Positions 1 through 64,000 of a stretch of DNA of 64,000 nt are shown here, piece by piece. A program made the position numbers and the translations under genes. The notes beneath the pieces are model-generated. The model searched no databases and was not told where the DNA came from. It worked only from the letters and a program-made list of their open reading frames with translations. The first letter of the stretch is position 1, and each line of letters starts with the position of its first letter. Source of the stretch: Mesorhizobium escarrei (GTDB taxonomy: Bacteria; Pseudomonadota; Alphaproteobacteria; Rhizobiales; Rhizobiaceae); NCBI RefSeq assembly GCF_935825525.1, contig NZ_CAKXZT010000119.1, forward strand, positions 1 through 64,000, given 5' to 3'.

Positions 1-53
1 CCATCGCCTCTACTCGACCGAAGTTAGGAACTCCCGCGCTCTTTCGGGTCAAC

Positions 54-1301
54 TCAGGCCACGTGCTTCCTGATCGTGCCGGATTTCCCTTGTGCGCCGG
101 GCGCAAAAATCTCCTGGTCGACGAAGCTCAGCGCCCGCATGGCGCAGCCTTCGCGGATCAGCGGCAGCTCGTTCGGCTCGGTGTCGAAGGAAATCGAACC
201 CGAATGCTGGCCGCCGGCGGTCTGGGCGATGGCCTCGCGCAGGGCCGGCTCGATCAGGTCGAAGGCGGCAGCGCTGGCGCCGACCATGGCCACCGGCGCC
301 GGATCGATCAGCGCGAACAGGCTGCCGAGCCCGAAGCCGAGCGCTTCGCCGGCCCTGCGGTAGGCTTCGCGCTCCGGTCCGTCCATCTCGCGCGCCCTGT
401 CCGCCAGTGCCTGCATCTCGGCATCGCTGACATCGGCGACCGGCTCGGCGTTCTCGCTCAATTGCCTTGCGTTGCGCCAGATAGCGTAGTTCCCGGCATA
501 AGCCTCGACGCAGCCGCGCCGCCCGCAGCGGCAAAGCGCGCCGCCCGGCCGATGGATCATGTGGCCGAATTCGCCGCCTGAGGAGTGGGTGCCGGTGAAC
601 AGCTCGCCCTTCAGCACCAGCCCCATACCGATGCCGTGCGAGAGCAGGATGGCGATGAAATCGTCGCGATAGCGATTCGGGTCGCGCCAGCGCAGCGCCA
701 CGGCCATCATGTTGCAGTCGTTCTCCATGATGGCCGGGATGCCGAACTCGCGTTCCAGAATGTCGGCGAAGGCGATGTTCGTCTGCGGCGTGATCGGCGA
801 CCACAACATGGCGCGCGCATGCGAATCGGTGATGCCCTGGATCGCCAGCGCGATGCGGGCGACGCTTTGGACATCGAGGTCGGGATCTTCGAGCCGGCGC
901 CGGACGATGGCGACACATTCGCCGATCAACTCGTCGCGCGACATGGTCAGCGTGTCCAGCCGGCGCTGTTCCTCGGCGACCACTTGTCCGGCATAATCGA
1001 TGACGGCGACCGACAGGAAATTCAGCGACAACACGACGGCCAACACCGCAGCGGCTTGCGGATTGAGGCTGAGGCCGACCTGCGGTCGGCCGCGTTTCAT
1101 CGAAACCGTCTCGCTCGCCTTGCTCTCGGCCAGGATGCCTTCCTGGATCAGGTCGGAAGAGATCGCCGATATGGTCGAATGGCTGAGGCCGGTGGTTGCC
1201 GCGATCTCGGTCCGCGACGGCTGGCCTGCCCGGCGCACGGCCGAAATCACCATCGCCCGGTTGCGCCGGCGCAAATCGTCATGACGGATTCCCACCGACA
1301 T
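54..1301 (-). CDS. ROK-family transcriptional repressor (XylR-like)
   Basis: Probable sugar-responsive repressor of the divergent xylF-xylH-xylG transporter. The protein of about 415 residues has an N-terminal winged helix-turn-helix (region [19 protein letters not shown]) followed by a ROK sugar-binding domain. The ROK zinc motif is visible as [14 protein letters not shown], and [13 protein letters not shown] matches the sugar-binding segment. I chose the ATG at 1301 because AAAAGGAAG lies just upstream; an in-frame extension to 1364 lacks such a site. The divergent arrangement and the A-tract palindromes between the genes support local control of xylF. A related ROK kinase would lack the N-terminal HTH. 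That the inducer is xylose is inferred from the neighbours. Confidence 0.9.
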
Positions 1302-1393
1302 CTTTGCTTCCTTTTCATCGCCGCGGCCGCTCATGAATCGGAAGCCGTCGATAATGTCCGACAAATACTGGCAGAAGCAGCGGGCCCTGTCAT

Positions 1394-1418
1394 TATTTAT
1401 TCCGAGACTCGAAAAAAG
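1394..1418. promoter_or_regulatory. Candidate upstream ROK operator
   Basis: Between the repressor and xylF, a CGAGACTCG core is flanked by an AT-rich left arm and an A-tract right arm (CGAAAAAAG). It resembles the better palindrome 85 bp downstream (CG-N5-CG core, same A-tract). Plausibly a second repressor site that also covers the repressor's own promoter; this is inference. Confidence 0.4.
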
Positions 1419-1452
1419 TCGGCAGACGCATCAAAGTCCATCAGGATTGATG

Positions 1453-1503
1453 TTGACAGCGCTTCAGCGTTGGACCAGTATTTTTTCGGTGCTCGAAAAA
1501 ATA
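1453..1503 (+). promoter_or_regulatory. xylF promoter with overlapping operator
   Basis: A TTGACA hexamer at 1453-1458 is followed after 17 bp by CAGTAT at 1476-1481, a plausible sigma-70 promoter. It is overlapped by a perfect inverted repeat, TATTTTTTCG (1479-1488) and CGAAAAAATA (1494-1503), with a 5-bp spacer. A repressor bound here would block the -10 region and transcription start. The adjacent ROK protein is the obvious candidate ligand; binding is inferred. Confidence 0.6.
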
Positions 1504-1565
1504 GAGCCTTTTACCGGCCTTCGGGCCAGTTTTGTCGCGCCCTATGCGGCGCAGGGAGGAATATC

Positions 1566-2606
1566 ATGAACAGATTCGCAGCCGCTATTCTGGCGGGGGT
1601 CGCCATGTCGCTGACGCTCGCGTCGGCCGCACAGGCCAAGGACAAGGTCATTGGCGTTTCGTGGTCGAACTTCCAGGAAGAGCGTTGGAAGACCGACGAA
1701 GCCGCCATGAAGGCGGCGATCGAGGCCGCTGGCGACAAATATATTTCCGCTGACGCGCAGTCCAATCCCGGCAAGCAGCTGACCGATGTCGAGAGCCTGA
1801 TCTCGCAGGGCGCCAACGCCCTGATCATCCTTGCGCAGGATGCCTCGGCCATCGGTCCGGCGGTGCAGAAGGCGCTGGACGAAGGCATTCCGGTCGTCGG
1901 CTATGACCGGTTGATCGAGAACAAGGACGTTTTCTATCTGACCTTCGACAACCAGGAAGTTGGCCGCATGCAGGCCCGCGAAGTGTTCAAGGTGGCGCCG
2001 GAAGGTAATTACGTCTTCATCAAAGGCTCGGGGGCCGACCCGAATGCCGATTTCCTGTTTGCCGGCTCCATGGAAGTGCTCAAGGATGCCATCGACAGCG
2101 GTAAGATCAAGAATGTCGGCGAGGCTTATACGGACGGTTGGCTTCCCGCCAACGCCCAGAAGAACATGGAACAGTTCCTGACCGCCAACGACAACAAGGT
2201 CGATGCGGTGGTTGCCGCCAATGACGGCACCGCCGGGGGCGTCGTCGCGGCGCTGACGGCGCAAGGCCTGGCCGGATCCGTCCCGGTTTCGGGCCAGGAC
2301 GGCGACCATGCCGCGCTGAACCGCATCGCGCTCGGCACGCAGACCGTCTCGGTGTGGAAGGACGCGCGCGAGCTCGGCAAGAACGCCGCCGAGATCGCCT
2401 CGCAGCTGGCCGACGGCAAGCAGATGACAGACATTGCCGGCGTCAAGGACTTCACCACGCCGGGCAGCAATGTCGTCAAGTCGCTGTTCCTGACGCCGAT
2501 TGCCATCACCAAGGACAATCTCAACGTCGTCATCGACGCCGGCTGGATCAAGAAGGAAGAGGTCTGCGCCGGCGTGGCGGCGGGCACTGTCCCGGTCTGC
2601 AACTGA
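1566..2606 (+). CDS. xylF: D-xylose ABC transporter substrate-binding protein XylF
   Basis: Periplasmic binding protein of 346 residues in the sugar-binding family of the RbsB/XylF type. A Sec signal peptide is clear: MNRF, a hydrophobic run, then cleavage after ASAAQA. The mature protein starts [20 protein letters not shown], which is typical of XylF, and further XylF-like segments include [22 protein letters not shown] and [26 protein letters not shown]. The start at 1566 has an excellent AGGGAGGA ribosome binding site; the open frame continues upstream to 585 but that part is antisense to the repressor. It is first in the xylFHG order and has its own terminator, so it can be made in excess over the membrane parts. 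Binding of xylose is inferred from family similarity. Confidence 0.92.
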
Positions 2607-2628
2607 TCCGCCTTCGCCAAGAAGCCTG

Positions 2629-2660
2629 AAACGCCGCGGCTTCACGCCGCGGCGTTTTTT
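2629..2660 (+). terminator. Rho-independent terminator/attenuator between xylF and xylH
   Basis: A perfect 12-bp stem (2629-2640 with 2646-2657, core ACGCCGCGG) with a 5-nt loop ends in a T run at 2655-2660. It lies 23 bp after the xylF stop and 88 bp before the xylH start on the same strand. It probably reduces read-through from the binding-protein gene into the permease. Confidence 0.85.
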
Positions 2661-2747
2661 CAAAAAGAATTGTTTTTCCGCTTCTCGCGGGAAACTTCTA
2701 AGCTGCTTCCGGCATCCGCGGCAGACGGCAACCCGGTGGAGGACATC

Positions 2748-4067
2748 ATGACCGACGCGACTTCCAACACGCCGGCTGTCGATCGGGCGCGTGAATCCGA
2801 GCTCAGCCCGGTCGGCCGCTTCCTTAAGGCAACCGAGCTCGACATACGCATGCTCGGCATGGTCGGCGCGCTGCTGGTCATCTGGGTTGGAATCCACATC
2901 CTGTCGGGTGGGCTTTTCCTCACGCCGCGCAATCTCTGGAACCTGTCGGTGCAGACTTCCTCGGTCGCGATCATGGCGACCGGCATGGTTCTGGTCATCG
3001 TGATGCGCAACATCGATCTTTCGGTCGGCTCCGTCGAAGGCGTGATCGGCATGGTGATGGGCGTTGCGCAGGCAGAATTCCTCATCCGTGTCATCGGATT
3101 CCAGCTTGGAAATCCCTGGATATGGGTCATCGCATTGGCTGCCGGCGTGGCGCTCGGCCTCATCATCGGCGCGCTTCAGGGCTTCATCATCGCCTATCTC
3201 GAGGTTCCGGCCTTCATCGTGACGCTGGGCGGCCTGCTGATCTGGCGCGGCATGGCGTGGCTGATAACGAGCGGGCGCACCGTCGCGCCGCTCGATGCCA
3301 CCTTCCAGCTCATGGGTGGCGGGCCGCGTGGCTCGATCGGGGCGACCGCGAGCTGGATCGTCGGCATTCTCGCCTGTGTGGCCGTCGCCTTGATGCTGCT
3401 CAACGGCCGGTCGCAGCGCAAGCGCTTCAAGTTTCCGCTGCGCCCGGTCTGGGCGGAGAGCTTGCTTGGTGTTGTCGCCTGCGCCGCCATCCTCGGCGCC
3501 GTCTGGATCGCCAATTCCTATCCGTGGCCGATCGGCATCGTTCGCCAGTACGCCCAGCGGAACGGCATCACCGTCCCCGAAGGCGGGCTGTTCATCGCCC
3601 ATGGCATCGCCATACCGGTGCTGATCGCGGTCGCTGTCGGCATCGTCATGACCTTCATCACCCGGCGCACCCGTTTCGGCCGTTATGTCTTTGCCATCGG
3701 CGGCAACCCGGAAGCGGCGGAACTCGCCGGCATCAACACGCGCTGGGTGACCATGAAAGTGTTCATGATCATGGGCGTCCTGGCCGCGATCAGCGCGGCG
3801 ATTGCTTCGGCCCGCCTCAATGCGTCGACCAATGCGCTGGGGACGCTGGACGAGCTTTTGGTCATCGCCGCAGCCGTCATCGGCGGCACGTCGCTGGCCG
3901 GCGGCTCCGGCACGGTGCTCGGCGCCATGCTGGGCGCGCTGCTGATGCAGTCGCTGCAGTCCGGCATGGTGTTGCTCGGCATCGATTCACCGCTTCAGAG
4001 CGTCGTCGTCGGCGCCGTTCTGGTCGTCGCTGTCTGGCTCGACACCGTCTATCGCAAGCGGGTCTGA
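2748..4067 (+). CDS. xylH: Xylose ABC transporter permease XylH
   Basis: Inner-membrane permease of 439 residues, of the RbsC/XylH type (BPD_transp_2). Multiple hydrophobic helices are visible, and the family hallmark region GRYVFAIGGNPEAAELAGIN is followed by VIGGTSLAGGSGTVLGAMLG near the C terminus. The start at 2748 follows GGTGGAGGACATC. A charged segment around residues 220-235 (GRSQRKRFKFPLRPVW) fits the longer XylH subtype, which exceeds RbsC by about 100 residues. It follows xylF after a terminator and precedes xylG, with which it forms the membrane channel and motor of the importer. Confidence 0.92.
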   Translation: MTDATSNTPAVDRARESELSPVGRFLKATELDIRMLGMVGALLVIWVGIHILSGGLFLTPRNLWNLSVQTSSVAIMATGMVLVIVMRNIDLSVGSVEGVIGMVMGVAQAEFLIRVIGFQLGNPWIWVIALAAGVALGLIIGALQGFIIAYLEVPAFIVTLGGLLIWRGMAWLITSGRTVAPLDATFQLMGGGPRGSIGATASWIVGILACVAVALMLLNGRSQRKRFKFPLRPVWAESLLGVVACAAILGAVWIANSYPWPIGIVRQYAQRNGITVPEGGLFIAHGIAIPVLIAVAVGIVMTFITRRTRFGRYVFAIGGNPEAAELAGINTRWVTMKVFMIMGVLAAISAAIASARLNASTNALGTLDELLVIAAAVIGGTSLAGGSGTVLGAMLGALLMQSLQSGMVLLGIDSPLQSVVVGAVLVVAVWLDTVYRKRV

Positions 4068-4068
4068 G

Positions 4069-4135
4069 CATGATTCCGAGCCGAAGGTCCGCGTCAGCGA
4101 AATTTGGCCATCCGTTTCGGTTCAACATCATGCTC
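4069..4135 (-). repeat. Dispersed intergenic repeat, copy 1
   Basis: The gap between xylH and xylG contains a sequence whose reverse complement closely matches 13686-13748 (shared core TGACGCGGACCTTCG and GGGATCA/GGAATCA ends). It is a small non-coding repeat, in inverse orientation relative to the second copy. Confidence 0.6.
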
Positions 4136-4160
4136 GGCAAAACCATAGAGAGGAACGATC

Positions 4161-4955
4161 ATGGCTGACACGACTGCTCCCACGCCACTGATCGATATGC
4201 ACAACATCTCGATTGCCTTCGGCGGCATTCGCGCCGTCGACGATGCGTCGATCGATCTTTTCCCGGGCGAGGTCGTGGCGCTGCTCGGTCACAACGGTGC
4301 GGGAAAGTCGACGCTGATCAAGATCCTGTCCGGTGCCTACAAACGCGATTCGGGCCAGATCTTCGTCAATGGCGAAGAGGCTTCGATCGCCAATCCGCGC
4401 GACGCCAAGAAATACGGCATCGAGACGATCTACCAGACGCTGGCGCTCGCCGACAATGTCGACGCCGCCGCCAACCTCTTCCTCGGCCGCGAGCTGATGA
4501 CCGGCTGGGGCACGCTCGACGATGGCGCCATGGAGGCCGAGGCGCGCAAGGTGATGGGCAGGCTCAATCCCCGTTTCCAGCGCTTTAAGGAGCCGGTGGT
4601 CAAGCTTTCGGGCGGCCAGCGGCAGTCGGTGGCGATCGCGCGCGCCATCCTGTTCAACGCCCGCATCCTGATCATGGATGAGCCGACGGCGGCACTGGGA
4701 CCGCAGGAAACGGCGCAGGTCGGCGAACTGGTCATGCAGCTCAAGGCCGACGGCATCGGCATCTTCCTGATCAGCCATGACATCCACGATGTGTTCGAGC
4801 TTGCCGACCGCGTCTGCGTCATGAAGAATGGTCGGGTCGTTGGCACGGCGCGCACCGGCGACGTGACCCAGGACGAGGTGCTCGGTATGATCATCCTGGG
4901 CAAGTGTCCGCCCGGCGCCATTCCGGGGCCAGGCGCGCTGAAGATCGCCGCCTGA
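4161..4955 (+). CDS. xylG: Xylose-type ABC transporter ATP-binding protein (single domain)
   Basis: Cytoplasmic ATPase of the XylFHG importer. It is 264 residues long with one nucleotide-binding domain: Walker [10 protein letters not shown] near residue 43, signature LSGGQRQ, Walker [11 protein letters not shown], and switch His in [10 protein letters not shown]. Escherichia coli XylG has two fused domains of about 500 residues in total; here only one is present, as in other rhizobial sugar systems of the FrcA type, so a homodimer is expected. A GAGAGGAA site precedes the ATG. The C-terminal tail [17 protein letters not shown] is short and shows no second domain. Confidence 0.9.
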
Positions 4956-5050
4956 AGCGTCAAATGCCTGTCATGTGATATGCCAGCCGTCATGATGGTT
5001 TGGCCGCGCCATTGTGTTGCCACGGGGACTTGCCCATAAGATGGGGAACC

Positions 5051-6712
5051 ATGGGTCGCAGCAGCAACTTGAAGAAGTTCTTCCCGATCGTCGCTTTCAT
5101 TGCCGTCGCGCTGATCAGCCTGACAATGGCGGGATTCGCCTATTTCGCCACGCAGGAAGCGGCGCGCATCAAATTCGAGGCGACGGCGGACGACGCCCTC
5201 AACCGGATCGATAGCCGCATCGACCTGCATCTGTCGATGCTGCGATCGACACATGCGCTGTTCGAGGCTCGCAATGGTGACATTTCGCGGGGCGAGTTCA
5301 AGGCGTTCTTCGATGCGCTGGGTATCAACGACAATTTCGCCGGCCTGCGCGGCATCGGCTTTCTCCGGCTGGTGAGAGCCGGCGACGAGGCAGCGGTCGA
5401 GCGTGCCATTCTGCACGACTATGGCGCCAGCGATGCGATCTATCCGGCCACGACAACGCTGCCATGGCGTACGCCCATCACGCTGTTCGAGCCGCTCGAC
5501 CCTTCCAATCAATCCGGCATCGGCTACGACATGTTCACCGAACCGGTGCGGCGCGAGGCGATCGAAAGGGCGATGGCCGACAACCAGCAGCACGCGAGCG
5601 GGCGCGTGCAGCTAGGCCAGGAAACAGGAGCTGCGCAGACCTTCACCGGCTTCCTGGTCTTCGTGCGGCTCAACATCGAAACCGCGGCGGACGGCATCGA
5701 TGCGTCCAGTTCCTCGACAACAGGCTTTCTTTATGCGGCGTTCCGCGCCCGCGACCTGTTCCAGACCGCGCTCAGCCGGACGCCGCTGCTGCCGGTCAAC
5801 ATCGAAATCTATGACGGCAAGGTGGACGCCGACCATCTTTTGTTCCAGTCGGAAACGCCCCCGGCGTCGGGCTTCGGCGACAGGTTGCTGGTTTCTCGCG
5901 AGCTCACCATCGCCGGACGTCCATGGACCATCCTGTTCAGGCCGACAAGCGCCTTCTCGCAACCTTCCTCGCGCGCCATCCCGGTGATGCTCGGCCTGTT
6001 CGGACTGCTGCTCGCGGGAACCATCGCGCTGGTGGCACGCTATCAGGAGCGGGCCTATGACGCGGTCTCGCTGCTTCATGAGACGACGGAAAAAAGCCTG
6101 CTCGAAAAAGACCTGATGCTGCAGGAGATGAAGCACCGTATCAAGAACTCGATCACACGGGTGCTGGCGATCGCGCGCCAGACGGCGTCGCACGCCACCG
6201 ACGTCCACGAGTTCTCGTCCTCCTTTTCGGCCCGGCTGCAAGCGATGGCGGCTTCCCAGGACATGCTGACGCGCTCGCGCTGGCAGAAGGCCGATCTCGG
6301 CGATCTCTTGCGCATCGAGCTTGGCCAGGTGTTCGGCAAGGAGCTTCCCGAGGGGATCTTGTCGGGACCAGAGGTGTTGCTCGACGAGACGACGACGCAG
6401 GCGCTCGGCCTGACCTTTCACGAACTGGCGACGAACGCGCTGAAATATGGCGAAACCGGCAATTCGGCCAATATTAGGAACGGCGACTGGTCGCTCAAGG
6501 TCGACTGGTCGGTCGAAGGCCACAGGAGCGACCGGACGCTGGTTCTCAACTGGCGCGAAGCCGGCCAGAAGAAACTCGAACCACCTGTCAAAACCGGTTT
6601 TGGCACCAAGCTGATCGATTTGAACGTCACGCGCGAATTGCGCGGTACGATCAATCGCGATTTTCATAATGGCGGGTTGAGCGTGGAAATCAGGATTCCG
6701 CTGTCGGGCTGA
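5051..6712 (+). CDS. CHASE-domain sensor histidine kinase (HisKA_2/HWE type)
   Basis: Membrane sensor kinase of 553 residues. A transmembrane helix lies at about residues 10-32, followed by a periplasmic CHASE-like domain ([33 protein letters not shown]), a second helix near 305-325 ([19 protein letters not shown]), then a HisKA_2 dimerisation motif [19 protein letters not shown] with the phospho-acceptor His, and a HATPase domain with [12 protein letters not shown] and TGFGTKLI. Start chosen at 5051 (MGRSSNLKK) because the 17 residues before it are not hydrophobic or conserved-looking. It lies at the edge of the stress-response island. Kinases of this class commonly phosphorylate PhyR, so that partner is a reasonable inference; the ligand is unknown. 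Confidence 0.85.
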
Positions 6713-6807
6713 AACGCTGTCGCAAACCGACCGTTTTCGAAGGCGCAATTAAACAGAGACAGGCTCGTCCGGTCTCCGCTTCTATTGCCTCTTGCGTTTG
6801 AAACGGA

Positions 6808-7050
6808 TTAGCAGCGAGCCGTAAACAGACGGCCACGGTTGTCGCGGTACTGGCAATAGCCATTGCGCAGGTTGCGTACCAGCAGGCCGGAACCGGCACC
6901 GATGGCTGCGCCCACCAGCGCACCCTTGCCGCCGTCAATCAGGCCGCCGGCCAGAGCGCCGACACCGGCGCCGACGCCGACATCCTGCTCGGTGGTGCTG
7001 CAACCGCTGACCGCGATCACGGCAACCATGGCAATTATCATCTTCCGCAT
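6808..7050 (-). CDS. Small glycine-zipper lipoprotein
   Basis: Envelope protein of 80 residues. It begins MRKMIIAMVAVIAVSGC, a lipoprotein signal with lipobox VSGC and acylated Cys at residue 17. The body is a glycine zipper (GAGVGALAGGLIDGGKGA, GAAIGAGSG) of the YMGG/17-kDa antigen type, and the tail RNGYCQYRDNRGRLFTARC holds two cysteines. Start at 7050 has GGCGAGGAG seven bases upstream; the longer frame to 7092 does not. Glycine-zipper lipoproteins sit in the outer membrane and are often stress related. No EcfG promoter motif was found directly in front of this gene. Confidence 0.8.
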   Translation of the reverse strand: MRKMIIAMVAVIAVSGCSTTEQDVGVGAGVGALAGGLIDGGKGALVGAAIGAGSGLLVRNLRNGYCQYRDNRGRLFTARC

Positions 7051-7126
7051 AGGGTCACTCCTCGCCTTTGTCCTTGTGGCTCCACTCGTCACTTATCATG
7101 CGAAAAAGCGTTTTGCCTGCTCGATT

Positions 7127-7453
7127 TCATTTTTGGCTAAGATAATCTTTTTCGGGGCGCGCGCCGCTCGAGGCAAGCTCAAGGCTGGAGATCTCCACGG
7201 AAGCATCGAGCGTGCCGTCCGGGCGCACGTTCCAGACGATCTGGTCGTAATCATCCTCAAGCGCCGGATCGACGGAAAGGCATTTGGCAATGATGCGCGG
7301 AGCCTGACCCTGCACATCGTGCAAGGCAAACGGACGCGCGGCGGTGCACTCCTGAGCGGTTTCGAAAACGCTCACCGATACGGGCAATTCGCGACACTCG
7401 GTCATCGTGTTCGAGCAGCCGATGACGAGCAGCACGGCAGCGATATGTTCCAT
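7127..7453 (-). CDS. Conserved rhizobial small protein, stress-controlled
   Basis: Protein of 108 residues, function unknown. It begins with a hydrophobic segment (MEHIAAVLLVIGCSNTM) and contains several Cys (positions about 13, 20, 32, 53) in a pattern TECRELPVSVSVFETAQEC, suggesting a folded exported or disulfide-bearing domain. The ATG at 7453 is preceded by GGAGGAG; the longer frame to 7666 is not needed. A perfect EcfG promoter (GGAAC-N16-CGTT) ends 23 bp upstream, so it very likely belongs to the general stress regulon. I recall similar small proteins annotated as hypothetical in rhizobia, but cannot name a domain. Confidence 0.75.
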   Translation of the reverse strand: MEHIAAVLLVIGCSNTMTECRELPVSVSVFETAQECTAARPFALHDVQGQAPRIIAKCLSVDPALEDDYDQIVWNVRPDGTLDASVEISSLELASSGARPEKDYLSQK

Positions 7454-7475
7454 GGCGGCGCTCCTCCCGCCATAG

Positions 7476-7500
7476 AACGGGCCACATCCGCCAAAGTTCC
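7476..7500 (-). promoter_or_regulatory. EcfG-type promoter
   Basis: On the minus strand GGAAC (7496-7500) and CGTT (7476-7479) are separated by exactly 16 bp, the consensus recognised by EcfG general-stress sigma factors. It reads into the small gene starting at 7453. Confidence 0.8.
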
Positions 7501-7583
7501 TGCGATGCAGGTTGGCGCGACTGATTGGAGAAACAGACCGGCGTGAGCCAAGCACGAGCCGCCGGCCACTTTGCTCTGACGCT

Positions 7584-7766
7584 CTAGACCAACTGAAACG
7601 CGGCGGCCACGACGACCACGGCAGCCAGCCCGATTGCGGCGAGGCCGGGGATCGGGAGGGAAGCACGGGGCGATGGAATTGCGGATGCTTCGATATCCTG
7701 AAACCCGCTCATCGAAACGCGTGCGGCCTGTTCCAGCCTGTTGATGTCGGCAGCCGTCAAAGCCAT
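7584..7766 (-). CDS. Small single-pass membrane protein
   Basis: Possible gene of 60 residues. MALTAADINRLEQAARVSM is followed by a linker and a C-terminal membrane helix (LPIPGLAAIGLAAVVVVAAA), giving a tail-anchored layout. A GGGAGGA sequence abuts the ATG at 7766, unusually close, while an upstream TTG at 7787 would have better spacing. No family was recognised and no EcfG motif precedes it. The helix and ribosome binding site argue for a real gene, but it is small and could be spurious. Confidence 0.5.
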   Translation of the reverse strand: MALTAADINRLEQAARVSMSGFQDIEASAIPSPRASLPIPGLAAIGLAAVVVVAAAFQLV

Positions 7767-7943
7767 TCCTCCCGTACCGCGCAGCAACTGCGATCGAAAA
7801 CCTCATGCGGAGAGTGTGTCTGAGAAAAACAGCATCGAACTTTATGGTGAACAGATGGTTAAGGCCGGCGCGGTCGGCCAATTCCAGCCATCTTGGCCCC
7901 AACCCGCTTGGCCCCAGCCCTCTTGAGCTCGGCTGTTGTCCCT

Positions 7944-8966
7944 TCAATCCGTCTCGAAATTGCCGCGAGGAACGACGAGATGATATTCGAGACGATCCCC
8001 GGTGATTTCAAGTTTCGCCGTACCGTTCAACGACGCAGGCACGACGCGCTCGAGCGCGACGCTGCCAAAACGCTTCTCGCTGGGCTGATTGTCATTGGCT
8101 CCGATGGCCTCGGCCCATGTCAGCGACAGCGCGGTCTCGCCAGCGGAAGCCGCCGTCAGATCGGCCGTCACCTCGACGAATCCGTCGGCTCGCGACAGAG
8201 CGCCGTAGCTGACAGAATTGACGGCAAGCTCGTGCATGGCCAAGCCGATATGCAGGGCGGCATTGGGATTGAGGTATGGGTTTGCACCGCGAAAACGCAG
8301 GCTGCGCACAGGGTCGGCTCCATAGCGGCCGACCTGGCCGGACACCAATTCGCGCAGTGCCGCTCCTCGCCAGTTGGACGACGTCACCAGGTCCTGGGAT
8401 GAGGCAAGCGACTGCAGCCGGCCGCGAAAGCGTGTCAGGAAATCACTGAGCGTGTCCGAATAACGGCTGGTCTGGGTGGCGATGCTCTGGATGATGGCCA
8501 AAAGGTTCTTCGAACGGTGGCTGACCTCGCGCAGCAGCGTCTTCAGTGTTTGCTCGCGACGTTTCTGCTCGGTCGTTTCGACCATGGTGGTGACGACGCC
8601 CTGCACGGCGCCGCCGTCGTCATGATCCGCGTCCACCCATATCTGGAACCAGCGAGCGCCATCGTCGGCGGGAATGCTGAGCTCAAGATGTTCCGGATTG
8701 CCGGATACGACGACCTTGCGTTTGGCTGCGCCGATGCGCTCCGCCTGGGCCGGCGGCAGGATGCCGTCGCCCGTGTCGGAAACCCCCGTGTCGGAAACCC
8801 AGGGCGGGCGCATGTTGCGGGCCCAGACGGTTTTCATCTCGCGATCCTGATAGAGAACCGAAATACCGGCATTGTGCAGCGCATGGAGAAGGGCCCGGCC
8901 AAGCTGCATTCCACTCTCAGCGGACTGCAAAGCGATGATCTCATCGCTCCGTCCGCTGTCTTTCAT
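7944..8966 (-). CDS. PAS-domain HWE/HisKA_2 histidine kinase
   Basis: Soluble kinase of about 340 residues. A PAS-like sensor region lies at about residues 30-140 (ISVLYQDREMKTVWARNM, WFQIWVDADHDDGG), followed by the dimerisation motif LLREVSHRSKNLLAIIQSI with the phospho-acceptor His and a HATPase domain (MHELAVNSVSYGAL). There is no membrane segment. The ATG at 8966 with GGAG close upstream is favoured; 8987 is possible. A perfect EcfG promoter lies at 9017-9041, only compatible with starts below about 9010. A kinase under EcfG control next to phyR could give feedback on the stress response; the kinase-PhyR link is inferred. Confidence 0.85.
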   Translation of the reverse strand: MKDSGRSDEIIALQSAESGMQLGRALLHALHNAGISVLYQDREMKTVWARNMRPPWVSDTGVSDTGDGILPPAQAERIGAAKRKVVVSGNPEHLELSIPADDGARWFQIWVDADHDDGGAVQGVVTTMVETTEQKRREQTLKTLLREVSHRSKNLLAIIQSIATQTSRYSDTLSDFLTRFRGRLQSLASSQDLVTSSNWRGAALRELVSGQVGRYGADPVRSLRFRGANPYLNPNAALHIGLAMHELAVNSVSYGALSRADGFVEVTADLTAASAGETALSLTWAEAIGANDNQPSEKRFGSVALERVVPASLNGTAKLEITGDRLEYHLVVPRGNFETD

Positions 8967-9016
8967 GTCTCCGGTTCTGGATTGCATCGGACGCTTTACC
9001 CGCCGCATCCGTGCTG

Positions 9017-9041
9017 AACGGCTGACGGAAAAATGGGTTCC
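9017..9041 (-). promoter_or_regulatory. EcfG-type promoter
   Basis: Minus-strand GGAAC (9037-9041), 16-bp spacer, CGTT (9017-9020). It reads into the PAS kinase gene that starts at 8966. Confidence 0.78.
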
Positions 9042-9138
9042 CAAAAAGAAGTCCGCCGAGCGACGTCCGGCTAAGGACACCGCCCGGCGGTAGCTGGAAA
9101 CCGCTTGAGGGGTGCGGCTCCCAGTGTTCCATCGCAGC

Positions 9139-9306
9139 TCACGACGCGCGTTTAAACAAGCCAGCAATAAGCGAAATGATCAGGAAAGCGAGGAAGATGA
9201 AAAACAATATCTGCGCTATACCAGCCGAGGTGCCAGCGATTCCGCCGAAACCAAGTGCGCCTGCAATGATCGCAACGACGAGAAATACGAGCGCCCAGTA
9301 AAGCAT
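9139..9306 (-). CDS. DUF1328 small membrane protein
   Basis: Membrane protein of 55 residues of the DUF1328 (YtjA-like) family. Two hydrophobic helices are separated by a [14 protein letters not shown] loop, and the sequence [20 protein letters not shown] is characteristic. AAAGGAGATGGACC precedes the ATG at 9306, deciding the start against the longer frame to 9444. A perfect EcfG promoter sits at 9337-9361. Proteins of this family are recurrent members of general stress regulons in rhizobia, but their molecular role is unknown. Confidence 0.9.
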
Positions 9307-9336
9307 GGTCCATCTCCTTTCAAATAGTATCGCAAA

Positions 9337-9361
9337 AACGTCTTTCGCTGCCGTTTGTTCC
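9337..9361 (-). promoter_or_regulatory. EcfG-type promoter
   Basis: Minus-strand GGAAC (9357-9361), 16-bp spacer, CGTT (9337-9340), reading into the DUF1328 gene 31 bp downstream. Confidence 0.8.
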
Positions 9362-9479
9362 AACTTTTCTCGAAAAAGACGATCCCTGGAAGCTTTCCGG
9401 CTCGAATTGACTCGACTTGGATCGTCATGCGCAGGGAGTTGCAAGTGACGGTCGCCGGCCGCAAGCGGCCAGCTCTATC

Positions 9480-9515
9480 CATCTGCGGAAAACGGGCCAT
9501 CTGCGGAAAACGGGC
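9480..9515. repeat. 18-bp tandem duplication
   Basis: The unit CATCTGCGGAAAACGGGC occurs twice in direct succession between the DUF1328 gene and the phyR 3' end. It is non-coding; no function is evident. Confidence 0.6.
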
Positions 9516-9563
9516 GATCAGAGGGCTTGTGGAAAGGGGCGCTGAAGCCCGGGCTGCCCGGTC

Positions 9564-10358
9564 CTATGCAGCGGCTTTCGCATGCCGGTCGAAGAACAGC
9601 GCCTGGCTGATCAGGGCCTTGACCATCTCCGGATTGAACGGCTTGGTGACGAGGAAGGCCGGCTCCGGCCGCTCGCCGGTAAGGAGGCGCTCGGGAAAAG
9701 CGGTGATGAAGATCACCGGCACCGGGGTGGAGGACAGGATCTCGTTGACCGCTTCGATGCCCGAGCTGCCGTCGGCAAGCTGGATGTCGGCCAGCACCAT
9801 CTTCGGCCGCGTCTTTGCGAACATCGCCACCGCCTCGGCATGGGTACGCGCCGTTCCGACAACGCGATGGCCCAGGCTCTCGACCATTTGCTCGATGTCC
9901 ATGGCGATCAGCGGCTCGTCCTCGATGATCAGCACATCGGTTGCCACCTGGCGGGAAATCTCGTTGCTGGCCTCGGCAAGAAGCTCGGAGAACTCCTGAT
10001 CGTCGACGTCGAGAATCTCCGCCGCCTCGTCTTCGCTGAAACCTTCGACGGCGACCAGCAGGAAGGCCTGGCGGGGACGGGGTGAGATCGCGTTCAGATT
10101 GGCGGCGGCGCGCTGTTCCCACGCCGACTGCGGGTGTTCCTGCGGAACGCGGATGGCGACCGAGGTGAACAGCCTGGCGAAGACCTTGTAGAGCGCGATG
10201 CGGTCGTTCGACGCGTTCGGAAAGATGTCGACGTCGGCGATGATGGCTTCGAGCATCGCGGCGACCAGCGCGTCGCCACTCTCCTGCGATCCGGAGACGG
10301 CCCGCGAAAAGCGGCGCAGGAACGGCAGGTGTGGAGCGATGGTTGCGGATAGGCTCAT
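9564..10358 (-). CDS. phyR: General stress response regulator PhyR
   Basis: Anti-anti-sigma factor of 264 residues. Residues 1-135 form a degenerate ECF sigma-like domain (FSRAVSGSQESGDALVAAML, SPRPRQAFLLVAVEGFSEDEAAEIL); residues 140-264 are a receiver with acidic pair IIEDEP, phospho-acceptor Asp191 in VLADIQLADGSSG and Lys in VTKPFNPE. When phosphorylated, PhyR family proteins bind NepR and release EcfG. The start at 10358 has GGGAGA upstream, and the resulting length matches the family. It is divergent from nepR-ecfG, the conserved arrangement, and has its own EcfG promoter at 10441-10465, implying positive feedback. Confidence 0.95.
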   Translation of the reverse strand: MSLSATIAPHLPFLRRFSRAVSGSQESGDALVAAMLEAIIADVDIFPNASNDRIALYKVFARLFTSVAIRVPQEHPQSAWEQRAAANLNAISPRPRQAFLLVAVEGFSEDEAAEILDVDDQEFSELLAEASNEISRQVATDVLIIEDEPLIAMDIEQMVESLGHRVVGTARTHAEAVAMFAKTRPKMVLADIQLADGSSGIEAVNEILSSTPVPVIFITAFPERLLTGERPEPAFLVTKPFNPEMVKALISQALFFDRHAKAAA

Positions 10359-10440
10359 GATGGACGTCTCCCTCTGACGTAATTGCATAGGTTGGAGGCC
10401 AAGCTGATGACAAGCCCCGAAAACAAACCCTGAAAACATA

Positions 10441-10465
10441 AACGCCGGCTTTCCGAAAAAGTTCC
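10441..10465 (-). promoter_or_regulatory. EcfG-type promoter of phyR
   Basis: Minus-strand GGAAC (10461-10465), 16-bp spacer, CGTT (10441-10444), about 80 bp upstream of the phyR start codon. Confidence 0.85.
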
Positions 10466-10472
10466 GAGGCTT

Positions 10473-10497
10473 GGAACTAATACAAGAGGAAGGCGTT
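10473..10497 (+). promoter_or_regulatory. EcfG-type promoter of nepR-ecfG
   Basis: Plus-strand GGAAC (10473-10477), 16-bp spacer, CGTT (10494-10497), about 95 bp before nepR. Its -35 box is only 7 bp from the -35 box of the divergent phyR promoter, so the two polymerase sites are back to back. Confidence 0.85.
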
Positions 10498-10593
10498 TGA
10501 GATCGGGACGGGCAACCAGACGAGGGGGCCGCCTGCTTTGCGTCGTATATTGAAGGGCGGCAGGGTACTGGGAACAAAGGGCGAAATGGCGAC

Positions 10594-10791
10594 ATGAGGA
10601 AAGACAACACGGCTGGCGCTGCAACGAACAGGCGCCGGGCTGCTTCCGGCGACCCGCTCGGGCCAAACTCGGAAATCGGCCGCAAACTCAAACAATATTA
10701 CGACGAGCTGGTCTCCGACGCCGTGCCGGATCGCTTTGCCCAATTGCTCAGCCAGTTGGAACAGGCCCAACCTGCACGGAAAAAGGACTGA
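10594..10791 (+). CDS. nepR: Anti-sigma factor NepR
   Basis: Small protein of 65 residues that sequesters EcfG until phosphorylated PhyR binds it. The core GPNSEIGRKLKQYYDELVSD followed by VPDRFAQLLSQLEQA is the conserved two-helix NepR signature. The N terminus is basic and probably unstructured. The gene ends 3 bp before ecfG, so the two are translated from one message. No strong ribosome binding site is visible before the ATG, which may keep its level modest. Position between phyR and ecfG makes the assignment very safe. Confidence 0.93.
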   Translation: MRKDNTAGAATNRRRAASGDPLGPNSEIGRKLKQYYDELVSDAVPDRFAQLLSQLEQAQPARKKD

Positions 10792-10794
10792 GGC

Positions 10795-11346
10795 ATGGCG
10801 GCCGTCTCCCAAAGCTTCAAGACGGATCTGCTCGCCTCGATTCCGAGCCTGCGGGCCTTTGCCGTGTCATTGACGCAAAATGCCGACAAGGCCGACGATC
10901 TGGTGCAGGAAACGCTGGTGAAGGCGTGGGACAAGCATGAAAGCTTCGAGCCGGGCACCAATCTCAAAGCATGGCTGTTCACCATCCTGCGCAACGAATT
11001 CTATTCGCAGATGCGCAAGCGCGGCCGCGAGGTGCAGGATAGCGACGGCATCATGACCGCCAGGCTAGCCGTCCATCCGGCCCAGCACGGCCAGCTTGAC
11101 CTCAAGGATTTTCGGAGCGCGCTCGAGCAATTGCCCGAGGACCAGCGCGAAGCCATCATCCTCATCGGCGCGTCGGGCTTTTCCTACGAGGAAGCCGCCG
11201 AAATTTGCGGCTGTGCGGTCGGAACGATCAAGAGCCGCGTCAGCCGCGCCCGCACGCGGCTGCAGGAAATCCTGAAGATTTCCGGCGATGACGAGTTTGG
11301 CCCGGATGCGATTTCGGCTCAGGTGACGGGGTCGAACGCCGCCTGA
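10795..11346 (+). CDS. ecfG: ECF sigma factor EcfG (RpoE-like general stress sigma)
   Basis: Sigma factor of 183 residues directing RNA polymerase to GGAAC-N16/17-CGTT promoters. Region 2 shows LRAFAVSLTQNADKADDLVQETLVKAW and NLKAWLFTILRNEFYSQMRK; region 4 shows LPEDQREAIILIGASGFSYEEAAEI and GTIKSRVSRARTRLQEIL. The short C-terminal extension is family typical. It is co-transcribed with nepR from an EcfG promoter, so it is autoregulated. Nine matching promoter motifs are found within roughly 9 kb around the gene. Confidence 0.95.
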   Translation: MAAVSQSFKTDLLASIPSLRAFAVSLTQNADKADDLVQETLVKAWDKHESFEPGTNLKAWLFTILRNEFYSQMRKRGREVQDSDGIMTARLAVHPAQHGQLDLKDFRSALEQLPEDQREAIILIGASGFSYEEAAEICGCAVGTIKSRVSRARTRLQEILKISGDDEFGPDAISAQVTGSNAA

Positions 11347-11398
11347 ATACGGATCACCGGCAATGTGGGACCGTGTAGTGGGCTCCGGTTTCAGGACA

Positions 11399-11779
11399 TC
11401 AAACAACAGGTCCGCGCCCGCACGCCGACGCCACTGCCTCCACGAGATCGTCTCCCGAATAGGGTTTGGTGACCAATCTGACATCCGGAAACGCCACCTT
11501 GATTTCGTCCATGTCGGAATAGCCCGAGGCGAAGACGAAAGGCACGCCCGATTCGCGCAGCCGCGAAGCGAAATCGAGTGTCGAAGTGCCGCCCAGCATG
11601 AGGTCGACGATGGCCGCGTCGAATCGCGAGGCAATGCTCTGCCGATCGATCTCAGCCAGATTGCGGGCGATGACCACATCGCCGGCGCCATAGTCGCGGC
11701 AAAGCTGCTCGACATCCATGGCGATCAGGAATTCATCCTCCAGAACAAGAATCCGCAATCCGTCCAGCAATCGGGGCAC
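11399..11779 (-). CDS. Stand-alone response regulator receiver
   Basis: Single-domain receiver of about 126 residues: acidic residues in LRILVLEDEFLIAMDVE, phospho-acceptor Asp in AAIVDLMLGGTSTLDFASRL, and Lys in LVTKPYSGDDL. There is no output domain, so it acts by phosphotransfer or protein binding. I favour the GTG at 11779 (VPRLLDGLRILV), which has GGAGA nine bases upstream; the frame is open to an ATG at 11836 without a good site. It lies convergent to ecfG, a common position for single-domain regulators that tune the general stress response; a role there is inferred. Confidence 0.8.
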   Translation of the reverse strand: MPRLLDGLRILVLEDEFLIAMDVEQLCRDYGAGDVVIARNLAEIDRQSIASRFDAAIVDLMLGGTSTLDFASRLRESGVPFVFASGYSDMDEIKVAFPDVRLVTKPYSGDDLVEAVASACGRGPVV

Positions 11780-11852
11780 GTGGCAATGTCTCCGTGGGGC
11801 GCAGGGAACAGGGAGCGCAAGGGATAGAGGAGTCATGATCTCTATTTGGCTT

Positions 11853-11890
11853 CCTGTCATTTAAAGTTATTTCGCATCCTGTCATTTAAA
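11853..11890. repeat. 13-bp direct repeats upstream of the Crp/Fnr gene
   Basis: CCTGTCATTTAAA occurs at 11853-11865 and again at 11878-11890, 25 bp apart. They lie between the divergent receiver gene and the Crp/Fnr-type gene and could be tandem regulator sites. They do not match the TTGAT-N4-ATCAA Fnr consensus. Confidence 0.5.
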
Positions 11891-11982
11891 AAAGACATGC
11901 CGCCGCAGATGGCGGAACCTCGACGCCTGCAGGGCGTTTGCTCTCGCCCTCCGGAAGAGGGCCGCTTCGAAGAGGGATTGAA

Positions 11983-12744
11983 ATGTCTGGCCAGAACGGC
12001 CGTTCCTTGTCCGCCCGCCGGTATTCATGTGAGAACTGCCCACTGCGGCCGTTGCCGGCGTTCCGGGCATTCGAGAAGCAGGAACTCGTCTTCGTCAATG
12101 GGTTCAAGAAGGGCGAACTGACTGTCGACAAGGGCGACACGGTTCTGGTTGAGGGAAGCCACAGTGCCCATCTGTACACAGTGCTGTCGGGTTGGGCTTT
12201 TCGCTACAAATTGCTGCCGGATGGCCGCCGGCAGATTCTGAACTATTCCATGCCAGGCGATCTCATCGGCCTGCAAGGCAGTCTGATGGGCGAAATGCAG
12301 CACTCCGTAGAAGCGCTGTCGCCGATGCTGCTCTGCCTCTTCGAGCGGGAGGCCCTCCCCGAACTCTACCGCAGCCATCCGGGTCTCGCCTACGACATCA
12401 CCTGGATCGCCTCGCGAGAGGAGCGCATGCTCGACGAGAATCTGCTCAGTGTCGGCAGACGCACCGCGCTGGAGCGTGCTGCCTATCTCATCGCCTTCAT
12501 CTCCAGTCGCGGCAGGGCGGTCGGATTGAACGGCAGGACGCCCGTGCAGATTCCGATCACACAGCAGCACCTCGCCGATACGCTCGGCCTGTCGCTGGTC
12601 CACACCAACAAGACGATCCGCAAGCTGATGGACCGCAAGCTTATCTTCTGGCGCGACGGCGGCTGCGAGGTGGTCGACAACGAAAGGCTCAAGGAACTCG
12701 CCCGCTGGGAAGGGTTGAGCGAAGATCGCCGACCGCTGATCTGA
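11983..12744 (+). CDS. Crp/Fnr-family transcriptional regulator
   Basis: Regulator of 253 residues. An N-terminal CENCPLRPL segment (Cys16, Cys19) precedes a cyclic-nucleotide-binding-like beta-roll (GDTVLVEGSHSAHLYTVLSGWAFRY, ILNYSMPGDLIGLQGSL) and a C-terminal winged helix (ITQQHLADTLGLSLVHTNKTIRKL). Only two N-terminal cysteines are present, fewer than in FnrN with its iron-sulfur cluster, so oxygen sensing is uncertain. Start at 11983 is preceded by GAGGGATTGAA. Paired direct repeats lie about 95-130 bp upstream. Proteins of this group near stress genes in rhizobia are common, but targets here are unknown. Confidence 0.85.
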   Translation: MSGQNGRSLSARRYSCENCPLRPLPAFRAFEKQELVFVNGFKKGELTVDKGDTVLVEGSHSAHLYTVLSGWAFRYKLLPDGRRQILNYSMPGDLIGLQGSLMGEMQHSVEALSPMLLCLFEREALPELYRSHPGLAYDITWIASREERMLDENLLSVGRRTALERAAYLIAFISSRGRAVGLNGRTPVQIPITQQHLADTLGLSLVHTNKTIRKLMDRKLIFWRDGGCEVVDNERLKELARWEGLSEDRRPLI

Positions 12745-12815
12745 GCGGCTACCGGAGACGTGCCGGGCTGGACTCGGCTGCGCAAACACCCTTTCATGGG
12801 AGTTGTTCCGATTTC

Positions 12816-12840
12816 GGAACCTTGGGGTGGGTCGAACGTT
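12816..12840 (+). promoter_or_regulatory. EcfG-type promoter
   Basis: GGAAC (12816-12820), 16-bp spacer, CGTT (12837-12840), 30 bp before the DUF883 start codon. Confidence 0.82.
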
Positions 12841-12870
12841 TCGACCCGAGCAAACGCAAGGAGTCAAGCA

Positions 12871-13197
12871 ATGGCGACTGCCGCAGGAAAGTCCCCGAAC
12901 GAAAGCCGGCCGAATTCGGACCTTGAAGACGACATCAGGCAACTGAAAGTCGACATTCAGAAACTCACCGAACAGCTGGCCGAGACCGGCCAACATGGTT
13001 ACGGGGCGGCTCGTCGCGTTGCTGCGGAAGGGGTCGAGCAATTGCGCGCCCAAGGCGAAGCAGCCTTTGAAAATGTGCGCAGCAACGCCAGGGATATCGA
13101 AGCTCAAGTGGTGGCGAGCGTGCGCGAAAAGCCGGTGACGTCGCTGGCAATCGCGGCAGGCGTAGGCTTTCTGTTTGCGCTTCTCGCGCGCCGCTAG
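12871..13197 (+). CDS. DUF883/YqjD-ElaB family protein
   Basis: Protein of 108 residues with a long amphipathic, probably coiled-coil region (DLEDDIRQLKVDIQKLTEQL, then an Ala/Glu-rich helix) and a C-terminal membrane anchor VTSLAIAAGVGFLFALLARR. This is the layout of YqjD/ElaB proteins, which tether ribosomes to the membrane in stationary-phase E. coli; the same role here is unproven. AAGGAG lies 7 bp before the ATG at 12871, and a perfect EcfG promoter is just upstream. The following holin-like gene is 11 bp away, as in yqjD-yqjE. Confidence 0.88.
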   Translation: MATAAGKSPNESRPNSDLEDDIRQLKVDIQKLTEQLAETGQHGYGAARRVAAEGVEQLRAQGEAAFENVRSNARDIEAQVVASVREKPVTSLAIAAGVGFLFALLARR

Positions 13198-13208
13198 TCT
13201 CAGCCCAG

Positions 13209-13673
13209 ATGGGAATGCTGGCATCGTTACTCTCGGGCCTCGCCTCGGGTGAAGCCGTCGCAGCACTGCGCCGCGCGCGCACGGCTGCAACCGTCTATGG
13301 GCTCGCAGCACTTGCAGCACTGTGCGGCCTCGGTTTCCTCGTCGGAGCGGCCTATGTCTCGGTGGCCGGTCGCTACGGGCCGATGGCAGCCTGCCTTGGC
13401 TTCGGGGTCGGCTTCCTGGTGATCGCAGGGCTCCTCCTGCTCGTCCATCAGCTGTCGGCCGGCGCGCGCGCTCGACGCCGGGCGCGGAGGCGCAATGCCG
13501 ATATGAAGGCGGTCGGCATCACGGCGGCGCTCGCCGTGCTGCCGGCGCTACTCAAGGGGAAAGGCGGCCTCGGCACCATACTCGCCCCGGCGATAGCACT
13601 CGCCGCCTACGCCATCTACCGCGAGAACACAAAACCCGATGCCGACGATCCGGATGCCGGCGAAGCGAAATAG
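13209..13673 (+). CDS. Holin-like (YqjE/phage holin superfamily) membrane protein
   Basis: Membrane protein of 154 residues in the putative Actinobacterial Holin-X/YqjE superfamily. Two helices occur at about residues 28-52 and 60-82, a basic stretch RARRRARRRN follows near 90, and two more hydrophobic segments occur at about 100-138. The tail KPDADDPDAGEAK is acidic. It is in an operon with the DUF883 gene and so probably under the same EcfG promoter. Despite the family name there are no lysis or phage genes nearby, so a stress-related envelope role is more likely. Confidence 0.75.
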   Translation: MGMLASLLSGLASGEAVAALRRARTAATVYGLAALAALCGLGFLVGAAYVSVAGRYGPMAACLGFGVGFLVIAGLLLLVHQLSAGARARRRARRRNADMKAVGITAALAVLPALLKGKGGLGTILAPAIALAAYAIYRENTKPDADDPDAGEAK

Positions 13674-13685
13674 CTCGAAGCGGGC

Positions 13686-13748
13686 AATGATCCGAAAACC
13701 GGGTTCCACTTTCCCTGACGCGGACCTTCGAGTCGGGATCAATGCTCG
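13686..13748 (+). repeat. Dispersed intergenic repeat, copy 2
   Basis: This gap matches the reverse complement of 4069-4135 over most of its length (core TGACGCGGACCTTCG). No reading frame is supported in it. Confidence 0.6.
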
Positions 13749-13753
13749 AGCCG

Positions 13754-15268
13754 TCACTTCGCCAGATCTTCCAGCGGCATCGATATTTCGGCGAACACGC
13801 CTTCCGGCCGGAATTCGTGGGTCACTTCACTGGAGATGACCTTGGCCAGGCTGCGGCGGATCAGGATCGAGCCGAAGCCTTGGCGTTCGGGCGAGGCAAC
13901 TTCGGGCCCGCCGCTTTCGCGCCAGGTCAGCACCAGGCGCCGAGCGCCTTTCCGCCCCTGCGCCTTCCAGTCGAGATCGACCTTGCCCGAAGCTGCCGAC
14001 AGCGCTCCGTGTTGCAGCGCGTTGCTGGCCAGTTCATGCAGGATCAGGCCGAGCCCGACTGCCTGGTCGGGCGAAAGCAGCAGATCGGCGCCTGAGATCG
14101 TCATGCGCGGCTGTTCGGCGGTGTCGAACGGCTTGACCTCGATTTGCACGAGTTCGCGAATGCCGATGCCGCGCCACTCGCGGTCCGACAGCAGGCTGTG
14201 GGCGGCGCCCAGCGCCTGAAGCCTGGCGCTGAAGGCGTCGAGGAAATCCCTCGGCTGGCGGGCATGGCGAACTGTCTGCGTCGCCAGCGCCTGCACGGTC
14301 GCCAGCGTGTTCTTGACGCGATGGTTCAGCTCGCGCAGCAACAGCCGCTGCCGCTCATCGCCGAGCTTGCGCTCGGTGACGTCGTAGTTGACCCCGAAGA
14401 TCAGCGTCGGCTTGCCGTCGCCGTCGCGCTCGATGACCCGGCCGCGCGTAGCGAGCCAGCGCGGCGGACTGAGGCCCTTGACGCGGTATTCGCCAAGATA
14501 ATCGTCGCCGCCGCTTAGCGCGTCGCGAAAGCGCGTCTCGGTCTCGTAGACGTCACGCGGGTCGATGGCGGCAAGGATATCGCGCGCCCTCAGCCGGGTC
14601 GAGCGCGGCAGGTCGAACAGCTCGGATAACCGGGCATCGCATTCGATCATGTCGGTATGGATATCCCATGCCCAGCTCGCGAGCGATGCGGCATCGAGCG
14701 CAATGCCGCGCCGCTTTTCCTCCCGTGCCAGCGCCGCTGCGGCGCTGGCGCCGCTGCGGGTGGCGTCCTTCAATGCGAACAGGCTGGCGGCGAGGCTGGC
14801 GAGCGCCGTCAATTGTTCGAGCTGGGCGGCAGACGGCGACCCGCGCGGCTTCCGGTCGAACACGCTGAGCGTGCCTATCCGGGCGCCGGCCACCACAATC
14901 GCCGCACCCGCATAGAAACGGACATGATGCTCGCCAGTGACCAGCGGGCTGGCGTTGAAGCGTGAATCCGTGGTCGCATCGGTCACCACCATCGGCTCGT
15001 CGCCGGCGGCAATGGTGTGGGCGCAGAAAGATGTGTCGGTCGCGGCCTCGGTCTCGTCCAGGCCGACATGGGATTTGTACCATTGCCGTTCGATATCGAG
15101 CAGCGTCACCAGCGCGATAGGCGCTTGCATCGCCGCGGCGGCAAGACCGCTGATATGGTCGAAGTCGGGATCGGCCGCCGTGTCGATTGCATCGAGACTG
15201 TGGAGGACGGCAAGCCGGTCCTGCGCCCTTACCACGCCAAGGACATCGACCGGCAGATTCGGCTTCAT
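13754..15268 (-). CDS. GAF-PAS HWE histidine kinase
   Basis: Soluble kinase of 504 residues. A GAF domain spans about 25-170 (ALVTLLDIERQWYKSHVGLD, FYAGAAIVVAGARIGTLSVFD), a PAS/PAC domain about 190-310 (IALDAASLASWAWDIHTDMI, PTLIFGVNYDVTERKLGDE), then the HWE motif LLRELNHRVKNTLATVQALA with its phospho-acceptor His, and a HATPase region LILHELASNALQHGAL. Start at 15268 (MKPNLPVDVLG) follows an AGGG site; the 100 residues before it are low-complexity frame extension. It is the third HWE/HisKA_2 kinase near phyR and a candidate phosphodonor. The GAF domain shows no clear cofactor signature; the signal is unknown. Confidence 0.85.
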   Translation of the reverse strand: MKPNLPVDVLGVVRAQDRLAVLHSLDAIDTAADPDFDHISGLAAAAMQAPIALVTLLDIERQWYKSHVGLDETEAATDTSFCAHTIAAGDEPMVVTDATTDSRFNASPLVTGEHHVRFYAGAAIVVAGARIGTLSVFDRKPRGSPSAAQLEQLTALASLAASLFALKDATRSGASAAAALAREEKRRGIALDAASLASWAWDIHTDMIECDARLSELFDLPRSTRLRARDILAAIDPRDVYETETRFRDALSGGDDYLGEYRVKGLSPPRWLATRGRVIERDGDGKPTLIFGVNYDVTERKLGDERQRLLLRELNHRVKNTLATVQALATQTVRHARQPRDFLDAFSARLQALGAAHSLLSDREWRGIGIRELVQIEVKPFDTAEQPRMTISGADLLLSPDQAVGLGLILHELASNALQHGALSAASGKVDLDWKAQGRKGARRLVLTWRESGGPEVASPERQGFGSILIRRSLAKVISSEVTHEFRPEGVFAEISMPLEDLAK

Positions 15269-15361
15269 CTCTACCCTGCTATCCACACGGCTTCCCCCCA
15301 CGAAAAAAATGCATCGGCTTGCTGCCATTCGCGCCAGGCCCAGTTGCCTGGCTCTGAAACC

Positions 15362-15386
15362 GGAACCTTCGCCTTGAGGAACCGTT
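15362..15386 (+). promoter_or_regulatory. EcfG-type promoter
   Basis: GGAAC (15362-15366), 16-bp spacer, CGTT (15383-15386), about 75 bp before the small membrane gene at 15462. Confidence 0.75.
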
Positions 15387-15461
15387 ACCCAACCACATTT
15401 TGGCAGCCGCGCCCGCCGGCGCCAACCGACATACCAGCGCCAACCGAAATGGAGGCCGATC

Positions 15462-15662
15462 ATGCCCAGGATCGTTCCTGAAGACAAAGCCCGCCAGGGA
15501 CGCTGGGGGTGGCACACTTTTCGCATCTTGATCGCTGCGCTGCTTTTGGCGTTTATCGCCTGGGGCATCGCGGAGATCTACGGCAACATGATAGACAGGA
15601 CGCCGACAACCGAACAGGGCGAACTCCCCAGGAACGAACAGGGCGAGACACCCAAGGGCTGA
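15462..15662 (+). CDS. Small single-pass membrane protein, stress-controlled
   Basis: Protein of 66 residues, family not recognised. One membrane helix (FRILIAALLLAFIAWGIAEI, residues about 20-40) separates a basic N terminus from a hydrophilic tail with a repeated motif (TEQGELPRNEQGETPKG). GGAGG precedes the ATG with good spacing. A perfect EcfG promoter lies upstream, which argues strongly that this short frame is a real gene of the general stress regulon. Confidence 0.75.
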   Translation: MPRIVPEDKARQGRWGWHTFRILIAALLLAFIAWGIAEIYGNMIDRTPTTEQGELPRNEQGETPKG

Positions 15663-15691
15663 GGCCTTCCGATCGACTATGCCGGGACGCA

Positions 15692-16612
15692 TCACGCGGC
15701 CTTCGCCTGGACAGCGTGCGCCGGAACGAGAACATTCAGCGCGCCAGGATGGATTTCGATCGTGGTTTTGCTTTCAAGCCTGACCAGTTCGCCATCCATG
15801 ACGGCGCGAAGCTTCTTGGCCGCCGAGTGGACTTTCAAAACAACCCGGTCGGCCTGGTGGATTTCGACGTGCTCACTGTTGCGCCATTTGCCGCGCGCCA
15901 CGTCGAAGAGGAACCTGACCAGTTCGCCACGCCGTCGCGCCACCGTGACATAGATGCCAAGCACGCCGCCGGCGGGATTGTCGGCATAGGGCAGATGACC
16001 CTCACCGAACAGATTGTTGGTGATGCCGATGCCGATGGTGCGCGTCACGATCTCGGCTTCGCCGATGATCAGCGTCACCTTCATTGCCGACGGGTTGTTG
16101 ATTGCCGCCCAGGCAGCCTTCACCGAAGCCCGCATCTTTCCCAGCCGCGAGCCAAATTCCATGGTCTGGCGAAGCTGAACCATCCTGGCATGCATGCCGA
16201 TCGAGAATTGATGCACGAATGGCTGGCCGTTGGCGGTCGCTATATCGACTGCAATCACCTCGCCGTCGGCAAAGGATTTCACAGCCGCGTCAAGGGTCTG
16301 TGGGACGCCGAGCCCGCGTGCAAACAGGTTCATCGTGCCAGCCGGTAGAATGGCAAGTGCTTTCTTCCTGCCCATCAACCGAGCCGCCGCGGCCGAAATG
16401 GTGCCATCGCCGCCACCGGCCAGCACAATGTCGACACTGTGCCTGGAAGCGATGCGGTCCAGCGTTGCTACGATGTCCTTGCCGGCAACGATTTCGATAT
16501 CGATGCAGTGACCTGCTGCCTCCAATGTCTGGCGCATTCGGTCGGTGAAGGCGGAGAGATCAATGGTGCGCAGGGTGCCGCCCTCCTGGTTCAGCACCGC
16601 CGCAAATCGCAT
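15692..16612 (-). CDS. Diacylglycerol kinase-family lipid kinase (YegS/DgkB-like)
   Basis: Cytoplasmic or membrane-associated lipid kinase of about 306 residues, DAGK catalytic domain family. The nucleotide-binding signature VDIVLAGGGDGTISAAAARL is followed by LAILPAGTMNLFARGLGVP, both diagnostic, and a C-terminal beta-rich half. Likely phosphorylates diacylglycerol or a sphingoid/lipid substrate; the exact lipid is unknown. Start at 16612 (MRFAAVLNQEGG) has GGAG eight bases upstream and lies downstream of a perfect EcfG promoter at 16683-16707; a start at 16642 is possible, while starts beyond about 16675 would precede transcription. Membership in the stress regulon is inferred from that promoter. 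Confidence 0.88.
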   Translation of the reverse strand: MRFAAVLNQEGGTLRTIDLSAFTDRMRQTLEAAGHCIDIEIVAGKDIVATLDRIASRHSVDIVLAGGGDGTISAAAARLMGRKKALAILPAGTMNLFARGLGVPQTLDAAVKSFADGEVIAVDIATANGQPFVHQFSIGMHARMVQLRQTMEFGSRLGKMRASVKAAWAAINNPSAMKVTLIIGEAEIVTRTIGIGITNNLFGEGHLPYADNPAGGVLGIYVTVARRRGELVRFLFDVARGKWRNSEHVEIHQADRVVLKVHSAAKKLRAVMDGELVRLESKTTIEIHPGALNVLVPAHAVQAKAA

Positions 16613-16682
16613 TCCCCCGCTCCGATTTTTCTTGGCAACCATTGGATGATCATCGGCCGCAACAGACCGAGCCATGGGTCGA

Positions 16683-16707
16683 AACGGGGCGGTTGAAAAA
16701 AAGTTCC
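16683..16707 (-). promoter_or_regulatory. EcfG-type promoter
   Basis: Minus-strand GGAAC (16703-16707), 16-bp spacer, CGTT (16683-16686), about 70 bp before the lipid kinase start. Confidence 0.8.
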
Positions 16708-16803
16708 GCAGCTCTAACGAAAATACAGGAGCCAATCTCGCCCGGCTAAACGCATGATTGAGCGCGATTCGGGTGGTTTTTTCACAACGCTCGCGATGGT
16801 GTC

Positions 16804-16828
16804 GGAACAACGGCGCGGTCACGACGTT
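16804..16828 (+). promoter_or_regulatory. EcfG-type promoter
   Basis: GGAAC (16804-16808), 16-bp spacer, CGTT (16825-16828), about 68 bp before the PRC-barrel gene. With 16683-16707 it forms a second divergent EcfG promoter pair in the window. Confidence 0.82.
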
Positions 16829-16896
16829 GTGAATGTGTAACGCCGCGACCGATCTCCCCTGGTCGCGGCGCGAGATAACGCACGAGGAGGATTACG

Positions 16897-18345
16897 ATGA
16901 TCCGCACCCTTTTATCCACCACCGCACTGGCAGCGTTGATTGCGACCGGTGCGTATGCGCAGGAAGCCACAACCCCGGCGCCGACCCAGGACCCGGCGGT
17001 CCAGGAGACCGCTCCGGCGGCTCCGGTTGCGCGCGCCGAGGGCAGCCTGATGACCAATATCATTGGTGAATCGGTCTATAACGGCACAGGCGACGACGCC
17101 GAGAACATCGGTGAAGTTAGTGATGTCGTCTTCGATGAAAACGGTCAGGCGAAATCCGTCGTCATCAGCGTCGGCGGCTTTCTTGGCGTCGGTGCCAAGA
17201 ATGTCGCTTTCGACTACAACAAGCTGCAATGGGCCGAACGGAATGGTGACCGCTGGCTGATCGCCGAAACCACCAAGGACGAGTTGACGGCTCAGCCGGA
17301 CTTCGACCGTAAGCCTTACGATCCGGCTCCTGCGGCCACGGCTACGGCTCCCGCACCATCGACCTCGACGGATACGACCGCGCAGAATGCGCCGGCGGCT
17401 CCAGCCGATAGCACCGCAGCTCCGGCCGAACCTGTGAAGCGTGCCGACGGTAACCTCGCCACCAATATCATCGGCGAAACCGTCTACAACGGCACTGGCG
17501 ACGACGCTCAAAACATTGGCGACGTGAACGACATCGTTCTGGCCAAGGATGGCAAGGCCGAGTCGCTGATCATTGGCGTCGGCGGCTTCCTTGAGGTTGG
17601 CGAAAAGAATGTCGCCTACGAGTTCGATAAGGCCAAGTGGGCGGAAAGGGACGGCGATCGCTGGCTGGTCGCCGAAACCACGAAGGAAGACCTGGAGGCG
17701 TTGCCGGAGTTCGACCGTGACGCCTATGATCCCGCCCCGGCGACAACCGCATCGACTGACGCGGCGACGCCTGCGCCAGTGATCACCACCCCTGCTGTCA
17801 CTCCAGCCCCGGCGGAGAAGACCGCGGAAGCTCCCGCGGCAACGCCTGAACCCGCTGCTCCGGCACCGGCGGACAAGACGGCGCAGGCCCCAGCGCCGGC
17901 GCCTGACACCACTGCTCCGGCGCCAGCGGACAAGACGGCGGAGGCTCCGGCTGCAGCAACCCCTGACGCAACGCCCGACCAGACGCAGACCGCGGCGATC
18001 GACAAGTCGGCGCTGACTGAAATGCCGGTCGACAAGATCCGCTCCGAGGACCTGGTTGGAACCACCGTCTATGGCGCCAACGATGTCAACCTCGGTGAGA
18101 TTGGTGACGTCGTGCTGACGGGCGACAAGAAGGTAGACGCCGTCATCATCGACGTCGGCGGTTTCCTCGGGGTTGGCGAGAAGGAAGTGGCAATCGGCAT
18201 GGAAAACCTTAAATTCATGACCGACAAGGATGGCAACCGCTATCTCTACACGAACTTCACCAAGCAGCAGCTCGAGGCGCAGGCCCCCTATGACAAGGCC
18301 ACATACACGCAAAACCGCGACACCCAGCGCATGATGATGCGCTAG
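16897..18345 (+). CDS. Exported protein with three PRC-barrel repeats
   Basis: Protein of 482 residues. A signal peptide (MIRTLLSTTALAALIATGAYAQ) is followed by three PRC-barrel-like units at about residues 49-145, 185-280 and 384-475. Each carries a G-N/D-I-G-(E/D)-V-x-D-(V/I)-V motif and a VGGFLGVG or VGGFLEVG turn. Units 1 and 2 are nearly identical, a recent duplication. The linkers are Ala/Pro/Thr rich; between units 2 and 3 the motif APAPADKTAEAPA recurs. CGAGGAGG lies before the ATG and a perfect EcfG promoter upstream. Periplasmic location and a role in envelope stress are inferred; the family has no assigned activity in this form. Confidence 0.88.
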   Translation: MIRTLLSTTALAALIATGAYAQEATTPAPTQDPAVQETAPAAPVARAEGSLMTNIIGESVYNGTGDDAENIGEVSDVVFDENGQAKSVVISVGGFLGVGAKNVAFDYNKLQWAERNGDRWLIAETTKDELTAQPDFDRKPYDPAPAATATAPAPSTSTDTTAQNAPAAPADSTAAPAEPVKRADGNLATNIIGETVYNGTGDDAQNIGDVNDIVLAKDGKAESLIIGVGGFLEVGEKNVAYEFDKAKWAERDGDRWLVAETTKEDLEALPEFDRDAYDPAPATTASTDAATPAPVITTPAVTPAPAEKTAEAPAATPEPAAPAPADKTAQAPAPAPDTTAPAPADKTAEAPAAATPDATPDQTQTAAIDKSALTEMPVDKIRSEDLVGTTVYGANDVNLGEIGDVVLTGDKKVDAVIIDVGGFLGVGEKEVAIGMENLKFMTDKDGNRYLYTNFTKQQLEAQAPYDKATYTQNRDTQRMMMR

Positions 18346-18363
18346 CTTGCTCCAACGACGAAG

Positions 18364-18395
18364 AGGCCCGTGCCGGCAAGGCGCGGGCCTTTTTC
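18364..18395 (+). terminator. Rho-independent terminator of the PRC-barrel gene
   Basis: An 11-bp stem (AGGCCCGTGCC with GGCGCGGGCCT, one G-T wobble) and 5-nt loop end in five T residues, 19 bp after the stop codon. Its end touches the 3' end of the convergent sulfatase gene. Confidence 0.85.
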
Positions 18396-19989
18396 ATGGC
18401 TGGGAAAATGGCAGGCCTGCGACGCGGCCGGCAACGCCATTCTCGGTCAGTTCGGCAAGCGCCAGCGACTGATCGAGATGTTCGGCCCGCCAGGCAAGCA
18501 GCCTTTCGGCAAGCTCCAGCCGGACCGGCAGATAGGCGGGATCGGCAGCGACATTGGTTAGTTCGTCTCGATCCTGCTCCAGGTCGAACAGCAGCGGCGG
18601 CAGGCCGCCGCCGAAATGTACATATTTGAATTGTTGCGTGCGGATGACGGCCAGGTTGCACTGGCGCGAACCGATGCCGAAATGGCACTCGGCATCGCCG
18701 TCGGCAACCGAGCGGAAATCGAACTCCCAATGCGCGGCTTCGCGCCAATTGCCCGGTTCCCGCGCATCCAGGAACGCCTTCAGCGATTGTCCGTCGAGGT
18801 GCGGCGGGGATGCCTCGCCAAGCAGATCGAGCAATGTCGGTGCTATGTCCACCGCTTCGGTGAAGCGGTCGACGCTGGCGCCGGCCGCCTTACGGCGACG
18901 CGGGTCGCGGATGATCAGCGGAATATGAAAACTTCCGTCGAAGAAGCCGCCCTTGCCCAGCATGAAATGGTCGCCCATCATCTCGGCATGGTCAGAGGTC
19001 AGCACGATGATGGTCTCGTCCCAGGCATCCGCCGCCTTGAGCGCCTGCCAGATCCTGCCAAGCTGCGCGTCGACTTCCGAGGTCATGCCGTAATAGAGGG
19101 CGCGGATGCGGCGAAAATTGTCGTCGCCCCAGTCGCGCACCTTGCCCTCGGCGCCGGGGCGGAAATTTGCCCGCTGCTGCTGGCCAAGTTCATAGGCGAG
19201 GTAGGGATGGCTCTGCGCCTCGGCCTGCCAACTCGCGGCGCGGCGGAAAGCTGTGCCGTCGGCTGGATCATACATGCTGTTGTAAGGCTCCGGCACGATG
19301 AAGGGCGGATGCGGGCTGAGGAAGGAAAGATGCGCGAACCACGCTGTATCGCGCTCCTGCTCGCCCAGCCAGCGGGCGAATTCGCCGGTCAGGAAAGCGG
19401 CTGGGGTCTCGTCCTTCGAGTAGACGGGCGGTGAGGTGGTCACGGCGCTGTCCGTCGTAGCACCAACGATTTCGTCCGCTGGGCGATGGATCTCGGGGAA
19501 ACCGGCGCTGCTATCGATGCCGCGCGCCTTGAGCCATGACAGCCACGGTTTCTGGTGCTCCGGCAGGAGTTGGCGCACGGTGAAGCCGGGCAGCACGCCT
19601 TCATAGCTTTTCAGCCGCGGGTCGCCTGGCGCCAGCGTGCGTGGATCGGGCGACACGTCGGTATAGCCGAACAGCGTCGGATCATAGCCCAGACTGCGTG
19701 CTGAGAGCGCGATGTTGCCATGGCGGGCGTCGAGCGGCGTGCCGTTGCGGCAGACGCGGTTGTTCATCTGGTACAGGCCGGTGTAGAGGCAGGCGCGTGC
19801 CGGCGAGCAGGGCGCCGCCCCGCCAAAGTGCTGTCGAAACAGCACTCCCTCGGCGGCGAGCGCATCGGCATTCGGCGTTCGCACCACCTTGTGGCCTGCC
19901 GCCGACAGGCAGTCGCCGCGCCACTGGTCGCAGGTGATCAGGAGAATATTCGGGCGTCTGTCTTTTCTGACCAATGCTGTGTCCTTCAT
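18394..19989 (-). CDS. Sulfatase-superfamily hydrolase (phosphonate monoester hydrolase-like)
   Basis: Alkaline-phosphatase-superfamily enzyme of 531 residues. RRPNILLITCDQWRGDCLS holds the first metal-binding Asp, CSPARACLYTG is the C-x-P-x-R motif whose Cys is converted to formylglycine, and VLTSDHAEMMGDHFMLGKG holds the second metal site. NGTPLDARHGNIALSARSLG and GYTDVSPDPRTLAP are typical of the rhizobial phosphonate/phosphate diester hydrolase branch rather than classical arylsulfatases. No signal peptide, so cytoplasmic. Start at 19989 (MKDTALVRKDRRPN). It is divergent from the glyoxalase gene with a perfect spaced palindrome between them. Substrate uncertain; these enzymes are promiscuous. 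Confidence 0.85.
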   Translation of the reverse strand: MKDTALVRKDRRPNILLITCDQWRGDCLSAAGHKVVRTPNADALAAEGVLFRQHFGGAAPCSPARACLYTGLYQMNNRVCRNGTPLDARHGNIALSARSLGYDPTLFGYTDVSPDPRTLAPGDPRLKSYEGVLPGFTVRQLLPEHQKPWLSWLKARGIDSSAGFPEIHRPADEIVGATTDSAVTTSPPVYSKDETPAAFLTGEFARWLGEQERDTAWFAHLSFLSPHPPFIVPEPYNSMYDPADGTAFRRAASWQAEAQSHPYLAYELGQQQRANFRPGAEGKVRDWGDDNFRRIRALYYGMTSEVDAQLGRIWQALKAADAWDETIIVLTSDHAEMMGDHFMLGKGGFFDGSFHIPLIIRDPRRRKAAGASVDRFTEAVDIAPTLLDLLGEASPPHLDGQSLKAFLDAREPGNWREAAHWEFDFRSVADGDAECHFGIGSRQCNLAVIRTQQFKYVHFGGGLPPLLFDLEQDRDELTNVAADPAYLPVRLELAERLLAWRAEHLDQSLALAELTENGVAGRVAGLPFSQP

Positions 19990-20067
19990 TGAAAACCTGC
20001 CGCGAATACCTGCCGCGCATGGAGCCGAATTTTTGTGGCGAAACAAGCCTCAGGTATTCGCTAAATG

Positions 20068-20094
20068 GTGAACAAATGGCGTTTTATTGTTCAC
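20068..20094. promoter_or_regulatory. Spaced palindromic operator between sulfatase and glyoxalase genes
   Basis: GTGAACAA (20068-20075) and its exact complement TTGTTCAC (20087-20094) are separated by 11 bp in the AT-rich divergent region. A dimeric regulator (MarR or TetR type) is plausible; no such gene is adjacent. Confidence 0.55.
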
Positions 20095-20204
20095 TTATAG
20101 AGCACAGTCCATCTGTGTTTGCGACCTTGGCCGAAGGCTGGCGGGTCCTCATATTGGCGTGGACCGCGGCATGGGCCGCACAGGACAAGGGAAGGAGCAG
20201 GAAA

Positions 20205-21137
20205 ATGCTCGACCAGATCAAGGGACTGCATCACGTCACCTCGATGGCCAGGGATGCGCGCCAGAACAACGAGTTCTTCACTAAAAAGCTCGGCCTGCGC
20301 CGGGTCAAGAAAACCGTCAATTTCGACGCGCCGGATGTCTACCATCTCTACTATGCCGACGAGCTCGGCACGCCCGGTTCGGTGATGACCTATTTTCCGT
20401 TCCCCAATATCGGCAAGGGCCGCTACGGCGTCGGCGAGGTCGGCACCACGGTCTATTCGGTGCCCGAAGGCACGCTTGCCTATTGGGAAAAGCGTTTTGC
20501 CGATGAGGGCGTCGCTGGGATGTCGCGCCAAGAGAGCTTCGGCGAGAAGCGCCTTGGCTTCGCCGGTCCCGATGGCGATGGGTTTGCGCTGGTCGAGAAC
20601 AAGGCCGACACCCGCACGCCGTGGGCGAAGGGCGATGTTCCGTCCGACGAGGCGATCCGCGGCTTTCACTCGGTGTCGCTCAGGCTGAAGGATGGCGGCG
20701 CCACAGAAGAGCTGCTGAAATTCATGGGCTATGAGGAAGTCGACACGTCCGGCACTGTAAAAAGGCTGGCGGTGAAGGACGGCAACGGCGCCAACATCGT
20801 CGATATCGAATCGCTGCCGGGCGCCGCTTTTGCCGATCTCGGCGCCGGCTCGGTCCACCACGTCGCCTTCGCTGTCGAAAACCGCGCCAAGCAGCTCGAA
20901 GTACGCAAGGCGCTGATCGACACCGGCTACCAGGTGACGCCGGTGATCGACCGTGACTATTTCTGGGCGATCTATTTCCGCACGCCGGGCGGCGTGCTGT
21001 TCGAAGTCGCCACCAACGAGCCGGGCTTCGACCGCGACGAGGACACCGCCCATCTCGGCGAGGCGCTGAAGCTGCCGTCGCAGCACCAGCATCTGCGGCC
21101 CTATCTCGAGCAGCATCTGCAAAAGCTGGAAGACTGA
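20205..21137 (+). CDS. VOC-family ring-cleaving dioxygenase/glyoxalase (MhqO-like)
   Basis: Metal-dependent vicinal-oxygen-chelate protein of 310 residues with two tandem glyoxalase units, residues about 5-130 and 150-280. The metal ligands are visible: His in LHHVTSMARD, His/Glu in the second module (GFHSVSLRL, VHHVAFAVENR, GGVLFEVATNEPGF). It resembles the MhqO ring-cleaving dioxygenases that act on hydroquinones and related compounds. The start at 20205 has GGAGCAGG upstream; the frame is open to 19974 but that is antisense to the neighbour. The hydrolase gene that follows resembles MhqD, supporting a quinone or aromatic detoxification role (inference). Confidence 0.85.
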   Translation: MLDQIKGLHHVTSMARDARQNNEFFTKKLGLRRVKKTVNFDAPDVYHLYYADELGTPGSVMTYFPFPNIGKGRYGVGEVGTTVYSVPEGTLAYWEKRFADEGVAGMSRQESFGEKRLGFAGPDGDGFALVENKADTRTPWAKGDVPSDEAIRGFHSVSLRLKDGGATEELLKFMGYEEVDTSGTVKRLAVKDGNGANIVDIESLPGAAFADLGAGSVHHVAFAVENRAKQLEVRKALIDTGYQVTPVIDRDYFWAIYFRTPGGVLFEVATNEPGFDRDEDTAHLGEALKLPSQHQHLRPYLEQHLQKLED

Positions 21138-21246
21138 AAGCGCATCGCGTTTGACCAGATTGGGCGACGTGCTTTTAGTTTAGTTTTCTGCATATCGTTA
21201 TCGCAAAACCGCTGCGCACCCTCGGTTCAAGCTCGAGGGCATGCTT
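21138..21246 (+). repeat. Dispersed intergenic repeat family 2, copy 1
   Basis: The gap before the hydrolase gene matches 51187-51288: both carry AAAACCGCTGCGCACCC, a short hairpin (TTCAAGCTCGAGGGCATGCT here) and an upstream GC-rich GCGTTT/GCGTCGCG region. Non-coding dispersed repeat of the chromosome. Confidence 0.6.
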
Positions 21247-21274
21247 TTGTGCGGCATGAATTAAGGACAAAGCC

Positions 21275-21898
21275 ATGAGCAAGGACGCTCATACCTACAA
21301 GACACTGCCTGGTTCGCCTGATGGATCGCTGCTCTTCGTCTTCCACGGCACCGGGGCCGACGAGAGCCAGCTTCTGTCGCTCGGGCGCGATCTCGCGCCG
21401 CAGGCGACTATTGTTTCGCCGCGCGGCGATGTCTCGGAACACGGTGCTGCGCGCTTCTTTCGCCGCACCGGCGAGGGCGTCTACGACATGGACGACCTGG
21501 CGCGGGCGACGGACAAGATGGTTGGCTTCGTCAAGGCACATGTCGAGGCGGCAAAGCCCTCGTCGGTGCTTGGCCTCGGCTATTCCAACGGCGCCAACAT
21601 CCTGGCCTCGGTGATGTTCGCGGTGCCCTCTCTGTTCGATGCGGCGGTGCTGATGCATCCCCTGATTCCATTCGAGCCGGAGGTGAAGGGCAGCCTGGCC
21701 GGCCGCCGCATCCTGGTCACGGCAGGCAAACGCGATCCGATCTGCCCGCCGAACCTGACCGCTCGGCTCGAAGCCTATTTGCGCGCCGATGGCGCCGATG
21801 TCACAGTGGAGTGGCACGACGGCGGCCATGAGGTGCAGTCGAACGAGATCGAGGCGGCGCAGCGGTTCCTGTCCGCTACGCCGGCAGAAGGAGCGTAA
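21275..21898 (+). CDS. Alpha/beta hydrolase (carboxylesterase, MhqD-like)
   Basis: Esterase-type hydrolase of 207 residues. The oxyanion region is LFVFHGTGADE, the nucleophile elbow GLGYSNGAN contains the catalytic Ser, the acid is Asp in TAGKRDPICPP, and the base is His in DGGHEVQSNE. No signal peptide. It follows the glyoxalase-dioxygenase gene and is 3 bp ahead of the acetyltransferase, so the last two are one operon. The pairing recalls mhqO-mhqD in other bacteria. Actual substrate is unknown. Confidence 0.88.
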   Translation: MSKDAHTYKTLPGSPDGSLLFVFHGTGADESQLLSLGRDLAPQATIVSPRGDVSEHGAARFFRRTGEGVYDMDDLARATDKMVGFVKAHVEAAKPSSVLGLGYSNGANILASVMFAVPSLFDAAVLMHPLIPFEPEVKGSLAGRRILVTAGKRDPICPPNLTARLEAYLRADGADVTVEWHDGGHEVQSNEIEAAQRFLSATPAEGA

Positions 21899-21901
21899 GC
21901 A

Positions 21902-22201
21902 ATGCCTGACCAATTGCCGGAGATCGAACTGGAGGATCGCGGTTCCAAGGGCCGTTATCTGTTGCGCGGGCCTGATGGCGCCGAGGCGGAGATGACGTTC
22001 ACCAAGATCGGCGAGCACCAGATCATCATCGACCACACCGAAGTGCCGGATGCGTTTCGCGGCCAGGGCGCGGGGCTTAGGCTCGTCACCCGCGCCGTCG
22101 AGGACGCGCGCGCGGCGGGCAAGAAGATCATTCCGCTCTGCCCGTTCGCCAACGCACAGTTCCGACGTCATCAGGAGTGGGCTGACGTGCTGAAGCAATA
22201 G
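21902..22201 (+). CDS. GNAT-like small N-acetyltransferase (YjdJ type)
   Basis: Protein of 99 residues of the minimal Gcn5-related acetyltransferase family. The acetyl-CoA loop FRGQGAGLRLVTRAVEDARA and the following strand KIIPLCPFANAQFRRHQEW are diagnostic, and HTEVPDAFRGQG is the usual entry to the loop. Substrate unknown. It follows the hydrolase by 3 bp. Confidence 0.85.
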   Translation: MPDQLPEIELEDRGSKGRYLLRGPDGAEAEMTFTKIGEHQIIIDHTEVPDAFRGQGAGLRLVTRAVEDARAAGKKIIPLCPFANAQFRRHQEWADVLKQ

Positions 22202-22278
22202 CTTTGATCCTAGCGCCAAGCCTCGGCGCACGATGACGGTTGAGGGCGGGCAGCCACAAGTGCACGCATGGCAGATCG

Positions 22279-22302
22279 CCAGTGGGTTGTCTCACCCACT
22301 GG
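22279..22302. terminator. Hairpin downstream of the acetyltransferase gene
   Basis: CCAGTGGGT and ACCCACTGG form a perfect 9-bp stem with a 6-nt loop, 78 bp after the stop codon. There is no T run, so it could be a weak terminator or mRNA-stabilising structure. The rest of 22202-22396 shows repeated CTTGCC words and nothing coding. Confidence 0.4.
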
Positions 22303-22396
22303 GGGTCTTGCCCAGTCGTCGTCTTGCCTAGTGGGGATTGCCTTGCCTAAGTAGGTATATTGCCCGCCCGACCAATCGAACCGAAATGACCCCTTG

Positions 22397-23455
22397 ATGA
22401 CCGAAACCGATCTTGTTCCCGTCTTCGACGGCCACAACGATACGCTGCTCAGGCTCTATCAGTCGAAAGACGCGGATGTCGAAAAGCTGTTCATCGAGGG
22501 AACATCAGGTGGCCACATCGACCTGCCGCGCGCGAAACAGGGCGGCTTTGCCGGCGGCATGTTCGCGATCTTCCCACCGCCGGTCGAGAAATCCAAGCGC
22601 AGTGCGGTTCCTCCCGCGCCGAGCGATATCGAGCCCTTGCCGCCCGAAATTCCGCGCGCCGACGCGCTTGCTTCCACCATCGCCATGGCCTCGATCCTGT
22701 TCAGGCTGGAACGAGCGTCGGCGCTCACCGTCTGCCGCAGCGCCGGTGACGTGCGAAACGCGATGGCGCAAGGGTCGATCGCAGCGGTGTTCCATATAGA
22801 AGGCGTCGAGGCCATCGACCCCGAACTGACCATGCTCGACGTGCTGCATGCGGCAGGCTTGCGCTCGCTCGGCATCGTCTGGAGCCGCCCGAACGCTTTC
22901 GGCCATGGCGTGCCGTTCCGTTTCCCGTCGACGCCCGACACCGGACCTGGCCTGACCGATGCCGGCAAGGCGCTGGTCAAGACCTGCAACCAGCTCGGCA
23001 TCATGGTGGATCTTTCGCACCTCAACGAAAAGGGGTTTCGCGACGTCGCCGAGATCAGCGACGCACCGCTGGTCGCGACCCATTCCAATGTCCATGCGAT
23101 CTGCGGCCATTCGCGTAACCTCACCGAATGGCAGCTCGGCGCGATCCGCGACTCGGGCGGCATGGTCGGGCTGAATTTCGCGACCGGGTTTTTGCGCGAA
23201 GACGGCAGGATGAATGCCGATACCAGTCTCGACATCATGGTGCGCCATGTCGATTCACTGCTGCAGGCGCTGGGCGAAGACGGCGTCGGACTCGGGTCCG
23301 ACTTCGACGGCGCCATGATCCCGGCTGTGGTCGGCGACGTCACCGGCCTGCCGAAGCTGCTCGATGCGTTCGCCGAACGCGGCTTCGGTCGCGCGCTGAT
23401 CGAGAAAATCGCCTACCGCAACTGGATCAGCATGCTGGAAAAATCCATTGGCTAA
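22397..23455 (+). CDS. Membrane dipeptidase (peptidase M19)
   Basis: Zinc metallo-dipeptidase of 352 residues, renal dipeptidase family; hydrolyses dipeptides, often with D-residues. Metal ligands visible: His and Asp in FDGHNDTLLRL (residues about 10-20), Glu in FHIEGVEAID, His in VDLSHLNEKGF, His in VATHSNVHAICGHSRN, and Asp in GSDFDGAMIP. No signal peptide, so the enzyme is probably cytoplasmic despite the family name. The ATG at 22397 directly follows a TTG. It overlaps the convergent next gene by 4 bp. Confidence 0.9.
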   Translation: MTETDLVPVFDGHNDTLLRLYQSKDADVEKLFIEGTSGGHIDLPRAKQGGFAGGMFAIFPPPVEKSKRSAVPPAPSDIEPLPPEIPRADALASTIAMASILFRLERASALTVCRSAGDVRNAMAQGSIAAVFHIEGVEAIDPELTMLDVLHAAGLRSLGIVWSRPNAFGHGVPFRFPSTPDTGPGLTDAGKALVKTCNQLGIMVDLSHLNEKGFRDVAEISDAPLVATHSNVHAICGHSRNLTEWQLGAIRDSGGMVGLNFATGFLREDGRMNADTSLDIMVRHVDSLLQALGEDGVGLGSDFDGAMIPAVVGDVTGLPKLLDAFAERGFGRALIEKIAYRNWISMLEKSIG

Positions 23456-23727
23456 TTGCGCGAGGATTGCTCGAAGCCCAGGCGCTCCAACCAATCCAGG
23501 CCGACGCCACGGTCGCGGATGATCGGCAGCGGATCCGTCGAATCCAGCCACGCGCAGATGCGGTAGACTTCCAGCGTCTCGGCATTCATCTCGGCGCGCT
23601 TGTAGAAGAACATGGCGGCGGCGTAGCGGGTGCGGCCCGACCATTTTTCACCGAGCGGCGTGGTGACCAGCTGCCACTGCTCAGCGGCTTCCCAATCGAA
23701 TTCGTGCTTGTCTGCCTCGTCCGCCAT
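23452..23727 (-). CDS. Conserved hypothetical protein, last gene of the oxidoreductase operon
   Basis: Soluble protein of 91 residues, family not recognised. It is acidic and aromatic rich (KHEFDWEAAEQWQLVTTPLG, MFFYKRAEMNAETLEVYRICAWLD). It starts 2 bp after the stop codon of the GcvT-like gene on the same strand, so it is translationally linked to it and may assist that enzyme. Its 3' end overlaps the convergent dipeptidase gene by 4 bp. Confidence 0.7.
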   Translation of the reverse strand: MADEADKHEFDWEAAEQWQLVTTPLGEKWSGRTRYAAAMFFYKRAEMNAETLEVYRICAWLDSTDPLPIIRDRGVGLDWLERLGFEQSSRN

Positions 23728-23729
23728 GG

Positions 23730-24965
23730 TTAGAAATCAGCCGGCGGATTGGCGGTGCGACGGTCGAGCTTGATGAACGGTCGCGGCACCACCTTGGCCC
23801 GCTTCATCAGCTTCTGGTACTGCAGTTCGCGCATGGCGTAGATCTCGACCCAGAGATCGTCGACGATCGTATCGCCGAACGGCCGCGCAAGCGAGGCGAT
23901 GGCGATGTTGCGCTTGGCCATCGGCGACCACATGGCGGCGCTGACCAGCCCGACCTCCTGGCTTTTCCTGTAATAAACCATGGCGTGCTCGGCCGGAATG
24001 TTGCCCTCGATCTCAAGCCCGACCAGCACATGGCGAAGACGCTTCTTCGCCCGCGCGCTGACAATGGCACGGCGGCCGTTGAAATGGCCCTTTTCCAGAT
24101 CGATCATGAAGCCGAGACCGATCTCGTCCGGCATGCGCAAGCGGTTGGGCCGAACCGCGTGCCCGGAGGTCGTGAAATCCGCATTGGCAACGATCAGTCC
24201 GGCTTCGAGCCGGGCGCGGTTGAGTGCCGTATAGCCGATGGCGCGGATGCCGCGCAGTTCGCCGCCCAGCATCAGCCGGTCCCACAGGCTGAGGGCATGT
24301 TCAGCCGGTACGAACAGCTCGTAGCCGAGATCGCCGGTGAAGCCGGTGCGCGAAATAATGACCGTGTCGCCGTCATGCGGGAATTCGGCAATGTCGAATA
24401 GCCTGAGTCTTTCGACCCCCGCGAAACGGGCATCGCGCAGCACTGCGAAGGCGGTCGGTCCTTGCAGCGCCAGGCCGGCGACGGCTTCGGTCTCTTCTTC
24501 GACAGCTACGTCGAGACCAATCGCGCTGTCGAGCAGCCAGGGCAGATGCCGCTCCTGCGAGCACAGCCGGAACCGTGTCGGCGAAAGCCGGAACAGCGTG
24601 CCGTCGTCGAGAACGAAACCGCCGTCGTCGCACCAGGCGGTGTAGTGGACACGGCCCGGTCTCAGTTTTGTCACGTCCCGCAAGGTGACGCGGTTGAGGA
24701 AGGCTTCAGCGTCTGGTCCCTCGACGCGGTATTTCGTCATCGGCGAGATGTCGAACAGGGCGGCCTGGCTGCGGATGGCGAAATATTCGAGCTCCTCGTC
24801 CCACAGCGAATGCGGGGCACGATAGCCGGCCCAATTGTACCAGTCATTGGTCCTGGCCAGCGCATCTATGCGCGGCTGGAACGGCGTCCCGGGCCGCAGC
24901 GTGCGGAAATGCGATTGCGCTGCGGCGCGGGAGCTGGATGGAGCGATGGCGGGTTGCTGATTCAT
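23730..24965 (-). CDS. GcvT-like aminomethyltransferase/demethylase
   Basis: Protein of 411 residues of the tetrahydrofolate-dependent T-protein family. N-terminal GcvT fold: WYNWAGYRAPHSLWDEELEYF, SQAALFDISPMTKYRVEGPDAEAFLNRV, and the signature SRTGFTGDLGYELFV; the C-terminal barrel begins near residue 310. Such proteins move a methyl or methylene group from N-methyl compounds to tetrahydrofolate; with the neighbouring Rieske and FAD enzymes it suggests N-demethylation and C1 capture (inference). It lacks the fused FAD domain of dimethylglycine/sarcosine dehydrogenases, so a separate oxidoreductase would supply the imine. A 177-bp palindromic repeat separates it from the next gene upstream. 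Confidence 0.85.
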   Translation of the reverse strand: MNQQPAIAPSSSRAAAQSHFRTLRPGTPFQPRIDALARTNDWYNWAGYRAPHSLWDEELEYFAIRSQAALFDISPMTKYRVEGPDAEAFLNRVTLRDVTKLRPGRVHYTAWCDDGGFVLDDGTLFRLSPTRFRLCSQERHLPWLLDSAIGLDVAVEEETEAVAGLALQGPTAFAVLRDARFAGVERLRLFDIAEFPHDGDTVIISRTGFTGDLGYELFVPAEHALSLWDRLMLGGELRGIRAIGYTALNRARLEAGLIVANADFTTSGHAVRPNRLRMPDEIGLGFMIDLEKGHFNGRRAIVSARAKKRLRHVLVGLEIEGNIPAEHAMVYYRKSQEVGLVSAAMWSPMAKRNIAIASLARPFGDTIVDDLWVEIYAMRELQYQKLMKRAKVVPRPFIKLDRRTANPPADF

Positions 24966-24971
24966 GGCCGT

Positions 24972-25148
24972 GCTCTACGGCGCCCCCCTCTGTCCTGCCG
25001 GACATCTCCCCCACAAGGGGGGAGATTGGCTGTTGCCCCGGCTTTCGCCAACCGGCAACGTTCCAGGAATGAGCGCGGGCGTCGAAGCTGCCGATCTCCC
25101 CCCAAGTGGGGGAGATGTCCGGCAGGACAGAGGGGGGCGCCGTAGAGC
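24972..25148. repeat. Palindromic intergenic repeat element, copy 1
   Basis: Perfect 41-bp inverted repeat arms (24972-25012 and 25108-25148, both containing TGTCCTGCCGGACATCTC or its complement) enclose about 95 bp with smaller C-tract/G-tract hairpins. The same arms occur at 54570-54728. No open frame or transposase; it is a non-autonomous dispersed element inside an operon. Confidence 0.85.
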
Positions 25149-25175
25149 GCAGCGTCGATCGGCTGAAACATTCCC

Positions 25176-26741
25176 TTATCCCTTCATCGCAATGATACGT
25201 TTTGCAGCGTTCAGCCCGGGCGCGCCGGAGACACCGCCGCCCGGATGCGAGCCGGCGCCGGCGAGGAACAGCCCGTCGATCGGCGTGTCGTAGCCCGACC
25301 AGCCGGAGACAGGACGCGACACCAGCATCTGGTCGGCCTGCAGTTCACCGTGATGCCAGTGACCGCCCGGCATCCGGTAGCGCGCCTCGATGTCGGCCGG
25401 CGTCAGCAGCTCGGCATGGCGAACCGTCTTCCCGATTCCCGGTGCATAGGTCTCCAATTGAGCCATGATCACGTTGAGGAATTTGCCCCTGCCGGCGGTC
25501 CAGCCCTCTCTCAGCGCATAGGGGGCATATTGCACCACAGCCGACAGCACGCAGGCGCCGTCGGGCGCCAACGACGAATCGGTAAGGCTCGGCAGCGTGA
25601 TCTCCATGACAGGCTCGGGTGAGAACTCGCCGTATTTCGACGGGTTGAATGCGCGCTCGACATGATCGGGAGAGGGGGCGATGACCAGACGGCCTCTGTG
25701 GCCGGCGGCATCGACACCGGCGAATTGCGGCGGCCGGTCGAGCGCCAGATTGAGCTTCGCCGCATCGCCCTTCATGCGGATGTTCTTTACTTTTCGGATA
25801 AAGCCGGTGTCGATCTCGAGCGGCCCGACAAGGTCGAAAACAGTGGTCGCCGGATTGATGGCGGAAACGATCGTTCTCGCCCGGATTTCCTCGCCGCTGG
25901 CCAGTGCGACGCCGACGGCTCGGCCTTTCTCGACGATGATCCCTGCCGCCGGCGTATTGGTGCGGATGGTCACGCCAGCCTTTTCCGCCGCTGCGCGGAT
26001 GGCTGAAACGACCGCGCCCATGCCGCCTTTCGGCAGGATTTGCGCGCCGGCAGCGCCGCCGGACTCGCCCGCCAGGCGATAGTAGAGGCCGAGCAGCGAG
26101 GTCGGCGAGCGCGGGCCGAGATGGCAGCCGAGCGTGGCATCAAAGGCGAGCAGGCCCTTCAGCCGGTCGTCGGAAAGCTGCTCGTCGAGCAGGTCGGAAA
26201 CGTTCATCAACAGCACGCGCAGGAAATCGCGCATGTCCTCCTTGCCGAGCTTTTTCAACGCCAGCCCGGTCTGGCCAAGCGATGCCGTATCGATGAGAGA
26301 CATGCCGCTGAGATCGGGCGGGCGGCGCGCAAGGAGCGGCTTCAAGATGCCGGTATAGCGCAGCAGTTGCGCGCGCAGGTCCTTCCAGGCGGTCTGCCCG
26401 GTGGAGCTGGCGCCGGTCAGCACTTCGCCATAGGCGCCATGCAGGACAAGCGGCGGGCCGTCTGTCGACAGTGCCACGGACGGCACGAAGTCGCTACGCG
26501 CGATTTGCAGCCCGAGCCTTTCCAGCTCCAGCGTCTTCACCACATCGGGATGCAGGCGGTTCAGCAGATGGGCGATCGACGAGACGCGAAAGCCCGGTGC
26601 GAATTCCTCGGTACGCGACGCACCGCCAACGTTGCCGGCGGCCTCAAGCACCAGCACCATACGGCCGCTCTTGGCCAGAACGGCGGCCGAGACGAGGCCG
26701 TTATGGCCGCCGCCAACAACGATTGCGTCAAATGACGTCAT
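25176..26741 (-). CDS. FAD-dependent oxidoreductase (phytoene desaturase-like) 2
   Basis: Flavoprotein of 521 residues. The dinucleotide-binding motif is IVVGGGHNGLVSAAVLAKSG followed by LVLEAAGNVGGASRTEE; the C-terminal FAD motif is GLFLAGAGSHPGGGVSGAPG. It belongs to the CrtI-like group but there are no carotenoid genes here. It overlaps the upstream paralogue by 14 bp and is about 32-35% similar by eye to it in the N and C termini, so the pair probably arose by duplication and may work as a complex or on successive substrates. Context (GcvT-like, Rieske, amine oxidase) suggests an amine-type substrate; this is inference. Confidence 0.85.
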   Translation of the reverse strand: MTSFDAIVVGGGHNGLVSAAVLAKSGRMVLVLEAAGNVGGASRTEEFAPGFRVSSIAHLLNRLHPDVVKTLELERLGLQIARSDFVPSVALSTDGPPLVLHGAYGEVLTGASSTGQTAWKDLRAQLLRYTGILKPLLARRPPDLSGMSLIDTASLGQTGLALKKLGKEDMRDFLRVLLMNVSDLLDEQLSDDRLKGLLAFDATLGCHLGPRSPTSLLGLYYRLAGESGGAAGAQILPKGGMGAVVSAIRAAAEKAGVTIRTNTPAAGIIVEKGRAVGVALASGEEIRARTIVSAINPATTVFDLVGPLEIDTGFIRKVKNIRMKGDAAKLNLALDRPPQFAGVDAAGHRGRLVIAPSPDHVERAFNPSKYGEFSPEPVMEITLPSLTDSSLAPDGACVLSAVVQYAPYALREGWTAGRGKFLNVIMAQLETYAPGIGKTVRHAELLTPADIEARYRMPGGHWHHGELQADQMLVSRPVSGWSGYDTPIDGLFLAGAGSHPGGGVSGAPGLNAAKRIIAMKG

Positions 26742-28347
26742 GGGCCGGGCTCATATGCTTGGTCGGCTTGGCGAGATCGGACAGGATCTCGGCTGCTGCA
26801 TTGCGGCCAGGCGCGCCCATGACGCCACCGCCGGGATGGGTCGAGGAGCCGCACATATAGAGCCCAGCGACCGGCGAGCGGTATTGCGCGTAGCCCGGCA
26901 CCGGCCGGTTGAACAGCAACTGATCGAAGGTCAGCTCGCCCTGGAAGATATTGCCTTCGGTGAGGCCGACCTCGGCCTCGATCTCGCGCGGCGTGCGTAC
27001 CTCCATATGGACGATGCGGTCGCGGAAACCCGGCGAATAGTCTGATATCTGGGCAATCACGCTTTCGGCAAAACCATCGCGGTCGGCGTCGGTCCAGTCG
27101 CCGCCGTTCACCTTCGGTGGCGCGTACTGCACGAAGCAGCTCATGAAATGCTTGCCTGATGGAGCCATGGTCGGATCGAGCGTCGTCGGGATCACCATGT
27201 CGAGGAAAGGGTCGGCCGACCAGCGCGCGGCCTTCCAGTCGTCATAGGCGCGCTCCATGCGCTCCATCGAATCGGTGAAATGCATGTCGCCGCGATAGAC
27301 CGGCGAATCCTTCGGCAGCGCCGGAAATTCGGGCAGTGAATCGAGCGCGATGTTGACCTTGCCCGACGAGCCGCGAATCCTGAAGTTCCTGACCCGGCGC
27401 AGGAAGATGTCGGGCAGTTCCTTTTCCTCGACCAGTTTCAGGAAGGTGCGTTTCACGTCGGCATTGGAGACGACCAGCTTGCCGTGGATCTCTTCGCCGC
27501 CGGCCAGTACCACACCCCTGGCCTTGCCGCGCCGGATCGTCACATGGTCGACCTCGGCGCCAGTGCGGATGGTGCCGCCCGAGGCCTGGAAGGAAGCGGC
27601 GAGCGCCTTGGTGACCGCGCCCATGCCGCCGCGTGCATAGCCCCAGGCGCCGACCGAGCCGTCGACCTCGCCCATATAGTGATGCAGCAGCACATAGGCG
27701 GTGCCCGGCGACATCGGGCCGAGCGCGGTGCCGATGATGCCCGACAGCGCGAAATTCGCCTTGATGACGTCGGTCTCGAAATACTCGTCGAGGAAGTCCG
27801 AAATCGACATGGTCCAGAAGCGCAGCGTCAGCGCCATTTCCTCTGCGGACAGCCCGGCGAACTTTTTGCCCAGATACAGAAGCTCGCCAAGATCGCGTGG
27901 CCGAAAACTGGTCGGATCGGGCGCGGTGCGCATCAACAGCGGCTGGATGAAGCGGCATTGCCGCGTCACGTCGCGCGCATAACGGTCATAGGCTTCGGCG
28001 TCGCGCCTGGAAAAGCGGGCGAATTCGCGCCGGTGAGCATCGTGGTCGCGGTAGTTGGCGAGATAGTCGCCATCCCTGGTGAACACCGCTCCGCCCTCAT
28101 AGGAGATCACCTGCAGGCCGAAGCGCGGCAGTTCGAGATCGCGCATGATCTCAGGGCGAAACAGGGAACAGACATAGGAGCAATTCGAATAGAGAAAGCC
28201 GGGCGTCAATTCGCGGCTGGTGGCGGCGCCGCCGACCCACCCGTTCTTCTCGACGACCAGCACGTCGAGCCCGGCGCGCTGCAGGTAGCAGGCATTGACC
28301 AGGCCATTGTGCCCGCCGCCGATGACGATCGCATCCCAGGATTTCAT
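26728..28347 (-). CDS. FAD-dependent oxidoreductase (phytoene desaturase-like) 1
   Basis: Flavoprotein of 539 residues: N-terminal IVIGGGHNGLVNACYLQRAG and VVEKNGWVGGAATSRE, C-terminal GLYMCGSSTHPGGGVMGAPG. First gene of the leftward operon and paralogue of the next. I chose the ATG at 28347 (MKSWDAIVIGGGHNG), where such proteins usually begin; the frame is open to 28392 through an 18-bp tandem repeat that gives several alternative ATG codons, none with a convincing ribosome binding site. A TetR-type operator lies at 28476-28491. Substrate unknown. Confidence 0.85.
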   Translation of the reverse strand: MKSWDAIVIGGGHNGLVNACYLQRAGLDVLVVEKNGWVGGAATSRELTPGFLYSNCSYVCSLFRPEIMRDLELPRFGLQVISYEGGAVFTRDGDYLANYRDHDAHRREFARFSRRDAEAYDRYARDVTRQCRFIQPLLMRTAPDPTSFRPRDLGELLYLGKKFAGLSAEEMALTLRFWTMSISDFLDEYFETDVIKANFALSGIIGTALGPMSPGTAYVLLHHYMGEVDGSVGAWGYARGGMGAVTKALAASFQASGGTIRTGAEVDHVTIRRGKARGVVLAGGEEIHGKLVVSNADVKRTFLKLVEEKELPDIFLRRVRNFRIRGSSGKVNIALDSLPEFPALPKDSPVYRGDMHFTDSMERMERAYDDWKAARWSADPFLDMVIPTTLDPTMAPSGKHFMSCFVQYAPPKVNGGDWTDADRDGFAESVIAQISDYSPGFRDRIVHMEVRTPREIEAEVGLTEGNIFQGELTFDQLLFNRPVPGYAQYRSPVAGLYMCGSSTHPGGGVMGAPGRNAAAEILSDLAKPTKHMSPAHDVI

Positions 28348-28409
28348 TGTGGCCCAGTCTTCATTTGTGCCCACTCTTTCATTTGTGGCCAAGTCTTATT
28401 TGTGCATGG
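28343..28409. repeat. 18-bp tandem repeat across the start of the FAD oxidoreductase gene
   Basis: Units at 28343-28360, 28361-28378, 28379-28396 and a partial fourth unit from 28397 share TCATTTGTGGCCNAGTCT with few changes. Each unit puts an ATG in the same frame on the minus strand, giving up to three in-frame start candidates. Confidence 0.7.
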
Positions 28410-28475
28410 CGCCGCGTGTGATCGGCCCCGAAGGCGCGGAATTTGCCATGGCCGTCGCCGTTTTGTCCAGCCATT

Positions 28476-28491
28476 TTGAATGAATGTTCAA
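28476..28491. promoter_or_regulatory. TetR/BetI-type operator, site 1
   Basis: TTGAATGAATGTTCAA, a 16-bp imperfect palindrome, in the divergent region between the FAD oxidoreductase operon and the methyltransferase-regulator operon. Same length and ends as the sites at 35568 and 38723. Confidence 0.65.
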
Positions 28492-28564
28492 CAAATGATG
28501 TTGCGTTTTCGCCGCCATGCGCTAGGTTTTGCCACTATTCGAATGGGCTTGGAACTGAGGTCCG

Positions 28565-29359
28565 ATGATCGAAACGCCAGATGCCGAGCCGGAATATGAC
28601 GACACCGCCATCCGCTTCCTCGAGGCGCTGTGGGGCGACGGCTACCTGTCGCCGGGCGGGCCGGATGAGGTCGACCGGATCGTCGAGGGTGTTGCGCTCA
28701 ACGGCAAGTCGATCCTCGACATTGGCTGCGGCTCCGGCGGCATAACGCTGCATCTGCTCGAGCGCCATGGCGCTGCCCACGTTACAGGGTTCGATGTCGA
28801 GCGGCCGGTGATCGAGGCGGCCAGGCAAAGGGCGGCGGCACGCGGGCTTTCCGATCGCGCCAACTTCGTCCAGACGCCGCCCGGGCCGTTGCCCTTCACC
28901 GATGCTTCCTTCGACGTCGTCTTCTCCAAGGATGCGCTGCTGCACGTGTCCGACAAGGATGCGTTGTTTGCCGAGATCTTCCGTATTCTGAAGCCGGGCG
29001 GTGTCTTCGCTGCCTCGAACTGGATGATTTCGCATGACGGCGAGCCGTCGCCTGACATGAAGGTCTATGTCGCGGCGGAAGGCCTGTCCTTCGCCATGGC
29101 GTCGCCAGCCCGCTATGCGGCGGCGATGCGCCGGGCAGGCTTTGCCGACGTCACTGTGCAGGACCGCAATCCCTGGTATCGCGAGGTCGCGCGCGAGGAA
29201 CTGAGCCGTCTCAAAGGTCCGCTCTACCCTACGGTTGCGGCTGCGGTCGGGGCGGCCTATGTCGACAAGAACATACGAACCTGGGAAGCCATGCAGAAGG
29301 TTCTTGACAGCGGCGAGCACCGTCCCACTCATCTTCGCGGTCGAAAGCCGGTTGGATAG
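28565..29359 (+). CDS. SAM-dependent methyltransferase
   Basis: Class I methyltransferase of 264 residues. SAM motif I is [17 protein letters not shown] (residues about 50-66), motif II acidic residue in [18 protein letters not shown], and [20 protein letters not shown] followed by [17 protein letters not shown] resembles phosphoethanolamine/glycine-type N-methyltransferases and related small-molecule enzymes. First gene of the rightward operon; the regulator follows after 6 bp. A role in methylating an amine, or in recycling methyl groups, fits the locus but is inferred. Confidence 0.85.
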
Positions 29360-29365
29360 CCGGCG

Positions 29366-30082
29366 ATGCTGGAGACAATCACGCCCATGAAGACAGCAGA
29401 GGCCAGAGAGGCCCTCCCTGAATCGGCGCGGAAAAGCGAATCCGAAAAGCGCGGGCGCAAGGCGTCTAAGGAGGTCAGGCAACTGCAGCTGATCGAGGCG
29501 ACAATCGATTCGCTGGCCAAGCGCGGCTATTCGGAGACGACGATGGCCGATGTCGCCGATGGCGCCGGCCTGTCGCGCGGAATTGTCAACTTCCACTTCG
29601 AGAGCAAGGAGAAGCTGCTCGTCGCAACGCTGCAATACATGGCCGACGAATACGCCGCGCACTGGCGCGCCGCCTTCACCAGGGCTGGCGACGATCCTGC
29701 CCGCCAGTTGCGGGCTCTGGTTGCCGCCGATTTCGATCGCTCGATCTGCAACAAGCGCAAGCTGGCCGCCTGGTGCGCCTTCTGGGGCGAGGCCAAGTCG
29801 CGTCCGACCTATCAGGCGCTGTGCGGCGCGCGCGATGCGGCTTACCAGAAGATATTCATCGACCTTTGCGCGACGCTGAAGGAGGGCGGCGGCTATGCCT
29901 ATGAGCCGCAGGTCATGGCGCTGGCGCTCAGTGCCATGCTGGAAGGGCTGTGGCTGCGGCTGATGATGGGCACCGAGAACGTCACCCGCGAAACCGCACT
30001 GCAGGCGGCGAACGAATTCCTGTCGGCTGCCTTTCCAAAGCATTATCCGTGGCCAACGGTCGGCGACGTCAAGACGGCATGA
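29366..30082 (+). CDS. TetR-family regulator, BetI-like
   Basis: Repressor of 238 residues. After a charged N-terminal extension, the HTH is QLIEATIDSLAKRGYSETTM to GLSRGIVNFHFESKEKLLVATL (residues about 40-95). The ligand domain has WCAFWGEAKSRPTYQAL and SAMLEGLWLRLMMG, which are features of the choline-responsive BetI subgroup. The likely sites are the three 16-bp palindromes TTGAAYG-N2-YRTTCAA in front of this operon, the aminotransferase/importer genes and the Rieske gene. The start may be 29387 instead (GGAGA ten bases upstream). A quaternary or methylated amine ligand is a fair guess only. Confidence 0.87.
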   Translation: MLETITPMKTAEAREALPESARKSESEKRGRKASKEVRQLQLIEATIDSLAKRGYSETTMADVADGAGLSRGIVNFHFESKEKLLVATLQYMADEYAAHWRAAFTRAGDDPARQLRALVAADFDRSICNKRKLAAWCAFWGEAKSRPTYQALCGARDAAYQKIFIDLCATLKEGGGYAYEPQVMALALSAMLEGLWLRLMMGTENVTRETALQAANEFLSAAFPKHYPWPTVGDVKTA

Positions 30083-30106
30083 AATCAAAAAGAGGATGGA
30101 ACAGCA

Positions 30107-31189
30107 ATGAAGCATATCACCCGACGTCTGACACTGACATTGGCACTGGCCGGGACGCTGGCAGCCTCGGTCGCAGCGCTGGCTGTTGCCGCGGACAAGG
30201 ACCTGATCGTGTTCGACTGGTCCGGCTACGAGGATCCCGGTTTCCACCCGAAATACGTCGAGAAGCATGGCGATTCGCCGACCTTCACCTTTTTTGGCGA
30301 GGAGGAAGAGGCGTTCGCAAAAGTCCGCTCCGGCTTCAAGGCCGATCTCGGCCATCCCTGCTCGCAAAGCGTGGTGAAATGGCGCGAGGCGGGTCTGCTG
30401 CAGCCGCTCGACACCTCGAGAATATCAGGATGGAAAGACCTCAATCCCGGCATCATGGCGATGAAGGACTTGACCACTACCGCCGACGGCAAGGCCTGGT
30501 TCATGCCTTGGGACTGGGGCAATACGCAGCTTACCTACAATTCCGACCAGGTCGACGAGAAGGACGTTCAATCGCTGAAGGCGTTGGCCGATCCCAAGTT
30601 CAAGGGCAGGGTTTCGATCGGCGACAACGTCGACGATGCATATGCGCTGGCTTCCCTGGCGATCGGGCTCAAGGACTGGACCAAGATGACGGCCGACCAG
30701 TTCAAACAGGCGTCGGACTTCCTGCGTGAAGTCCACAAGAATGTTCTCTCCTACTGGACCGACTCCACCGATATCGTCCAGCTGTTGAGCGGCGGCGAGG
30801 TCGATCTCGCCTGGGCGTGGAACGACGCGGCGGTGCAGTCGGTCGCCGCCGGTGTGCCGATCAAGGCGAAGAAGGACACCGACGAAGGCATCTCGACCTG
30901 GGTCTGCGGCTATGTGCTGTTCAAGGATGCGCCGGGGAATATCGACAAGGCCTATGACTATCTGAACGCGGTAAACGATCCGGCAGTTGCCGACGTCCTG
31001 GTCAAGGACTGGGGCTATGGCCAGGCCAATGCCAAGGGCATGGCCGGCGTCGATCAGGCCGTGCTGAAGGAAAAGGGCTACGACGACGTGCAGAAATTCG
31101 TCGACAAGACGCTGTTCCAGGCGCCGGTTCCCTCGGATCTCAAGCTCAAGATGATCGCCGAGTTCGAGAAGATCAAGGCCGGCTATTGA
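30107..31189 (+). CDS. Polyamine-type ABC transporter substrate-binding protein
   Basis: Periplasmic protein of 360 residues in the PotD/PotF family. Signal peptide MKHITRRLTLTLALAGTLAA with cleavage near AVAA-DKD. Core features: LIVFDWSGYEDPGFHPKYVE, the acidic contact DLGHPCSQSVVKWREAGLLQP, WFMPWDWGNTQLTYNSDQV, and WTDSTDIVQLLSGGEVDLAWAWND. The Trp/Asp-rich pocket suits a cationic amine ligand. The ATP-binding and two permease genes lie 1.3 kb further on, on the other strand, with the amine oxidase between them. Its exact ligand is unknown. Confidence 0.88.
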   Translation: MKHITRRLTLTLALAGTLAASVAALAVAADKDLIVFDWSGYEDPGFHPKYVEKHGDSPTFTFFGEEEEAFAKVRSGFKADLGHPCSQSVVKWREAGLLQPLDTSRISGWKDLNPGIMAMKDLTTTADGKAWFMPWDWGNTQLTYNSDQVDEKDVQSLKALADPKFKGRVSIGDNVDDAYALASLAIGLKDWTKMTADQFKQASDFLREVHKNVLSYWTDSTDIVQLLSGGEVDLAWAWNDAAVQSVAAGVPIKAKKDTDEGISTWVCGYVLFKDAPGNIDKAYDYLNAVNDPAVADVLVKDWGYGQANAKGMAGVDQAVLKEKGYDDVQKFVDKTLFQAPVPSDLKLKMIAEFEKIKAGY

Positions 31190-32496
31190 GAAGCGGGATC
31201 GATAGAACCGAAATCGTCATTGTCGGCGCCGGCTTCGCCGGTCTGTCGGCCGCGCATGAGCTGAAGAAAGCCGGCATCGATTTCCTGCTGCTCGAAGCGC
31301 GCGATCGCGTCGGCGGGCGCGTGGAGTCCAGGCGGAACGGGCTCGGCGAGCGGATCGACAGCGGCGGCCAATTCCTTTGCCAGGACATGCCGGAATTGAT
31401 GGCGCTGTTGCAGGCGCGCGGCAAGACCCTGGTCGAGACCTATGTCGAGGGCGAATTCGTCACGCAGCCGCGGATGAGCGAGGCGGAAGCCGACCGAACC
31501 TATCTCGCCTCGATGGCGATCCGCGACCGCATGAATGCGATCGCGCCGGATGATCCTGCCATCGCTGGACTGACCGTCGCGGCATGGCTTGATCGCCAGC
31601 ATGATGCCGAACAGGCCAAGGCGGCCTTCCGCTCGATGATCGAGGGCTTGTGGTGCCAGGCGCTCGAAAAACTGCCGCTGTGGCATCTGATCGACAACGA
31701 CCGCCGCATCACCAACGAGGTTTCGGAACTGCAATATTTCGTGCGCGAAGCCATGCAGTCGCTGGCCGACGATCTGGCCGGCGATCTTGGCGATCGTGTG
31801 CGGCTGAGCACGCCGGTTGCGACCATCGAGCACCGGTCGAAAGGGGTTCGCCTGGTTTCGGCGAGGGGAGCGGTCGAAGCACGGGCGGCGCTGGTTGCCG
31901 TGCCGCCGATGATGGCCTCGAAGCTGGATTTTGCACCGCCGCTGCCGGCGGGCCTGAGAACGGCGCTCGGCGTCTGGGAAAGCGGAGCGGTGATCAAAGT
32001 TCTGGTGCGCTATCCCCGACCCTTCTGGCGAGCAAGAGGCTTGAGCGGTGTGGTGATGTGGCGTGACCTGCCAGGGCTGTTTGCCTGTGACGCCAGCAAG
32101 GACGACGGTTATGCCGCGCTGGTCGTCTTCGTCGGCGGGCCGCTGGCCCTGCGCTGGGGTGAGCTCGGCGATGCGGCACTGCGCACCGAGGTGACGACGA
32201 GGCTGGAGGACGCGCTCGGCGCCGAGGCCGCCGACATGCTCGATTTCAGCTATCGCGACTGGACGCATGACCGCTGGAGTGGCGGCGGTTACAGCGACCT
32301 CATCATCGATGCGACGGCGACCGACGCCGAGCGCATCATCCTGGCCGGCGCGCCGCCACTGCATTTCGCCGCGTCCGAACTGTCACCGTCTTTCCCGGGC
32401 TATATCGAAGGCGCTGTTGTGGCGGGGCGCATCGCTGCACGAAAGATCATCTCGGGACGTCAATCTGCCATCGCCACCAGCGCCTCGGGGTCGTAG
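31186..32496 (+). CDS. Flavin-containing amine oxidase
   Basis: Flavoprotein of 436 residues, monoamine oxidase family. It begins near EIVIVGAGFAGLSAAHELKK with LLEARDRVGGRVESRR, the classic FAD-binding start, and ends with ILAGAPPLHFAASELSPSFPGYIEGAVVAG, where the flavin contacts lie. No signal peptide. The start is a TTG at 31186 overlapping the stop codon of the binding-protein gene (TTGA), so translation is coupled; there is no ATG nearby. Expected to oxidise a primary or secondary amine to an imine. Its 3' end overlaps the convergent ATPase gene by 37 bp. Confidence 0.88.
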   Translation: MRSGIDRTEIVIVGAGFAGLSAAHELKKAGIDFLLLEARDRVGGRVESRRNGLGERIDSGGQFLCQDMPELMALLQARGKTLVETYVEGEFVTQPRMSEAEADRTYLASMAIRDRMNAIAPDDPAIAGLTVAAWLDRQHDAEQAKAAFRSMIEGLWCQALEKLPLWHLIDNDRRITNEVSELQYFVREAMQSLADDLAGDLGDRVRLSTPVATIEHRSKGVRLVSARGAVEARAALVAVPPMMASKLDFAPPLPAGLRTALGVWESGAVIKVLVRYPRPFWRARGLSGVVMWRDLPGLFACDASKDDGYAALVVFVGGPLALRWGELGDAALRTEVTTRLEDALGAEAADMLDFSYRDWTHDRWSGGGYSDLIIDATATDAERIILAGAPPLHFAASELSPSFPGYIEGAVVAGRIAARKIISGRQSAIATSASGS

Positions 32497-33599
32497 GCGA
32501 GGCGGATCGAGGTGCCGACCGGGATGTCATCGGCGCCGAAATCGTTGGTTTCGGTCACCGACAGCGGTTTTTCCAATCCCGGTATCTCGACGATCAGATG
32601 GGTGATCTCGCCGAAGTAATGGCGCTCGACGACCTTGCCGGCCACTTCGAATTTCGCCGTCGCGTTGTCCCACAATACGCGCAGACGCTCTGGGCGGATG
32701 CCGAGCGTGGCGGCGCCGCCATTGCGGACGAAAGCCTTCGGCTTGTCGGTGTTGACGCGGCCGAAGCCCAGCGTGTCGACGACCAGCGAAGCGCCGCTCT
32801 CCTCGACGATCTCGGCCTTGACGAAATTCATGCCGCCGAGGAAGTCGGCGACCTGCCGGTTGACCGGGCGCTGGTAGATCTCCTTGGGCGAGGCGACCTG
32901 CGCGATCCTGCCGCCGAACATCACGGCGATGCGGTCCGACATTGCCAGCGCCTCATACTGGTCGTGGGTGACCAGGACGAAGGTGATGCCGACCGCCTGC
33001 TGCAGGCGGCGCAACTCCACCTGCATCTGCTCGCGCAGTTTCTTGTCCAGCGCCGACAGCGGCTCGTCGAGCAGAAGCACTTTCGGGCGCATCACCAGCG
33101 CACGGGCCAGCGCCACGCGCTGGCGCTGGCCGCCGGACAGCTCGGTGGCGAGGCGCTTGCCGAGGCCGGTCAGCGACACCTGGGCCAGCGCCTCTTCGAC
33201 GCGGCGCGTTTCTTCCGACCGTTCGAGCCTCAACCGCTTCAGCCCATAGGCGACGTTCTGCTCGACATTGAGATGCGGGAAGATCGCATAGCTCTGGAAC
33301 ACCATGTTGGTTGGCCGGCGATTGGCCGGGATGCCCTCCATCGACTGGCCGTCGACTGAGATCAAACCGCTGGTCGGGTTATCGAAGCCGGCGATCATGC
33401 GCAACAAGGTGGTCTTGCCGCAGCCGGACGGGCCGAGCAGCGAGAAGAATTCGCCCTCCTTGATGGTGAGCGAGGCATCGTCCAGCGCCTTGAACGAACC
33501 ATAGAAGCGGGTGACATCGCGGATCTCGATCATCGGGCGTTCGGTTTGCTGGGATCGTTCGGCCGCGTGAGGTGGTTCGGTTTGGCGCCGCTCAGGCAT
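32460..33599 (-). CDS. Polyamine-type ABC transporter ATP-binding protein
   Basis: ATPase of 379 residues, PotA-like. Walker A LLGPSGCGKTTLL, Q-loop VFQSYAIFPHLNV, signature LSGGQRQRVALARAL, Walker B KVLLLDEPLSALD, switch His LVTHDQYEAL, and a C-terminal TOBE-like domain (ATLGIRPERLRVLWDNATAK). The first 22 residues (MPERRQTEPPHAAERSQQTE) are hydrophilic; translation may instead start at 33533 (MIEIRDVTRFYG). It overlaps the preceding permease gene by 8 bp. Works with the binding protein at 30107 and the two permeases. Confidence 0.88.
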   Translation of the reverse strand: MPERRQTEPPHAAERSQQTERPMIEIRDVTRFYGSFKALDDASLTIKEGEFFSLLGPSGCGKTTLLRMIAGFDNPTSGLISVDGQSMEGIPANRRPTNMVFQSYAIFPHLNVEQNVAYGLKRLRLERSEETRRVEEALAQVSLTGLGKRLATELSGGQRQRVALARALVMRPKVLLLDEPLSALDKKLREQMQVELRRLQQAVGITFVLVTHDQYEALAMSDRIAVMFGGRIAQVASPKEIYQRPVNRQVADFLGGMNFVKAEIVEESGASLVVDTLGFGRVNTDKPKAFVRNGGAATLGIRPERLRVLWDNATAKFEVAGKVVERHYFGEITHLIVEIPGLEKPLSVTETNDFGADDIPVGTSIRLAYDPEALVAMAD

Positions 33600-34416
33600 G
33601 GAGGCCTCCCTCGTTCTGGGTGCGTCTTGCTGCGCGGCGGCGCAGGACTTCAGCGATGGTCATCAGCAGGAAGGAGGCAGCCAGCAGCAGCGTCCCCAGC
33701 GCCAGAACGCCGGGCAGCTTCGAGGCGAAGCGCAACTGGCCCCAGATATAGATCGGCAGTGTCGCCTCGGTGCCGGTCAGGAAGAAGGCGATGATGAACT
33801 CGTCGAGCGAAATGGTGAAGCAGACGAGCAGGCTGGAAATGATGGCCGGTGCCACCATCGGCAGCGTCACCCGTCTAAAGGTGCCGAAGGCGCTCTCGCC
33901 GAGATCGGCGGAGGCCTCCTCCAGGCTGCGGTCGAAGCCTTCGAAGCCGGCGGTCAGCACGGTCATCGAATAGGGGACGCAGATCAGCACATGGCCGAGC
34001 ACGATGGTGAACAGCGACAGGCTCAAACCCAGTTGCAATATCACCAGGAGCATGGAGATGGCGACGATGATTTCGGGCAGCACCAGCGGCGCCATGATCA
34101 GGCCGTTGATGGCGCGACGGCCTGGATAGCGATAGCGCGTGATCGAGCGGGCGGCGAGGATGCCAAGCACTGTGGAGAGCATAGCGGCCGATACGCCGAC
34201 GACCAGGCTGTTCCAGGCGGCTTCAAGCAGCGCCGGGTTGCGCGGCAGGTCCTGGTACCATTTGAGGGTGAAGCCGGAGAGCGGGAATTTCGGCGTCGCG
34301 GCGCTGTTGACCGAAAAGATCGGCAGGAAGATGACCGGCAGATAGAGGAACACGACGTAGACAAACGCATAAGCCGACAGCCAGCCGCTGGCCAGGAAGC
34401 GCCGCATCGCCGTCAT
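33592..34416 (-). CDS. Polyamine-type ABC transporter permease (PotC-like)
   Basis: Permease of 274 residues. Six hydrophobic helices are visible, with the first at about residues 10-33 (YAFVYVVFLYLPVIFLPIFS). The EAA loop ASADLGESAFGTFRRVTLPMV identifies the ATPase-contact site. Start at 34416 (MTAMRRFLASG) is preferred over 34437. Ordered permease-permease-ATPase on the minus strand. Confidence 0.88.
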   Translation of the reverse strand: MTAMRRFLASGWLSAYAFVYVVFLYLPVIFLPIFSVNSAATPKFPLSGFTLKWYQDLPRNPALLEAAWNSLVVGVSAAMLSTVLGILAARSITRYRYPGRRAINGLIMAPLVLPEIIVAISMLLVILQLGLSLSLFTIVLGHVLICVPYSMTVLTAGFEGFDRSLEEASADLGESAFGTFRRVTLPMVAPAIISSLLVCFTISLDEFIIAFFLTGTEATLPIYIWGQLRFASKLPGVLALGTLLLAASFLLMTIAEVLRRRAARRTQNEGGLHA

Positions 34417-34440
34417 CGCGCCAGCCTCATCGCACAAGCC

Positions 34441-35358
34441 TCATCGCGCCAACCTCTGGGCAGCGCGGATGATCACCACGGTGGCGCCCGCCATCAGCGT
34501 CACGATCAGCATCGTGGTGACCGAAAGCGCCGCACCCAGCGGCCAGTTGGAGGCCTTGCCGAATTGCGCCTGGATGGCGTTGGCGATCATCACGCCGTCC
34601 TTGCCGCCGACAAGCTTCGGCGTGACATAGTCGCCGACGGTCGGGATCATGACGATCAGCGCCGCCGAAATGACGCCGGGCGCCGACAGCGGCAGCGTCA
34701 CGCGCAGAAAGGAACGAATGGGACCGTCGCCAAGATCCTTGGCCGCCTCGATCAGCGTGCGGTCGATTTTTTCCAGCGAGACGAAGATCGGCAGTATGGC
34801 AAAGGCCGCCCAGGCATGGGTCAGCGTGATGATGACGGCGCTCGAATTGTAAAGCAGCGCCGTCGACGGCTCGTCGATGATGCCAAGCCCCAGCAAGCCG
34901 GAATTGAGCACGCCGTTGTAGCCGAGGATGACCTTCCACGACATGACGCGCAGCAGGTAGCTGGTCCAGAACGGGATGGTGATGAGGAACAGCCACAGGC
35001 TTTTGTGGCGGCCGCCGTGGAACGAGATGAAATAGGCGATCGGATAGGCGAGCACGACCGTGAAGAAGCTCACCATCATTGAGATGTAGAGCGAGCGCCA
35101 GAGCAGGTCGCGATAGATCGGCTCGGTCAGCGCAGCGCGGTAGTTTTCCAGCGTGAAGCTGCGATCGATGGTCAGGTAGTTCTGCGTCCAGAACGAGTGG
35201 GCGACGACCACCAGGATCGGCAGGACCAGAAGCACCAGCGCGTAGAGGAAAGTCGGGCTGATCAGGGCAAGGCCCTGGACGGGTTCGGACTGCAGAAGGG
35301 CATTTCGCCTGGCCCGCATCATGCCAAATGAGGGCGATCCTTCCGCAGCCGCCGTCAT
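34441..35358 (-). CDS. Polyamine-type ABC transporter permease (PotB-like)
   Basis: Permease of 305 residues with a cytoplasmic N terminus and about six helices (ALVLLVLPILVVVAHSFW at about 38-56). The EAA loop AAKDLGDGPIRSFLRVTLPLS is present. Start at 35358 (MTAAAEGSPSFGMM). It is the first gene of the importer operon, transcribed divergently from the aminotransferase gene; one TetR-type operator lies in the shared 313-bp gap. Confidence 0.88.
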   Translation of the reverse strand: MTAAAEGSPSFGMMRARRNALLQSEPVQGLALISPTFLYALVLLVLPILVVVAHSFWTQNYLTIDRSFTLENYRAALTEPIYRDLLWRSLYISMMVSFFTVVLAYPIAYFISFHGGRHKSLWLFLITIPFWTSYLLRVMSWKVILGYNGVLNSGLLGLGIIDEPSTALLYNSSAVIITLTHAWAAFAILPIFVSLEKIDRTLIEAAKDLGDGPIRSFLRVTLPLSAPGVISAALIVMIPTVGDYVTPKLVGGKDGVMIANAIQAQFGKASNWPLGAALSVTTMLIVTLMAGATVVIIRAAQRLAR

Positions 35359-35567
35359 TGCAGGCCCTCGGGCAGGGCGGCCCGAAGCGCAATCTCGGTT
35401 GCTGGCGCGCATTGTCCTGGCATGCGGCGTCCCATTGCTAGCGCACCGGCTGTTTGTTCCCAATTCAATGCCCAGGACGCAATCGCTGATCGCGTCCCGC
35501 TTGCCGGCTTTCTTTCATCATGCGCGCATCCGTGGATTGAAATCAAGCGCTATTTCTGCAATATTGA

Positions 35568-35583
35568 TTGAACGGACATTCAA
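35568..35583. promoter_or_regulatory. TetR/BetI-type operator, site 2
   Basis: TTGAACGGACATTCAA in the divergent gap between the importer operon (leftward) and the aminotransferase gene (rightward), about 90 bp before the latter. It matches site 3 at 11 of 16 positions or better and shares TTGAA and TTCAA ends with sites 1 and 3. Confidence 0.7.
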
Positions 35584-35671
35584 AATATGGCGAGGAACGC
35601 CGGTTTTTCCGGCGCTTGGCGCCAAGTTTCGTGTCCGAAGAAATTTGCGATGAAAGGATGCGAGGCGACAG

Positions 35672-37081
35672 ATGGCGGCTGCAAGAGATTTGAGGGCGGA
35701 AACGGCTGGGCCTGGCGATGCCGTGGAGCTGGCCAAGGGCCATCTCGTCCAGCCCTGGCCGTTCGCCGGCTCGGTCGGCGCAGAGGCGCGCGCCCTGATC
35801 GGCGAGGGCGACGGCATCTACATCACTGACGGCACCGGCAAAAAGCTGATCGACGGGCCGGCCGGCATGTGGTGCGTCAATATCGGCCACCGCCGCGAGG
35901 AGCTCGCGAAGGTCATGTACAATCAAGCGATGGCGCTGTCCTACAACACTCCGTGGTATACGATGAACGCGCCGTCTGCGGAACTCGCCATGCGCATCGC
36001 CGGTCATGCGCCCGGCGACCTCAGCCATGTCTTCTTCACCACCGGCGGCTCCTCGGCCGTGGAGACGGCGCTGCGCTTCATGCAGTTCTACAACAATGTC
36101 CGCGGCCGCCCGGAAAAGAAGCTGATCATGAGCAGGGGCGGCGCCTATCATGGCTCGACCTATCTGTCGGCCTCGCTCAACGGGCGCCCGCGGACACGCG
36201 ACTGGATGGACGGTGCCGACGATCTGGTCGTCAAGCTGTCCTCGCCCGATCCGTTCCGCCGCCCGGCCGGCATGAGCATTTCAGCCTTCGCCGATCTCCT
36301 GGTTGATGAATTCCGCGATACGCTCGCCCGCGTCGGCGCCGACAGGATCGGCGCTTTCGTCGGTGAGCCGGTGCAGGCATCGGGCGGCGTCATCGTGCCG
36401 CCAGATGGCTATCTAACGCGCATCCGCGAAATCTGCCGCGACAACGACATCCTCTATGTTTCCGACGAGGTGGTGACCGCCTTCGGCCGGCTTGGTCATG
36501 TGTTTGCTTCCGGCGACGTCTTCGGCATCGATCCGGACATGATCACCTTCGCTAAGGGTGTGACGTCAGGTTACTTCCCGCTCGGCGGCGTCATTATCTC
36601 GGAGCGGCTGCTGGAAGAACTACGCCGCTCGAACCATCCGGACGCCATGTTCGGCCACGGATTGACCTACACCAGCCATCCGGTCGGCTGCGCGGTGGCG
36701 CTGAGGAACCTCGATATCCTCGAAGACAGCGTGCTCGCGCATGCGCGAGAAGTCGCGCCGTATTTTCAGGCGCAACTGAAGACGTTGGAGGAGGTGCCGC
36801 TGGTCGGCGAGGTGCGCGGCCTGGGGCTGATGGGCTGCGTCGAATGCGTCGCCGATCGCGAAAGCAAGGATCCGCTGCAGCTCGACAAGGATGTCGGCAA
36901 GCGCATCGATGCGCATTGCCATGAGCTTGGCCTGCTGGTCCGGCCGCTGATCAACATGTGCGTGATGTCGCCGCCGCTGATCATCATTCGCGAGCAGATC
37001 GACGACATGGTGGCGATCCTGCGCGAAGGCATTTCGCGGACAATGGACGATTTGAGGAAAGAAGGGGTGTGGCAGGGGTGA
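35672..37081 (+). CDS. Class III PLP-dependent aminotransferase
   Basis: Omega-type aminotransferase of 469 residues. PLP motifs: FFTTGGSSAVETALRFMQFY, YHGSTYLSASLNG, LYVSDEVVTAFGRLGHVFA with the cofactor Asp, and the Schiff-base Lys in TFAKGVTSGYFPLGGVI. Likely transfers an amino group from an omega-amino acid, diamine or beta-amine to pyruvate or a keto acid. It is divergent from the importer genes with a shared operator, so it should act on the imported amine or on a product of it. Specificity cannot be read from sequence. Confidence 0.9.
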   Translation: MAAARDLRAETAGPGDAVELAKGHLVQPWPFAGSVGAEARALIGEGDGIYITDGTGKKLIDGPAGMWCVNIGHRREELAKVMYNQAMALSYNTPWYTMNAPSAELAMRIAGHAPGDLSHVFFTTGGSSAVETALRFMQFYNNVRGRPEKKLIMSRGGAYHGSTYLSASLNGRPRTRDWMDGADDLVVKLSSPDPFRRPAGMSISAFADLLVDEFRDTLARVGADRIGAFVGEPVQASGGVIVPPDGYLTRIREICRDNDILYVSDEVVTAFGRLGHVFASGDVFGIDPDMITFAKGVTSGYFPLGGVIISERLLEELRRSNHPDAMFGHGLTYTSHPVGCAVALRNLDILEDSVLAHAREVAPYFQAQLKTLEEVPLVGEVRGLGLMGCVECVADRESKDPLQLDKDVGKRIDAHCHELGLLVRPLINMCVMSPPLIIIREQIDDMVAILREGISRTMDDLRKEGVWQG

Positions 37082-37083
37082 GC

Positions 37084-37254
37084 TTCCTTCTCCCCGTTTA
37101 CGGGGAGAAGGTGCCGGCAGGCGGATGAGGGGCGACGCCGATGTTGGCGATTAGTCTCTCAGCACAGTCTAGCAAGTTACTGCCTGTCTAAAAAGATACC
37201 GTCGCAAGCTCAGTGCTGCCCCTCACCTGCCTGCCGGCATCCTCTCCCCGTATA
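37084..37254. repeat. Palindromic intergenic repeat, second family
   Basis: Inverted arms containing CTCCCCG...CGGGGAG and GCCGGCAGGCGGATGAGGGGC on the left and GCCCCTCACCTGCCTGCCGGC plus CTCTCCCCGTATAGTG on the right, enclosing a central loop, follow the aminotransferase stop directly. The rest of the gap up to 37502 holds no recognisable gene. Confidence 0.6.
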
Positions 37255-37502
37255 GTGACCTATCATGTTCACACATCTCTGCCGAGATTGATCGATCACG
37301 AGGGAACGTGCTGGAAAAGCGAGTTTTTTCAACGTCGGCGGTCGCGCGCTGCATCCGGCGCTTCCAACACCGATGGTCATCTAAGTTATTGATCCTGAGT
37401 CGATTTTTGCGATGTGTGAATCCGATAGGTATAGTGACGGGGAGAGGGGCGCTCTCATCGACGGTTTTTGCCAATCGCCAGCGTGGCAGAAACAGCTTGG
37501 TC

Positions 37503-38705
37503 CTACGACCGCGACCGCAGCGCCTCATTCAGCGCCCAGATATCTTTTTCCTCGGGCGCCGTTTCCAGCCCGAGCACCGGGATTTGCTGGCGCAGATGGT
37601 CGTGGTGGGTGCGCACGCCATATTCGAGATCCGAGAGATAAAAACCCTCAAAGGCTTCCGACAGCATGGATTCGTTCGACCACACGGAAAGCTGCACATC
37701 CTCGTTCATGGTGTCGCGATCGATGCGGTAGGCGAGATAGCGCGCCGCCGCCTGCTCCCTGGTCTCGTCGGGGTAGCGGTAGATGGCGCCGCGCAGCAGC
37801 GTCTTGCCGGTCGACAGCGGGAACTCCTGGTAGAACTGCACGGATTCCGGCATGATCGACAGCGCATTGTTCGGAAAGATTCCGTAATAGATCCAGGCCT
37901 TGCGCAGGTGCTCGGGCAGATGCTTCGCCTCGGGCGCGATCTTGATGTACTGCCCGACGCTCCAGCGCCGCCCGGCATGCGGATTGTAGGTGGCGAAGGA
38001 ACGTGACACGCCGTTGATGAACGGCTCGTCGAAATAGGTCGCGCCATAAAGGTCCTGCAATGCGGGATGCGCCATGGCGACGTGGTAGCCTTCATTGTCG
38101 ACGTCGCGCACCGACTTCCAGTTGACCGGGCTCTTCTGGCTCCAGATGCCCCAGGACGGCACCATCTCGGCGACACCATAGTGGGCGATCTCGGCCTCGA
38201 TCGGCTTCAGCAGCTCGGCCACCGGCGGCTGCGGGCCGCCCTTGCGGAAGCGGATGAAGATGAGACCCATCCAGATCTCGAGATCGAGCGGCATCAGGCC
38301 GAATTCGGTCTTGTCGAGATCGGGGAAGGAGCGCGGACGGGCGGCGCCCCGCAGCGTGCCGTCGAGATTATAGACCCAGCCATGGAAAGGGCAGACCAGA
38401 GCGTTCTTGCAGGTGCCCTGGCTGTCGGCGACGACGCGACTGCCGCGATGGCGGCACATGTTGTTGAAGGCGCGCACGACGCCGTCCCTGCCGCGCACGA
38501 TGAGCGCCCGCTCGCCGACCACGTCCATGGTCAGATAGTCGCCGGCGTTCGGCAGATCGGAGACGTGACCGGCGATCTGCCAGTGGTTGCGGAAGACGTA
38601 TTCCTTCTCGAGTTCGAGCACGGCGTCGGAATGATAACTCCAACCCGGCAGGCCCCGCCGGTCCCACTTGCTGGGGATCGCCACGTCGCGCAGGTGCGGG
38701 TTCAT
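37503..38705 (-). CDS. Rieske non-heme iron oxygenase, alpha subunit
   Basis: Oxygenase of 400 residues. The Rieske [2Fe-2S] motif is CRHRGSRVVAD followed by CPFHGWVYNLDG (residues about 85-110). The catalytic iron site is DVDNEGYHVAMAHPAL, with two His and the upstream bridging Asp. It resembles the alpha-only oxygenases that N-demethylate quaternary amines (betaine, stachydrine, carnitine types). The reductase partner is not adjacent. Start at 38705 (MNPHLRDVAIP); a perfect TetR-type palindrome lies at 38723-38738, directly upstream. Alternatively an aromatic-ring hydroxylase, less likely by context. Confidence 0.88.
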   Translation of the reverse strand: MNPHLRDVAIPSKWDRRGLPGWSYHSDAVLELEKEYVFRNHWQIAGHVSDLPNAGDYLTMDVVGERALIVRGRDGVVRAFNNMCRHRGSRVVADSQGTCKNALVCPFHGWVYNLDGTLRGAARPRSFPDLDKTEFGLMPLDLEIWMGLIFIRFRKGGPQPPVAELLKPIEAEIAHYGVAEMVPSWGIWSQKSPVNWKSVRDVDNEGYHVAMAHPALQDLYGATYFDEPFINGVSRSFATYNPHAGRRWSVGQYIKIAPEAKHLPEHLRKAWIYYGIFPNNALSIMPESVQFYQEFPLSTGKTLLRGAIYRYPDETREQAAARYLAYRIDRDTMNEDVQLSVWSNESMLSEAFEGFYLSDLEYGVRTHHDHLRQQIPVLGLETAPEEKDIWALNEALRSRS

Positions 38706-38722
38706 GAGAGGCTCTTCTTTTG

Positions 38723-38738
38723 TTGAATGGTCATTCAA
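38723..38738. promoter_or_regulatory. TetR/BetI-type operator, site 3
   Basis: TTGAATGGTCATTCAA, a perfect 7+7 palindrome around a GT centre, 18 bp upstream of the Rieske start codon. Confidence 0.72.
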
Positions 38739-38750
38739 TAAAAACACATT

Positions 38751-38766
38751 TTGCATTTAAATGCAA
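38751..38766. promoter_or_regulatory. Second perfect palindrome upstream of the Rieske gene
   Basis: TTGCATTTAAATGCAA is a perfect 16-bp palindrome 28 bp beyond site 3, of a different core sequence. It may be a site for another regulator or a second site of lower similarity. Confidence 0.5.
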
Positions 38767-39182
38767 TGGCTTGTGGATGTGTGGTAGATTCTTGGCGCAG
38801 AATCCTCCGGCACTTTTGCTCCAAATTCAAACGCCCAACGCTGGAGAAATCCCGAAAATTCCGGGTGTTAGCAGGGTTCGTATCGACACCCCATTTCTAG
38901 GCGTGGGCCATAACAGCTGATCTGGAAACAAGACTCCCCAAGCTGAAAAATTGCCGGCGAGGCTCAACCTGTTTCGGAGATCTGCCGACGTCCGCCAGTG
39001 CGCTTTCGCTCGCGGCGTCAGCGAGGCTGAAGCGCGCTCTTGCCGCTTACTGGCCGCTCGAACTACCGGCAAAATAGAAGGTTTCTTCCCCGTTACATTG
39101 CCGGATACGCGCCATCGCTGGCTCGTTACAAAGTGCGGCTATTCGTTTCCACAGAAAAAGAAAATCGACGAAGGGAAGCGCG
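38767..39182. other. Intergenic region without recognised gene
   Basis: About 415 bp between the Rieske control region and the next small gene. It is mixed in composition, contains an inexact inverted sequence around GTTAGCAGGGTTCGTATCGA and shows no convincing reading frame with a ribosome binding site. The AAGGGAAG at its end serves the gene at 39183. Confidence 0.5.
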
Positions 39183-39593
39183 ATGTATATGAAAATCCGG
39201 ACTGGCTGCAATGACCGCCGCCTGCAAGCGCCGGAGCGCAACGATCGGCGACCGAAGCTGGCGCTGCGCCAGCGCGCCAACGACCATCCAATGGCGCTGT
39301 TCGTGGTGCTGGGCGCCGCCGCGTTCGCCGGCATGGCGTTCGCGCCGCCGGTTGGTCCCGCCTTTGCTTCACTGAACCCGCCGGCAAACATCGTCAAGGG
39401 CGCGCCGACCACGACCAAGACCGCGCGCCTGCCGATGCCGGAGATCGATTTTGTCTGCAAGGGGCAGGCCTGGGGCGCCGAGAGCGCGGACTGCCTGCGC
39501 GTCATTGCCGAGCAATCCGGCATTCACAAGGCGCGCGCGGTCCGCGTGATCGCCAATGCCGCGCCGCTGACCCATACGCCGAACGTTTTTTGA
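39183..39593 (+). CDS. Small membrane-anchored/exported conserved protein
   Basis: Protein of 136 residues, family not recognised. After a basic, Arg-rich N terminus (RRLQAPERNDRRPKLALRQR) there is one hydrophobic segment, MALFVVLGAAAFAGMAFAPP, followed by PAFA-SLNPP that could be a signal-peptidase site, then a domain with two Cys (FVCKGQAWGAESADCLRVIA). An alternative start near 39291 (ATG before GCGCTGTTC) would make a classical signal peptide. AAGGGAAG precedes the ATG at 39183. A terminator follows. Confidence 0.65.
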   Translation: MYMKIRTGCNDRRLQAPERNDRRPKLALRQRANDHPMALFVVLGAAAFAGMAFAPPVGPAFASLNPPANIVKGAPTTTKTARLPMPEIDFVCKGQAWGAESADCLRVIAEQSGIHKARAVRVIANAAPLTHTPNVF

Positions 39594-39624
39594 TGCTCTG
39601 AGCGACCCTCCAGTGCTCAGGCAG

Positions 39625-39655
39625 GCTCCCGCCGCATCGGTCGGGAGTCTTTTTT
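39625..39655 (+). terminator. Rho-independent terminator
   Basis: GGCTCCCGCC and GGTCGGGAGTC form a short GC stem followed by seven T residues, 32 bp after the stop codon of the gene at 39183. Confidence 0.75.
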
Positions 39656-39721
39656 CTCTGGACGTGGCCCTTTGTTTGAGCACCGGATTTTTCAAAAACC
39701 GTTTTCCACCAGTCCGAAGTT

Positions 39722-41809
39722 CTAGCTGCCCAATGCGGCCTGCTCGGCAATGGCCGACAGCACGCCGCGCACGTCCAGCGTGCTGAACGGCTTTTCCAGG
39801 ATCTGCGGCCGCTGTGGCGCCGGCAATGCCTCGATTTCGGCCTTCGCGCCGATCAGGTCGCCAGTGACCAGAACGAAGCGCCGCGCCAGATCAGGCTTCT
39901 CGGCGAGCAGTTCGCGATAGATCGATATGCCGCTGGTGCCGGGCATGCGCAGATCGGAAAAGACGATGTCTGGCGGCATATGGCCGGACAAGGTCGCGGC
40001 GGCCGATGCCCAGCCCGGCACGATCCGCGACTTGATGCCCATCAACTCCAGAATGTCGGACAGCGAGGCGGCGACATCCGGCTCGTCGTCGATGATCAGC
40101 GCATGGCGCAATCCGCTCGAGCGCGACGGGCTTTCGCCGGCGGCGGCCGCGCTGCCGGAGATCGCCGGCAACTGAACGACGAAACGGGCGCCTCTCGGCA
40201 GAACTTCCTCGAACCAGACATTGCCATTGTGCCGTTCGATAATCGATTTCGAGATCGACAGGCCGATGCCGGTGCCGACGCCGACCGGCTTGGTGGTGAA
40301 ATACGATTCGAAGATGCGAGGCCGTATCGCTTCCGGCACGCCCGGCCCGTTATCCTCGACCGAGAAACAGGGATTGCCGCGATCGCTGCGAAACGTGCGA
40401 ACCTTGATCAGCCGGTCGCCGCCGATGCCGGCCAGTGCGTGCTGGCTGTTGATGAGGAAATTGGCGGCCACTTGCGTCACATGGTCGGCGTCGGCCATGG
40501 CCAGCAGCGGACCGCTGGCGAAATCGGTATCGATAATGATGCCGGTCGACCTGGCGCCGTAGGCAGTCACTTCGAGTGCCGCACGGACCACCTGGTTGAG
40601 GTCGGTCTCGGCCTGCGACGCCGGATGCAGGCGAACCATCGAGAGGAAGCTCTTGACGATGCGGCCGCAACGCTCTGCAGCGGCGCGCACCTTTTCGGCG
40701 CGCACCTTGGTCTGCGGGTCTGAAGCGAACTCGTGCAACAAAGTCGATTGGGCGACGACCACGGCAAGCGGGTTGTTGAGCTCGTGTGACACGCCGGCAA
40801 GCAGCGAACCCATAGCCGCCATCTTCTCGTTCTGGTGCAGCTTTTCACGCTGGCGGCCGATCTCCTCCTCGGCGCGCAATTTGTCGCGCAGGTCGCGGAT
40901 CGAGCCGAAGATCAGGCGGCGGTCGGCGACCCGCATCTCGGTCGCCGTCAGTTCGATCGGAAAAACCTCGCCGGCCGCGTTCTGGGTCACGGTCTCGATC
41001 CGCTGGCCGACCATCGGCGCGCCGCGGCCCGACATGTATTCGGCGCCCGACACATAGCCCTTGCGATAATAGTCCGGAACGACAGTGTCGAGCAGGTCCT
41101 TGCCGAGGATGTCGCTGCGCTGATAGCCGAACATCTTTTCGGCGGCGGGATTGAATTCGATGATCGAACCGGTCTCGTCGATGACGATGATGGCGTCGAG
41201 CGAGGCCTGCAGCATGGTGCGGCGGATGACTTCGCTGGCGTGGGCATCGGAAAGCGATCGTTCGATGGCGTCGCCGATGGCCAGCGCCACGATGTGCAGC
41301 GTTGCCTCTTCCTCGTCGGTCCATTCGCGCTCGTTGACGCAGTCGTTGACCGCCAGCGTGCCCCACAAATGGCCATGCGCAAAGACCGACACCGACAGGA
41401 ACGACTTGATGTGCTGCTTTTCGAAGTCGGTTCTCAGAAAGCCTTCGAGGTCGCGCGTGTGTCCCGCGAAGATCTTGCCTTGCCGCTCGTCCTCCGCCAA
41501 CCGTTCCAGCAGTGGATCCGAATTGACAACCGACTGCAAAATCACCGTCGGCGATGCCAGTTCGCCACCATATCGGGGGTCGATCCAGTAGGCCGCCACC
41601 GACTGGGCAAAGCCCTGGCCGGGCAGCTCGCGCAGCCGAAACAGGATGCCGCGCTGGCAATCCATGGCCCCGCAGAGCGTTTCAAGGATGCTGGCCATCT
41701 CGCGCTGCCAGTCGCCAGCTTCGCGAAGCCGGCGAACGACGTGAACAGCGGCCATCGCCGCGCCCTGCCTGCCGCCGTGCATATCGCTGCGTGCTGCTTC
41801 AGCCGTCAT
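39722..41809 (-). CDS. Hybrid sensor histidine kinase (GAF-PAS-HisKA-HATPase-receiver)
   Basis: Soluble kinase of 695 residues. A GAF domain lies at about residues 35-190 (SILETLCGAMDCQRGILFRL, FLSVSVFAHGHLWGTLAVND), PAS at about 205-315 (ASLDAIIVIDETGSIIEFNPAAEKMFGY), HisKA with phospho-acceptor His342 in LLAGVSHELNNPLAV, HATPase with FSVEDNGPGVPE and GTGIGLSISKSI, and a C-terminal receiver (ALIIDDEPDVAASL, Asp in IVFSDLRMPGTSG, Lys in ILEKPFSTLD). It lies 57 bp after the OmpR-type regulator gene, its likely partner. ATGACGGCTGA is duplicated at the start; no clear ribosome binding site. Confidence 0.88.
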   Translation of the reverse strand: MTAEAARSDMHGGRQGAAMAAVHVVRRLREAGDWQREMASILETLCGAMDCQRGILFRLRELPGQGFAQSVAAYWIDPRYGGELASPTVILQSVVNSDPLLERLAEDERQGKIFAGHTRDLEGFLRTDFEKQHIKSFLSVSVFAHGHLWGTLAVNDCVNEREWTDEEEATLHIVALAIGDAIERSLSDAHASEVIRRTMLQASLDAIIVIDETGSIIEFNPAAEKMFGYQRSDILGKDLLDTVVPDYYRKGYVSGAEYMSGRGAPMVGQRIETVTQNAAGEVFPIELTATEMRVADRRLIFGSIRDLRDKLRAEEEIGRQREKLHQNEKMAAMGSLLAGVSHELNNPLAVVVAQSTLLHEFASDPQTKVRAEKVRAAAERCGRIVKSFLSMVRLHPASQAETDLNQVVRAALEVTAYGARSTGIIIDTDFASGPLLAMADADHVTQVAANFLINSQHALAGIGGDRLIKVRTFRSDRGNPCFSVEDNGPGVPEAIRPRIFESYFTTKPVGVGTGIGLSISKSIIERHNGNVWFEEVLPRGARFVVQLPAISGSAAAAGESPSRSSGLRHALIIDDEPDVAASLSDILELMGIKSRIVPGWASAAATLSGHMPPDIVFSDLRMPGTSGISIYRELLAEKPDLARRFVLVTGDLIGAKAEIEALPAPQRPQILEKPFSTLDVRGVLSAIAEQAALGS

Positions 41810-41866
41810 GGTCAGCCGTCATATCACAGTCGTGCCACCGAGAGTGATTGCCAGTGGTCGCGCCGC

Positions 41867-42598
41867 TCAGTTGCCTTCGCCGGTCGGCAGCGAGAAGATA
41901 TAACCTTCGCCGCGGACTGTGCGCAGGAATTTCGGATTGGCCGGGTCCGCCTCGATCTTCTTTCTCAGCCGCATGATGCGGATATCGACGGCACGTGAGG
42001 AGTCAGGATCTTCCACGAAGCCGATCGCCTCGGAGATCGCCGCACGCGTCAGCAAGCGGTTGGCACGCGTCAGGAAGACCTCCAGCACGTCGAACTCGCT
42101 CTTGGCCATGTCGATGACCGTCCCATTGGCGCCGGTGACAAACCGGCCGTCAAGATCGGCATGGAAAGGGCCGAAGCTCATGAAACGGCGGTTGGCAGTT
42201 GTTTCGGCCTTGGCGCCCTGCGGCTCGGCCGGCTGCGGCACGCGGCGCAGCACGCTGCGGACCCTCGCCAGCACCTCGCGCAATTCATAAGGCTTGACGA
42301 TGTAGTCGTCGGCGCCGAGTTCCAGCCCGACGATGCGGTCGAGCGCGGTGCCGGCGGCAGTGGCATAGATGATGCCGATCGGCGTTTTCGAGCGCATCCA
42401 GCGGCCAAGCGACAGGCCGTCCTCGCCCGGCATGGCGATGTCGAGGATCGCCAGGTGAAACGACTGCGTTTCCAGCAAGGTTCGCGCTGCGCTGGCGCTC
42501 TCGGCCGTAGCGACGTCGTAGCCGCTGGCGCCGAGATACTCGGCAACCGCGTCCCGCAGATCCGGCTCGTCCTCGACGACGACAATTCGTGCCCGCAC
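41867..42598 (-). CDS. OmpR-family response regulator
   Basis: Regulator of about 243 residues. Receiver: acidic pair IVVVEDEPDLRDAV, phospho-acceptor Asp in LAILDIAMPGEDGLSLG, Lys in DDYIVKPYELREVL. DNA-binding winged helix: MAKSEFDVLEVFLTRANRLLTRAA and VDIRIMRLRKKIEADPANP to RTVRGEGYIFSLP. A GTG at 42598 with GGGAG upstream is favoured; a longer frame to 42658 overlaps the divergent gene. Pairs with the hybrid kinase downstream. Confidence 0.85.
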   Translation of the reverse strand: MRARIVVVEDEPDLRDAVAEYLGASGYDVATAESASAARTLLETQSFHLAILDIAMPGEDGLSLGRWMRSKTPIGIIYATAAGTALDRIVGLELGADDYIVKPYELREVLARVRSVLRRVPQPAEPQGAKAETTANRRFMSFGPFHADLDGRFVTGANGTVIDMAKSEFDVLEVFLTRANRLLTRAAISEAIGFVEDPDSSRAVDIRIMRLRKKIEADPANPKFLRTVRGEGYIFSLPTGEGN

Positions 42599-42692
42599 GA
42601 TGCTCTCGCTCCCACTTTCAGAGGAAAGTAGATTGGGTATAAACATCATGTCCAGCACTCATCTTGGGTTGCCGGTTGCAGGGTGGAAAAAA

Positions 42693-43379
42693 ATGGCTGC
42701 ACGATCCATCATCGCGCTTGTTTCCGTCGCCGAAGTGGTCGCAGCCGATCTCGCCGACCATCTCGAACGGCGCGGTCATGACGTGCGCGCAGTGCGGCAG
42801 CCGTGGGAGGCCGAATCCTTGCTTTCCGGGAAGGGCATAGATGTCGTCGTCGTCGGCGACAGCCTCAGCCAGGCGGAAGGGCGTGATCTGCTCAAGCGCC
42901 ATGGCGGCGAGGGCGGGCCGGATTTCATCCTGATCTGCCGGCCGGCCGATCTCGTCGACAAGGTGCTGGCGCTTGAACTCGGCGCCGCCGACGTCGTCGA
43001 GAGCCCGCTCAATGTCAGGGAACTCGCCGCCCGTATCGGCGGCTTGCTGGCACGGCGCGGCAGGAACGCCGGGGAATTGGTCGTGCTGGAGAACGCGACG
43101 GTCGACCTCCGGTCGGCCATGGTCATGCATCGCTCCGGCACGGAAGAACAATTGTCGCCGGGTCAGGTGGCGCTGCTCAGATTGTTCCTGGCCAGTCCGC
43201 GCAAGGTCTTGACGCGCGACGACATCATTGCCGCCGCGCCCGCCGAAAATGCCGATGCCTTCGATCGCTCGATCGATTCGCGCATCGTGCGGCTGCGCCG
43301 CAAGCTCGACACCGAAACCATCACCACCATACGTGGCGCCGGCTACCGGTTCGATCCGCCGACGCAGTTCGCCGACTGA
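42693..43379 (+). CDS. Winged-helix regulator with degenerate receiver
   Basis: Protein of about 228 residues built like an OmpR-family regulator but with a pseudo-receiver. The N-terminal acidic pair is replaced (IIALVSVAEVVAADLADHL), the phospho-acceptor position aligns with Gly in DVVVVGDSLSQ, and the usual KPF Lys is changed (AADVVESPLNVREL). The C-terminal DNA-binding part is intact: SPGQVALLRLFLASPRKVLTRDDI and DSRIVRLRRKLDTETITTIRGAGYRFDPP. It is divergent from the phospho-regulated OmpR gene, suggesting phosphorylation-independent control or heterodimer formation (inference). Start at 42693 after GGTGG; 42648 is an alternative. Confidence 0.8.
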   Translation: MAARSIIALVSVAEVVAADLADHLERRGHDVRAVRQPWEAESLLSGKGIDVVVVGDSLSQAEGRDLLKRHGGEGGPDFILICRPADLVDKVLALELGAADVVESPLNVRELAARIGGLLARRGRNAGELVVLENATVDLRSAMVMHRSGTEEQLSPGQVALLRLFLASPRKVLTRDDIIAAAPAENADAFDRSIDSRIVRLRRKLDTETITTIRGAGYRFDPPTQFAD

Positions 43380-43418
43380 GGCCGAGCCCCTCACCGTATT
43401 GTCCACAGGCCCAGGCGC

Positions 43419-43586
43419 TCAGCGCACGACAAGAAGCGATGGACCTGACGGCCTTTCGCTGCCCGCGATGAATTCGCTCGCATGAGCACGATCCCTAAGA
43501 AGCACGGTGGCGAGGCCGGCAAAGCCGAGCAGGCCCTGTGCGTAGAGCAGTGCGGAAAGCACCGAAGCTGCAAATTTCGTGTTCAT
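43419..43586 (-). CDS. Small exported or membrane protein
   Basis: Possible gene of 55 residues, MNTKFAASVLSALLYAQGLL followed by GFAGLATVLLRDRAHASEFI. The N terminus looks like a signal peptide or single membrane helix. GGGGAC precedes the ATG at 43586. Long GC-rich hairpins lie upstream. Family not recognised. Confidence 0.55.
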   Translation of the reverse strand: MNTKFAASVLSALLYAQGLLGFAGLATVLLRDRAHASEFIAGSERPSGPSLLVVR

Positions 43587-43618
43587 CGTTTTCGTCCCCA
43601 AATTTGGTTTTAGGTTCG

Positions 43619-43678
43619 CTTCAGGGAAACCCCCGAAGTGCCCGCGCCGCCAGCGGAGCCCCCCGTTGCGGCGCGGGC
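43619..43678. other. GC-rich hairpin pair in the leader of the small gene
   Basis: An imperfect stem (CTTCAGGG with CCCCCGAAG, 43620-43638) abuts a perfect 11-bp stem, GCCCGCGCCGC (43640-43650) with GCGGCGCGGGC (43668-43678). No T run follows on either strand. It could be an RNA regulatory structure in the 5' leader of the minus-strand gene, or a dispersed element. Confidence 0.4.
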
Positions 43679-43851
43679 CTTCGGTCCTCACGGCTGCAAG
43701 TTGCCGGAGGTGCCGCGCATCTTCTTCAGCCCAAAACCGACCCGCCAGAGGGCCTTGAGCCGGTTATGCGCAGGCTGGACACGATCTAGACCGTGGCGAA
43801 AAACAGTGCGGCATGCAGCGTCGAAACTTCGCCTGAAGTCATCCCCGCAAG

Positions 43852-44013
43852 CTAGGTCGTCTGGCTGCCGGCGAAGGTGCCGGCGCCGCCAATAAACGCT
43901 GCGGCAATGCTTATCCTGAACAGCCGGGAGATCGCGTTCGACTGATGTTCATCTTCGTTTGTGCCGGCTGTTTTCGTTGGGTCAACTTTGCGGGTGGCCT
44001 GTATCCAGATCAT
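43852..44013 (-). CDS. Doubtful small membrane protein
   Basis: A frame of about 53 residues ending in a hydrophobic segment ISRLFRISIAAAFIGGAGTF. Ribosome binding site weak. The rest of the 730-bp stretch from 43587 to 44314 holds the hairpins described and no better gene. Confidence 0.25.
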   Translation of the reverse strand: MIWIQATRKVDPTKTAGTNEDEHQSNAISRLFRISIAAAFIGGAGTFAGSQTT

Positions 44014-44314
44014 GCCGCTCGAGTCCGCGCTTTGTTGCCGATTGGTTTCGAGCCAAGTTTCTTTCCAATGAGCGAAACCGCGCTTTCGACTCGGAGATGG
44101 CACTGCCGTGCGCAGGGCCGGCTCAGCTCAACCCCGAGGGCGTTGCCCCAAGGTTATGCCCCTGCGAAACCCTCGGATCGGCTTCCGGCCGTTAACCAGA
44201 GCAAACAGATACGAAACAGAAACGTCCGCCGCGCGAAATCAATTCGAAACGTGACCCAACGACAAGCCAGTCATCGAATTGGAGTCGGCCATGCCCGGCA
44301 GACAGGGGGATATC

Positions 44315-44788
44315 ATGTACACTGCCATTTCCGCCAAGCTCATCAACATCGCTGCCGCCGTCACCGCGGGCACGGTTCTTCTGTTCGGCGCCGGCAACGG
44401 CGTTGCCCATGCCGCCAATCGGGCCGCCAATCAGATCGTGGCGCGGATTTCGCTTTCGCAGCAGACGATGGAAGTCCTCGTCGACGGGCGGCCGACCTTC
44501 GCGTGGAAAGTCTCGACCGGCGGCAAGGGGCATGTCACCCCGACCGGCTCGTTCAAGCCGACCCGCATGCACCAGATGTGGTATTCGAGGAAATATGACA
44601 ACGCGCCGATGCCGCATTGGGTCTTCTTCAAGGGTGGCTACGCTGTACATGCGACCAATTTCGTCAAGCGCCTGGGACGGCCGGCCTCGCATGGCTGCGT
44701 GCGGCTGCATCCGGACAACGCCGCCGATTTCTACCAGCTTGTCGAGATTTTCGGTCCGGCCAACACCCGGATCGTCATCATCAAATAG
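44315..44788 (+). CDS. L,D-transpeptidase (YkuD domain)
   Basis: Exported peptidoglycan cross-linking enzyme of about 157 residues. A signal peptide (MYTAISAKLINIAAAVTAGT to AHA-ANRA) precedes a YkuD domain: ISLSQQTMEVLVDGRPTFAW, STGGKGHVTPTGSFKP, and the catalytic His...SHGC-V-R-L motif (VHATNFVKRLGRPASHGCVR). The catalytic Cys is present. GGGGGATATC precedes the ATG at 44315. Envelope remodelling by 3-3 cross-links is the family role. A bidirectional terminator follows. Confidence 0.9.
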   Translation: MYTAISAKLINIAAAVTAGTVLLFGAGNGVAHAANRAANQIVARISLSQQTMEVLVDGRPTFAWKVSTGGKGHVTPTGSFKPTRMHQMWYSRKYDNAPMPHWVFFKGGYAVHATNFVKRLGRPASHGCVRLHPDNAADFYQLVEIFGPANTRIVIIK

Positions 44789-44844
44789 ATAGCCAAGATG
44801 ATCCGCTTTTATAGATACGTTGCGGTCGGACATCACTGCCCAAG

Positions 44845-44870
44845 AAAAGGCCGGAAATTTCCGGCCTTTT
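44845..44870. terminator. Bidirectional terminator
   Basis: A perfect 26-bp palindrome (AAAAGGCCGGAAA and its complement) with A run before and T run after lies between the convergent L,D-transpeptidase and RND pump genes, 5 bp from the pump stop codon. Confidence 0.85.
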
Positions 44871-44875
44871 GTCAA

Positions 44876-47800
44876 TCAATCAACCGGTGCCGGCATCAGC
44901 TTCGGGTCCGGCTTCTCGGCGTGATGCGGCAGGTCCTTGCTGGCAATGAAGGTGTAGAACATCGGCACCACGAACAGGGTGAACATGGTCCCCACCAGAA
45001 TGCCGGTGAAGATCACCAAGCCCATCGAATAGCGCGCCGCCGCGCCGGCGCCGCTGGAGATGATCAGCGGCACCACGCCGAGCGCCATCGCCGCCGTCGT
45101 CATCAGGATCGGCCTTAGCCGCACTCTGGCCGAGGCGACGATCGCATCACGCCGTCGCATCCCATGGAGCTCGCGCTGCTGGTTGGCGAACTCGACCAGA
45201 AGAATGCCGTGCTTGGTGATCAGACCGATCAGCGTGATCAGGCCGACCTGCGTGTAGATGTTGAGCGTTCCCAGCCCCAGATTGAGCGGCACGATTGCGC
45301 CGAAGATCGACAGCGGCACCGACATCATGATGATCAGCGGATCGCGGAAGCTTTCGAACTGCGCCGCCAGCACCAGATAGATGACGAGAACGGCTGCCGC
45401 GAAGGCGATGATGATCGTGTAGCCCTGTTCCTTCTCCTGCCGCGACTGGCCGGTATAGTCGATGAAGAACGTGTCGGGCAGGCTTTCCCTGGCGATGTCC
45501 TCGATGGTCCTCAGCCCGTCGCCGGTGGTCAGGGTGGGCAATGGCAGAGCGGAAATCGTGGCGGAGTTCAACTGGTTGAACTGCTCGATCACGGCTGGCG
45601 AGGCGTTGGTCGAGATCTTCACCACCGCCGAGAGCGGCACCATCTCGCCCGAAGCACTGCGCACGAAATACTCGGCCAGCTTTTCAGGGTTGTCGCGGAA
45701 GTTCTGCGGCACCTGCGGGATGATGTCGTAGCTGTTGGATTCGCGGTCGAACTGCGCCACTTCGGCGCCGCCGACCAGGAGGGTCAGCGTCCGGCCGATG
45801 TCGGCGATCGGCAGGTTGAGCGCCGCGGCACGGTCGCGGTCGATCGTCACCGTCACTTGAGGCGCATCGAAGGACATCGAATTCTGCACGGCGAGGAAGC
45901 GACCGGAGGCCTGCGCCTTGTTCTTGATGTCCTCGGCCGCCTCGAACACCTGGGAGGCATCGCCGGTCGAGCGCACCACCATGGTCACCGGCAGGCCGCC
46001 GCCGGAGCCGGGCAGTGTCGGCGGGGCGAAGACGAAAGCCTCGACGCCCGCCACCTTGGCAAGGCGGGCGGTGATGTCTTCCTGAAGTTCCTTCGAGCTG
46101 CGCGCGCGCTCGGCCCAGTCCTTGAATGCGAAGCCGACGAAGGCGTTGTTCGTCGGGCCTTGGAACGCGACGGCGGAGAACCGCGCCCTGGTTTCGGGGA
46201 TGTCGTTCATCAGCCCGAGAATCTGGTTCACATAGGTCTCGGTGTAGTCCGACGTGGCATAGCGCGGCGCATTCACAATCGACAGCAGGAAACCTTGGTC
46301 TTCTTCCGGCGCCAGTTCGCTCGCGGTCTTGGTGAACATGAAGCCGGTCGTGGCGACCAGTGAGATGACGATCATCAGCGTCACCGGGCGGTATTTCAAC
46401 GAGCCGCTGACCAGCCGCTCATAGATGTTTTCGACGCGCCCGAACGTGCTGTCGACAATACGCTGGAAGCGGCTGTGCGAGCCGGCCCTCAGGATGCGTG
46501 CCGACATCATCGGCGTGACGGTGAGGGCAACGACACCCGAAAGCACCACCGAGCCGGCAAGTGTCACCGCGAATTCGCGAAACAGTGCGCCGGTCAGGCC
46601 GCCGGTGAAGGCCAGCGGCGCGAACACGGCGGCCAGCGTTATCGTCATGGCGATGACGGCGGATGAGATCTCCCGCATGCCGTTGAAGGCCGCCTGCATC
46701 GGCGACAAACCGTCTTCCTCCATGTGGCGGTGAATGTTTTCCACCACCACGATGGCATCGTCGACGACGAGGCCGATCGCCAGCACCATGGCCAGCAACG
46801 ACAAAAGATTGATCGAATAGCCCAGCGTAAACAGCAGAAAGCAGACGCCGATCAGCGACAGCGGAATGGTCACGATCGGCATCAGCACCGAGCGGAACGA
46901 GCCGAGGAAGAGCAGGATGACGACGATGACGATGGCGACCGCTTCGCCGATGGTCTTGAACACCTCCTCGATCGAGGCGCTGATCTGCTCGGTCGAATCG
47001 TAGACGATCTCGATCGTCATGCCTTGCGGCAGCGTCTCCTGGATCGTCGGCACGATTTCGTGGATCGCCTCCGCCGTCGTCAGCGGATTGGCGGCCGGCG
47101 TCGGGAAGATGGCGAGAAAGATGCCGGGCTTGCCGTTGAAAGTGACCCTGGTGTCGGTGTTCGCCGCGGCGAGCTCGACGCGCGCCACGTCACGCAGCCG
47201 CACCACATTGCCGTCTGTCGAACGAAGCGGAAGAGCGGCGAAAGCCTCCGGCGTCTGCAGCGTTGAGCGGACGGTGATCGAGGAGGCGACGTACTCGTTT
47301 TCGGTATTGCCGGGTGCTGAAAGGAAATTCGATGCGTTGATGGCGGTCAGCACGTCCGACGCCGTTACGCCGCGCGCCGCCAGTTTGATCGGGTCAATCC
47401 AGACGCGCATCGAATATTCGGCGGCCCCGAAAATCTGCACGTCGGCGACACCCTCGACCGTCGACATGCGCGGCCGCACGACGCGCTCGATATATTCGGT
47501 GAGCTGTTCCGGCGTCATGTTCGGATTCTGCATCGAGATATACATCATCGCGAACTGCTCGCCGGTGCCCTTGACGATCACCGGGTCTTCAGCCTCGTCC
47601 GGCAGGTCGCCGCGCACGCTTTGTACCTTCGACAAGACTTCGTTCAGCGCGACGTCGGGGTTGGAGCCGAGTTTCATCTGCACCGTCACGGTGCTTGAGG
47701 ACGGCCGGCTCGCTGACGTGACGTAATCGATGTTTTCGGTCGAAGCGACGGCACGGGCGATCGGCGCGGAAATGAACCCCTGGATCAGGTCGGCGCTGGC

Positions 47801-47959
47801 GCCGGGATAGGCCGTGGTGATCGTGATGGCCGTTTCTTCGACCTCCGGATACTGCCGGATCGAGAGGCTGAAGATGCCCTGGAAACCCAGAAGCAGGATC
47901 ATCAAAGCGAGCACGGTCGAAAGGACCGGACGGCGAATGAAGATGTCGGAGAAGCTCAT
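44876..47959 (-). CDS. RND-family efflux pump inner-membrane transporter
   Basis: Proton-driven transporter of 1027 residues, AcrB/MdtB-type (HAE1). N terminus MSFSDIFIRRPVLSTVLALM, GYSINLLSLLAMVLAIGLVVDDAIVVVENIHR contains the paired Asp of the proton relay, and the pattern recurs in the second half (VLVIYLVLAAQFESFRDPLI, NIYTQVGLITLIGLITKHGILLVEFAN). It overlaps the adaptor gene by 4 bp. No outer-membrane factor gene is adjacent, so a shared TolC-type channel is likely. Exports drugs or toxic metabolites; substrate unknown. Confidence 0.93.
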   Translation of the reverse strand: MSFSDIFIRRPVLSTVLALMILLLGFQGIFSLSIRQYPEVEETAITITTAYPGASADLIQGFISAPIARAVASTENIDYVTSASRPSSSTVTVQMKLGSNPDVALNEVLSKVQSVRGDLPDEAEDPVIVKGTGEQFAMMYISMQNPNMTPEQLTEYIERVVRPRMSTVEGVADVQIFGAAEYSMRVWIDPIKLAARGVTASDVLTAINASNFLSAPGNTENEYVASSITVRSTLQTPEAFAALPLRSTDGNVVRLRDVARVELAAANTDTRVTFNGKPGIFLAIFPTPAANPLTTAEAIHEIVPTIQETLPQGMTIEIVYDSTEQISASIEEVFKTIGEAVAIVIVVILLFLGSFRSVLMPIVTIPLSLIGVCFLLFTLGYSINLLSLLAMVLAIGLVVDDAIVVVENIHRHMEEDGLSPMQAAFNGMREISSAVIAMTITLAAVFAPLAFTGGLTGALFREFAVTLAGSVVLSGVVALTVTPMMSARILRAGSHSRFQRIVDSTFGRVENIYERLVSGSLKYRPVTLMIVISLVATTGFMFTKTASELAPEEDQGFLLSIVNAPRYATSDYTETYVNQILGLMNDIPETRARFSAVAFQGPTNNAFVGFAFKDWAERARSSKELQEDITARLAKVAGVEAFVFAPPTLPGSGGGLPVTMVVRSTGDASQVFEAAEDIKNKAQASGRFLAVQNSMSFDAPQVTVTIDRDRAAALNLPIADIGRTLTLLVGGAEVAQFDRESNSYDIIPQVPQNFRDNPEKLAEYFVRSASGEMVPLSAVVKISTNASPAVIEQFNQLNSATISALPLPTLTTGDGLRTIEDIARESLPDTFFIDYTGQSRQEKEQGYTIIIAFAAAVLVIYLVLAAQFESFRDPLIIMMSVPLSIFGAIVPLNLGLGTLNIYTQVGLITLIGLITKHGILLVEFANQQRELHGMRRRDAIVASARVRLRPILMTTAAMALGVVPLIISSGAGAAARYSMGLVIFTGILVGTMFTLFVVPMFYTFIASKDLPHHAEKPDPKLMPAPVD

Positions 47960-49221
47960 TTCTGGGCTGCCTGCTGGTTTGCCGGCTTGGTCGGGTCGAT
48001 GGTGTTGTCGACGGCAACGGACATGCCGGCGGAAAGGCGGTTCTGGCCGGCGGTAACGACTTCGTCGCCAGGGGCGATGCCTTCCAGGATCTCAACCAGG
48101 CCGGCATTGCGACGGCCTGGCTTGACGAACACCTGGGCGAGCACGAGCTGCGGCTTCTGTTCTTCCGCCGTCGGCTCGGCCGGCGCAGCAGCGGGTTTTT
48201 CCTCGGGTTTTGCCGCGGGCGCTTCAGCCGCGGGCTTTGCACTATCCGTGGCGGGCGTTTCTTCAGGGCTGGCCGCGGCGGCAGGGGCGGCGGCGGCGTC
48301 GGCGGCGGGCTTTGCCGGACGCACCACAAAGACGAAGTCGCCGTAGAGGCTGGAGGTCAGCGCAGTCTGCGGCACCGTCAGCACATTGTTTTCCTCGGGC
48401 AGTTCGACGCGCACCTGCACGAACTGGCCAGGGGTCAGCTTGCCTTCGGGGTTGGCGACCTCGGCCCTGACCGTCACCAGCCGGCTGGCCGGGTCGATCT
48501 TCGGGTCGATACCGCGAATGGTGCCGGTGAACGGCAACTCGCCGTCACCAATGCCCAGCCGCACCGTCTGGCCGATCTTCAGCAGCGGAAGCTGCTGTTC
48601 GGGAACCGAGAAATCGGCCCGCATCGTCTCCAGATCCTGCAGTGTCGCTACGGAAGTGCCGGGTGAGAGATACTGGCCGAGGTCAATCCTCGGGATACCC
48701 ACGGTGCCGCTGAAGGGCGCGGTCAGCAGCTTCTGCTCGAGCACCGCCTGCAGCCTGTTGACCTGCGAAGTGGAAGCCGATGCGGCTGCCCGCGCCGAGT
48801 CGAGCGTCGATTCCGAGCCGACACCGCGTTTCTGCAATTCAAGGGCGCGTGTCATCGCCGTCTGGTCGAGCGCTGCTTGCGCCTTCGTCGCTTCGAGATC
48901 GGCGCGTTCGGCGGCATCGTCGAGCTGAAGGAGACCCGCGTTGGCTTCAACCTTCTGATTGGCGTGAAACAGGATGTCCTTGACGATGCCGGCGGTTTCG
49001 ACGGTCAGATCGACGCCGCGGACCGCACTGACAGTGCCGATCGCCTCGACGCCCGGCGTCCATTCCGTCGGCTTGACGATCATCGTCGACACGGTCGCGG
49101 CAGGGGGCTTCATCGTGGCGAAGAACTGCTGCATTGCATTGTCGCGGAACAAGTTGAAGCCGACGATGCCGCCGCAGACCAGCACGAGCAGAACGAAGGC
49201 GATGATGAAGCGCTTGATCAC
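47956..49221 (-). CDS. RND efflux periplasmic adaptor (membrane fusion protein)
   Basis: Adaptor of 421 residues. One N-terminal membrane helix (FIIAFVLLVLVCGGIVGF), lipoyl/hairpin region (LTVETAGIVKDILFHANQKVEANAGLL) and beta-barrel (GTIRGIDPKIDPASRLVTVRAEV, LTPGQFVQVRVELPEENNVL). Oddity: about 60 residues of Ala/Pro/Glu-rich low complexity (EETPATDSAKPAAEAPAAKP and similar) interrupt the C-terminal membrane-proximal domain at about 300-365, beyond the usual length of the family. Its start is divergent from the TetR gene with an operator in between. Confidence 0.92.
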   Translation of the reverse strand: MIKRFIIAFVLLVLVCGGIVGFNLFRDNAMQQFFATMKPPAATVSTMIVKPTEWTPGVEAIGTVSAVRGVDLTVETAGIVKDILFHANQKVEANAGLLQLDDAAERADLEATKAQAALDQTAMTRALELQKRGVGSESTLDSARAAASASTSQVNRLQAVLEQKLLTAPFSGTVGIPRIDLGQYLSPGTSVATLQDLETMRADFSVPEQQLPLLKIGQTVRLGIGDGELPFTGTIRGIDPKIDPASRLVTVRAEVANPEGKLTPGQFVQVRVELPEENNVLTVPQTALTSSLYGDFVFVVRPAKPAADAAAAPAAAASPEETPATDSAKPAAEAPAAKPEEKPAAAPAEPTAEEQKPQLVLAQVFVKPGRRNAGLVEILEGIAPGDEVVTAGQNRLSAGMSVAVDNTIDPTKPANQQAAQK

Positions 49222-49317
49222 GAACAGTCCCCTTGGCCATGGCCCGGCTTAACAGTCGGATGACCCAAACACATACCTGTGACTGGTCCCGATTTCAAAT
49301 GACGGCGACCTTACTGT

Positions 49318-49331
49318 ACCGTCTGGACGGT
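49318..49331. promoter_or_regulatory. Operator for the RND pump repressor
   Basis: ACCGTCTGGACGGT, a perfect 6+6 palindrome with a TG centre, lies in the gap between the adaptor and the TetR gene, where a local repressor should bind both promoters. Confidence 0.65.
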
Positions 49332-49372
49332 GTTGTCAATTCCGCCTAGGCTAATGTATTGGAGAGGGATTG

Positions 49373-49909
49373 ATGAAAACCCGAAGAACGAATTCGCGCG
49401 ACAGGATACTCGCCGCCGCCGCCGATGTGGCACGCGAGACAGGGCCCGGCAGCCTGTCGCTGGACGCCGTCGCCAGCCGTGCCGGAGTGTCGAAAGGCGG
49501 CTTGCTGTACAATTTCCCGACCAAGGCGAAACTGATGCAGGCGCTGGTTGAGGATTATCTGCGCGCCTTCGAGCAGGCGCTGGACGCGGCCCGCACTGCC
49601 GGCGTGAGCGGCGAGAGCCCGCTTGCGACCTACATCAAGCTTTCGGCCGAACATGCCGCGGAATCGAAACCGTCAGCTTCCTGGATATTTTCGGCAATCG
49701 CCGAGGATCCCGATTTCCTGACGCCGATAAAAGCGTTCAGGCGGCAGGTTTTCGAGCGCCTCAAGGGGGAGACGCCGGACCTCAAGGCGCTGCTGGTCTG
49801 CTACCTCGCCATCGAAGGACTTCGCAGCATGAATCTGTTCGATTCGGACGTCCTATCAAAAGACGAACGTCGGTTGCTGGTATCCTCCTTGTTGGAGATT
49901 GCGGGATAG
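49373..49909 (+). CDS. TetR-family repressor of the RND pump
   Basis: Repressor of 178 residues. HTH: RDRILAAAADVARETGPGSL to SRAGVSKGGLLYNFPTKAKLMQALV (residues about 8-60), followed by an all-helical ligand domain of the TetR_C_37/AcrR-like type. GGAGAGGG precedes the ATG at 49373. Divergent from the adaptor-pump operon; by position it represses that operon and itself. Confidence 0.88.
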   Translation: MKTRRTNSRDRILAAAADVARETGPGSLSLDAVASRAGVSKGGLLYNFPTKAKLMQALVEDYLRAFEQALDAARTAGVSGESPLATYIKLSAEHAAESKPSASWIFSAIAEDPDFLTPIKAFRRQVFERLKGETPDLKALLVCYLAIEGLRSMNLFDSDVLSKDERRLLVSSLLEIAG

Positions 49910-50125
49910 ATTGCTGCGCAGGCCGGGCGCAGCACCTGCGGCAGGACAGATCGCCGGAACGACCTTGATGCCTGCCCGTCACCGCCGCTGCGTTACGGGA
50001 AAACCTGATCTCGCAGGCCGGCTGCATCATTGTCATGGCCAGATTTCCAACGTATTGGCCGCCGGGTGCCGCAACGGCCGCGCGAGCCATCGGCGCATGA
50101 CGAAAGCTAAGACGATTGGTGAAGC

Positions 50126-51184
50126 ATGAGCGAAATCAGGGTGGAAGGTCTCACCAAGCGGTTCAACGAAACCGCCGCGCTGAACGCCGTTTCGCTCGAC
50201 TTTGCGGCGGGCTCCTTCACTGCGCTGCTCGGCCCGTCCGGTTGCGGCAAGACCACGATGCTGAGGCTTATCGCCGGCTTCGAGGCGCCCAGCGAAGGTC
50301 GCGTGCTGTTTGGCGACGAATTGATGGCCGATCCGCAGCGGCAGGTGCCGCCGGAAGCGCGCGGCGTTGGTGTCGTCTTCCAGTCCTATGCGCTATGGCC
50401 GCATATGGATGTCGGCGAAAACGTCGCCTATCCGCTGAAGGCCCGGCATGTCAAACGGAGCGAGATCGCCGGCCGTGTTGGCGCGGTTCTCGATATGGTC
50501 GGGCTCAACGGATTTGAAAGCCGCCGTATCGAGGAACTGTCCGGCGGCCAGCGCCAGCGCGTGGCGCTGGCGCGCTGCCTCGTTGCCGACGCCAGGATCA
50601 TCCTGTTCGACGAACCGCTCGCCAATCTCGACATGCATTTGCGCTCTTCGATGGTCGACGCGTTTCGCGACATCCACCGCCGCACCGGCGCCACCATCGT
50701 CTACGTCACCCACGACCAGGCCGAGGCCCTGGCGCTGGCCGACCGCGTCGCCATCATGAGCCGAGGCAAGGTGCTGCAGGCGGCGGCGCCGCAGGAGGTT
50801 TATCGCGCGCCGGCCAATGCCGCTGTTGCCGGCTTCGTTGGGCGGGGATCCATCGTTTCGGGCTTCGTGGTCGATCAGGCCGCAGGGACCGCGACAGTCG
50901 ACTTAGCAGGGCATCGCTTCTCGGTGCGAACCGCCGGAAGCCCATTAGGAGCGGTCAAGGTGTTGCTGCGGCCGGAAGCGCTGCGGATTTCACCTGAGGG
51001 CATGCCGGCGGCGGTGCTCGACAGCATCTATCGCGGTCCGGTCCATGAGGTGCGGCTGGCCTTGCTGACGCCGCCAGGACAGGGCCGGGGACAGGAATTG
51101 TTGATCGACAGTACCGAGGCAGTCACGGCCGGCCAGAGAGTGCACGTTTCCGCCTCGGACGCCTGGATAATTCCAGGAGCCTGA
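50126..51184 (+). CDS. ABC transporter ATP-binding protein (iron/2-AEP/thiamine class)
   Basis: ATPase of 352 residues. Walker A LLGPSGCGKTTMLRL, Q-loop VFQSYALWPHMDV, signature LSGGQRQRVALARCL, Walker B IILFDEPLANLDMHLR, switch His VTHDQAEALALADR, and a C-terminal regulatory TOBE domain (AVKVLLRPEALRISPEG). It belongs to the FbpC/PotA/PhnT class. It is convergent with the permease gene at 51304, with a dispersed repeat between, so it is not co-transcribed with its likely partners. Confidence 0.88.
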   Translation: MSEIRVEGLTKRFNETAALNAVSLDFAAGSFTALLGPSGCGKTTMLRLIAGFEAPSEGRVLFGDELMADPQRQVPPEARGVGVVFQSYALWPHMDVGENVAYPLKARHVKRSEIAGRVGAVLDMVGLNGFESRRIEELSGGQRQRVALARCLVADARIILFDEPLANLDMHLRSSMVDAFRDIHRRTGATIVYVTHDQAEALALADRVAIMSRGKVLQAAAPQEVYRAPANAAVAGFVGRGSIVSGFVVDQAAGTATVDLAGHRFSVRTAGSPLGAVKVLLRPEALRISPEGMPAAVLDSIYRGPVHEVRLALLTPPGQGRGQELLIDSTEAVTAGQRVHVSASDAWIIPGA

Positions 51185-51186
51185 AC

Positions 51187-51288
51187 CAAGCGCGTCGCGG
51201 GATCGTGCGACACGCTTTCAGTCGCTGTTTTATGCATGTCGTCGTCCCAAAACCGCTGCGCACCCCCGGCTCAAGCCGAGGGCATGCT
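51187..51288 (+). repeat. Dispersed intergenic repeat family 2, copy 2
   Basis: Shares AAAACCGCTGCGCACCC, TCAAG...GAGGGCATGCT and the upstream GCGTCGCG...GCGTTT/GCTTTC features with 21138-21246. Fills the 119-bp gap between the convergent ATPase and permease genes. Confidence 0.6.
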
Positions 51289-51303
51289 GTTGGGCGACAC
51301 GCA

Positions 51304-53043
51304 TCACCGCCAGGGCAACACGCCGGCCGGAAGCCGCCGCCCGAACCGGTCGAGCACAAGCAGCAGGACGACGACGACGACAATCGTGGAAGCGGCGATC
51401 GCGGCGGCCTGCGTTCCCAGACCGGCTTCCTCGAGGCTGAACAGCACCACGCCCAACGTCTCGTTGCCGCTCGACCAGAGCAAGGCCGAGACCGTCAGCT
51501 CGTTGAACGCGCTCATGAAGACGAGCAGTCCGCCCGCCACTGCCGCTGGCGCGACGAGCGGCGCGGTTATGGTTGCAAGCCGGCGCAGCGAGCCGGCTCC
51601 CGACACTGCCGCTGCCTCGTTCAGATCGCGTGAAATCTGACCGACCGCGGTCGCCACCGGTTTCAAGGCGAGCGTGAAAAACCGCATCACATAGGCGACC
51701 ACGATAATCGAGGCCGTTGTATAGAGGCTGCCGATCAGCGGCAGCGGGCGCAGGAACAACAGGATGCAGGCAATGGCAAGCACGACGCCGGGAACCGCAT
51801 AGGGCAGGTCGACGATGCCACCGAGCAGACGCTGCCAACGCCGGCCGAGCCGTTCGAGCACGGCGGTCACCGGTATCACGCCGATGGCGAGGACCAGTGC
51901 TGCGCTGCCAGCAAACAGAAGGGAATTGCGGAGGGCACGAACGGTCGAAGCCTGGCGGACCAGAACCTCGGCATAGTTGGACACGGTCATCGTCTGCCAG
52001 CCCAGCGGCACGCCGAAGGACGGGACGAGCGACGTCGCCAGCAGCGCGCAAGCCGGAAGCACAAGGATGAAACCGATCACCAGCCAACCGAGGCCGGCCA
52101 GCAACAGGCGGTAGCGCCCGAGCTCGAAACGCGCCGGGGTGCCTGACGTAAAGCGGTGAGCGGCGCCACGCAGGGCCAGCGACTGGCAAGCAACACCGGC
52201 CAGCGCCAGTGCCCCGACCAATACCGACAGCGCCGTGATCTGCGGCAGGACACCGGGCCCGAAGCTCGACAGGTCCTGATAGATCAGCGTTGGCAGCGTC
52301 AGATAATTGACCGGCATTCCGAGCAAAGCGGGAATGCCAAAATTGCCGACGCCCGAAACGAAGGCCAGTGCCGCCGCAGCCACGATATACGGACGCACGA
52401 CCGGCAGGACGATGGTCCACAGCACGGATAGCGGCCTGGCGCCGGAGGCCCTCGCCGCCTCGACGAGATCGCGAGGAATCCGCGCAAGTCCGGCCCGCAG
52501 CGTGATGAAGACGATCGGTGCATGCTGGACGGCGTAAAGCAGGATGATGCCGTTGCGGCCAAGCATTGGGTTGGGTGTTCCCGGCGGCGGCGCCATGCCG
52601 ACCATGCCGAGAAGCGTGCTGGAGGGGCCAAACAGGTGCAGCCAAGACAAAGCGGTGACCTGTGGCGCGATCATCAGCGGCAGCAAAAGCAGGAAGCCGA
52701 GGGGCTTTCGTCCCGGCAGGTCGGTCATCGTGATGGCGACGGCAAAGGGGCTGCCGAGGCAGATCGCCAGCACGGCGCCGAAAAAAGCAGTATCCAGCGT
52801 ATGCCACATCGCCCGCAAGGCGGCGGGCTTGGCCAGGCGTTCGGCGAATGCGCCGAAGTCGAGTTCGCCGCCCGGCGCGACGGCCGCGACGAGGAGCCTG
52901 ACCATCGGCAGCAGACTGAGCAGAGCGATTACCAGCAGGACGGCGAGCGCCGACCCGCGAAACCCTGATGTGGCCCGCACCCCGGGCCGGCGCCGAGCCG
53001 GCACGGACCGCCCGGGAAGGATATGCTGCGCGGACGACACCAC
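51304..53043 (-). CDS. Fused double ABC permease (FbpB/PhnV-like)
   Basis: Membrane protein of 579 residues made of two permease halves, each with its own EAA loop: AARASGARPLSVLWTIVLPVV in the first and AAAVSGAGSLRRLATITAPLV in the second. About twelve helices. Such fused permeases serve iron(III), thiamine or 2-aminoethylphosphonate importers. Start is a GTG at 53043, 15 bp after the binding-protein stop. No ribosome binding site stands out. Confidence 0.88.
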   Translation of the reverse strand: MVSSAQHILPGRSVPARRRPGVRATSGFRGSALAVLLVIALLSLLPMVRLLVAAVAPGGELDFGAFAERLAKPAALRAMWHTLDTAFFGAVLAICLGSPFAVAITMTDLPGRKPLGFLLLLPLMIAPQVTALSWLHLFGPSSTLLGMVGMAPPPGTPNPMLGRNGIILLYAVQHAPIVFITLRAGLARIPRDLVEAARASGARPLSVLWTIVLPVVRPYIVAAAALAFVSGVGNFGIPALLGMPVNYLTLPTLIYQDLSSFGPGVLPQITALSVLVGALALAGVACQSLALRGAAHRFTSGTPARFELGRYRLLLAGLGWLVIGFILVLPACALLATSLVPSFGVPLGWQTMTVSNYAEVLVRQASTVRALRNSLLFAGSAALVLAIGVIPVTAVLERLGRRWQRLLGGIVDLPYAVPGVVLAIACILLFLRPLPLIGSLYTTASIIVVAYVMRFFTLALKPVATAVGQISRDLNEAAAVSGAGSLRRLATITAPLVAPAAVAGGLLVFMSAFNELTVSALLWSSGNETLGVVLFSLEEAGLGTQAAAIAASTIVVVVVLLLVLDRFGRRLPAGVLPWR

Positions 53044-53058
53044 TTGGTAGCGGGCTGC

Positions 53059-54033
53059 CTACTGGCTCATCACGGCGCCGAACTTTTCCTTATTGGCGGC
53101 GTCGTTGGCGAGTGCGGCGGCCGCATCGTAACCCAGCACCTTGATCGACGAGCGATCGGGATAGCCGGCCGGCAAGGCAATATCGGCGCGTGCCGGAATG
53201 TAGCCCATCTTGGCGGCGGTCTGCTGTCCGTCCTTGGACAGCAGGAAATCGACGAAGGCCTTGGCGGCGTCGGCGTTCTTGGCCGTGGACAGGATGGCGA
53301 CCGGCTCGGTGACGGCCGAAACGCCTTCCCTGGGGAATACGAACTCGATGGGCGCGCCCTTGGCCTTCTCGCGAATGGGCATGTAGTCGACGATCATGCC
53401 GAACAGCTTGTCGCCGCCGCTGACGGCCTTCAGCACGTCGCCATTGCCGCCGCTTGCCTGGGCGCCGTTCCTGGCGAGCGCGTTGTAATAATCCCAGCCT
53501 TGCGGCAGGTTGCCGGTCAGCGTCACGGTGTGGATCATCGCAGCACCCGAGGTCAGCGGGCTGGGCATCGCGACAAGGCCCTTGGCCTCCGGCTTGGTGA
53601 GATCTTCCCAGCTCGCCGGCACGAAGGGCGCCTTGGCGTTGTAGACGATGCCGGTGGTGATCAGCTTGGTCGAGAAATAGGTCTTGTCCTTGTCGTAGAG
53701 CGCAGCCTCGATGCCGGAGACATCAGCCTCGGGATAAGCGAGCAGCCGGCCTTCCTTCTTCAGCCCTTCCATGGTCACGACGTCGGCAATCAGAAGCACA
53801 TCCGCCTGCGGCTGGCCGGCTTCGATCTCGGCACGCAGCTTGGCCAGGATCTTCGGTGTTCCATCGCGCACCCATTCGACCTTGACTGCGGGGTATTTCG
53901 CCATGAAGGCATCGACGGTCTGCTGGGCGTCGGTGTTGGGCTGGCTGGTGTAGACGACCAGCTTGCCGTCGGCAGCCGAAGCGCCTGCAATGGCGGATGC
54001 CAAAAGCATGGCGGCGAGAATGATCTTGCGCAT
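53059..54033 (-). CDS. ABC transporter substrate-binding protein (iron/2-AEP type)
   Basis: Periplasmic protein of 324 residues, extracellular solute-binding family 1. Signal peptide MRKIILAAMLLASAIAGASA, then KLVVYTSQPNTDAQQTVDAF and TPKILAKLRAEIEAGQPQADVLL, typical of the FbpA/PhnS/ThiB clade. The paired tyrosines that bind iron in FbpA are not obvious, so a non-iron ligand such as a phosphonate or thiamine compound is possible. Start at 54033 after GTGGGGTTTTCC; a GTG at 54045 would add four residues. Confidence 0.85.
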   Translation of the reverse strand: MRKIILAAMLLASAIAGASAADGKLVVYTSQPNTDAQQTVDAFMAKYPAVKVEWVRDGTPKILAKLRAEIEAGQPQADVLLIADVVTMEGLKKEGRLLAYPEADVSGIEAALYDKDKTYFSTKLITTGIVYNAKAPFVPASWEDLTKPEAKGLVAMPSPLTSGAAMIHTVTLTGNLPQGWDYYNALARNGAQASGGNGDVLKAVSGGDKLFGMIVDYMPIREKAKGAPIEFVFPREGVSAVTEPVAILSTAKNADAAKAFVDFLLSKDGQQTAAKMGYIPARADIALPAGYPDRSSIKVLGYDAAAALANDAANKEKFGAVMSQ

Positions 54034-54227
54034 GGAAAACCCCACTTCGTGTGAAGAGACGGATCCGGCTGGGCGCCGGATGCGAGAACGCTCTCCCTAT
54101 CGCTGCAGGATAAAGCTATTGTGACAGGTGGGATGGTTGAGCTGGTCTGGCCAGAGTGAGGGAACTTTTGTCCGGCTGGCGATTTTGGATGTATGGTGAA
54201 AAGCCGAACCGTCAGAAGGGGTTGCCG

Positions 54228-54497
54228 ATGACGACAAAACGCTTTGCGATCCTTGCTCTCGTTTTCGCGATGGGCTGCAGCATGTCCGCCTCGGCCTTCG
54301 CTGGAAATCGCGACCAACGGGCTGAGCCCGAGCGCTACGTTCCCGCCGAAGGCAACATCATCGACATTCTGTTCGGCGGCCCGCGCTATTATGACCGGCA
54401 GTTGTTCACGACAGCCGCAGGAGCCTGCTCCTATCACCGGGTCGGGCCCGACGCGAATGCGTTGAACAAGATCAACGATCACCATTGCGGGAAGTAG
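54228..54497 (+). CDS. Small exported protein
   Basis: Protein of 89 residues with signal peptide [20 protein letters not shown] and cleavage after SAFA. The mature part has two Cys ([14 protein letters not shown]), probably a disulfide, and the segment [20 protein letters not shown]. Preceded by GAAGGGGTTGCCG. Divergent from the binding-protein gene; family not recognised. Confidence 0.65.
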
Positions 54498-54569
54498 GAG
54501 GCAGGTTGCGCGCCCGCCAGCTCAGTCGGGCGATGCAGCGGCGCAGAATGAAGACTGTAGCGATCCTTC

Positions 54570-54728
54570 GCGCCCCCCTCTGTCCTGCCGGACATCTCCC
54601 CCCACTTGGGGGAGATTGGCTGTCATCGCTGCTTTCGCCAAACTGCACCATCTCAGGAGAAGCGAAACACCGAAGCTGCCGATCTCCCCCCTCGTGGGGG
54701 AGATGGCCGGCAGGCCAGAGGGGGGCGC
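54570..54728. repeat. Palindromic intergenic repeat element, copy 2
   Basis: Arms of about 33-34 bp (left GCGCCCCCCTCTGTCCTGCC..., right with two mismatches to its complement) enclose about 90 bp. The arms and the TCTCCCCC hairpins match 24972-25148. Inserted between the small exported gene and the ROK kinase 3' end. Confidence 0.8.
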
Positions 54729-54749
54729 TGTCCCGCCGACATCTCGAGG

Positions 54750-55733
54750 TCAAGGCACTTGCGCCATCGCCAATGGCGCGCCCGGCTCGCCTTCCCACAG
54801 GATCAGGCTGGCCGCGCCGATCAGTCCTGCGCGGTCGCCAAGCTGCGCTGGCACGATCGGCACATCCCGGTAGGCCAGCATGGCCCGCTGCTCGACGGTT
54901 GCCTTGATGGTTGGAGCCAACAGGTCGAAACCGTTGGCAAGGCCGCCGCCCATGACGATCAGGTCCGGCGAATAGAGGTGAAGCAGGTTGGTGAAGCCGA
55001 TGCCGAGCCACCTTGCCTCCGCCTCGATCAACTCGAGCGCGCTGATATCGCCGGCACGTGCGGCCTCGACGACGTGCCTGGCTGAAACGTCGCCGTCGGC
55101 CGAAAGGCGCCTGAGCAGGGAGCCGTCGCCCGGTGCTGTCAGCGCTGTGGCACGCCGCCCGAGCGCGGTTCCGGAGGCAACCGCCTCGAAACAGCCGACG
55201 GCGCCGCAGAAGCAGCGGTCGCCCTCTCCGGTGATGGTCATGTGGCCGATCTCGGCGGCAAGCCCGCGTCGGCCGTGATAGATGTGGCCGTCGGCAACGA
55301 CCCCGCCGCCGATGCCGGTCGATACGGTGACGAACACCAGGGAGCCGGTGCCCTGGCCGGCGCCGAAGCGCCATTCGCCAAGGGCCGCCGCATTGGCGTC
55401 GTTTTCCAGCCGCACCGGCAGGTCGAAATGCTTGCCGAGAATGTCAATCAACGGCACATCGTGCCAGCCGGCCAGCGTCGGCGGAGCGATCACGATCCCG
55501 GCTTTGGGATCGAGCGGACCCGGTGCGCCGATGCCGATGCCGACGACATCCGCCTGTGGGCGCTGTGTCAGAAGAGCCCCGGCCAGTGCGATGATCTGGC
55601 CGATCACCGCATCCGATCCCGCGATCGCCATCGTCGGGGCCGAAACCTGCGCGACGACGACGCCGCCGCTCTCGACCAGCGCGCCGCGCAGGTCCGTTCC
55701 GCCGAGATCGAAGGCGAGGGCCAGTCTTGTCAT
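54750..55733 (-). CDS. ROK-family sugar kinase
   Basis: Kinase of 327 residues. ATP-binding [16 protein letters not shown], catalytic Asp in [17 protein letters not shown], and the ROK zinc motif [15 protein letters not shown]. No HTH at the N terminus, so it is an enzyme. It phosphorylates a hexose or derivative, as last gene of the sugar operon; it abuts the epimerase-like gene with an overlapping stop/start. Specificity unknown. Confidence 0.9.
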
Positions 55734-56455
55734 CAGGCGGCGACCTTCAGCCCATGCAGCCAGGCCATGCGCTGCGCAAGGTCGGGGTCGCCGAATGCGA
55801 GAGATCCGAGCACCACCGTCTCGGCCCCGGCGGCGCGCAAGCGCGGCACGGTCTCGTGGCGAATGCCGCCGTCGGCAGCCAGGATGATGTCGGCCTCCCG
55901 GCCGGCTTGCCGCATTAGTGTACGCGCCTCTATCAGGCGTGGGCAGGCCTGTTCGGAAAGGCTCTGGCCCTTGACGCCGATAGATGTGCCAAGAAGCGTC
56001 ACAAACGTGACTTCGGGCAGGAACGGGGTGACCGCAGCGACCGGCGTTTCCAGCCTGAGCACCACGCCGGCTTCGGCGCCGAGCTCACGCGCCAGTTGCA
56101 CGGCGCGCAGGCCGGCTTCGCCGTTTTCGGCATGGACGCTGACCAGGTCGGCGCCGGCCTCGATGAACTGACGCGTCTGCTCCTCGACGATCTCGGCTTC
56201 GACCATCAGATGCACATGGATCGGCTTTGCCGTCAGCCCGGCGATCCGCGCCACCAGGTCAGGGAAGAACAGGAAGCCGGGGGTGAAGCGGGCGTCCGCG
56301 ACGTCGATGTGGTGGAGGTCGACATGAGGTTCTATGCGCTTCAGGTCGCGCTCCATATTGGCAAGGTCGGCCGACCACAGCGAAAACTCACCGAGCAGCC
56401 GGCTGCGCGTAAGGGCGGCGATGGCAGCGGGGCCGGACAGGGATTTGGTCGTCAT
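55733..56455 (-). CDS. Ribulose-phosphate 3-epimerase-like protein
   Basis: TIM-barrel protein of 240 residues, Rpe/AlsE family. EFSLWSADLANMERDLKRI, VDLHHIDVADARFTPGFLFF with metal-binding His and Asp, HVHLMVEAEI with His, and ILAADGGIRHETVPRLRAAGA with the second Asp near the C terminus. The active-site set looks complete. Epimerises a ketose phosphate. Overlaps the hydrolase gene by 4 bp. Confidence 0.87.
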   Translation of the reverse strand: MTTKSLSGPAAIAALTRSRLLGEFSLWSADLANMERDLKRIEPHVDLHHIDVADARFTPGFLFFPDLVARIAGLTAKPIHVHLMVEAEIVEEQTRQFIEAGADLVSVHAENGEAGLRAVQLARELGAEAGVVLRLETPVAAVTPFLPEVTFVTLLGTSIGVKGQSLSEQACPRLIEARTLMRQAGREADIILAADGGIRHETVPRLRAAGAETVVLGSLAFGDPDLAQRMAWLHGLKVAA

Positions 56456-57285
56456 GACGGAACAAGGCTCCGGGTGTTGAAGTGAGCGTGAAGGAAGGTC
56501 GTGATCTCAGCCTGCAGCTCGGCGAAATGCCTGACGCTGTCGAGTGCCTTGGGAGAGGTTTCGGCAAAGGTTGCGCCGGGGATCGCCGCCGCGAGCGTAT
56601 GGGCCGCCGTCAGCGGATGCACCGCATCCATGGCATTGCCGACGACGAGCGTGGGGATGCCAAGGGCAGCGGCGTCACTCGCAGAAACACCTGGGCCGTC
56701 GGCGGCAATGTCGGCGAGGACCTGCGCGAATGGCGCGGCGTCCGGCCGGTCGAAATAGCCGAACAGCGAGGCAAGGTTGTCGGGCGCGTCGCGCTGCAGG
56801 CGCGCGGCGGTTTCCGATTGCGCGAAGATCGTCCTGGCATCGTCGGGGCCGTGGTCCAGGATAAGCTTGGCAACCTCGGCGATCGGCCGCAGGTTCACCG
56901 GCGCGCTGTCGAAAATCCAGGCCGGCCGCACCAGCAGCAGGCCGGCGACGCGACCCGGGTGACGGCAGGCCAGGCGCAAGGCGATCGCCGCGCCCATGGA
57001 AATGCCGCCGGCGACGAAACGGTCGAGGCCGGCCTGATCGGCGGCGGCAACAACATCGTCCGCGAACATGCTCAGGCAAAACGGACGGCGGCTGCCCAGT
57101 CCGGAGGCGCCGTGTCCGCGGCATTCCAGCGTGATGCGCCGCAACCCCGTCCCGGAAGGGAAAGCCTGGGCGACCTGCGACTCGCCGCCGCCCAGCCCAT
57201 GCTGAAAGACGACCGCAAGCCCGTCGCCATGGTCGCAGACTTGAAGCGCGGCGTCATCGAGAAGCAGCGTAACCAGGCGCGCCAT
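56452..57285 (-). CDS. Alpha/beta hydrolase (lactonase/esterase-like)
   Basis: Hydrolase of 277 residues. VVFQHGLGGGESQVAQ forms the oxyanion side, GGISMGAAIALRLACRHPGR the nucleophile elbow with Ser, Asp in VVGNAMDAVHPL and His toward the C terminus near SVRHFAELQ. Resembles enol-lactonases of the 3-oxoadipate type, so it may open a sugar lactone made by the dehydrogenase of the same operon (inference). Its start codon overlaps the isomerase stop (TGATG). Confidence 0.83.
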   Translation of the reverse strand: MARLVTLLLDDAALQVCDHGDGLAVVFQHGLGGGESQVAQAFPSGTGLRRITLECRGHGASGLGSRRPFCLSMFADDVVAAADQAGLDRFVAGGISMGAAIALRLACRHPGRVAGLLLVRPAWIFDSAPVNLRPIAEVAKLILDHGPDDARTIFAQSETAARLQRDAPDNLASLFGYFDRPDAAPFAQVLADIAADGPGVSASDAAALGIPTLVVGNAMDAVHPLTAAHTLAAAIPGATFAETSPKALDSVRHFAELQAEITTFLHAHFNTRSLVPS

Positions 57286-58103
57286 CACACCAGCCCTTTG
57301 AGGAAGCGGGCAACGCTGGGTGCCTCTTCGGCCGAGAGGCCATGCGTGACCAGCGGCCCGTCAAAGCCCGATGCTTTCAGCCTGGCGACGAAATCCGCAC
57401 AGTCGACGACACCCCGACCGGCGGTGGTAAAGCGGCCGTCGGCAAAGCGGTCCTTGGCATGGGCCATGGCGACGTGGCCCGCGGTGCGTTCGACGGCGGC
57501 GGCGACGATGGCGCGTGCTTCGGCCGGGCTCGCCTGCTCGAACAGGTTGGCTGGATCGAGCACGATACGCAGCCGTGTCGAGCCCATCTCGGCGATCAGG
57601 CGCATCGCGTCCGACGCCGAGGTGACGATGTTGGCCTGTTCGGGCTCGATGCCGAGATCAACGCCGTGACGCTCGGCGAGTTGAAGCGCCTTTTTCATCT
57701 CGCCCGCCATGTCGTCCCATGCCGAGGGCTCGGTATTGTCGGGATGATATGCCCACTGATCGTCCGCGTTGCGCGTTCCCGTGCACAAGGTGACCAGCGG
57801 AACGGAAAGGTCTGCCGCGGTCTTGATGACCACGCCAAGCCGACGCAGGCCGTCATCGCGCACAGCTTTGGCGGGATGGGCCATGTTGTAGGTTCCCGAG
57901 AGCGCTGCCAGGGCGACACCGCAAGCATTGGATGCGGCCGCGATGGCATCAATGGCGTCTTTTTGCACCGCATCCGGCATCGACGGCAGCCCGGCGCAGG
58001 CAAGGTTGAACTGGGTGACGGCAAATCCCGCGTCGCGGACCGCTGCCAGCACGCCAGCCGGCTCGCTGCCCGGGAAGGTCTTGGCGAACACCCCGATCTG
58101 CAT
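57285..58103 (-). CDS. Sugar phosphate isomerase/epimerase (TIM barrel) 2
   Basis: Xylose-isomerase-like TIM-barrel protein of 272 residues. It begins MQIGVFAKTFPGSEPAGVLA; metal ligands include Glu in VDLGIEPEQANIV, Asp/His in LRIVLDPANLFEQ and HVAMAHAKDRF, and a closing strand GPLVTHG. Acts on an unphosphorylated or ketosugar substrate. Overlaps the dehydrogenase by 1 bp. Second of two such proteins in the operon. Confidence 0.86.
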   Translation of the reverse strand: MQIGVFAKTFPGSEPAGVLAAVRDAGFAVTQFNLACAGLPSMPDAVQKDAIDAIAAASNACGVALAALSGTYNMAHPAKAVRDDGLRRLGVVIKTAADLSVPLVTLCTGTRNADDQWAYHPDNTEPSAWDDMAGEMKKALQLAERHGVDLGIEPEQANIVTSASDAMRLIAEMGSTRLRIVLDPANLFEQASPAEARAIVAAAVERTAGHVAMAHAKDRFADGRFTTAGRGVVDCADFVARLKASGFDGPLVTHGLSAEEAPSVARFLKGLV

Positions 58104-59179
58104 CAGACCGCTCCCGTTACGGAGGCGATCTCGACGCGATCACCGGTTTCGACCGAACGGGCGATCGCCACCATGGCGCGGATCGAGGCAAGGCCGTCCT
58201 CGACGTTGGCGCCGCGCATCGGCTTGCCGTCAAGCACCGTGTCGGCGAGGCCTTCGAGCTGGCGCCTGAAGAAATGCCCGTCGGCGCCGAGCGGCTTTCG
58301 CGACGTCGCGTCTTTCTCGTGGAAGATGTCGACCTCGCTCGCCCGGAAGTACCAGGGATTGAAGGTCTTCGCGATGACAGAGCCGTTTTCGCCATAGAGC
58401 TGGAAGCCCTCATGCCAGTCCATGCGGACGGCCACCGTCAGGTCGAGATGGCCCAAGGCCCCATTGGCGAATTCCGTTTCGACGAACCAGCAGTAGGCGC
58501 CGAACTTCTCGTTGAGACGGGCGCGCACCGCAACGATCTCGCCGCACAGGAAACGCGCGGTGTCGACGAGGTGCGAGCCGTGCGCCAGCATGAAATACTG
58601 TCTTAGATCGGCCTTTGGATTGCCGGTCGGCTTCCGTGCCAGCTTGCTGGTGACAGGCAGCGGCTGGATGGCGTCGGTGTTGGTATTGCGATGGGTGGAA
58701 TCGCAATACCAGGCTTTTAGCGCCAAGATCTCGCCCATCTCGTCGCGGACGAAATCGCGCGCCGCTTCCAGCGCCGGGTCGAAGCGCTTCATATGGCCGA
58801 CCTGCAGCACCTTGCCGGAGCGCTTGACGGCATCGGCGAGTTTCTGACCCTCTTCGACCGAGACGCCGATCGGCTTTTCGCACAGCACGTGCTTGCCGGC
58901 CTCCAGTGCCTTGATCGACATCGGAACGTGATAGGCGTCCGAGGTGGCGACGATCACCGCCTCCAACTGCGGATCGGCCAGCATGGCGTCGTAGTCGCCA
59001 TACATTTTCTCAGGCTCATAGGTTGCGCCCATGCGGGCCAGGAGATCGGGGGCGGCATCGCAGATCGCATAGAGGTCGGCGTTGCTGGCTTTCACGCAGG
59101 ATTCCAGATGGGCGAATTGCGCGATCGGCCCGCAGCCGAGGACACCGACACGAAGACGACGGTCTTGCTTGCGGATCAT
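58103..59179 (-). CDS. Gfo/Idh/MocA-family oxidoreductase
   Basis: NAD(P)-dependent sugar dehydrogenase of 358 residues. Rossmann GVLGCGPIAQFAHLESCV, VIVATSDAYHVPMSIKALEAGKHVLCEKP with the catalytic Lys, and a C-terminal beta-sheet domain (MLAHGSHLVDTARFLCGEI with its conserved His). Oxidises a hydroxyl of a sugar or inositol. Located 10 bp after the isomerase 1 gene. Confidence 0.9.
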   Translation of the reverse strand: MIRKQDRRLRVGVLGCGPIAQFAHLESCVKASNADLYAICDAAPDLLARMGATYEPEKMYGDYDAMLADPQLEAVIVATSDAYHVPMSIKALEAGKHVLCEKPIGVSVEEGQKLADAVKRSGKVLQVGHMKRFDPALEAARDFVRDEMGEILALKAWYCDSTHRNTNTDAIQPLPVTSKLARKPTGNPKADLRQYFMLAHGSHLVDTARFLCGEIVAVRARLNEKFGAYCWFVETEFANGALGHLDLTVAVRMDWHEGFQLYGENGSVIAKTFNPWYFRASEVDIFHEKDATSRKPLGADGHFFRRQLEGLADTVLDGKPMRGANVEDGLASIRAMVAIARSVETGDRVEIASVTGAV

Positions 59180-59189
59180 GGTCTCTTCC

Positions 59190-60011
59190 TCACGCGCCGT
59201 AGCCGCGCATGGTCTGGCGGTTGGTCTTGACCGCGGCTGCCGGGTCGGCGGCGGCGGTCTCGGATTCCTCTTCCAGCACCAGCCAGCCGTTGAAGCGTGG
59301 CGCCGTGCTGGCGATATCGATCACTGTCTGGGTATCGCAGACGCCCTTGCCGAGCATCGCCCAGTTGCCGCTTGCATCGACGTCCTTCAGGTGCACGTAG
59401 CGGATGCGGTCGCGGTAGGTGGTGAGCGTGTCGGCCATGTCCTTGTGGCCGCGCAATATGTGGCCGGTGTCCGGCACCCAGCCGACCTGTGACGGGTCGA
59501 TCAGCCCAAAAATCCGATCGTAGTCGGCACGGTCGAACAGAAGCGTGTTGTGGTGGGAGCTGGGATGGACGGCGACGTCGACGCCGGCCTTGCGTCCGAG
59601 CTCGCCGGCTCTGTTGTAGACCTCTGCTGCAACAGGGAATTTGTCGTCGCGCGGGCCGTCGGACACGACGGTGGCCGAGCCCATGGAGACGAGCGCGCCG
59701 GGAAAGGCAGCGGCGAAATCGATCCAGCGCTGCGCCGCCTCAAGGTCGGCGCCGATGCTCTCCTTCAGCGTGAAGCCGCTCTTCGAGCCGAAGGCGAAGG
59801 AAACCAGCGTGAGGCCGGTCGAATTCAGCGCGGCGGCGAATTCAGCCGGCCTGTCGGCATAGCGGCCGATCATCGTGTCGGTGATCTCGATGCCGGCATA
59901 GCCGCCGTCGGCGATCGCCTTCAGGAGATCGTCTGGGCCGCCGGCAAAGCGGTCTCCGAGCATTTCCCAGGTAAAGGTCTGGCAGCCGAGTTTCAGGTCT
60001 TTCACAGTCAT
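59190..60011 (-). CDS. Sugar phosphate isomerase/epimerase (TIM barrel) 1
   Basis: TIM-barrel protein of 273 residues. MTVKDLKLGCQTFTWEMLGD, GIEITDTMIGRYADRPAEFA, VHPSSHHNTLLFDR with metal-binding residues, WVPDTGHILRGHKDM and IRYVHLKDVDASGN. Start at 60011 is favoured; the frame continues upstream into the relic of a permease gene, so a fusion protein is conceivable but unlikely. Confidence 0.86.
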   Translation of the reverse strand: MTVKDLKLGCQTFTWEMLGDRFAGGPDDLLKAIADGGYAGIEITDTMIGRYADRPAEFAAALNSTGLTLVSFAFGSKSGFTLKESIGADLEAAQRWIDFAAAFPGALVSMGSATVVSDGPRDDKFPVAAEVYNRAGELGRKAGVDVAVHPSSHHNTLLFDRADYDRIFGLIDPSQVGWVPDTGHILRGHKDMADTLTTYRDRIRYVHLKDVDASGNWAMLGKGVCDTQTVIDIASTAPRFNGWLVLEEESETAAADPAAAVKTNRQTMRGYGA

Positions 60012-60167
60012 CCTTTCATTCCTTGATTTCACCTGCATAGGCCCTTCGATGATATGGCGCTGGAAGAACAGCACGAGCACGATCAGCGGCGCTGTGACGA
60101 CGCCCGAGGCCGCGGTGATATCGCCTGCCAGCAGAGAAGGTCCAATCCATCGATTTCGACGCGCGGC
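60012..60167 (-). pseudogene. Relic of a carbohydrate ABC permease (C-terminal fragment)
   Basis: Read on the minus strand, the region encodes RWIGPSLLAGDITAASGVV then TAPLIVLVLFFQRHIIEGP, which is the C-terminal helix and tail of a MalG-like permease (compare ...QRFFLAGMTAGSVK in the intact gene next to it). A stop codon at 60168-60170 opens the frame, there is no start and no upstream helices, and the frame runs directly into the isomerase. It is evidence of a deleted or replaced permease gene. Confidence 0.7.
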
Positions 60168-60199
60168 CTACCCCATCGGTTCTCCGTGGGAGGGACATC

Positions 60200-61042
60200 C
60201 TACTTGACCGAGCCCGCGGTCATGCCGGCGAGGAAGAACCTCTGGGCAACGAGGTAGATGATCAAGAGCGGTAGCGAGCCGAGCACGCTCATCGCCATCA
60301 TCTGGTTCCATTCGAAGGCGTGCTGCCCCATCAACAGCTGGATGCCGATGGGGACGGTGCGCATGGACGTTGACTTCGTCAGCGTCAGCGCAAAGAGAAA
60401 TTCGTTCCAGCACAACAGGAAGGTGTAGACCGACGTCGCCACGATACCAGGCAGTGAAATCGGGACAATCACCCGCCAGAGTGCGGTCCAGCTGGTGCCG
60501 CCGTCGACAGCCACCGCTTCATCGAGATCGCGGGGCAAGGTGTTCAGATATCCCGTCATCAGCAGGATCGCGTAGGGCAGCGTAAACACCAGGTAAGTCA
60601 GGATCAGTGCGACGTAGGTGTCGAAGATGCCATACGAGACGACAAGCCCGAAGAAGGGGATCAAAAGCGTGATCGGCGGGATCGTCTGCGTGCTGATGAT
60701 GAGTGTGTTGAGGCTGCCCTTGCCGCGGAAATTGAAACGGCTGAACCCGTAGGCGGCCAGCAAGGCGATCAGCACCGTCAGCACGGTCACCGCTCCGGCC
60801 ACGAAGTAGCTGTTGAAGAAGAAGCGCAGCTTTACCGGGTCGCCAAGGATGGCCGCATACGCTTCCAGCGTGAAGGCCTTCGGCAGGACGGTTGGTGGCA
60901 GGGCAAAGATTTCGGTATTCGACTTGAACGAGCTGCTCAGCATCCAGTAGATCGGGAAGGCCGCGAAAAAGAGCCCTGCGGCAAGCGCGACATGGAGCGC
61001 GACGGTGATCAGCCTGTCTTTCGGTGTGTGCCTTTTCCTCAT
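60200..61042 (-). CDS. Carbohydrate ABC transporter permease (MalG-like)
   Basis: Permease of 280 residues with about six helices; N terminus RLITVALHVALAAGLFFAAF, EAA loop AVAVDGGTSWTALWRVIVPIS, C terminus YLVAQRFFLAGMTAGSVK. It follows the partner permease gene by 5 bp. Confidence 0.9.
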   Translation of the reverse strand: MRKRHTPKDRLITVALHVALAAGLFFAAFPIYWMLSSSFKSNTEIFALPPTVLPKAFTLEAYAAILGDPVKLRFFFNSYFVAGAVTVLTVLIALLAAYGFSRFNFRGKGSLNTLIISTQTIPPITLLIPFFGLVVSYGIFDTYVALILTYLVFTLPYAILLMTGYLNTLPRDLDEAVAVDGGTSWTALWRVIVPISLPGIVATSVYTFLLCWNEFLFALTLTKSTSMRTVPIGIQLLMGQHAFEWNQMMAMSVLGSLPLLIIYLVAQRFFLAGMTAGSVK

Positions 61043-61047
61043 GGTGA

Positions 61048-61944
61048 CTACCGAGCCTTTTGACAGCGGATGTAGAGCAGCGTCAGGCCGAGCGAGATCA
61101 GCAGGATGACCACGGCGCTCGCTGACGCCTGCGACAGGTTGTAACTCGAAAACGCCAGCTTATACGTGTAGGTGCTGAGGACCTCGGTCGAGTAGATCGG
61201 ACCGCCGCCCGTCGTTATCCAGATCAATGGAAAGACCTGCATGGTCCAGATGAAGTCGAGCAGCGAGATGCTGATGATGATCGGCATCAGCTGCGGGATG
61301 GTGATGAAGATCAGCTTCTGGTAGGCTTTCGCCCCGTCGATATCGGCGGCCTCGTAGAAATCCCTGGGAATGCCCTGCAAGCCTGCGAGCAGGCTGACCA
61401 TGAAAAGCGGGTAGCCCGCCCAGATATTGGCGAAGGTGACGGCGTGCAGCGCGGTCGCGGGCGAGGAAAACCACTCGACCTTGGAACCGATGATGCCCAT
61501 CTGCATGAGAACGCTGTTCACGACACCGTTCGGCTCGAGCAGGAGGCGCCAGATCACGGCGATAATCACCGCGGTGAACAGCCATGGCAGTATGTAGAGC
61601 ACGCGCAGAATATTGCGCAGCGTCGGATTGATGCGGTCGCTGTTCAGCATGAGTGCGAAGACCATGCCGATGGTCATGTGGAAGACGACACTCATGCATG
61701 TGAAGTAGAGCGTGTGCCACAGCGAAGCCCAGAACACCGGATCGGCAAAGATCGCCTGGTAGTGTTTCAGTCCGGCAAAGGACGGGTCGCGACGCAGCAC
61801 CGCGCTGTTCTGGAACGAATAGCCAATCACCGTCACCATCGGCAGCAGCATCAGGAGGCCGATTATGAGGAGCGAGGGTGACAGATAGAGATAGGGTGCG
61901 ACCGCTCGTTTCAGTCTATGGTGGGAGCGCTTCTGCCGAGTCAT
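61048..61944 (-). CDS. Carbohydrate ABC transporter permease (MalF/UgpA-like)
   Basis: Permease of 298 residues. N terminus basic (MTRQKRSHHRLKRAVAPYLY), six helices, EAA loop AADIDGAKAYQKLIFITIPQL. First helix LYLSPSLLIIGLLMLLPMV. It couples to the ATPase of the same operon. Confidence 0.9.
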   Translation of the reverse strand: MTRQKRSHHRLKRAVAPYLYLSPSLLIIGLLMLLPMVTVIGYSFQNSAVLRRDPSFAGLKHYQAIFADPVFWASLWHTLYFTCMSVVFHMTIGMVFALMLNSDRINPTLRNILRVLYILPWLFTAVIIAVIWRLLLEPNGVVNSVLMQMGIIGSKVEWFSSPATALHAVTFANIWAGYPLFMVSLLAGLQGIPRDFYEAADIDGAKAYQKLIFITIPQLMPIIISISLLDFIWTMQVFPLIWITTGGGPIYSTEVLSTYTYKLAFSSYNLSQASASAVVILLISLGLTLLYIRCQKAR

Positions 61945-62083
61945 GTGCCACCCTTGGGATACGCCTTCAAGAGGAAGGTGCGCTTCGGAAACAGGTCCAT
62001 CTCAATTGCCGATCCGTTGTTGACGGGTGGCCTGCTCGAAGTCAGGCCACCCGGTGGAAGATAGCAAACGGGGAACAGGCCGT

Positions 62084-63331
62084 TCAGAATTTCGCCATCC
62101 AGCCCTTTTGAGCGTTTGCTGCGGCTTGTTCCGGAGACTGCTCGCCGGCGAGCATCTTCTGGGCTTCCACGTCGAACTTGGTCATCAAGTCTTCAGCCAC
62201 CGGCAGACCGGTGAACTCGTTGGCGAGATAGCCGGTCTTGTAGATTTCGAAAGCCTTGGCGAAAGCCTTGTCCGAGGTCACGAAATCGGGCTTGGCGTTG
62301 ACGTTGCCCGGGAAGGCGTTTGCAAGCGACACGAGCTTGGCGTTCACCTTTTCACTCATCAGATATTGGACGAGCTTCCAGGCTTCCTCCTGATGTTTCG
62401 AGGCCGCAGAGATGCCGATGCCCCAAGAGGCGTAGGGAAGGCCGCGCTTGCCGTTGTAGTTCTCCACGACCGGGACCGGGATGAGGTCGAAGTTCAGCTT
62501 GGGATTGCGTTCGCGGATGAGGTTCACATGCGCGAGCGAGTCGATCATCATCCCGACCCGGTCGTTGACGAATTCCTCGACCTTTTCCTGTTCGGTCTTG
62601 GTGGCAATGCCGGGCGAGATGACGCCGGCGTCGTTCAGCGATTTGACGAAGGTGAGCATATCGACGACCGGCTTGCCCTCGAGAGCCGGCTTGCCGTCAG
62701 CCATCATCGATTGACCCGAGGCCCAGACCCACGACATCAGGTCGTTCTGGACACCGGACGGCGTTTGCAGCGACAAGGGAAGCACCCAGCCATACTGGTT
62801 CTTGTCGGCATGGGTCATCTTCTTGGCGGCTTCGAGAAACTCCGCGCGGGTCGACGGCAGCTTGGTCACGCCGGCCTGGGCGGCGAGGTCCATGTTGACG
62901 AAGACCGGATAGACGAACGAAGCCACGGGAAACATCACCGCCTTGCCGTCCACCTTGATGATATCCGCGACCTGGGTCTTGTCGAACCCGCTCGCATCCA
63001 TCATCGGGTTCATGTCGGCCAGCGCATTCTGCGCGTTCAGATTGTTCACCCAGGCGCCGTCGAGACCGACGACGTCGCTAAGCGTTCCAGTTGCAGCACC
63101 AACCGAGATCTGGTCTCGCGTGGTCGCATAGGGGCCGCTGACCAGCGTCACCTTGATTCCGGGGTTTGCAGCCTCGAAGTCATTCATGATTGCCCTGAGC
63201 GAGCCGGCCGGCAATTCGGGCTCCCACCATTGGGTGAATTCCAGCGTCGTGTCCGCCATGGCGCCGGTTGCGCCAAGCAACCATGCGGCCGCGACTATTT
63301 TCAGCATCGCGGGTTGTATCCGAAACATCAT
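62084..63331 (-). CDS. Carbohydrate ABC transporter substrate-binding protein
   Basis: Periplasmic protein of 415 residues, family 1 (UgpB/MalE-like). Signal peptide with AAAWLLGATGAMA-DTT. LEFTQWWEPELPAGSLRAIM, DVVGLDGAWVNNLNAQNALA, PYASWGIGISAASKHQEEAW. GGAGGAG lies 5 bp before the ATG at 63331. The ligand is a sugar or sugar alcohol, identity unknown. Catabolic genes follow in the same operon after 139 bp and the permease pair. Confidence 0.9.
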   Translation of the reverse strand: MMFRIQPAMLKIVAAAWLLGATGAMADTTLEFTQWWEPELPAGSLRAIMNDFEAANPGIKVTLVSGPYATTRDQISVGAATGTLSDVVGLDGAWVNNLNAQNALADMNPMMDASGFDKTQVADIIKVDGKAVMFPVASFVYPVFVNMDLAAQAGVTKLPSTRAEFLEAAKKMTHADKNQYGWVLPLSLQTPSGVQNDLMSWVWASGQSMMADGKPALEGKPVVDMLTFVKSLNDAGVISPGIATKTEQEKVEEFVNDRVGMMIDSLAHVNLIRERNPKLNFDLIPVPVVENYNGKRGLPYASWGIGISAASKHQEEAWKLVQYLMSEKVNAKLVSLANAFPGNVNAKPDFVTSDKAFAKAFEIYKTGYLANEFTGLPVAEDLMTKFDVEAQKMLAGEQSPEQAAANAQKGWMAKF

Positions 63332-63443
63332 TTTCTCCTCCTTCTTTAAGATCGACCGCACAATGCGGACGATCGTCTGCTTTATTCAGAAGCCTTCTTG
63401 CGAGTATCTTTCGCAGGCGCCTCGCTCCCGCCTGCGGTCTGCC

Positions 63444-64000
63444 TCAGATCGCCAGATGCGTCTCGGGATCGAAGAAATGGAACTTGGCATCATCCACGGC
63501 CAACCGGATTTCCGAGCCGGAGTGGACGGCGCTGACCGGCTCGAATCTCGCCACCGCGTTCGATGCCAGGCCAAAATCGTCCACCGCGTCCGGGTCGCCG
63601 GAGTCCACCCGGACCGCGTCGATGTTCAGGTGGACGATATGTTCAGAGCCGAGTTCTTCGATCGAAGTCACCTTTGCGGGTATCGTCTGATACTTGCGAC
63701 CGGATTCGAGGCTGCTGTCATAAAGATCCTCCGGTCGGATCCCGAACACGATCTTGCGCCCCGCATACGACCGCAAGCCCGGCCTGCGCACGAAAGCTGC
63801 ATCCTGCAGCCGGATGGCGAAGCTGCCGGACATCAGTTCGTCGCCCATCAAGGTCGCCTCGAAAAGGTTCATCGAAGGAGAGCCGATGAAGCCGGCAACG
63901 AAGGCGTTCACCGGCGATTCATAGAGCCTCTTGGGTGTGTCGACCTGCTGCAGCACGCCGCCTTTCAACACCGCGACCCTGTCCCCCATCGTCATCGCTT
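63444..64000 (-). CDS. Carbohydrate ABC transporter ATPase, C-terminal part (cut by window end)
   Basis: The visible 185 codons give the end of an ATP-binding domain (MTMGDRVAVLKGGVLQQVDT, SPVNAFVAGFIGSPSMNLFE) and a TOBE domain (GRKIVFGIRPEDLYDSSLES, HFFDPETHLAI at the stop), the typical MalK/UgpC layout. The gene starts beyond base 64000, so Walker motifs cannot be checked. Upstream gene of the operon. Confidence 0.88.
   Translation of the reverse strand, partial: AMTMGDRVAVLKGGVLQQVDTPKRLYESPVNAFVAGFIGSPSMNLFEATLMGDELMSGSFAIRLQDAAFVRRPGLRSYAGRKIVFGIRPEDLYDSSLESGRKYQTIPAKVTSIEELGSEHIVHLNIDAVRVDSGDPDAVDDFGLASNAVARFEPVSAVHSGSEIRLAVDDAKFHFFDPETHLAI

Follow-up and report, generated by a model that had tools for sequence, protein, structure and literature searches.

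The closest described system is the PhyR-NepR-EcfG partner switch (ECF15), and the same three proteins are encoded in the locus analysed here. In Alphaproteobacteria the nepR-ecfG operon is divergent from phyR, and both carry EcfG-type promoters (PMC4814048, PMC8103513); the available portions of these two accounts mention neither a preferred gap between the −35 boxes, nor an A/T block, nor an island of ten promoters. The motif reported for R. etli EcfG1 (RpoE4), GGAAC-N16-CGTT, is identical to the one found here and is present in 19 of the 56 transcription units down-regulated in an ecfG1 mutant (PMC3892343). There, an EcfG1-driven non-coding RNA, ReC64, lies in the ecfG1-phyR region and is the sole extra local promoter mentioned in the accessible part of that report (PMC3892343), in contrast to the ten-site island described below. 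Transcription starts dependent on RpoE2, including that of rsiA1, have been mapped in S. meliloti, where the available text lists the targets over the genome and does not discuss clustering at rpoE2 (PMC3616915).

In the window (the whole stretch of DNA that was analysed, 64 kb, from a nitrogen-fixing soil Mesorhizobium), positions 7476-16828 very probably constitute the core island of the general stress response known from Alphaproteobacteria, organized as an autoregulated hub. A coupling of its control promoters through an A/T block is a weaker suggestion.

Genes and predicted promoters of the island

A pattern scan of both strands found 10 perfect GGAAC-N16-CGTT matches within 7476-16828 and none in the rest of the 64-kb window. 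The preliminary description had listed nine of these, all with correct coordinates and strands, and had rightly recognized the motif as that of EcfG, the promoter position of every site and the phyR-nepR-ecfG core, which Pfam supports with PhyR, NepR and sigma domains. Its total of nine was mistaken, as its reading by eye missed 11914-11938(+), before the Crp/Fnr gene. The features are as follows.

7130-7453, minus strand: small lipoprotein-like protein, without a Pfam family (7130-7552 used in the scan)
7476-7500, minus strand: EcfG-type promoter of the small lipoprotein-like gene; perfect site at 25 of 26 mapped Mesorhizobium orthologues
7947-8987, minus strand: HWE histidine kinase, candidate PhyR kinase (Pfam HWE_HK, 1.6e-23)
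9017-9041, minus strand: EcfG-type promoter of the HWE histidine kinase; present in 24 of 32 Mesorhizobium loci, missing in 8
9142-9306, minus strand: DUF1328 small protein (Pfam)
9337-9361, minus strand: EcfG-type promoter of the DUF1328 gene; 32 of 32 loci; a separate A/T block lies 12-19 bp upstream
9567-10358, minus strand: phyR, anti-anti-sigma response regulator (Pfam PhyR_sigma2, 7.5e-24; PhyR_sigma-like, 2.5e-24; Response_reg, 9.4e-14)
10441-10465, minus strand: EcfG-type promoter of phyR, back to back with 10473-10497; 32 of 32 loci
10466-10472, no strand: 7-bp gap separating the two GGAAC boxes (GTTCC-GAGGCTT-GGAAC)
10473-10497, plus strand: EcfG-type promoter of nepR-ecfG; 32 of 32 loci
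10594-10788, plus strand: nepR, anti-sigma factor (Pfam NepR, 1.1e-15)
10795-11343, plus strand: ecfG, ECF sigma factor (Pfam Sigma70 r2 and r4)
11914-11938, plus strand: EcfG-type promoter of the Crp/Fnr gene; present at 23 of the 25 orthologues mapped, missing at 2
11983-12741, plus strand: Crp/Fnr-family regulator (Pfam cNMP_binding, HTH_Crp_2)
12816-12840, plus strand: EcfG-type promoter of the DUF883-like gene; 32 of 32 loci
12871-13194, plus strand: DUF883-like protein (Pfam match under the curated cut-off)
15362-15386, plus strand: EcfG-type promoter of the 66-aa protein gene; 30 of 31
15462-15659, plus strand: 66-aa protein, without a Pfam family
15695-16642, minus strand: YegS/DAGK-like lipid kinase (Pfam)
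16683-16707, minus strand: EcfG-type promoter of the diacylglycerol-kinase-like gene; 31 of 31
16804-16828, plus strand: EcfG-type promoter of the PRC-barrel gene; 28 of 28
16897-18342, plus strand: PRC-barrel protein, three matched repeats (Pfam)

A general stress response locus is recognized by a PhyR with sigma-like and receiver domains and a NepR gene upstream of an ECF sigma gene, and both are present. An EcfG-type promoter has the form GGAAC-N16/17-CGTT and lies no more than about 100 bp from a start codon; all 10 sites agree with this, the distance from the CGTT end to the assigned start codon being 22, 29, 30, 82, 96, 44, 30, 75, 40 and 68 bp in site order; the 20-100 bp given earlier thus agrees with the measured 22-96 bp. 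The uniform 16-bp spacing holds at 10 of 10 sites here, and GGAAC-N17-CGTT occurs 0 times in the island versus 57 in the genome, but the rule does not extend to relatives, whose corresponding promoters have N17 in place of N16. Island genes lacking an upstream site are two histidine kinases (CHASE, GAF), a lone response regulator and ecfG. As ecfG has no perfect site of its own in any of the 32 Mesorhizobium loci, it is probably in an operon with nepR. The role of the HWE kinase as a candidate PhyR kinase is read from its neighbourhood. A search of the whole window against Rfam at gathering thresholds gave no matches.

By analogy with the named pathway, NepR would hold EcfG until phosphorylated PhyR takes NepR away, and the freed EcfG would then use the ten adjacent promoters to transcribe its own control genes (phyR and nepR-ecfG) and the eight units that flank them. 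The outcome would be an autoregulated hub surrounded by a first shell of targets. Indirect support comes from M. loti, in which mll3685 (PRC-barrel), mll3692, mll3694 (regulator) and mlr3707 are given among the 50 genes most induced by heat shock, and the rpoE2-like mll3697, around which these four tags lie, is itself heat-induced (available portion of PMC3989490). Judged by order, strand letter and description, these tags probably correspond to island genes. EcfG-dependent genes of Sphingomonas melonis likewise include a PRC-barrel protein, Ku and a cAMP-binding regulator, according to the part of the report available (PMC6599016). The island thus offers a short list of Mesorhizobium first-line stress genes whose predicted EcfG control can be read from the sequence.

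Density and conservation of the sites

The genome contains 99 N16 sites in 7,713,034 bp. Comparison with this background, as proposed in the preliminary description, places the island far above the genome level: its 9.35 kb contain 10 sites and the rest of the genome, 7.70 Mb, contains 89, so that the island is denser by a factor of about 92. It is the densest 10-kb stretch, and the richest one elsewhere holds 5 sites. That GGAAC and CGTT are simply common, and that chance or base composition produced a lucky stretch, is extremely improbable. Genome-wide the motif is indeed no commoner than the same pattern read backwards (99 versus 130), so that many off-island matches must be due to chance; yet 100 dinucleotide shuffles of the window gave a mean of 0.45 matches and never reached 10 (largest 3), and the positions are conserved over 32 loci, in which reversed motifs number 0.31 per locus on average. 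Chance was rejected as the cause of the cluster on these two grounds. Scattered targets, expected from the preliminary description, exist in this genome as well: 38 of the 89 off-island N16 sites and 17 of the 57 N17 sites are in promoter position, as against 4.9% of random positions, by a crude gene caller that places a start within 150 bp of 7 of the 10 window sites and misses the short DUF1328, NepR and 66-aa genes.

The same genes carry upstream sites in the 32 Mesorhizobium loci, at rates per gene of 24/32 to 32/32 of mapped orthologues, while the reversed motif appears 0 to 3 times per gene; matches starting after residue 25, kinases below 40% identity and upstream stretches shorter than 100 bases were excluded from these counts. 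Each of the 32 loci has 8-10 sites around ecfG, and at least 3 are found in 47 of 48 other loci. Outside Mesorhizobium the perfect site is rarer, both at phyR (33/48 and 15/29) and at nepR (19/38 and 6/12). At the level of the order, 23 of 31 ecfG stretches have at least 3 sites per 20 kb, compared with about 0.3 in shuffles, so an island of this kind, earlier called unusual, is common around canonical ecfG. There is nearly an even prospect that it reflects an old gene order kept by descent, in which each promoter acts alone and the cluster itself has no function. Relatives do share the gene order, and promoter-position sites occur elsewhere too; further groups of EcfG sites exist, such as that at the Ku/LigD genes on contig C46. 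On the other hand, clusters centred on ecfG persist in other families despite a partly different gene content.

Arrangement of the phyR and nepR-ecfG promoters

In our view the promoter pair matters more than the island. The partner switch should work only with anti-sigma, sigma and anti-anti-sigma in balance, and its stoichiometry is raised in the available part of an earlier account (PMC4814048). Among 93 distinct phyR/nepR pairs, the gap between the −35 boxes is 5-10 bp in 71, 28-32 bp in 18 and other in 4. A pair was counted when PhyR (at least 45% identity) flanked it on one side and either NepR or EcfG on the opposite side, and duplicate pair sequences were dropped. The census covered 66 of 83 other matching genomes first and then the remaining 17, with 7 others searched again; 60 regions around pairs were read, and 27 of 40 wide-gap genomes, added later, yielded no phyR pairs among the newly read gaps of 32-59 bp. 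Additions and reclassification brought the count from 87, under a looser rule, to 93. It leaves out further pairs of G256, G255, G208, G189 and G103, second or third pairs of G046, G017 and G251, far pairs of eight genomes, and seven Mesorhizobium pairs beside ecfG by coordinates (gaps 8-9). The A/T and genus statistics rest on 94 pairs, namely the 87 plus 7 with PhyR on one side (L289 at 29%), before the later additions, and exclude pair L330, which has a second PhyR-like gene (39%).

A/T-rich DNA upstream of the −35 box (the UP element) raises the strength of ECF promoters, as with E. coli sigma-E. Here the stretch 12-19 bp upstream of the boxes is commonly an A/T block, at the same distance in both gap classes; it is the central tract in long gaps and the opposing promoter's T-tract in short ones, in which the opposing GTTCC box usually dictates two of its eight positions. 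Among 31 Mesorhizobium sites each, at least 6 of the 8 positions are A/T in 84% for phyR, 100% for nepR and 90% for DUF1328 (6/8, 5/8 and 6/8, respectively, in this window). With the start position assumed from the box, the block falls at about −47 to −54, within the 40-60 bp upstream of the start expected of a UP element. It may be a UP element contacted by the alpha subunit of RNA polymerase, strengthening the autoregulatory promoters but not the majority of the target promoters. What would set it apart from the E. coli case is that it is shared or reciprocal between two divergent promoters.

Tentatively, the two control promoters may be built as one unit, with a UP element that is shared (gap near 30) or reciprocal through the T-tracts (gap near 9), which would hard-wire how much anti-anti-sigma is made relative to anti-sigma plus sigma, and mark the feedback promoters off from most targets; lineages would have switched layouts with the geometry kept. 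On this reading phyR and nepR-ecfG stay coupled because the block is shared across a long gap or mutually supplied across a short one. Its odds are reduced by the absence of a phyR-side block in 8 of 27 short-gap genera (A/T of 0.50 or less; one of them, f39 g119, has a PhyR match of 29%); on the nepR side it is at background in 3 of 27.

Alternatively, the spacing could reflect competition or helical phasing of two EcfG-polymerases, one excluding or orienting the other and so fixing the transcript ratio with no shared UP element. This is somewhat unlikely. A gap of 7-10 bp is kept without the block in f39 g83 (10 pairs) and f24 g67 (1 pair), long and short classes differ by about two helical turns, and genus-level gaps (38 medians) are most regular at a 10.5-bp period (R 0.82, a figure uncorrected for shared descent). 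The long gaps average 0.9 bp off the short-class phase (P 1e-5 versus uniform 11-45, again ignoring shared descent). Against this, the A/T block stays equally far from the box in the two classes and, in Mesorhizobium, at the unpaired DUF1328 promoter as well. A gap of about 30 follows from one tract 12-19 bp from both boxes; the tract predicts both classes, and phasing was accordingly rejected as their sole cause and kept as a rival.

It is quite unlikely that the A/T stretches are merely the extended −35 (GGAACTT) of strong promoters, with the gap inherited. Short-gap promoters do have a T-tract directly after GGAAC (in Mesorhizobium, A/T of 0.84-0.87 at phyR and nepR versus 0.43-0.61 at other island genes), and the phyR-side block of short-gap genera, at 0.66, is weaker than that of long-gap genera, at 0.86. 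Yet long-gap pairs have the tract in mid-gap and hardly any T-tract following GGAAC (0.47 and 0.42; P at genus level 0.02 for nepR and 0.0009 for phyR), and at DAGK/PRC promoter pairs, whose intergenic lengths overlap, the gaps are scattered. If true, the shared or reciprocal upstream element proposed above would be a simple DNA-level answer to the balance problem.

A class-level search for pairs matched 21 of 289 genomes (the backward control, 6), most of them not phyR pairs. The 21 loci, all read, include this genome's own site and one already among the order genomes; PhyR and EcfG adjoin the pair in L339, L343 and L354, with gaps of 6, 7 and 8 bp.

EcfG-type sites in the island and across the genome

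A pattern scan of the 64 kb found ten perfect GGAAC-N16-CGTT sites, every one inside 7476-16828, the island around phyR, nepR and ecfG. All nine sites of the preliminary description are perfect; a tenth, ahead of the Crp/Fnr gene, had been overlooked. Dinucleotide shuffles of the window (n=100) gave a mean of 0.45 sites and a maximum of 3. The island encodes a lipoprotein-like protein, an HWE kinase, DUF1328, phyR, nepR, ecfG (product 99% identical to EcfG of M. temperatum and M. wenxiniae) and a lone response regulator; it further encodes a Crp/Fnr regulator, a DUF883-like protein, a membrane protein and a GAF-PAS-HWE kinase, together with a 66-aa protein, a YegS/DAGK-like kinase and a PRC-barrel protein.

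11914-11938, + strand: additional EcfG-type site, 44 bp ahead of the Crp/Fnr gene start
11402-11779: lone receiver-domain response regulator, adjoining ecfG and carrying FASGY

Single-domain response regulators of the GSR carry a FATGY-like motif, and FASGY stands at its place in the lone regulator of the window.

In the whole genome (7,713,034 bp, 200 contigs), N16 sites numbered 99 against 130 for the backward pattern, and N17 sites 57 against 68. Ten of the 99 N16 sites fall in the island, which gives it about 92 times the site density of the remaining genome, not an equal one, and bears out the local cluster claimed earlier. When 10-kb stretches were taken from each N16 or N17 site, that of the island came out richest (10 sites; the best outside it, 5). 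Reading covered every one of the 146 N16 and N17 sites outside the island: 38 of 89 N16 and 17 of 57 N17 sites were in promoter position (intergenic, with a start within 150 bp), compared with 4.9% of random positions. With chance deducted, the genome outside the island has some 45-50 strict EcfG-type promoters, compared with ten inside it.

One off-island group of five sites (contig C46, 5164-20326; loci L270 and L271) surrounds two Ku genes, two LigD-type ligase genes and a TPP enzyme gene, and probably represents stress-driven end-joining repair. Five sites also lie within 7.4 kb on contig C160 (31701-39127; locus L272), near DUF2267 and phosphatidylethanolamine-binding-protein-like (YbhB type) genes. 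Contig C13 (29412-29867; 7329-7913 of locus L273) codes for another EcfG-like sigma factor (46% identity). Divergent EcfG-type sites lie about 0.8 and 1.0 kb upstream of it, and the first gene that the nearer site reads into encodes 164 aa and matches no Pfam family; a hierarchy of two EcfG factors is possible.

Conservation of the sites in relatives

Perfect N16 or N17 sites upstream of mapped starts were counted in 32 Mesorhizobium loci. They precede phyR, nepR, DUF1328 and DUF883 in 32/32 each, DAGK in 31/31, PRC in 28/28, the 66-aa gene in 30/31, the lipoprotein in 25/26, the HWE kinase in 24/32 and Crp/Fnr in 23/25, and are absent ahead of the CHASE kinase (0/31), GAF kinase (0/25), response regulator (0/32), Gly-zipper protein (0/32), membrane protein (0/31) and ecfG (0/32). 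The reversed motif occurred 0 to 3 times per gene. N16 and N17 interchange at one promoter across these loci (for instance lipoprotein, 14 and 11; DAGK, 22 and 9). Conservation is weaker in the other 48 loci (phyR 33/48, nepR 19/38, DUF1328 39/41, DUF883 39/46); in 31 stretches from the order Rhizobiales, the figures were 15/29 for phyR, 6/12 for nepR and 8/14 for DUF1328. These stretches come from the 30 genomes whose EcfG matches ranked highest, one contributing two; an EcfG match at 1e-25 was found in 43 of 61 order genomes.

Sites per locus of about 20 kb averaged 9.28 in Mesorhizobium (range 8-10), 5.94 in the other 48 loci (2-12) and 4.35 in the order stretches (0-10, with zero sites round ecfG in 4 of the 31), while shuffled loci gave 0.30-0.38; three or more reversed motifs occurred in 1 of the 48 other loci and in none of the Mesorhizobium loci or order stretches. 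These counts show that clustering round ecfG is common and on average richest in Mesorhizobium, so the first description of the island as "unusual" is not supported; it is an ordinary, well-conserved core regulon.

In the accessible text on M. loti MAFF303099 (PMC3989490), whose data are heat-shock inductions with EcfG dependence no part of them, mll3685 (PRC-barrel) ranks third among the 50 strongest inductions at 6.08, and the 50 also take in mll3694 (transcriptional regulator; 4.98), mlr3707 (4.25) and mll3692 (4.14); mll3697, resembling rpoE2, is induced at 2.4. By tag order, strand letters and descriptions, the four top-50 tags appear to fit the island PRC, Crp/Fnr, lipoprotein and DUF883 genes.

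Spacing of the divergent phyR and nepR promoters

That phyR and nepR-ecfG are divergent and both EcfG-controlled is already known from the accessible text of PMC4814048 and PMC8103513. A mostly non-subscription literature search (EcfG/RpoE2 with Mesorhizobium, PhyR/NepR promoters, divergent arrangement, mll3697, UP elements at ECF promoters) found no account of a preferred gap or A/T block.

In the window, the two GGAAC boxes are 7 bp apart. The strict back-to-back pattern AACG-N16-GTTCC-N(0-30)-GGAAC-N16-CGTT occurs in 84 of 397 order genomes (reversed control, 0), and with N(31-61) in 40 of 397 (control, 3). Among the loci read, window included, 93 distinct phyR pairs are flanked by PhyR (identity of at least 45%) and, opposite it, by NepR, EcfG or both; since many are close relatives (32 are from Mesorhizobium), this is not a count of events. 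Their gaps are 5-10 bp in 71, of which 54 have 8 or 9 bp, 28-32 in 18, 19 in 2, 22 in 1 and 39 in 1, with no others. Where no control gene flanks the pair (119 pairs), gaps run anywhere from 0 to 59 bp, short ones again being common (4-11 bp in 33), and 16 DAGK/PRC pairs (gaps up to 61 bp) range over 25-59 without a sharp mode, the DAGK/PRC gap being 95-96 bp in the window, L031 and L033. Mesorhizobium intergenic lengths overlap (phyR-nepR 218-238 bp, DAGK-PRC 119-382 bp). The sequence within the phyR/nepR gap differs from genus to genus, and both gap classes occur inside single families (f24: 8 and 28-32; f15: 8 and 29). The pair looks built to a rule.

Ten loci of genus g83 in family f39 (L276-L285) have phyR pairs with gaps of 7-10 bp and no ecfG match alongside, NepR being recognised opposite phyR in 4. 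Crp/Fnr-like genes lie near divergent EcfG-type pairs (gaps 9-11 bp) in L290, L291, L350, L351 and L352, from other families. Eight genomes of one genus (g33 of f32; L373-L380) share a divergent pair with a gap of 4-6 bp, beside which none of eight searched genes was found.

A/T-rich blocks upstream of the -35 boxes

Long-gap pairs have a central A/T tract 12-19 bp from each box; in short-gap pairs the A/T-richest stretch is also 12-19 bp out and consists of the opposing box and its trailing T-tract. In Mesorhizobium, at least 6 of 8 positions at 12-19 are A/T at nepR (31/31), phyR (84% of 31) and DUF1328 (90% of 31), compared with 0-19% at other island genes and 7% of the 55 off-island promoter-position sites; the nepR block of the window has 5 of 8. 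Over the 36 upstream positions, the best 8-bp window falls exactly at 12-19 for both nepR and phyR, within and beyond Mesorhizobium; for DUF1328 it is 12-19 in the genus, with a weak peak at 10-17 (0.56) outside, and DAGK outside Mesorhizobium (9 sites) peaks at 12-19 (0.61). Where the gap is 19 or 22 bp, the tract stands 12-19 (13-19) from nepR; where it is 39 bp, the distance is about 11-19 from phyR. Right after GGAAC, the A/T content of 27 short-gap genera is 0.69 at nepR and 0.81 at phyR, and that of 7 long-gap genera 0.47 and 0.42, respectively (P 0.02 and 0.0009, shared descent ignored).

We favour a shared or reciprocal putative UP element for the RNA polymerase alpha subunit in most lineages. 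A live rival is that two polymerases, competing or phased, set the spacing. The nepR-side block is at background in f39 g83 (10 pairs), f24 g67 and f39 g119 (PhyR match 29% only), and the phyR-side block does not exceed 0.50 in 8 of the 27 short-gap genera, being lower overall in short-gap than in long-gap genera (0.66 versus 0.86). Because the gap spacing persists without the A/T block, polymerase competition or phasing may be the older constraint. At Crp/Fnr in Mesorhizobium the A/T stretch is more distal, at 19-26.
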